From positions 1 to 21,605 of IMG/VR virus record IMGVR_UViG_3300043543_000126: DNA of 21,605 bases. One strand, 5' to 3'. Positions 1-21,605 of this stretch are shown here, piece by piece (positions within the stretch are counted from its first letter, which is position 1; each line of letters begins with the position of its first letter). The position numbers were made by a program, and so were the translations under genes. The stretch comes from a virus. The notes under the pieces are model-generated. The model made no database searches, was not told the DNA's origin, and saw nothing but the letters and a program-made list of their open reading frames with translations.

Positions 1-126
1 GGCGCGGGGGCGGAAGCGGCAGGCGCGGGCGCGGGGGCGGGGGCGGGGGCGGGGGCGGGGGCGGGGGCGGGAGCGGCAGGCGCGGGCGCGGGGGCGGGGG
101 CGGGGGCGGGGGCGGGGGCGGGGGCG
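1..126. repeat. GGGGGC tandem repeat (Ala-Pro coding)
   Basis: GGGGGC hexamers fill most of this stretch on the + strand. They are broken by a GCGGCAGGCGCGGGCGCG interruption that occurs twice about 62 bp apart, so there is also a longer repeat unit. In the - strand gene the hexamer reads as Ala-Pro. Runs of G5 separated by one C are strong G-quadruplex candidates on the + strand, which is the template strand for this gene. Confidence 0.9.
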
Positions 127-2069
127 GCTACGCGAGGCGCAACAATCGCCAGCGCCATCGAACGTCCTGCGGTCCCCTCGGGGCTCGCCATGTACATGCG
201 GAGAGCGAAGTCGAGAAGTTCCTGCGCTTCGATGTTGCTCGCGTCTAGGATTCCATCTACAAGCTTACGATTCAAAGTTCCGCCATCGGCAGGCTTGGCG
301 ATGGCACGCGCGAGGGCGCGAAAGAACGACGCAGGCGCGCTTTTCTTGCTTAGAGGCACGCCGGCAAGCACCGCCTCACCCGCTTCCTTGGACGGCAGGT
401 TCAGCGTCGTGGCGAGATTCCGAAGAATCTGCTGCATTGCCTTCCGAGAAGGAACCTTCTCCTTCCACGTCACTCTGTCGGCTGCCGCACCGAACGCGGC
501 TGGATCGACGGCGATCTTCTTGGACAGGTTGACGGTAGGTGCGCCAGCAAACAGCGCCGTCTGCGCTCGTGCGACTGTCTGCTTCTGACGTTCCGGCGTA
601 GCGTTGAACGCAGGAGCAGCAGGGGCGGGCGTAGCAGCGGGCGGCGTACGCGCTGCGATAGCCTGATCCACCTGCTGCTGGATCATCGTTCCAAGATTGA
701 TCCGGGCGCCAGGAATCACAGCGTTCAGCTCGTCCACCTGTTCCGGCGTGAGCCGCGTACCGCTCGCAGCAAGTTCCTGGGCGAGCGCCCGCGCCATGCG
801 GATGCGCTCACCATGATTTGCAGCCTGGACAATGGCCGCAACCCGCGTGTCGACGTCATCGGGAACGAGAGCGGCGGCGAGGTCCGGAGACACCCCAGCA
901 CCCGTGCCGGGACCAGGGGCAGATGTGCCGGTCGTGGCAGCCGCGAGGCTGGCATCCAGGCCAGCCTGAACGCGCGCCGCTTCAGCTTCAGCCGCCGCCA
1001 GCCGACGATCCGCCGCGCCTCCGATAGCGCCAGCCACGCCTCCCACAGTACCGCCAAGCGCGCCGCCGATGACAGCGCCCTGCACGCCAGCGCGGATGGA
1101 CCGCATGATGTCGGGGTCGCGCCCGCCGATGCGCGCCTGCTGGGCGAACCAGTCTTCACCGCCCTCCTGCACGAACTCTTGCGCGCCCTCGCGGACGACG
1201 CCCTGCCCGGCACCACGGAGGAACCCCCGCTGGGCCGACGCACCGGCACGCGCAGTGGCAGGGGCCAGGGCACCTGCGATGGGGGAACCGAGCAGCGGGG
1301 CAGTGACGGCGGTGGACAGGGCGGCGGCGAACACGGGAGCGAGCCCTTGCGCGTGCCGCAAGCCGCGCTCCATCGCTTCCTCGCGCGTGATGATCCCGCG
1401 ATTCGCAAGCTCGACCTGTTCCGCGTAGTATGGACTGGCGAGCCGTTCTTCTTCGGTGGCGTTGTTCCACTCCTGCCGGATCGCGCCTGCGACAGAACCA
1501 AGCGACAAGCCGCCAGCCGCAGCACCCGCAGCAGCACCCGCCGCCGCAGCCCGACCGGCAGCGCCCCAGCCGAGGCGAACTGCGACGCGGGTAGCGAGTC
1601 CGCCCGGAAGGATGGTGGCGAGAAACGACGGCAGCGTAGCGACGCCTTGCAAGGCAACAGCGCCGCCGAACGCCCCAAGACTGTCGTACGCACTATCCTC
1701 CCCCTCACCGGGGAGGAACCGACGCTGCATCGCCCGTTGCCAGTCGGGGTGCATACCCTGCTGAAGTGCCTGAGCACCAGCGTTGAGGGTGTCGGCAACG
1801 GCACGACCGCCACGGCCAAGTATGGAATCGCCGAACACATAGTCAACAGACTCACCGACCGACGCACCAAGCCCTAGGAGGCCGGAGCCGAACGCGCGGG
1901 CGGTGTCGGCGATGGCACCGAGGCCCGTCTGTGGCCGGTTTACGATTGCACCGGGGATGGTAACGGCGCGCTCCCAATCGAACCGATTATCCTCCGTAGG
2001 AGAATCCGCAAGCGCGTTCGCGGGCTCCCCACCGATGGCGACGGCGCGATTCCAATCGAAGTCGCTCAT
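1..2069 (-). CDS. Giant internal virion (ejection) protein, N-terminal part, runs off the left edge
   Basis: The frame is open from ATG at 2069 to the window edge, giving at least 689 residues. I followed it by reading, and the codon phase agrees at 2069, 191 and 131. The N-terminus has two copies of an FDWxRAV motif (about residues 4-10 and 30-36). Several Gly/Ala-rich hydrophobic stretches follow (about 130-190 and 310-345), with an EGAQEFVQEGGEDW segment between them. The visible end is a long Ala-Pro repeat made by GGGGGC tandem DNA repeats. Position (last in the structural operon), size and composition fit the large internal proteins of podoviruses that are ejected into the host envelope. 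That role is inferred from context; no enzymatic motif is visible in this part, and any transglycosylase or protease domain would lie beyond position 1. ATG overlaps the stop of the upstream gene by one base (TGATG). Confidence 0.72.
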   Translation of the reverse strand, partial: MSDFDWNRAVAIGGEPANALADSPTEDNRFDWERAVTIPGAIVNRPQTGLGAIADTARAFGSGLLGLGASVGESVDYVFGDSILGRGGRAVADTLNAGAQALQQGMHPDWQRAMQRRFLPGEGEDSAYDSLGAFGGAVALQGVATLPSFLATILPGGLATRVAVRLGWGAAGRAAAAGAAAGAAAGGLSLGSVAGAIRQEWNNATEEERLASPYYAEQVELANRGIITREEAMERGLRHAQGLAPVFAAALSTAVTAPLLGSPIAGALAPATARAGASAQRGFLRGAGQGVVREGAQEFVQEGGEDWFAQQARIGGRDPDIMRSIRAGVQGAVIGGALGGTVGGVAGAIGGAADRRLAAAEAEAARVQAGLDASLAAATTGTSAPGPGTGAGVSPDLAAALVPDDVDTRVAAIVQAANHGERIRMARALAQELAASGTRLTPEQVDELNAVIPGARINLGTMIQQQVDQAIAARTPPAATPAPAAPAFNATPERQKQTVARAQTALFAGAPTVNLSKKIAVDPAAFGAAADRVTWKEKVPSRKAMQQILRNLATTLNLPSKEAGEAVLAGVPLSKKSAPASFFRALARAIAKPADGGTLNRKLVDGILDASNIEAQELLDFALRMYMASPEGTAGRSMALAIVAPRVAAPAPAPAPAPAPAPAPAAPAPAPAPAPAPAPAPAPAASAPA

Positions 2070-4444
2070 CACCTACTTCCTGCCATCGCTTCCGCGTCGA
2101 GAGAATCAACCATCTGTCTGATCCGCGATTCGGGGATTCCGAACTCCGATGCGGTTGCGCGGATTGCGTTCATCCTTGCGGTAGGCGAAGATAGCGCGGC
2201 GATGCGCTCGACACGCTGCTGAAGTCTCGCCTGTTGCTGCTGCTGCTGCTGCTGCGGCGCGGGACGAGCCGGGACCGGGGCAGGCGGGGCTGTGATACCC
2301 TGTACGCGCTCGCGTGCCGTACGGTTGTCGGTGATGGGAGCGGAAGCCCCAGCGATAGCACCCGCCGGAGCGGGGGCCGGAGCGGGAGCCGGAGCGGGGG
2401 CCGGAGCGGGGGCCGGAGCGGTGGCCGGAGGCGTCGGGCGTACCCCTACTATTGCAGCACGACGCTCCGCCCATCCCGGGCTCAGAATCCCGCCGCTTGG
2501 GGGTGCGTTAGCCGGAACGGGAGGAGGCTCGGTAACAACAGGAGCCGCAGGAGCCGCCGGAGCCGCAGGCGCAGCACTGCCCGCGATTGCAGCGCGCCTA
2601 GCTTCCCAATCCGCGCCGAGCACGCCGCCGGTAACTGGAGTCTCCGGACGCCGTTCCGTCGCAGGGAGACGCGCGCCACCAGCCCCACCACCACCAGCCC
2701 CACCACCAGCCCCACCACCAGCCCCACCACCACCAGCCGGATTCCGCTGAATCAAGCTTCCCTGAATCGCCTGTAGGTAATCCGGCGTAAGGTTGAGGAT
2801 GATGTTCCCCTGATGCCATCTGCGCTCCGCATTGTCTCCCGTGCCCCTTTGCTCCCCAAGACGCACACGGATTCTTCCGTCAGGACCAGGACCGCTGGCA
2901 CTCGGCACGAGGACGGGGCGCCAAGCGTCTGCGGCGCGTGCGACATTCGGATTCATGTACGCCGCTACTCGGAACGCCACGGCGGCTTCTATATCAGGGT
3001 TGTCGGCCATGATCTGACGAGCCGTATTCGTGATGAACACGGCCCCGCTGTCTGTCCGGTGCGCCGGGTCGAGTTCGTTGTTCGGATTGAAGAACGTATT
3101 GTTCGCATTGTTGAACTCTGTACGGCGTTCGCCGGTCAGGCGGCCCCCGAGCCGCTCAGCAGCCGCAGCCAACCTCTGCGCGGCGATCTCGCGCGTGCGG
3201 TTATCGGTCGTGTCGAACCGGCGACGCGATTCCGCAATCTGAAGTGCTGCGGGCGACGCGCTGTCGAGAAACGTATAGTACGCATTGCGCGCCGCCGTTC
3301 GCCGCGCCTGAACATTAGGATCGTCGGGGTTCGCCGCAAGTGCTTCGTCGGCTTCCTGAAGCGCGCGATATAGCCGAAATTCTTCGGTTATAGCTCTGCG
3401 GTCTTCAATCGTCCGCGCTTCTGCTCGACTGGCCCGCGCTTCGGCAGCCGCAGCGATACCCATCCGCTGACGCGATTCCGCCTGCTGCAAGAACAGGCGC
3501 TGCGCCTCCATCGGATTCATCAGCGTCAAGAGTCCGCGCCGAAGCTGCTCGGTCGATATCGTCGTGGTGCGTTCTTCGCCCGGTTGGCCGGGTTCCGGGC
3601 GTTCGGTCACGCGCCACTGGCCGGGACCGGCAGGCTGAATCACGCGCTGGGTCCCGTCAGGCCAGAAGGCATTGACGCCCTGGAAGGCGCGCTGAACGCC
3701 CGCCACGTCACCAACTTCGAGCGCTGCCATCGCCACGGCCGCGCTGCGCGTCACACCGTCCTGACGAACCGTCTCCATCGTGCGCAGGTAGTTCGCCGCA
3801 GCTTCGGGGCCACGGAACCGCAGGACGTGGGCGTAGGAAGCTCGAAGGAACTCCTGATACCCGGCGCGCGTCGGCTCCCCATCCGGAGACGCCGCAGACA
3901 CCGCACGGATGAACTGTCCCGCTTGTTCCGGCGTGGTGCGTTCGCCGGAAGCCCGAAGTTCCTCCAGCCGGGTTCCGCCCAGGACCATAGCGCGCACAGG
4001 GTCGGCTTCGACGTCTTGCGGGGACACGACAGGCGCAGCGGGCGCAGCGGGCGCAGCGGGCGCAGCGGGCGCAGCCCCGACAACAGCGACAGGATTCACG
4101 GTCCCGGTAGGAGTCACCGAAGGCGTGGCGGGGGTGGCACCGCCCGCAATGGGGGTTCCACCAGGGGCTGGCATGGTGCCGGGCGGCGCTGGGGACGCGG
4201 GCGCAGACACGGCGGGCGGTGCTGATTCGCCCGAACCGAACAATCCGTTGGCGATTCGGCCGATGAGGCCCGGCTGTTCGGGCGGGGGCGCAGGAGCCCC
4301 CGCCATCTCCGCAAGACGGGCATTGCTATCCCGCTCTGCACGGCGCTCTTCCCGATCCTCACGCAACGCCGCTGCGGTTTGCCACCGAAGGGCTGCTTGG
4401 GAACCGGCCTGAAGTCCGGCGACGAAATCGCGTGCGAAGGACAT
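2069..4444 (-). CDS. Internal virion protein, 791 aa, low-complexity rich
   Basis: I do not recognise a catalytic domain. The first 45 residues are charged and helical. A Pro/Ala-rich linker with an APA repeat follows (about 100-140), then a long helical, Arg/Ala/Glu-rich centre (about 150-560). The C-terminal third has a poly-Gly/Ala stretch (about 569-585), two copies of a W-x-x-RRAAI motif, an Ala-Pro run (about 671-693) and eight consecutive Gln (731-738). A short charged helical tail ends the protein. It lies between two other probable internal virion proteins, so an ejection-protein or core role is inferred from place and composition. AAGGA stands 9 nt before ATG, and the gene starts 12 bp after the previous stop. 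The next gene overlaps by one base. Confidence 0.75.
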   Translation of the reverse strand: MSFARDFVAGLQAGSQAALRWQTAAALREDREERRAERDSNARLAEMAGAPAPPPEQPGLIGRIANGLFGSGESAPPAVSAPASPAPPGTMPAPGGTPIAGGATPATPSVTPTGTVNPVAVVGAAPAAPAAPAAPAAPVVSPQDVEADPVRAMVLGGTRLEELRASGERTTPEQAGQFIRAVSAASPDGEPTRAGYQEFLRASYAHVLRFRGPEAAANYLRTMETVRQDGVTRSAAVAMAALEVGDVAGVQRAFQGVNAFWPDGTQRVIQPAGPGQWRVTERPEPGQPGEERTTTISTEQLRRGLLTLMNPMEAQRLFLQQAESRQRMGIAAAAEARASRAEARTIEDRRAITEEFRLYRALQEADEALAANPDDPNVQARRTAARNAYYTFLDSASPAALQIAESRRRFDTTDNRTREIAAQRLAAAAERLGGRLTGERRTEFNNANNTFFNPNNELDPAHRTDSGAVFITNTARQIMADNPDIEAAVAFRVAAYMNPNVARAADAWRPVLVPSASGPGPDGRIRVRLGEQRGTGDNAERRWHQGNIILNLTPDYLQAIQGSLIQRNPAGGGGAGGGAGGGAGGGGAGGARLPATERRPETPVTGGVLGADWEARRAAIAGSAAPAAPAAPAAPVVTEPPPVPANAPPSGGILSPGWAERRAAIVGVRPTPPATAPAPAPAPAPAPAPAPAPAGAIAGASAPITDNRTARERVQGITAPPAPVPARPAPQQQQQQQQARLQQRVERIAALSSPTARMNAIRATASEFGIPESRIRQMVDSLDAEAMAGSR
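2231..2254. repeat. CTG/CAG trinucleotide repeat (poly-Gln)
   Basis: Eight triplets, CTG apart from one TTG on the + strand, encode eight consecutive Gln in the 791-residue virion protein on the - strand. Such repeats change length easily by slippage. Confidence 0.9.
2365..2432. repeat. 12-bp tandem repeat (Ala-Pro coding)
   Basis: About five copies of a CCGGAGCGGGGG-like unit encode an Ala-Pro spacer near the C-terminus of the 791-residue protein. The codons differ from those of the hexamer repeat at 1-126, so the two Ala-Pro runs arose separately or have diverged. Confidence 0.8.
2690..2738. repeat. Gly/Ala-coding tandem repeat
   Basis: Repeats of CCACC and AGCCCCACCACC on the + strand encode a Gly-rich spacer with Ala every fourth or fifth residue in the 791-residue virion protein. 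It looks like a flexible linker between the helical core and the C-terminal motif region. Confidence 0.8.
4032..4077. repeat. 9-bp tandem repeat (Ala-Pro-Ala coding)
   Basis: Five copies of a GGCGCAGCG-type unit encode an Ala-Pro-Ala linker near residue 125 of the 791-residue virion protein. Confidence 0.8.
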
Positions 4445-4456
4445 AGCGCCAGTTCC

Positions 4457-5269
4457 TTACCTAAAGATTCTGGTACCAACGATGCCGAGCGCTGTTCCAG
4501 CAATAGCGCCCCATGGACTCTGATTCAACGCTGCGTCACGCTGAGCCCACGCACCATACATGCTCGCGGTGTTGCCACCCCAGTTCCCCAAGATGGACCC
4601 CTCGATGGCTCTGTACTGCGGAGCGGTGCCCATGGTCTGCGCGCCGGTCTGCGTCGTCCCAAGGCGTCCGCTGATCGCGCCGCCGCCTGCGTTTTGCGAC
4701 GTGGCGTACGCTCCCGCCACCTGACCAGGGTAGCCACGCCCGATGTTGATCGCTTCGCCGACCAGCGCGTTCCCGGTGTTCTCCACCACACGCCGGGCAT
4801 CGGTAGCAGCCCCAGCACTAATGGCACCTTGCGCGATCCGAACACCACGGTCGAGCGCACCGGCACGCGCAGTGGACGGGTCGATGCCGTAGGATTCCAG
4901 TTCCGCCAGCGCAGCGCGCCGCTGCGCGTCGAACGCCTGCCCCACCGTGGCGATGGCCCGACCGGCTTCGATCTCGCGCCGCTCGGGGGTGTCGTAGTTC
5001 GTCGCCGTCTCGATGAACCGGTCTTCGAGGGGCTGGAACACCGTCCGGTAGCGCTCGCGGTCGGCTCGGCCAGCTTCCGCTTCCGACTCCATGGTCGGCA
5101 GGAAGACATCCAGTACGCGCTGGGTGACAGCCTGATCCTGCTGATACTGCTCGCGGGCCCAAGCAAGCTGTTCACGGGCGACTTCCGCGTTGATCCGCGC
5201 TGCCGCCTCGTTCGCTGCCGCAATCGGCCCGTAGTCGGGCGGTGGAGCAGACCTACCCTTGCCACCCAT
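4457..5269 (-). CDS. Internal virion protein, 270 aa
   Basis: The protein opens with MGGKGRSAPPPDY and then long, charged helices rich in Ala, Glu, Arg and Gln (about residues 15-130), followed by a Gly/Ala/Asn-rich part with a hydrophobic C-terminus (AIAGTALGIVGTRIF). This opening and layout are typical of small internal or core proteins found just before the large ejection proteins in many podoviruses. The precise role is unknown. The start is supported by AAGGAG 8 nt before ATG. It lies 27 bp after the GNAT-like gene and 12 bp before the 791-residue gene. Confidence 0.75.
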   Translation of the reverse strand: MGGKGRSAPPPDYGPIAAANEAAARINAEVAREQLAWAREQYQQDQAVTQRVLDVFLPTMESEAEAGRADRERYRTVFQPLEDRFIETATNYDTPERREIEAGRAIATVGQAFDAQRRAALAELESYGIDPSTARAGALDRGVRIAQGAISAGAATDARRVVENTGNALVGEAINIGRGYPGQVAGAYATSQNAGGGAISGRLGTTQTGAQTMGTAPQYRAIEGSILGNWGGNTASMYGAWAQRDAALNQSPWGAIAGTALGIVGTRIFR

Positions 5270-5296
5270 GGTCCGATCTCCTTCAGGGGCTTGCGG

Positions 5297-5758
5297 TCAG
5301 TGTTCGAGCCTGCGGACAGTGCGGGGGGTGATGCCCAACCAGCGGCAATCCGCACGCTCCATGGATAACACCAAGGCGTCCCCGCTGACAAACATTCCGG
5401 GGATTCGGGCGACCTCCCGGAATCCCAGCTTCATGTTGATCTTCAGGGCGATATTGTTGGCCTCTTCGACCATCCCGAACACCCTGGCGCACCCCATGAG
5501 GTTGAACGAGTAGTCGAACACCACCCATAGGAGGTCCCGCGTGGCCCACTTTTCGTGCACGCCAGCCATGTGCAGCCAGCAGGAGACGCCCGTGTAGCCG
5601 GAGAAGACCACGCCGCCCAACACGGGCGGGTCTTGGAACAGATCGGTCTTCTCTCCGATGACTCCTATGGCGGTGTCGCGTTCGGGGTTGAAGTTGCACT
5701 TCGCGCGCTGCGCGACGAACGGACCGATGCGTTCGTCGTCCACTACGATTCGCCGCAT
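5297..5758 (-). CDS. GNAT-family N-acetyltransferase-like protein
   Basis: 153 residues. The C-terminal half has the GNAT pattern: a hydrophobic strand (RVFGMVEEANNIALKINMKLGF, about residues 92-113) with the helix-then-LGF turn seen near the acetyl-CoA site, followed by FREVARIPGMF and a strand with GDALVLSMER (127-135). GNAT enzymes move an acetyl group from acetyl-CoA to an amine. The target here is unknown. Genes of this kind turn up among podovirus structural genes, so it may modify a virion or host protein. The usual R/Q-x-x-G-x-G/A loop is not clear, so catalytic activity is uncertain. AGGA lies 8 nt upstream of ATG. The gene starts 15 bp after the 61-residue gene. Confidence 0.7.
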   Translation of the reverse strand: MRRIVVDDERIGPFVAQRAKCNFNPERDTAIGVIGEKTDLFQDPPVLGGVVFSGYTGVSCWLHMAGVHEKWATRDLLWVVFDYSFNLMGCARVFGMVEEANNIALKINMKLGFREVARIPGMFVSGDALVLSMERADCRWLGITPRTVRRLEH

Positions 5759-5773
5759 GTGTCGAATCCTATG

Positions 5774-5959
5774 TCACAGATCGCGCTTGAGGACGGCAGC
5801 GGTGCCAGGAGAACCCCGGCGACCGATCAGCATCTCGACCGCCTCGCGCAGTGCGCGGACAGTAACGAGAAGCGACTTCGGATCGGCGGTCGGCTCCGGA
5901 ATCGGGGGAAACGGGTTATTCTTCGGATCGCTCCGCATCTTGTCGAAGAAGTCAGACAT
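5774..5959 (-). CDS. Small protein, 61 aa, tail region
   Basis: Begins MSDFFDKM, has a Pro-rich middle (NPFPPIPEPTADP) and ends with a helix, LLVTVRALREAVEMLIGRRG, then AAVLKRDL. A similar short helix ending is common in small podovirus proteins encoded next to tail genes, but I cannot name a function. ATG at 5959 is preferred over an upstream in-frame TTG, because AAGGAG lies 7 nt before it. The start overlaps the last 8 bases of the nozzle-like gene, so it is probably coupled to it. Confidence 0.6.
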   Translation of the reverse strand: MSDFFDKMRSDPKNNPFPPIPEPTADPKSLLVTVRALREAVEMLIGRRGSPGTAAVLKRDL

Positions 5960-7811
5960 CGGCAATCTCCTTGGGGGTTTCCGCGACCTGGAGCGAGAAC
6001 ACCGGAACGCGGGTTATGATGTCGAACTGCCACAGCACATCTTTGAATCCGCTGGGCAGGCGATATATAATTCCATTCGACACCGGAGCCCGCCACACCG
6101 GCACGCGCCCCGCGTATACGATAACATAGGTGTCGATGTTGGACGGCAGTCCCAGGCCGGACAGATCGTCGATGGCGATGTCGTCCGGAACGAGGCCATA
6201 CCAGTTGGGCCATCCGGCGGCCGGGGGCACGCCCCCAGGCGGCAGCGTGCCAGGGTCGGGGGCTTCAGCGTAGAAGCACTCGCCATACTGCATGTAGCCG
6301 TACAGCGCGGATTGGTCCGTCCAGGGTCCGCCTGCTATCGGAGGCGCGTTGGATTCGATGTCTCCCACTGAATCCGCGTCAAACGCAGAATCGATGGAGA
6401 TCATGAGTGCGCCCATGCTGACCGGCCGGGGAAGCATGAACTCTTTCGAGCGCCAGCCGCAGGCTGCTGGCGCGTCGAATCTGCCGAACAGTTCATAAAC
6501 AGCGCCGTCGAACATTCCGTAGATCGTGCCAGAATAGAAGTCGCGCCATACGGTTGTGAAGTTCGGCATGTTGCGGAGGCGGACTATACCCGCTCGCTGT
6601 TCGTCCTTGTCGAGAACAAACCCGTACCCGGATTCTTGAAATCCGAACACCTGCTTGTTGGTGACGACGACAGAGATGAGCGAAGCCGCGTAGTCCCGCC
6701 TCCACTGGTTCGGATCGATGAGCGAGCGCGTGACGCTGAACACCCCGCCCTGGTTCGCCAGCATCAACCCGTCCGTTCCGGCGAAATAGACGCCTTCGAG
6801 CGCAGAGAACACGGATTCCGGCGACAGACACGGCTCAATGAAGTCCGACCGTTCCATGGACATGTTGGACGGACGAGAGCCGGTGATGACGACAGGACGC
6901 GAGTTCGTCAGGACGACAAGGGAAGACCCGGTGACACCACAGCCTACAACCGGATCGGGCATGGTGAGGATGTACTCGGCAGGCCATGCCCACGGGCGGT
7001 ACGGCTCGCTGAAGAACACGTCTCGCCCGCTCCACGCCGCGAAGAATCCATTGGGCATCTGGATGATACCTTCCATGTCTTCCGGCTCGCGCCAGAACGT
7101 GCTTTGAAGCGTCATGGAAGGGAACGCGATTACCACATCCGAAAGCGTGTCGTTGTAGCTCGTGGTCGCAATGGCTTGTTCCACGACGCGGTAGTATTCC
7201 GTCCCGTTGCTGCCTACGACCGTCCTGTAGATTCTGAAATGCGTGATTCCATAATCGGAAGCGTTCACAGGGGCGGCCATGCCGGTTACAGCCCAGGTTC
7301 CATCGACCTTGCCTGTTGCCGTCACAGGATCGGCAGGCTGAGATTCTTCGCCAAACATGTTGACGAAAGTATACGTGTACGCTCGTGTCGCGGCGGAACC
7401 GACACCCCCAGAATGAGACACGGACAGCGGCACGGGTACAGGCATCCCAAGCTTGAGCCAGGGATCGCCGTTCGCAATGCGCTGTCGGGAGTTCTGAAGG
7501 GCTCGGACGGGTGTTCCGGGAGCGTTGCCGTCGAGCTTGATGAATCGCTCGAACGCATCGTTCACCAACGGGCTACGGAACACGCGAGCGTGAATGGACG
7601 ACAGAGGAATCCATTGACCGTTCGTGAACCGGAAAGCCCTGTTCCATGAACCACCAGAGAACGTCTGCACGATGCGCGGCTGCCGGAAAGGTCGAATCTC
7701 CCCCGACAGAAGGTCCGTGTTGACCGCCACCTCGGCCATGTTGTCTGGCACGAGGCGGCGAGACGCGATGGGAACCGCGCCGCCGAACATCTGGAGCTTC
7801 ATGCCCGGCAT
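5952..7811 (-). CDS. Tail nozzle / tail-tube-like protein, 619 aa
   Basis: The start MPGMKLQMFGGAVP is set by AGGA 6 nt before ATG at 7811; the open frame continues farther upstream but that part is an Arg/Ser/Pro-rich shadow of the Ig-like gene. The N-terminal region (about residues 1-70) has a 'SRRLVPDNMAEVAVNTDLLSGEIRP' type opening. An Fn3/Ig-like strand set follows (about 135-215, FVNMFGEESQP). The rest is a beta-rich repeat region with WSGRDVFFSEPYRPWAWP and later YFAGTDGLMLA, which reads like a beta-propeller. This matches the nozzle proteins that close the podovirus tail (P22 gp10 or T7 gp12 type). The assignment is by pattern recall, not alignment. It stands in the tail block after the Ig-like gene. 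Confidence 0.72.
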   Translation of the reverse strand: MPGMKLQMFGGAVPIASRRLVPDNMAEVAVNTDLLSGEIRPFRQPRIVQTFSGGSWNRAFRFTNGQWIPLSSIHARVFRSPLVNDAFERFIKLDGNAPGTPVRALQNSRQRIANGDPWLKLGMPVPVPLSVSHSGGVGSAATRAYTYTFVNMFGEESQPADPVTATGKVDGTWAVTGMAAPVNASDYGITHFRIYRTVVGSNGTEYYRVVEQAIATTSYNDTLSDVVIAFPSMTLQSTFWREPEDMEGIIQMPNGFFAAWSGRDVFFSEPYRPWAWPAEYILTMPDPVVGCGVTGSSLVVLTNSRPVVITGSRPSNMSMERSDFIEPCLSPESVFSALEGVYFAGTDGLMLANQGGVFSVTRSLIDPNQWRRDYAASLISVVVTNKQVFGFQESGYGFVLDKDEQRAGIVRLRNMPNFTTVWRDFYSGTIYGMFDGAVYELFGRFDAPAACGWRSKEFMLPRPVSMGALMISIDSAFDADSVGDIESNAPPIAGGPWTDQSALYGYMQYGECFYAEAPDPGTLPPGGVPPAAGWPNWYGLVPDDIAIDDLSGLGLPSNIDTYVIVYAGRVPVWRAPVSNGIIYRLPSGFKDVLWQFDIITRVPVFSLQVAETPKEIADV

Positions 7812-7839
7812 CGGATTCCTCCTGCCCTGCGAATCGGGC

Positions 7840-8547
7840 TTACGCGATGGGCGGAGTCGCGTTCGACAGCGCCGTGTTCGTACCGTTCGGGTTGGTCGCC
7901 GTGACCTCCACAGTGATGACCTTGCCCTGGTCGGCCGCCTGGAGGACGTAGGTGGTGTTCGTCGCGCCCGCGATGGCGACGCCGTCCCGGCGCCACTGTC
8001 GAGTGAAGGTGATCGTGGGGGTGCCCACCCAGGTTCCGTTGGTGACGGTGAGCGTCTGGCCAACCGTGGGAGTGCCGGTGATCGCCGGAGCGACGGTGTT
8101 GAACGCCGACACGACCGGACCGAGGGAGTTCGAGCGCCCGTATGCGTCTGCATAGATGTTCCCACGGAACGTCTCGCAGGACAGGTGGAATCCCATGTCG
8201 CCAATCGTCACCACGTAGGTCGAAGCGTTCGCACCAGCGATGGGCTTCCTGTCTCGGAGCCACTGGTACGTCACAGCGGATGGCGTCGGCGTCCCCGTGT
8301 AAGTTCCGGCGGTGCTGCTGAGCGTCTGCCCCGGTGTCGGATTCCCCGACACAACTGGTGCGACGGTATTCACAGCGGGAGCGTCCGAGCCCGGCAGGGT
8401 TGGCAGGGCCGAAGCGGGCGCACCACGCCTCCGCGCTTCGCGGTACTGCGCGGCGAGAGACGGCCGAACATTGATCCCGAGCGCGGTGGCGGTGCGACCT
8501 GCGAGGTCAGCACCCACACGACGGAGTAGTGCGAGCTGCGAACGCAT
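7840..8547 (-). CDS. Ig-like two-domain virion surface protein
   Basis: 235 residues. The N-terminal 55 are basic and helical (probably the anchor). Two tandem bacterial-Ig-like domains follow: residues about 59-147 and 149-233. Each begins with NTVAPxxxGxPTxGQTL, passes through a G-T-[YW]-x-GTPT turn, a W-R-x strand and an IAGAxxxTYV stretch. Domain 2 is the canonical one (ending VEVTATNPNG); domain 1 has diverged in its second half and carries a Cys. Such domains are common weak surface-binding additions on phage capsids and tails. AAGGAG lies 7 nt before ATG. It is separated from the previous gene by 36 bp. Confidence 0.75.
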   Translation of the reverse strand: MRSQLALLRRVGADLAGRTATALGINVRPSLAAQYREARRRGAPASALPTLPGSDAPAVNTVAPVVSGNPTPGQTLSSTAGTYTGTPTPSAVTYQWLRDRKPIAGANASTYVVTIGDMGFHLSCETFRGNIYADAYGRSNSLGPVVSAFNTVAPAITGTPTVGQTLTVTNGTWVGTPTITFTRQWRRDGVAIAGATNTTYVLQAADQGKVITVEVTATNPNGTNTALSNATPPIA

Positions 8548-8566
8548 GTCGATTCTCCTTCTTGTA

Positions 8567-8580
8567 AGAATCTAGTTTCT
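8567..8580. other. Short AT-rich imperfect palindrome between genes
   Basis: AGAATCTAGTTTCT is symmetric at 12 of 14 positions and lies in the 36-bp gap before the Ig-like gene, one of the few AT-rich patches in the operon. It might be a regulatory or protein-binding site, but nothing else supports a role. Confidence 0.2.
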
Positions 8581-8583
8581 GGA

Positions 8584-8904
8584 TCACGCGAACACGCCGA
8601 AGAAGCTCTCGATCACCCGAGGGTTCACCGCCTCCGTCCCGGCAGGGAATGTCAGCGGTTCTTGCGACCGGATTCCGACGATGATGCGAATCGGCTGAGA
8701 GGCGAGAACCCGCCCGGCCAGCGCCCTGTTGCCCCTGACGGAAAACTTGCCCGCATTGGCCTGCGCCCATGCAACTGCCGCTGCCTTGGTGGCGAACGCC
8801 ACTGCGTAGTCGTAGAGCTTCCCGCCTTCCTCGGTAGGCGTGATTACAGGCTCGATGGGTGCGTTGCTCGTGAGAGCGGGTAGGTCGATGATCTCGATGT
8901 TCAT
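8584..8904 (-). CDS. Hypothetical protein, 106 aa
   Basis: Begins MNIEIIDLPALTSNAP and contains an Ala-rich helix (VAFATKAAAVAWAQANAG), then beta-like strands with GRVLASQPIRIIVGIR. I recognise no family. ATG at 8904 is chosen because it forms an ATGA overlap with the stop of the receptor-binding-like gene, although a start six codons upstream is possible. No strong Shine-Dalgarno is seen, so translational coupling is likely. Its place between two surface-type proteins suggests a virion or assembly role, which is inference only. Confidence 0.6.
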   Translation of the reverse strand: MNIEIIDLPALTSNAPIEPVITPTEEGGKLYDYAVAFATKAAAVAWAQANAGKFSVRGNRALAGRVLASQPIRIIVGIRSQEPLTFPAGTEAVNPRVIESFFGVFA

Positions 8905-9917
8905 GTCGTTGGTACCGCCCATCCAGGGTTGGCTGCGGCCGTCCCGACAGGGTAAAGCCGCAGAAGGGTGACTTCATTATTGCTCGGAGGAATCACTTCC
9001 CGCGCTCCGCCGACGACAGTGACGCCTTCGCGCCATACACCCACACGAGAGTTCAGCGCAAGTTCGTCGTACGTCCCGTCCGGTGCCGGGTAGAACGCCG
9101 ATTCTGCAGCGCGGGTGGTGACAGCTGGCGAGCCGACAAGCGGAAGAATCAGCGAAGAACCGTTGCTGGCCTGTTCTACCTGTATCGGGCCGATTCGCAG
9201 CGTCAGGTCCGCCGGAATACCAACAGCGCGGAACATGCCCAGTGCAGGCGCAATGTTGTTGAGCCCGGAAGAAGTTAGCGTCCTTACCAGCGTCGTGCGC
9301 TGCTCGCGCAGTGGCGCCGAGCCCGGCTCGGGGGCTGAGACCTGAGCGGTGTTCAACGCTGTTTCGCCATCCCGCTCATTCCACCGCAAGAACGGCCCGG
9401 TGAACGGCGCAAAAGCGCCCGCCACCACGCGCCAGAAAAACGTGATCGACCACGTCTGCCCGACTGCTGCCGTGATCGACGTGGCACCCGTGCCCACCTG
9501 GAACTGGATGGCGTTTGTGTTGATGGCGGTGCCACTGTACCGAACGTCAACATAAGGTAGGCCGTCTTCCATGCCGAACCCGACGATCTGCCGCGTGGTG
9601 CCGCTGCCGCTGGGGCTGAAGCTCGCGCCCGTAGGCAAAGTGCCCGGCGTGCCGGTTGCGCCGCCCTCCCATCGCGGGTTGGCCCACGCATTGGTCCGCG
9701 TAGGCTCGATCAGCAGTCCGCGGTACTGACCAGTAACAGGGTCCCACGAGAAGCGCGGCTGATTCACCAGATACTCAGTGAGTTCCAGCGTCGGACCGAA
9801 AGTCCAAGCACGAGAACTGCGCGTGAACGTGACGCTCGACGGAATCCCGCCAGTCGTAGCGTTCACACCCTCAATGCCGGGCTGGATGATGACCGGCTTG
9901 CGATTCAGGATTATCAT
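8901..9917 (-). CDS. Receptor-binding / carbohydrate-binding-like tail protein
   Basis: 338 residues. Residues about 25-80 hold a stretch familiar from phage tail and head-surface proteins: SRAWTFGP, then an RFSWDPVTGQYRGLLIEP strand and TRTN. This usually precedes jelly-roll carbohydrate-binding domains. The middle (about 95-245) is rich in beta strands, including SITFFWRVVAGAF and LRIGPIQVEQ, fitting such a jelly roll. A further beta region ends the protein. It probably sits on the virion surface and binds glycans, but whether it is a fibre, spike or capsid decoration is unclear. GGAGG lies 5 nt before ATG, which forms an ATGA overlap with the 117-residue gene. Confidence 0.65.
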   Translation of the reverse strand: MIILNRKPVIIQPGIEGVNATTGGIPSSVTFTRSSRAWTFGPTLELTEYLVNQPRFSWDPVTGQYRGLLIEPTRTNAWANPRWEGGATGTPGTLPTGASFSPSGSGTTRQIVGFGMEDGLPYVDVRYSGTAINTNAIQFQVGTGATSITAAVGQTWSITFFWRVVAGAFAPFTGPFLRWNERDGETALNTAQVSAPEPGSAPLREQRTTLVRTLTSSGLNNIAPALGMFRAVGIPADLTLRIGPIQVEQASNGSSLILPLVGSPAVTTRAAESAFYPAPDGTYDELALNSRVGVWREGVTVVGGAREVIPPSNNEVTLLRLYPVGTAAANPGWAVPTT

Positions 9918-10267
9918 CCAAACCTCCGAATCGCGTAAGGGATCGTCCGTTCCGCAGCCTGATTCACAGGAAGCGTCAGAGTCCCGCTGCGAATCTGAAG
10001 CTTCTCAGCGCCGGCAGGAATGAGGAACCCGGAGAGCGTGATCGCCCTGGGCGACCCCGACACAGGACCGGCAGCAGAGAGAAATGTCGTCTCGTCCGAC
10101 ACTTCGTACGTCACACCACCGAGAACCACACGGTAGGTGATGTTCGCAGTAGTCCACGTACCGGGAACGTACAGCGTGAGAAGCTGAACTTCCGGAATCG
10201 GGACCGCCTGCGACAACGACTGTCCGCTCGGGATGACGAAGCTGCCAGTGATGATGTCGAGCGCCAT
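9914..10267 (-). CDS. Small beta-sandwich phage protein, 117 aa
   Basis: After MALDIITGSF the pattern is strands separated by short turns: VIPSGQSLSQAVPI, LLTLYVPGTWTTANITYRVV, VTYEVSD, PRAITLSGFLIPAG and LQIRSGT. Small proteins with this order (an 'ultimately bound by W-T' strand followed by L-x-RSGT) are common in phages and have no known function. They are often near capsid or tail-surface genes. ATG at 10267 is chosen over an upstream in-frame start because AAGGA lies 7 nt before it and because the longer form would run into the DUF6321-like gene. Confidence 0.6.
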   Translation of the reverse strand: MALDIITGSFVIPSGQSLSQAVPIPEVQLLTLYVPGTWTTANITYRVVLGGVTYEVSDETTFLSAAGPVSGSPRAITLSGFLIPAGAEKLQIRSGTLTLPVNQAAERTIPYAIRRFG

Positions 10268-10296
10268 GTTGGAATCCTTCTCCTCGCCCCGGCTGC

Positions 10297-10551
10297 CTAG
10301 CACTTCCAGGCGCGAAGGGCCTTGTTGATCCTGCTGTTCGGGTCGCGCGCCGTCTTCTCGCTGGTCAGCTTCGCCTTCATACCCTTCATCCTGGCACAGA
10401 ACGAGTCTCGGCGCGGGCCGCCTTCCGGCTGCGGAGGCTTCAGCCCCGGCTTGTCGGGGTTCGCCCGGTTGTAGGATGCTCGCCCCTTGGCGTTCAAGCC
10501 GCCTTCAGGGTTCTTGCCTTCCTTGCGGGTCCAGGCAGGCGACTTCGCCAT
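10297..10551 (-). CDS. DUF6321-like small basic protein
   Basis: 84 residues, very basic. It starts MAKSPAWTRKEGKNPEGGLN, continues AKGRASYNRAN with Lys/Pro-rich spacer, then RRDSFCARMKGMKAKLTS and a closing DPNSRINKALRAWKC. I recognise this K-x-PEGGLNAKGRxSYN and SFCARMKGMK combination from a widespread phage family annotated DUF6321, whose role is unknown. The basic character suggests nucleic acid binding. ATG at 10551 overlaps the stop of the Rz1-like gene by one base (TGATG). An in-frame GTG one codon upstream also exists. Confidence 0.72.
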   Translation of the reverse strand: MAKSPAWTRKEGKNPEGGLNAKGRASYNRANPDKPGLKPPQPEGGPRRDSFCARMKGMKAKLTSEKTARDPNSRINKALRAWKC

Positions 10552-10781
10552 CACGGCCTCCGCGCGTCGTTAGGACGCCACCCACAGTGAGCCGCCCCAG
10601 CTTCGTTGTTGGCGAGAATGTTCCTCGCCGTCTCAGCAGTCAGCACGTCCTCGGCGGTCACATAGACCGGCCGGAACAGAACGCAGGCCGTATCAACGGC
10701 TCCACCTGTCCCGCAAGCGGCTAACAGGATCGGGCTCAGCAGCCACAGCGGTGTCCACCTGAGCTCTCGTCTGCGCGACAT
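10551..10781 (-). CDS. Rz1-like outer-membrane lipoprotein (o-spanin candidate)
   Basis: 76 residues. A basic N-terminus and hydrophobic stretch (WTPLWLLSPILL) lead to a lipobox, LAAC with Cys at residue 23, so it should be a lipoprotein. The mature part has FRPVYVTAEDVLTAETARNILANNEAG and a second Cys, the form seen in many small phage lipoproteins next to Rz genes. Its first 89 bases overlap the Rz-like gene in another frame, the classic Rz/Rz1 arrangement. It is not Pro-rich as lambda Rz1 is, so a spanin role is inferred from position. AAGGA lies 11 nt before ATG. Confidence 0.65.
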   Translation of the reverse strand: MSRRRELRWTPLWLLSPILLAACGTGGAVDTACVLFRPVYVTAEDVLTAETARNILANNEAGAAHCGWRPNDARRP

Positions 10782-10938
10782 GGATAAGAGTGTCCTTCTG
10801 CTTGCTCTGTTCCTGGGCGCGGCCCTGCGCCCGCCCCTGCATGAGAGTGGACCACCACACGGCCCACGCCGCCGCCAGAACGACGCCGACGATGGCGACG
10901 TAGCGACCGATCTTGGTGCCCATGATCCAGGCGATCAT
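10693..10938 (-). CDS. Rz-like inner-membrane spanin candidate
   Basis: 81 residues with one N-terminal membrane segment (about 13-31, YVAIVGVVLAAAWAVWW) followed by a polar helix rich in Gln, Arg and Ala. This is the shape of an i-spanin, which spans the periplasm to meet an outer-membrane lipoprotein and fuses the two membranes at lysis. ATG at 10938 forms an ATGA overlap with the upstream gene; a start five codons later (MGTKIG) is also possible. The periplasmic part is short, and no coiled-coil heptads stand out. The overlapping lipoprotein gene supports the assignment. Confidence 0.6.
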   Translation of the reverse strand: MIAWIMGTKIGRYVAIVGVVLAAAWAVWWSTLMQGRAQGRAQEQSKQKDTLIHVAQTRAQVDTAVAAEPDPVSRLRDRWSR

Positions 10939-11222
10939 GCGAGCCACCACAGGATTCCCGCCCACACCAGAATCGGCCCGAGCGCATCCATCTGCGACTG
11001 ACGGGGCCACGTCCAGGGGGTGAACGGAACGAGCCAATCCTCGCCCTTTGAGCGGGAATCGGCGGCCTGCGCGTCGCGTCCCTCCCGCCCCAGGTAGTAA
11101 GCCACCCCGAAGGCGGCCCCCGCCAAGGGGGCACCAAGAAGGAGGAACGGCAGGCCCATGAGGACCGACATGCCCGCGTGGGCGAACGGGGAGACGAGAC
11201 GTTCGAGAGGAGCGGATTCCAC
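10935..11222 (-). CDS. Two-span membrane protein in the lysis block
   Basis: 95 residues with two hydrophobic segments, about 19-43 (VLMGLPFLLLGAPLAGAAFGVAYYLG) and the C-terminal ALGPILVWAGILWWL. A polar, Trp-rich part between them contains the phrase WLVPFTPWTWPRQSQMD. I know this pattern from unnamed membrane proteins next to phage lysis genes. A holin role is possible but not shown. The start is GTG at 11222, with AGGAG 7 nt upstream and just after the lysin stop. The stop overlaps the Rz-like start. Confidence 0.6.
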   Translation of the reverse strand: MESAPLERLVSPFAHAGMSVLMGLPFLLLGAPLAGAAFGVAYYLGREGRDAQAADSRSKGEDWLVPFTPWTWPRQSQMDALGPILVWAGILWWLA

Positions 11223-11223
11223 G

Positions 11224-11865
11224 TCAGTTCTCCTTCGCCTTGCGGAGCCGCTTGCTGGCGATCCAGTAGATGCCCAGGGACACCGCCGCCACGATCAGCG
11301 CCAGCGCCACCGGGACGGGGACGGCACCGAGGGAGGTCAGAACCGTGCCGATGGCGCTGACGCCGCCGACCAGAAGCCCCTGGTCCACCGCACCCTGCAC
11401 AGTGCCCGTCTGCGCCGCTTCGCGCATCGTCTCGGGCTCCTCCTTCGGCACGCCGGGCGGCCAGCGGTAGGCCACCACCTGCGATTTGTTGTACGGCGCG
11501 ATGGAGACGCGATTGTTCTGATTCCCGCCCAGGAGCAGAATCTTGTCGCCGCGCTCGCCCATGTAGAACCCGACGTGACCGCCGCCCTGCCGGTTGAACA
11601 CGACGATGCAGCCGTGTTGCGGGCGTTCGAGGCGCTGGCCGTAGTTCGCAAAGTCCAGGGCTCGCGCTGTGTTCGGGTTCGGGAATCCTGCCTGACGCAC
11701 GACCCAGGACACAAACGAGGCGCACCACGGCGTCTCGTCATCCTTGGCGGCGAGACTCGTGGATTGGTGGTATTCCACGATGCGCGGGTTGTGGTCGCTG
11801 CCTGCGATCTCCTGCTGGCCGACTTCGTTGAGCGCGATGGTGAGCCAGTTGTGGGTGCTGCTCAT
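11224..11865 (-). CDS. Endolysin, TIGR02594-type Cys peptidase/amidase, with C-terminal membrane anchor
   Basis: 213 residues. The N-terminal domain shows the TIGR02594/CHAP-like pattern: NP-x-I-V-x-Y (27-32), DDETPWCASFVSW with the likely nucleophile Cys48, GHVGFYMG with the likely His97, and LLGGNQNN at 111-118. It should cut peptide or amide bonds in peptidoglycan. Unlike a plain soluble lysin it continues into hydrophobic segments at about 164-182 and 185-203, ending in the basic tail KRLRKAKEN. So it may be anchored in the inner membrane or act partly as its own holin. A Shine-Dalgarno (AGGAG, 6 nt before ATG) overlaps the upstream stop. Assignment is by motif recall. Confidence 0.8.
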   Translation of the reverse strand: MSSTHNWLTIALNEVGQQEIAGSDHNPRIVEYHQSTSLAAKDDETPWCASFVSWVVRQAGFPNPNTARALDFANYGQRLERPQHGCIVVFNRQGGGHVGFYMGERGDKILLLGGNQNNRVSIAPYNKSQVVAYRWPPGVPKEEPETMREAAQTGTVQGAVDQGLLVGGVSAIGTVLTSLGAVPVPVALALIVAAVSLGIYWIASKRLRKAKEN

Positions 11866-11874
11866 GTCGTTCTC

Positions 11875-12201
11875 CTAAAGTCCCAGGGCCTTGAGAACAT
11901 AATAGCCGATCAACGCCACGCTGCCACCGCTTATGCTTGACGCCGCAGCGACGGCTGAAGCGGGCGTGGGGTTCGACACGGCGACGGTCGAAGCAGACTG
12001 ATTTATGTGTGAGTTGATTGAGACGGTCAGCGTCGCCACCGTCTCCGACAAGCGGATGACGGTCTTGGTCAGTTCCTTCAAATCCTCGTCGGTGCGCGTG
12101 TGGCGCTCGGCAGATGCGCGGGAGTGATCCGCGAGGCGCGCTTCGAGGGCGCGCAGCCGTTCGCGGATTCCAGACAGATCGGATAGCTCTTGTTGCGTCA
12201 T
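11875..12201 (-). CDS. Coiled-coil protein with weak C-terminal membrane segment (holin-like candidate)
   Basis: 108 residues. Residues about 5-70 form a long heptad-rich helix (IRERLRALEARLADHS, then LKELTKTVIRLSETVATL). After an Ala/Ser/Pro linker the C-terminus has a hydrophobic stretch, GGSVALIGYYVLKALGL. This shape recalls small XhlA-type lysis proteins, in which a coiled coil sits before one membrane span. The position directly upstream of the endolysin fits. The hydrophobic segment is short and Ser/Gly-containing, so a soluble accessory role is also possible. The gene begins as an ATGA overlap with the chaperone-like gene. Confidence 0.6.
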   Translation of the reverse strand: MTQQELSDLSGIRERLRALEARLADHSRASAERHTRTDEDLKELTKTVIRLSETVATLTVSINSHINQSASTVAVSNPTPASAVAAASSISGGSVALIGYYVLKALGL

Positions 12202-12716
12202 GGTGCGCTCACGGCTCCATAAGTTGCAGCTTCAGTGAACCACTGGTCTAGTTGCGCGTCCGTGATCGTCTCCATGGACACGGCAAGAGCGAACAGTGGA
12301 TCACTCCGGTAGAAGTCCACCGCCGTCGCCCACATGATCCGCGCGTCGGTCTGCTGCGGTTCAGGCAAAGCGGCGAACATCGGCTCCAGGGCGGGCGGGA
12401 TGGACCCCGTACGCGCTGCGTCCAGCGCCTCGGCTGGTGTGGCGAACGGGGTGCGCGCGAGCATCCGGAAGAACTGCTGGCGTGAGATGGAACGGGGAAC
12501 AGCCGGAGCTACGGGCGAGGGCGGCTCGTAAGGGGCGATTGCGCCGTACGCGCCCGCCACAGCGGCGGCAAAAATCGCTCGGCCGTGTTCTTCGGGATCG
12601 TTCTGCGACGCAGTGAACGGCAGAGGATCGGGGTAGCGATCCCATGTGATCGTCATGTCAATGGCCGTACCTTCGGCGTTGGCCCACCGGAGATTCTGTG
12701 CGGATTGAAGAATCAT
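12198..12716 (-). CDS. Tail fibre assembly / chaperone-like protein
   Basis: 172 residues from ATG at 12716, the start right after the fibre stop (1-bp gap), with AGGA 9 nt upstream. An earlier in-frame ATG at 12749 would overlap the fibre gene. The C-terminal half has a signature seen in many proteins encoded just behind phage fibres: ISRQQFFRMLARTPFATPAEALDAA, then a GSIPPALEPMFAALPEPQQTDARI segment and F-x-RSDPLFALAVSMETITDAQLDQWF. Such proteins are thought to help fold or attach the fibre, and this gene directly follows the fibre-like gene. The N-terminal part has a beta-like ITWDRYPDPLPFTAS stretch of unknown role. Confidence 0.7.
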   Translation of the reverse strand: MILQSAQNLRWANAEGTAIDMTITWDRYPDPLPFTASQNDPEEHGRAIFAAAVAGAYGAIAPYEPPSPVAPAVPRSISRQQFFRMLARTPFATPAEALDAARTGSIPPALEPMFAALPEPQQTDARIMWATAVDFYRSDPLFALAVSMETITDAQLDQWFTEAATYGAVSAP

Positions 12717-12717
12717 G

Positions 12718-13902
12718 TCACGAAATCCTAAGCCAGAGGGTGGCAGCATCGCCAGAAGCTAAAGGTGGATCGCTGTAATCTGTCGCGCTCCGCCTACCCA
12801 TGCAGCGCCACGTCCCGCTAGGAGTGCCACTTGCGTTTGTGAACGAAGCTGACTGTGTGATCGCGCCCGCGTACCTCAAGCTGCTGCCTGCGAGCGTGGC
12901 ACCCGCTTCGTAAGTCGCAGTGTTCTGCGGTTGAAGGAACGCATATGTGCCGACTGCGCCAACAGCGGCTCCTGCCATCAGCGCCAAGATATTCGCTGTG
13001 GTTTGGGACGCAGCTATCGCTGCGTCCATCTGCGACTTGCGAACCGCCTCGTTCGCGCCCACCGCATCCGCACCAAGCGACACCGCCCCCGACGTGGTGA
13101 CGAGCCCAGTGGCACGGTTGATGGTGACTACCGCGCCGATGTCGCCGCCCGCATCGTCGGCACGGCGAATGGAAAAATTGGAACCGGCGTTGCTGCCAGT
13201 CTCCGAATCGCCGGTCATGCCGATCATCCACCGCAGCGAACCGCTGCGGTGGATAGCCACGCGCCCAAAACTGGTGCCCGTGGCATTTATCACGAACTGC
13301 GGTGTCGGTCGCTCATAGGTCAACCCGTTGCCTGTGAAGACGGTCGGCTGATCCGGTCGAGCATACCGCGCATCGCACGCATCACGATTCATCGCATGTC
13401 CGCCAGCCGTAGCAGCTGGAACGGTCTGAACAGCCGTGAAGTTGTTGTTGACGTTCTTCAGCGCGTAGTTGGTGAAATTCGACATGCGGAGCGTGCCGCT
13501 GGAGAACTCCAGGCCGGACCCTAGGGCGATAGCCTCTGCGATTCCGGTTCCGGACGAGAATCGACCCAACAATTGATTCTGCGCAATAGTCTTGGGCCCC
13601 TGAACGAACCGATCCATCGTGCCTGCGGTTGCAAGCATCTGCACGGCGGACCCCGCAGGAAACGCTTGCGCCGTCGTGCCTTCCTGGGCGCGGAGGACAG
13701 TGAGAACATCCGCAGCGCGCCCGGTGCAGTGCATGACTTCGCGCGTCGTGCCCGACTGCACGACAATCACGAACACCTGCCCAGCCGCAGGGTTCGGAAA
13801 GCGCGCGCCGTGCCCGGCGGACACGGTCAGAGTGGTAGCGCCAGCCGATATGCCGGAATCCAGCACCGATACGGCGATGTTTGCGAACAGGAACTCCGTC
13901 AT
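12718..13902 (-). CDS. Tail fibre-like protein, 394 aa
   Basis: The N-terminal part (about 1-110) has a beta strand set with LTVSAGHGARFP and EVMHCTGRAADVLTVLRAQEGTTA, familiar from phage fibre attachment regions. A central YALKNVNNNF, then GGHAMNRDACDARYA (170-184) matches the segments often seen in fibre shafts. The C-terminus contains YEAGATLAGSSLRYAG and SGTPSGTWRCMGR, the receptor-binding tip style of many short fibres. It is followed by a chaperone-like gene, which supports a fibre. The host receptor cannot be predicted. It starts 3 bp after the upstream stop, with GGAG 8 nt before ATG. Confidence 0.75.
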   Translation of the reverse strand: MTEFLFANIAVSVLDSGISAGATTLTVSAGHGARFPNPAAGQVFVIVVQSGTTREVMHCTGRAADVLTVLRAQEGTTAQAFPAGSAVQMLATAGTMDRFVQGPKTIAQNQLLGRFSSGTGIAEAIALGSGLEFSSGTLRMSNFTNYALKNVNNNFTAVQTVPAATAGGHAMNRDACDARYARPDQPTVFTGNGLTYERPTPQFVINATGTSFGRVAIHRSGSLRWMIGMTGDSETGSNAGSNFSIRRADDAGGDIGAVVTINRATGLVTTSGAVSLGADAVGANEAVRKSQMDAAIAASQTTANILALMAGAAVGAVGTYAFLQPQNTATYEAGATLAGSSLRYAGAITQSASFTNASGTPSGTWRCMGRRSATDYSDPPLASGDAATLWLRIS

Positions 13903-13905
13903 GGA

Positions 13906-14556
13906 TCAGGCTCCGAATCGTGGAAAGCGCCAGGGCGCATTGCGGTTCGACCGCCCAGCCTTGGCTGCGGCGCGCGCTGACGACATGATGGAGTGGAATC
14001 GCGCTACGTGGAATCGGACGAGCAGGGCGTTCGACCACGGCTTGGCATCCATGGCATGGAGCCGCCCAAGCGTGCCGGATACGAGCGCATCGGTGTACGG
14101 CAGCGCGGGAGAAGGAATCTCCGTTAGCGGAAGCGAAGGGTCGGCCGTCATCGCCAGCAATGCGTAAACGTTCCCGCCCGATTGAGCCGGTGCGGGCGAC
14201 ACCCGCAAGTGCGTCCCGCCGGCAAGCTCCACACGTGCGGGCTCGCCAGTCCCGGCATTGATGCGGGACAGTTCGGCCGCGAGGTCCACGGCGAGTGTGA
14301 GTGGGGACTTGTCGTTCCACGCCCCAAGAATCGTCTGCGCGACGAACGCGGGATTCACCACGTTCAGCTGAATCTGATAGTCGGTCTGACCCTGGATAAG
14401 ATTCACCGTCTCGACATGCCGCCAAACCTGGGTGAACGACAGGAACTCCTGAAGCGTCCAGCGAAGCTCTTGGTCCATCAGTTCATCGGTGAGATTCCCG
14501 ATGCGGGACTTCAGAGCCCTGCGGACAGAATCGAGTGCGAGGGCGTTCGTGCTCAT
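13906..14556 (-). CDS. Head-tail connector / adaptor-like protein, 216 aa
   Basis: Begins MSTNALALDSVRRALKSRIGNLTDELMDQELRWTLQEFLSFTQVW, an N-terminal helix pair typical of adaptor proteins that dock under the portal. Beta strands follow (TVNLIQGQTDYQIQLNV). A central and C-terminal helical part follows with many small residues, ending in the basic RSNRNAPWRFPRFGA. The gene sits directly after a DUF6682-like adaptor and before the fibre gene, which suits a tail accessory or stopper. GGGAGG lies 5 nt before ATG, and it overlaps the upstream gene as ATGA. Family name not certain. Confidence 0.65.
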   Translation of the reverse strand: MSTNALALDSVRRALKSRIGNLTDELMDQELRWTLQEFLSFTQVWRHVETVNLIQGQTDYQIQLNVVNPAFVAQTILGAWNDKSPLTLAVDLAAELSRINAGTGEPARVELAGGTHLRVSPAPAQSGGNVYALLAMTADPSLPLTEIPSPALPYTDALVSGTLGRLHAMDAKPWSNALLVRFHVARFHSIMSSARAAAKAGRSNRNAPWRFPRFGA

Positions 14557-14897
14557 CCGGCCCTCCCGACAAGCGCGGTGGTGAACGCCTGAACCATCGC
14601 AATCGCCCGACTGTCCTGCGAGTGCTTGTCTTCACGAAGCTCCGCGCGCCCGACCACATAGTTCACGACTTGCGGGCGAAGGAATCCGGGGAGCGGGAGC
14701 GTGTCGGTCAGCGCGCCCATGACCGGCGGCGCGTCGAGGCCAACCGAAGCGAACAAGTCAGGACGCACCCGATACGCCTCGTCCACCGCGTCCGCGACGT
14801 AGAGAATCAGATCGGCGTCGGTATAGCGAAACGGCTCTCGCCGATCCTGCAATAGCCCCCTGGCGGCGCTGACAATGTCGGAAACCAGAACCGCCAT
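14553..14897 (-). CDS. Head-to-tail adaptor, DUF6682-like
   Basis: 114 residues starting MAVLVSDIVSAARGLLQDRREPFRYTDADLILYVADAVDEAYRVRPDLF. This 'helix, R-x-T-D-x-x-L, helix, RPDLF' opening is what I recall for DUF6682/head-tail adaptor proteins of podoviruses, which fit to the portal ring. The rest is helical and ends LRPQVVNYVVGRAELREDKHSQDSRAIAMVQAF. The start at 14897 is preferred to a longer frame reaching into the coat gene, because AGGAGG stands 6 nt upstream. The stop overlaps the next start (ATGA). It lies 85 bp after the coat gene. Confidence 0.72.
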   Translation of the reverse strand: MAVLVSDIVSAARGLLQDRREPFRYTDADLILYVADAVDEAYRVRPDLFASVGLDAPPVMGALTDTLPLPGFLRPQVVNYVVGRAELREDKHSQDSRAIAMVQAFTTALVGRAG

Positions 14898-14967
14898 CAG
14901 ATTCCTCCTGGGGCTGCGAATCTGGAACAGCCTGGGCCGCCCTGCCCAGTGTAGGACAAGGCAGCCC

Positions 14968-14992
14968 AAAAAGCCAGCCAGATCAGGCAGGC
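14968..14992 (-). terminator. Weak terminator-like hairpin after the coat gene
   Basis: In the - strand RNA a 7-nt arm GCCUGCC pairs with GGCUGGC (one U-U mismatch), the loop UGAUCU contains the coat stop codon, and UUUUU follows. A second candidate lies just beyond (14934-14967): GGGCUGCC pairs with GGCGGCCC across an 18-nt loop, without a U-run. The first resembles a partial terminator behind a strongly expressed capsid gene. Confidence 0.4.
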
Positions 14993-15966
14993 GGGGTGAA
15001 GGCGCCCGCCGCCGGGATGGCGTACAGTTGCGCGTAGGCAGTCGGATCGACGACCTGACGGCCGTAAACCTGGAGCCCGCGCATCCGATCCGCGAAGGAC
15101 GACTCGCCACGGATGACGTCGAGCTTCGTCATCTGCGATGCGAACGTCAGCGCGTTCTTGTGGCCAGCATAGATGTACGTCGCGCCGTCCGCATCGTTGC
15201 CGCCCACACCGTCCGTCGCCGAGGTCGGCAGCAGGTTGGACGAGTAGAGCGTGAAGCGGTCCACCATGCCCAGGCGACCATTCCGCATGACAGACGTGGA
15301 GTCGCCAACGAGCGACGCATCACGCAGGTCCGAGCGCTTCAGCAGCGACGCGGCCCAGGCCGGCATGACGATCCAGCGTCCCGTCTCCGGAACGTTCTGC
15401 TCGTCCAGCACCTGCCCGAGAAACACGATGTAGTCGAGGATGTTGTTCCGCGAAAGCTGGACCGGCGCACCGTTCGTGCCAAGGTTCAAGTTCTGCGAGA
15501 TGCGGCCCGCGCCGGTGCCACGGTTGCGCACCGCCGCCTTGTTGACCAGGAAGACGAGAACATCACGATCGATCTCGATCTTCATCTGCTCGGAGGCTTC
15601 CGCCGCCCACTCGTCAGTGATCTTGACGTCCATCTGCTTCTTGAGGACGTCGTCGATCTCCATGCCGAAGTACTTGCCCTGGTCGATGTTCATCTCGACG
15701 AGGCCGATGGACGGGCGCTCGTAGATCAGACCCATGTGGGACTCGTAGTTCCGGATGGTAATGGCCGGACGCTGGCGCATCTTCACCTTGTCGCCGTAGT
15801 TCTTGATCTCACCCTCATATTCGGTGTTCGAGATCGCGGCGAGAACGGTGGTGTCGTAGAACTTCTGGATGAACTTGCCCGACCAGATTTCGGGGATGAA
15901 GACCCCCGAGTATGCCGGGTTCGGGTTGGACCCCGCGTACGGGGACGATGCGACAGGAAACGGCAC
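14983..15966 (-). CDS. Major capsid (coat) protein
   Basis: 327 residues. It reads like an HK97-fold coat: an N-terminal arm (SGVFIPEIWSGKFIQKFYDTTVLAAISNTEYEGEIKNYGDKVKMRQRP), a beta hairpin with ITIRNYESHM, then a long helix of LVEMNIDQGKYFGMEIDDVLKKQMDVKITDEWAAEASEQMKIEIDR, and a Pro/Leu-rich C-terminal region with TGRWIVMPAWAASLL and VYGRQVVDPTAYAQLYA. The 'E-N-x-D-x-G-K-Y-F-x-x-x-I-D-D' helix is what I associate with P22- and N4-like coat proteins. The start is a GTG with AAGGAGG 5 nt upstream, and it lies inside a hairpin (see 15962-15996). It lies after the scaffold gene. The whole gene has no GA(A/T)TC site, unlike its neighbours. Confidence 0.9.
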   Translation of the reverse strand: MPFPVASSPYAGSNPNPAYSGVFIPEIWSGKFIQKFYDTTVLAAISNTEYEGEIKNYGDKVKMRQRPAITIRNYESHMGLIYERPSIGLVEMNIDQGKYFGMEIDDVLKKQMDVKITDEWAAEASEQMKIEIDRDVLVFLVNKAAVRNRGTGAGRISQNLNLGTNGAPVQLSRNNILDYIVFLGQVLDEQNVPETGRWIVMPAWAASLLKRSDLRDASLVGDSTSVMRNGRLGMVDRFTLYSSNLLPTSATDGVGGNDADGATYIYAGHKNALTFASQMTKLDVIRGESSFADRMRGLQVYGRQVVDPTAYAQLYAIPAAGAFTPPA

Positions 15967-15996
15967 GGGGGCCTCCTTCGGATTCGCCCCCGTGCC
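15962..15996 (-). promoter_or_regulatory. Perfect 11-bp hairpin over the coat start codon
   Basis: GGCACGGGGGC at 15996-15986 is the exact reverse complement of GCCCCCGTGCC at 15972-15962, with a 13-nt loop. The coat GTG (15966-15964) lies in the 3' arm, while the Shine-Dalgarno GAAGGAG lies in the loop. If the hairpin forms the start codon is paired, so translation should be low until it is opened. Confidence 0.8.
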
Positions 15997-16020
15997 TGAA
16001 TCCAGGCTCGGTTACGGGGG
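15986..16020 (-). promoter_or_regulatory. Alternative hairpin excluding the coat start hairpin
   Basis: CCCCCGU (16020-16014) pairs with ACGGGGG (15993-15987), around an inner hairpin GCCUG-GAUU-CAGGC (16007-15994). This uses the same G-rich segment as the start-codon hairpin, so the two folds cannot coexist. This fold leaves the coat start free. Confidence 0.65.
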
Positions 16021-16035
16021 CTGGGTTGCGCTCAT
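16012..16035 (-). CDS. Possible leader peptide MSATQPP
   Basis: ATG AGC GCA ACC CAG CCC CCG TAA. The seven-residue frame ends in two Pro codons and a stop, a context known to slow ribosomes. It covers segment 2 of the four-segment switch before the coat gene. No clear Shine-Dalgarno is seen, only GGGGGT about 11 nt upstream. So a real translated leader is a hypothesis. Confidence 0.25.
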   Translation of the reverse strand: MSATQPP

Positions 16036-16053
16036 GTCGAAACTTGACCCCCG
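16015..16053 (-). promoter_or_regulatory. Upstream hairpin (segment 1 with 2)
   Basis: CGGGGG (16053-16048) can pair with CCCCCG (16020-16015), with the possible leader start codon in the 27-nt loop. This pairing would block the alternative hairpin and so favour the start-codon hairpin. Together the four segments have the 1:2, 2:3, 3:4 logic of an attenuator. Confidence 0.5.
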
Positions 16054-16119
16054 AAGACCAAAGCCCGAAGACTAAAGCCCGAAGACTAAAGCCCGAAGAC
16101 TAAAGCCCGAAGACTTCAG
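16050..16119. repeat. Five tandem 14-bp units between scaffold and coat genes
   Basis: CCCGAAGACTAAAG occurs at 16064, 16078 and 16092 exactly, with one-base variant at 16050 and a diverged copy at 16106 (ending CTTCAG). The array begins at the end of the scaffold gene, whose last codons and stop lie in the fifth unit. In the - strand RNA each unit gives AGUC-UUCG-GGCU, a 4- to 5-bp stem with a cUUCGg tetraloop, a very stable RNA element. Confidence 0.9.
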
Positions 16120-17279
16120 ATCCGAACCCGTCCTTCGCGCTGCGCAGCGGCCATCTCGTATTCGAGCGCCTTCTGCCGAGCCGGGTCGTCTCGGTACGCA
16201 CCCCGGCCGATTTCGGCATAGGTGCGCTTGATCTCGTCGAGGGACCAGATTTTCGCAGCGGGCGGCTTCTGCGGGAACAGACGCGGGCTGCGCGCCTTGC
16301 CGGGGGCGGCGAAGTCCATGAGGTCCGTGGGCTCGTCCGCGTCCTCCTGCCCCGCTGCCGCCCTGGGGTCGTACCCAGTGGCGGGGGCGGGCTGGGGAGC
16401 GCCGGAGCGCACCGAAGTCCTCCGAACCTGCGGCCCGGAACCACCCCTCTGGCTGAGGTAGGTCCGAACGAAGGCGGCTGTGGATTCCCCATCATACATT
16501 CCAACCGCTTCGTCAAGAACTTCTTTCCGAGTGCGGCGGAGAAGCGGATCGTATTCCGCGAGCCAGGACTGGAACTCCGGGGTCGGGTCGATATCCCGCC
16601 ACTCCGGAATCTGCGCATCGAGGAAAGCGAAAAACCGCTCGCGCTTCGCCGCTTCCGTCTCCTCCCTGAAGACGGTGGCGGTACCCCGGAGCGATTCGAT
16701 CTGCGCCATGAGTCGGGACTCCAGCGCCTTGAGCGCCGGGAGGACCGCCACCAACGACTGACGCTTCACCACATCGAGCAGGTCGTCGCCGTAGGCGGTG
16801 CGTTCCTCGTCCGTGATGGACGGCGCGTCCGGAACCGGAGGGAGCGACGCAGCGCGAAGCTCGTCGATCTGCTTAGTCAGCGCTTCGATCTGCTGGGTCA
16901 GGCGCTTGGTGTCGGCGGTGTGTCGCCCACGCCACGTCGAAAGCTCGTGCTGCGCCTGCGCGAGCTTGCGCTTCAGGTCTTCTTCAGTGTCCTGGGTGGT
17001 CTGGGTGATCTGGGTGGTCTGGGTGGTCTGGGTGGTCTGGGAAGGGGCCGACTGGGCGCGCTCCGAAGCGGATTCGCCCGATGTCAGCGAATCCTGGGCA
17101 GCGGGGGCGGGCGACCCCCCACCAAAGCCACCCGCCCCCTCCGCTTCCGCAGGGGCGCGGGAGCCGCCGGCCTGGGAAGCGGATTCCACGGAACTAAGAA
17201 GTTCAGCCTGCAAGGCTTCCGCACGCCGCCCGGCTTCGCGGACCGACTCGGGAATCTCGACTTCGTAGCTCTGACTCAT
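16116..17279 (-). CDS. Scaffolding protein
   Basis: 387 residues, located directly before the coat gene. It has a short N-terminal helix (about 10-35), a low-complexity Ala/Gly/Ser spacer, and a Thr-Thr-Gln repeat (about 80-96). A clear coiled coil follows (about 98-143, EEDLKRKLAQAQHELS and KRLTQQIEALTKQIDEL). A helical central region (about 155-265) and a disordered, basic C-terminus ending in REGRVRI complete it. Scaffolds guide coat assembly and leave the shell; the basic C-terminal end usually binds coat. Position and make-up, not homology, support this call. AGGGA lies 9 nt before ATG, and the last codons enter the 14-bp repeat array. Confidence 0.8.
   Translation of the reverse strand: MSQSYEVEIPESVREAGRRAEALQAELLSSVESASQAGGSRAPAEAEGAGGFGGGSPAPAAQDSLTSGESASERAQSAPSQTTQTTQTTQITQTTQDTEEDLKRKLAQAQHELSTWRGRHTADTKRLTQQIEALTKQIDELRAASLPPVPDAPSITDEERTAYGDDLLDVVKRQSLVAVLPALKALESRLMAQIESLRGTATVFREETEAAKRERFFAFLDAQIPEWRDIDPTPEFQSWLAEYDPLLRRTRKEVLDEAVGMYDGESTAAFVRTYLSQRGGSGPQVRRTSVRSGAPQPAPATGYDPRAAAGQEDADEPTDLMDFAAPGKARSPRLFPQKPPAAKIWSLDEIKRTYAEIGRGAYRDDPARQKALEYEMAAAQREGRVRI
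16991..17040. repeat. 9-bp tandem repeat (Thr-Thr-Gln coding)
   Basis: About five copies of a CTGGGTGGT unit encode a Thr-Gln repeat just before the coiled coil of the scaffold protein. One unit has an Ile codon instead of Thr. It looks like a flexible spacer produced by slippage. Confidence 0.85.
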
Positions 17280-17304
17280 GGTGGTGTTCCCTGGTTGATG
17301 GGGG

Positions 17305-17556
17305 TCAGGATTCGCCAGCAGAACGGAGAAGCTTGAGCAGTTCCGTCATGTGCTGGTAGTGGCCCTGGAGGTGCGTCAACGCGGAATCACCCACCGGCAG
17401 GGTGGTCATGTACCGCAGCACTTCAGACTTGGTGTAGGATTCCATCGCGTTCAGGAACTCGGTGTACCCAGACCCGTGCGCGCGGCGCAGGCTAGCAGCA
17501 GCGGCGGTCAGCGCGTCGCGCACGGGGTTGGCGTTCGGGTGGGGGCGAACGGTCAT
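17305..17556 (-). CDS. Hypothetical protein, 83 aa
   Basis: Begins MTVRPHPNANPVRDALTAAAASLRRAHGSGYTEFLNAMESYTKSEVLRYMTTLP, then a helical end (LTHLQGHYQHMTELLKLLRSAGES). It is mostly alpha-helical with no motif I recognise. It stands between the 99-residue gene and the scaffold, 25 bp upstream of the scaffold start. No strong Shine-Dalgarno is seen. It may be a small head-assembly protein, by position only. Confidence 0.6.
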   Translation of the reverse strand: MTVRPHPNANPVRDALTAAAASLRRAHGSGYTEFLNAMESYTKSEVLRYMTTLPVGDSALTHLQGHYQHMTELLKLLRSAGES

Positions 17557-17572
17557 CGTACCGGGGACCCGG

Positions 17573-17872
17573 TCAGCACGCCTTCGGATGGCGATTGCGG
17601 ACTTTCACGGCCTGCTCCATCGAATCACTTGTCATCTTGACGACACTGGCCGGACCCTTGCGGTAGCTAATGTCCAACCTGGGGCTGAACGACTCGCCGA
17701 CCTTCTTCGACTGGGCCGACTTGCCGCCGAGGGACTTCATGGCAGCGATCTCGCTGTGGACCTTCATTCGACGCTCCTTCGCGGCTTCAGCCGCCATTGA
17801 CGCCAGCCGCGCAGGATCGCGCCTCTGACGGATGAATCTCGGCTTACCACGCCGAACCTCACTGCACAACAT
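17573..17872 (-). CDS. Hypothetical basic protein, 99 aa
   Basis: A strongly basic protein (MLCSEVRRGKPRFIRQRRDPARLASMAAEAAKERR, then SLGGKSAQSKKVGESFSPRLD and KVRNRHPKAC). I cannot name it. ATG at 17872 is chosen because it overlaps the last 14 bases of the portal gene; the frame also extends upstream as a shadow of the portal C-terminus. A shorter start at MAAEAAK is possible. Its charge would suit binding to DNA or to the acidic portal or scaffold, but that is speculation. Confidence 0.55.
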   Translation of the reverse strand: MLCSEVRRGKPRFIRQRRDPARLASMAAEAAKERRMKVHSEIAAMKSLGGKSAQSKKVGESFSPRLDISYRKGPASVVKMTSDSMEQAVKVRNRHPKAC

Positions 17873-20183
17873 TCGTGACGCCGCCGGGGGAGACAGGCTC
17901 GCCAGGCTTGGGGGCGGGAGGGGCGGGAGGAGCGGCATTGTCCACCCCCACGCCTTTCGGGGGCTTGACGGGACCGCCCGGAGCCCCACCCGAACCCCCA
18001 GGACCGCCCTGCGCCGTCATTGCGGCTGCCTCCTGCTGCATCTTCTCGCGGCGCTCCAGTTCCTCATCGGGCGGGATCATCGTCTCGCCCTCCATCCCGA
18101 TTGCCTCAGCCACCTGCCGCAACAGAACGGCACGGCCGCGCATCCCCATGATCGCAGCGTCCATCGGATTCGTCGTGGCCTGAAGAAGCTCGATGGCACG
18201 CTGGCGCTCCGTCTCCTTCTGGATCGCCACGGCGACGCCCTTCACCGTGATTCGCTCGTCACCACGGAATCGGCCTTCCTTGTCGGTCAACACGACAAGT
18301 TCGTGCAACTGGTGAACGACCGGCTTGATGATGTCGTTGTCGATGTTCGCGGCCACCGTCTGAAGAATCTTGCTGGCGTTGCTCATGAGCATCGCCAGCC
18401 CGGAGGCCGTCCTGCCAGCGCCGCCCATGCGGTCCGAACCCGTGATGTATCGCGGAATCGCGCTCAACTCATCCGCCATCTGCGTGAACTTCTCATACAC
18501 AGCAAGAAGAATCTGCGCGTTGGAGTTCGGCTGGAAGAAATCCACGGGGCGCTGGTTGTTGCCAGCCGCCATGCCGTTCTGCGGCAACGTAACCTTCCAC
18601 CGCTTCCACGGATAGAAAGAATCACCATCCTCGTCGTCCGACAGCATGTCCTCGTTCACGATCACCTGCGGACCGGACGACAGAGCCATGTTGTTGTTCA
18701 GGGACCGGAGCGTAGCGTTGCATGTCTCCTGGATGTCGGCAAGGATGTCAGGAAGCGCGTTGCCGACAAGGGTTCCGGGCACCTTCTCGAAGCTGGTGAC
18801 GTAGTAGGGATTGCGGTTGCTCGGACTCGGATTCATCTGAATCTTGATGATGTGGCGCCCGATCATCCACACCTGCACCGAGTAGTCGCGGTCCGGGTCC
18901 TTGATCTTCTTGTGCGACCACCCATGCTCACGAAGAACGCGCCCCTGAACGTTGCCGGTGAACAGCAGGCAATCGATCAGACCCGTCTCGTTGCTGCTCG
19001 GGCTCTCACGATTCTCAAGCCCCGCCTGGATTTCCTGCGTGCCCAACATGCAGTCTTCGGTGTAGCCGTTGGCGTAGTCCTGCAACACGGACCGGATCGC
19101 GTCCTCGTCGTACCCAGGCAACCCCAGAAGAGCGTTGAGTTCCGTACGGTGGTAGCGGATCAGTTCGATGGTGTTGGTGTACCGGATGTCGGTGGAACCC
19201 GGCAGCCACCAGAAGTCGAACGGACTGACGCGCTCCCACTGCATCTGTGGGACGTTCACCTGCACCGCCTTGCGATCCACCCACTTGATCGTCGGCACGA
19301 TGCGAACAACAGGCCCCTTCAGCACCGCGAACGGGAACAACGGAAGGTCGGACAGGACTTCCGCCAATGCGTCGTAGAATCCACCCTCCACAAGATAGTC
19401 GTCGAGAACGCGCTCGTGTTCCGCGGCCTCCTGGCGTGCCCGCTTGCGGGCAGCGATGCGGGCTTCCGCCATCAGCACGCGACGCCGCTCGTTGATCTCG
19501 TCGATGGACGGGCCCTCGGGGTTCGGGACGGGGTTCGGGGCGGAGTTCGGGGCGGGATTCGTACCCATGCCAGAATCGGCAGGAGCGCGCATCCCGCCAA
19601 TCGGGCCGGACGGAGCCGCTGGAGGAGCGGGAGGCGCAGGAGGTGCGGGAAAGGGGTTGATCGTGCCGTCCGGTCCGATTCCCATCTTCCCAGCAAGCAT
19701 CACGGTCTGCGCTTCGACGGCGATCAACTGGTCGATCTTGTCGGTGATAGAATCCGGAAGCTCGGGGTCGGGCGTAGGCTCCACGGACCACGACTTGGCG
19801 CCCGTGAGGTAGATGTCGCGCAGCAGGGACGTCGCACCACGGCACTTCACCGAGACGATCCGGGCGTAGATGCGGCTGCCGCCGAACTTCTCAATCTCGG
19901 CGAGCACATCGGGGTCGTATTCGCCGTTGAACATGCGGAGCGCGCGGATGAGCCGGCTGTCCCAACCGTTCGCGCTCATCCTATGGCGCTTCATGAGGTC
20001 GAACTGCGACCGGATGTACTCCCCAAGAGCGGTCAACTGCTGCTCGTTGGCTCCCATGAGGGCGTCCACAGCCTGCTTGTCGGCCATGATCGCGGCGTTT
20101 TCGGCACCCGTCACCTGATCCGGCGTGGCGACACGCATGAGCCCCAGTGAGTTTGTCCCTTGGAGGGGAATCGAATCGCTCAT
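17859..20183 (-). CDS. Portal protein, 774 aa
   Basis: The length is close to the 725-residue P22 portal and well above most other portals. Residues 1-165 and 230-560 carry portal-like alpha/beta sequence such as GGSRIYARIVSVKCRGATSLLRDIYL, LPLFPFAVLKGPVVR, FDFWWLPGSTDIRYTN and the DILADIQETCNATLRSLNNNMALSSGPQVIVNEDM region. A helical stretch with ELSAIPRYITGSDRMGGAGRTASGLAMLMSNASK follows. Residues about 166-226 are a Pro/Ala/Asn-rich insert, and about 720-774 form a Gly/Pro-rich tail. The portal forms the dodecameric ring through which DNA is packaged and ejected. GGAG lies 7 nt before ATG. It heads the leftward operon. Confidence 0.9.
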   Translation of the reverse strand: MSDSIPLQGTNSLGLMRVATPDQVTGAENAAIMADKQAVDALMGANEQQLTALGEYIRSQFDLMKRHRMSANGWDSRLIRALRMFNGEYDPDVLAEIEKFGGSRIYARIVSVKCRGATSLLRDIYLTGAKSWSVEPTPDPELPDSITDKIDQLIAVEAQTVMLAGKMGIGPDGTINPFPAPPAPPAPPAAPSGPIGGMRAPADSGMGTNPAPNSAPNPVPNPEGPSIDEINERRRVLMAEARIAARKRARQEAAEHERVLDDYLVEGGFYDALAEVLSDLPLFPFAVLKGPVVRIVPTIKWVDRKAVQVNVPQMQWERVSPFDFWWLPGSTDIRYTNTIELIRYHRTELNALLGLPGYDEDAIRSVLQDYANGYTEDCMLGTQEIQAGLENRESPSSNETGLIDCLLFTGNVQGRVLREHGWSHKKIKDPDRDYSVQVWMIGRHIIKIQMNPSPSNRNPYYVTSFEKVPGTLVGNALPDILADIQETCNATLRSLNNNMALSSGPQVIVNEDMLSDDEDGDSFYPWKRWKVTLPQNGMAAGNNQRPVDFFQPNSNAQILLAVYEKFTQMADELSAIPRYITGSDRMGGAGRTASGLAMLMSNASKILQTVAANIDNDIIKPVVHQLHELVVLTDKEGRFRGDERITVKGVAVAIQKETERQRAIELLQATTNPMDAAIMGMRGRAVLLRQVAEAIGMEGETMIPPDEELERREKMQQEAAAMTAQGGPGGSGGAPGGPVKPPKGVGVDNAAPPAPPAPKPGEPVSPGGVTNVVQ
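19506..19688 (-). other. Pro/Ala/Asn-rich insert in the portal
   Basis: It encodes about 60 residues of the portal: a PAPPAPPAPP run, then Asn-Pro repeats made by a GGGTTCGGGGC-type tandem DNA repeat. The segment on either side is ordinary portal sequence, so this is likely a surface loop expanded by repeat growth. Confidence 0.75.
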
Positions 20184-20265
20184 ATGGTATCTCCAACGGC
20201 CTGCGGGCGTTGATCCTGCCCGTAGCCTGGGCTGATCGCGCCCGAGAACCTAGGGAATCCTCACG
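20184..20265. promoter_or_regulatory. Divergent gap between portal and terminase operons
   Basis: 82 bp separate the two start codons, so both promoters, if local, must lie here or inside the genes. I see no convincing -35/-10 pair. Two related inverted repeats occur: GGGC and GCCC arms around TGATC at 20204-20222 and 20229-20243, with centres about 23 bp apart. They may be an operator, a packaging-related site or early-RNA hairpins. Confidence 0.45.
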
Positions 20266-20901
20266 ATGAGCGCAACAACCAAGGTCGCAACCGTTCCAGG
20301 AACGGGCCAAACCCCCCAAATGGACCGCCTGGAGCGTATTCTGGACGCTTCGGCAGTGTCGCTGGCCCGCGAAATAGCCCGCGACATGCTCCCGCTGGAG
20401 CAGATTCTCAAAAATCACGGTCTGGAGGGGCCGCAAGACCCCCAGTGGGTGTTCCTGCGGCAGCATCCGGACTTCCTGAACCTCCTGGCGAAGTGCGTCG
20501 CGGAGTGGAACAGCGCAGATTCCACCCTCAAGCGCGTGGAAATCAAGTCGCAGGCAGCCCTGGAAGAACTGATTCCAGTGCTGGCGGTGCGCGCAGTGGA
20601 CCCCAACACGTCGGCAACGGCGGCGGCGGAACTGGCGAAGGTGCTGCACAGCCTCTCGGGCATGAAGACCAGCGCCACGGCGGGCAACACGGGGCCTGCC
20701 TTCTCCATCACGATCAACATGGGCGCGCGACAACTGGTGGTGCGGGACACGTCCGAGGGCGACGGCGAGCAGAAGGTCATAGAACACACGCCTGAACCCG
20801 ATTCGGGTAGCAGGGCCCGAATCCCGGAACAGGGTGCGTCCAGCCACGCTTCGGGTGCGCCAAGTCCCGTGCTTGAGACGGAAACGAAGAGGGGCGCATG
20901 A
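20266..20901 (+). CDS. Small terminase subunit-like protein
   Basis: 211 residues placed directly before the large terminase, with the ATGA overlap common for this pair. Residues about 15-90 form helices (MDRLERILDASAVSLAREIARDMLPLEQILKNHGL, QWVFLRQHPDFLNLL) that suit a helix-turn-helix DNA-recognition part. A central helical region (EIKSQAALEELIPVL, SATAAAELAKVLHSL) would form the ring oligomer. The C-terminal third is disordered. I recognise no exact family, so the call rests on position, length and helical layout. AGGG lies 10 nt before ATG. Confidence 0.65.
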   Translation: MSATTKVATVPGTGQTPQMDRLERILDASAVSLAREIARDMLPLEQILKNHGLEGPQDPQWVFLRQHPDFLNLLAKCVAEWNSADSTLKRVEIKSQAALEELIPVLAVRAVDPNTSATAAAELAKVLHSLSGMKTSATAGNTGPAFSITINMGARQLVVRDTSEGDGEQKVIEHTPEPDSGSRARIPEQGASSHASGAPSPVLETETKRGA

Positions 20902-21605
20902 GCCTTCCCTTCATCCCCAAGCGCTTCGCGGCTGGCAGCCGGGCGATCACGTACAACGCCTCGCCCACCGTCACCGAGTTCATGTACGACGACCACCCCA
21001 TACGCCTCCTCCTGGGGCCTGTGGGTGGCGGCAAGACGACGGGCGTGCTGTTCGAGATCGTCAGACGCGCCTCCGAGCAGGCGCCGAACCCGGTGGACGG
21101 CATCCGCAGGACACGCTTCGCCATAACGAGGAACACCCTCGCGCAGATCAAGCAGACGGTGATGCGCGACGCCCAAGCGTGGCTGGGCGACGCGATCCAC
21201 CACCGGGTGGCCGACAACGTGCTGGAGTTCCGCGTTGGCGATGTCTATTCCGAGTGGTTCATGATCCCGCTGGAGACGCCCGAGGATCGCGGACGGCTCC
21301 TGTCGATGCAGCTTACCGGCATCTGGGCGAACGAGTTCATCGAGATCGACCCGTCGCTCATGGGCGACATGTTCGCGCGATGCGGACGCTACCCATCCCC
21401 CGAAGAAGGCGGCTGCACGTGGCGAGGAATCGTGGGCGATTCCAACATGCCGAACATCGGCAGCGCATGGCACGCATACCTTGAGACGAACCGCAACGAC
21501 ATCACAGGCGTGTTCATCCAGCCGGGCGGACTCGAGCCCAACGCGGAGAATCTGGACTACCTCGGGCAGACACCCGAAACACTGAGATTCCCCGTAGGAA
21601 GCCCG
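20898..21605 (+). CDS. Large terminase subunit, N-terminal part (runs off the right edge)
   Basis: 236 residues are visible. A Walker A motif, GPVGGGKT, lies at residues 40-47, and a Walker B-like segment with the catalytic acid, LTGIWANEFIEI, lies at 139-150. The order and spacing suit the ATPase domain of a phage DNA-packaging motor; the nuclease domain lies beyond the window. It couples ATP hydrolysis to pumping DNA through the portal and cuts the concatemer. ATG at 20898 overlaps the small-subunit stop. Confidence 0.9.
   Translation, partial: MSLPFIPKRFAAGSRAITYNASPTVTEFMYDDHPIRLLLGPVGGGKTTGVLFEIVRRASEQAPNPVDGIRRTRFAITRNTLAQIKQTVMRDAQAWLGDAIHHRVADNVLEFRVGDVYSEWFMIPLETPEDRGRLLSMQLTGIWANEFIEIDPSLMGDMFARCGRYPSPEEGGCTWRGIVGDSNMPNIGSAWHAYLETNRNDITGVFIQPGGLEPNAENLDYLGQTPETLRFPVGSP

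Follow-up and report, generated by a model that had tools for sequence, protein, structure and literature searches.

The window, by which we mean the whole stretch of DNA analysed, is a 21.6-kb phage fragment (IMG/VR virus record) whose - strand carries a portal-like gene, a gene in scaffold position and a major capsid protein (MCP) gene. The last of these, called the coat gene in an earlier note on this DNA, is indeed a major capsid gene by its match to PHROG 267, and its matches comprised 368 phage records, with more than 240 distinct contig starts. The leader, from scaffold stop to capsid start, measures 149 nt in the window, and G+C content in the region is 67%. The features are listed below together with their state in the closest relative (L002); segments 1 to 4 are the pieces into which the earlier note had divided the leader.

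14983..15966, - strand: MCP gene, GTG start, 327 aa (PHROG 267 major head protein, E 4e-54)
15962..15972, - strand: 3' strand of the RBS hairpin (segment 4), GCCCCCGTGCC, holding the GTG; perfect 11-bp inverted repeat; GCCCCCGTG kept in L002
15973..15985, - strand: hairpin loop GAATCCGAAGGAG, 13 nt, carrying the Shine-Dalgarno (SD) sequence; GAATCCGA kept beside the 5' arm in L002
15986..15996, - strand: 5' strand of the RBS hairpin (segment 3), full arm GGCACGGGGGC at 15996-15986 and, within it, ACGGGGGC at 15993-15986; CACGGGGGC kept in L002
16012..16035, - strand: mini-ORF MSATQPP*, with no evident SD, not conserved (absent from L002)
16014..16021, - strand: segment 2, alternative partner of segment 3 (8 bp), not conserved (absent from L002)
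16048..16053, - strand: segment 1, pairing with segment 2 or 4, not conserved; 1:2 at chance level
16050..16115, - strand: 14-nt tandem repeat AGTCTTCGGGCTTT, 4.7 copies, 98% matches, between scaffold stop and hairpin; absent from L002
16116..17279, - strand: gene 5' of the MCP gene, probable scaffolding protein by position; phrog_13678 (unknown function), E 5e-22

The 14-nt repeat, which the earlier note had not mentioned, takes up the 5' portion of the capsid leader. Each unit could form a small hairpin with a UUCG loop (array fold -25 kcal/mol), and in L002 the comparable position is taken by another short repeat, CGGCTTGGAC. Further short tandem repeats were seen at 4-127, 2231-2738, 16992-17041 and 19517-19561, most of them within predicted coding regions. 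Two 11-bp hairpins with a loop of up to 20 nt are present in the window, namely the one at the capsid start and a palindromic hairpin at 13225-13254 (ATCCACCGCAGCG and its complement, with a short loop) inside the ORF 12718-13902.

The hairpin at the capsid start

All four segments lie on the - strand where the earlier note had placed them (CGGGGG, 16053-16048; CCCCCGT, 16020-16014; ACGGGGGC, 15993-15986; GCCCCCGTGCC, 15972-15962). The perfect 11-bp hairpin that it described between segments 3 and 4 is also present, with the GTG start (15966-15964) in the 3' strand and the SD (AAGGAGG, 15978-15972) in the loop. The 49-nt element 15955-16003 folds at -32.8 kcal/mol (z -5.47), and an 11-nt complement to segment 4 arose in 0/2000 leader shuffles. 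The start is thus held in a stable helix, the arrangement of RBS-sequestering hairpins, in which the SD and/or the start is so placed; a gathering-score search of the window against Rfam 15 matched no family. Furthermore, the UCC of the loop may pair with the GGA of the SD. Six pairs can also form between GGAUUC and GAAUCC in both the window and L002, so that an H-type pseudoknot is possible, with the 5' arm in its loop, and pairing with the SD accounts for the conserved UCC just as well.

In the window, 15.3 kcal/mol is needed to open the -16..+10 footprint (15-19 over the start region), which is mid-rank among the 12 SD-led gene starts of this genome; hence the capsid start is not unusually closed for such G+C-rich DNA. 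A duplex test with the coding sequence held fixed gave a weaker result, with p 0.027 for the window and p 0.72 for L002, where it did not register the stem.

In L002, the MCP is 87% identical at the amino acid level and 4-fold degenerate sites are 61% identical (91/150), showing that silent positions have much diverged between the two. The leader of L002 is 85 nt long and mostly unalignable to that of the window, and what is kept comprises CACGGGGGC-GAATCCGA (17/17, with one 1-nt indel) and AGGAGGCCCCCGTG; the leader blocks CACGGGGGC-[U]-GAAUCCGA and AGGAGGCCCCCGUG are the same in both except for one inserted base. The resulting stem, CCACGGGGGC/GCCCCCGUGG, has 10 bp and includes one compensatory change, by which the window pair C15963-G15995 becomes G-C, with codon 2 altered too. 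The helix is therefore maintained, as seen in two sequences, the window and L002. The hairpin loop of L002 is longer (~59 nt), its fold reaches -54.6 kcal/mol (z -4.3), and its start region costs 20-30 kcal/mol to open (reaching 29-30) vs 15-19 in the window, so that the L002 start is unusually closed. In a DNA pattern scan with ACGGGGGC-GAATCC, L002 was the only one among the matches listed with the companion arm beside a capsid start.

Start-site hairpins in related capsid genes

For the close set we took the 16 distinct capsid starts that are at least 64% identical to the window; they represent perhaps six lineages, so that counts among them are not independent. In 7/16 of these the start is enclosed or overlapped by a perfect helix that passes the shuffle threshold (p<0.01), and about 6% of the more distant MCP starts (n=226) passed p<0.05, as expected by chance. 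The start-enclosing helices of the close sub-lineages are non-homologous, with unrelated sequences. One group (L003, L006, L007 and L137) has a GCCGCGATAGG/CCTATCGCGGC stem in which GCCGCGATAGG pairs with codons 4-7. It also has an inner hairpin and a hairpin of SD and AUG in which pairs vary compatibly, two of them with changes on both sides. In another (L008, L009, L015 and L064) the stem is GCCGCTGARCGGC/GCCGTTYAGCGGC, GCCGCTGARCGGC pairs with codons 9-13, and changes are one-sided only. L012 and L016, also of the close set, showed no significant start-enclosing stem. A long leader/coding stem predicted in the L004 group was discarded, being 94% conserved, with no covariation and a minimum free energy not below that of shuffles.

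By eye, short ORFs (MIPFII*, MIPFPIT*, MIPFNI*) were seen to overlap the scaffold stop as ATGA in L003, L006, L007 and L137. They end a few bases 5' of the start-enclosing stem, to which they could carry ribosomes; a comparable ORF of L009 has lost its start codon.

In the wider survey, a local hairpin overlapping the SD or start (p<=0.01) was present at 28/242 MCP starts (11.6%) vs 5/216 downstream gene starts (2.3%) of the same loci. In the capsid tree, many of these hairpins fall in one clade of ~29 sequences (L042 to L241), about 50% identical to the window, where a hairpin of 7-11 bp ends just 5' of the ATG and has the SD in its 3' strand. Stems within this clade are unrelated in sequence, for instance UAAGGCUCCC/GGGAGCCUUA in L348 and GUGUAGCCCCA/UGGGGCUACGC in L033. 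L183, a relative with a GTG start, has the layout of the window, with an 8-bp core, the GTG inside the stem and the SD in the loop. In the Rhizobium phage RHph_TM3_14A (L181) the leader forms a hairpin of 11 pairs, the 3' strand of which ends at -11. Covariation was counted on a sequence-only alignment in one fixed register, using 24 rows chosen partly for showing the hairpin. In this count 70.8% of cells pair vs 60.8% in shuffles, a percentage that the choice of rows favours, as it does not the comparison with downstream gene starts. Moreover, cells changed on both sides numbered 36 vs 19.7 +/- 3.6 in shuffles, and the covariation score was 0.358 vs 0.221 +/- 0.028 (0/500 shuffles), with slid registers giving 0.12-0.18. 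RNAalifold predicted no structure on the MAFFT alignment of the clade, probably because its stems are partly out of register; the fixed-register count was positive.

A covariance model of the clade (R1) left the MCP start of the window unmatched at E up to 10, the layout of the window being shifted, with the SD in the loop. The two hairpins are therefore alike in layout and possibly in role, which falls short of demonstrating a single RNA family. No loop motif within the clade was convincing (AAC, P 0.125; CAT, the best of seven tried, P 0.017).

A proposed translational gate and its rivals

The hairpin between segments 3 and 4 is a real structure with good evidence of selection. This evidence comprises its pairing potential, its conservation in L002 (two sequences on the side of the window) and the covariation seen for a comparable SD hairpin of a related but separate clade, whose layout differs (SD within the stem). 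Most likely it is a lock on the start site, a translational gate on capsid synthesis like the hairpins of T4 genes e, soc and 49, a reading in which we have moderate confidence. The opening cost alone is ordinary for the genome, so that the function of the hairpin, a lowering of capsid translation inside the cell, is inferred. In a transcript reading through from the scaffold gene, GGCACGGGGGC would pair with GCCCCCGTGCC, burying the GTG in the stem and holding the SD in the loop, partly paired with UCC; 30S binding should then be low. Such a lock would make sense by keeping coat protein low until late infection.

Tailed phages usually make more MCP than any other product, and a strong lock on its start is therefore unexpected and must be relieved somehow. 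According to the established rules of prokaryotic initiation (de Smit and van Duin), a gene should be almost silent when a hairpin of 20-30 kcal/mol covers its SD or start, so that something has to relieve the lock for the major coat protein. MS2-type local start hairpins likewise enclose the start codon together with the SD, and their stability sets translation; the stem of the window, however, is far more stable and would need active relief.

Hairpins that sequester the RBS are known for T4 e, soc, 49 and I-TevI, and in gene e long transcripts are blocked, whereas late transcripts that start near the RBS without the 5' strand are translated (PMC3014915). The hairpin of the window resembles them in that the SD and/or start of a phage gene is buried by a leader helix of a read-through transcript, and differs in that the target is a major capsid gene and in that no late promoter was found in the 5' strand. 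A search for sigma-70-type promoters found none, and late promoters of this phage may be of another type. The least certain part of the mechanism is how the hairpin opens. We think that a 5'-truncated mRNA, produced by a late start or by RNase cleavage within the 5' strand in the manner of T4 gene e, is likelier than unfolding by ribosomes translating the scaffold gene, because the distance from the scaffold stop down to the stem is 119 nt in the window and 7-97 nt in the clade with SD hairpins, the stop never lying inside the stem.

Coupling to the scaffold gene is still the simplest idea for relief and fits L002, where an outer 8-bp extension of the stem, GACGGGAU/AUCCCGUU, overlaps the scaffold stop codon UGA with its 5' strand. 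Under this reading, ribosomes that reach the end of the scaffold gene, or that reinitiate within the leader, would melt the stem, and coat synthesis would be confined to wherever scaffold is produced. That upstream ribosomes can unfold a start site is documented as a coupling mechanism, and start-site structure 3' of a co-transcribed gene is common to f1 VII/IX and this locus, but coupling in f1 was lost at a spacing of +89 nt (PMC12548453), and the 119 nt of the window lie beyond the expected unfolding range. Spacing in the clade is 7-36 nt except in L331 (78 nt) and L326 (97 nt). Three distant relatives (L085, L086 and L089) carry an anti-SD, CGCTCC, at the scaffold 3' end, ~60 nt 5' of the capsid start (complementary to the capsid SD GGAGCG, the classic coupling layout). 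On balance, coupling as the main role of the hairpin appears unlikely. Unlikely, too, is an operator, in which scaffold or coat protein would stabilise the hairpin and repress capsid translation. Capsid genes are plausible operator targets, as in the autoregulation of the P22 scaffold. The layout also resembles translational operators such as those of T4 genes 32 and 43 (PMC3014915), but the clade has no convincing loop motif, its stem sequences vary freely and the loop of the window differs. We give similarly little weight to a processing or stability hairpin without translational control, in which the MCP message would be bounded by 5' and 3' hairpins. A strong hairpin just 3' of the MCP stop does occur in 138/202 relatives, the window and L002 included, and the capsid cistron is thereby flanked by hairpins; a stabilising hairpin, however, need not bury the SD or start, and in the covarying clade it is the SD itself that forms the 3' strand. 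Chance pairing without a role, to which the 67% G+C and the typical opening cost lend themselves, is very unlikely given the shuffle tests, the compensation in L002, the enrichment over other gene starts and the covariation in relatives.

The earlier note itself had proposed a trp-type attenuator under control of a ribosome on MSATQPP, selecting 2:3 (open) or 3:4 (closed), and this we reject as the main explanation and hold to be highly improbable. The pairings 1:2, 2:3 and 3:4 can all form, as it claimed, and two of them exceed chance in leader shuffles (3:4, 11 bp, 0/2000; 2:3, 8 bp, P 0.006), whereas 1:2 does not (6 bp, P 0.42); of the three, 3:4 alone stands up, the stem at the start codon on which the note had rested most weight. 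The frame MSATQPP* does cover segment 2 (16035-16012), with its stop in frame with the capsid start. The resemblance to a trp-type leader, with G-rich and C-rich segments capable of alternative pairing and a short upstream ORF, ends there, with no conserved leader, no regulatory codon run and no terminator. MSATQPP has no evident SD and no such codon run, and no terminator hairpin with a U-run was found. L002 has neither segment 1 nor segment 2 nor the mini-ORF, so that of the complementarity and covariation that the note had suggested seeking in homologous phages, only those of 3:4 are found there. Folding, also suggested, gave a strong 3:4 hairpin and a minimum that combines 1:2 with 3:4 (-52.2 kcal/mol); with 2:3 enforced the best fold is -45.6, 6.6 worse, and the start stays covered because segment 1, which is also complementary to segment 4 (1:4, unmentioned in the note), then pairs with it. 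The alternative state thus keeps the start shut instead of freeing the expression platform. In favour of the attenuator, 2:3 with an adjoining 5-bp hairpin (GCCUG-GAUU-CAGGC) reaches -24.5 kcal/mol alone, and transcripts ending just 5' of segment 4 favour 2:3, making a brief co-transcriptional 2:3 state possible.

Returning to the start-site lock, it would work like the known RBS-sequestering phage hairpins with a capsid gene as an unusual target, and no report of start-site hairpins on capsid genes was found in the literature searched, whose coverage was partial. If the lock is true, capsid start-site hairpins would offer phages a general means of timing coat vs scaffold or of balancing the two, an idea that the covarying set makes directly testable. 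A broader proposal, which we regard as unlikely, is that a large family of uncultured phages controls the MCP by hairpins repeatedly rebuilt with unrelated sequences, the lock of the window being a bistable switch or an operator that sets the coat-to-scaffold ratio.

Post-capsid hairpins were counted where a strong hairpin lay within 110 nt of the capsid stop. The one of the window (14931-14970, - strand) has 17 pairs and is probably a terminator or attenuator, though without a T tail, and its counterpart in L002 differs in sequence.
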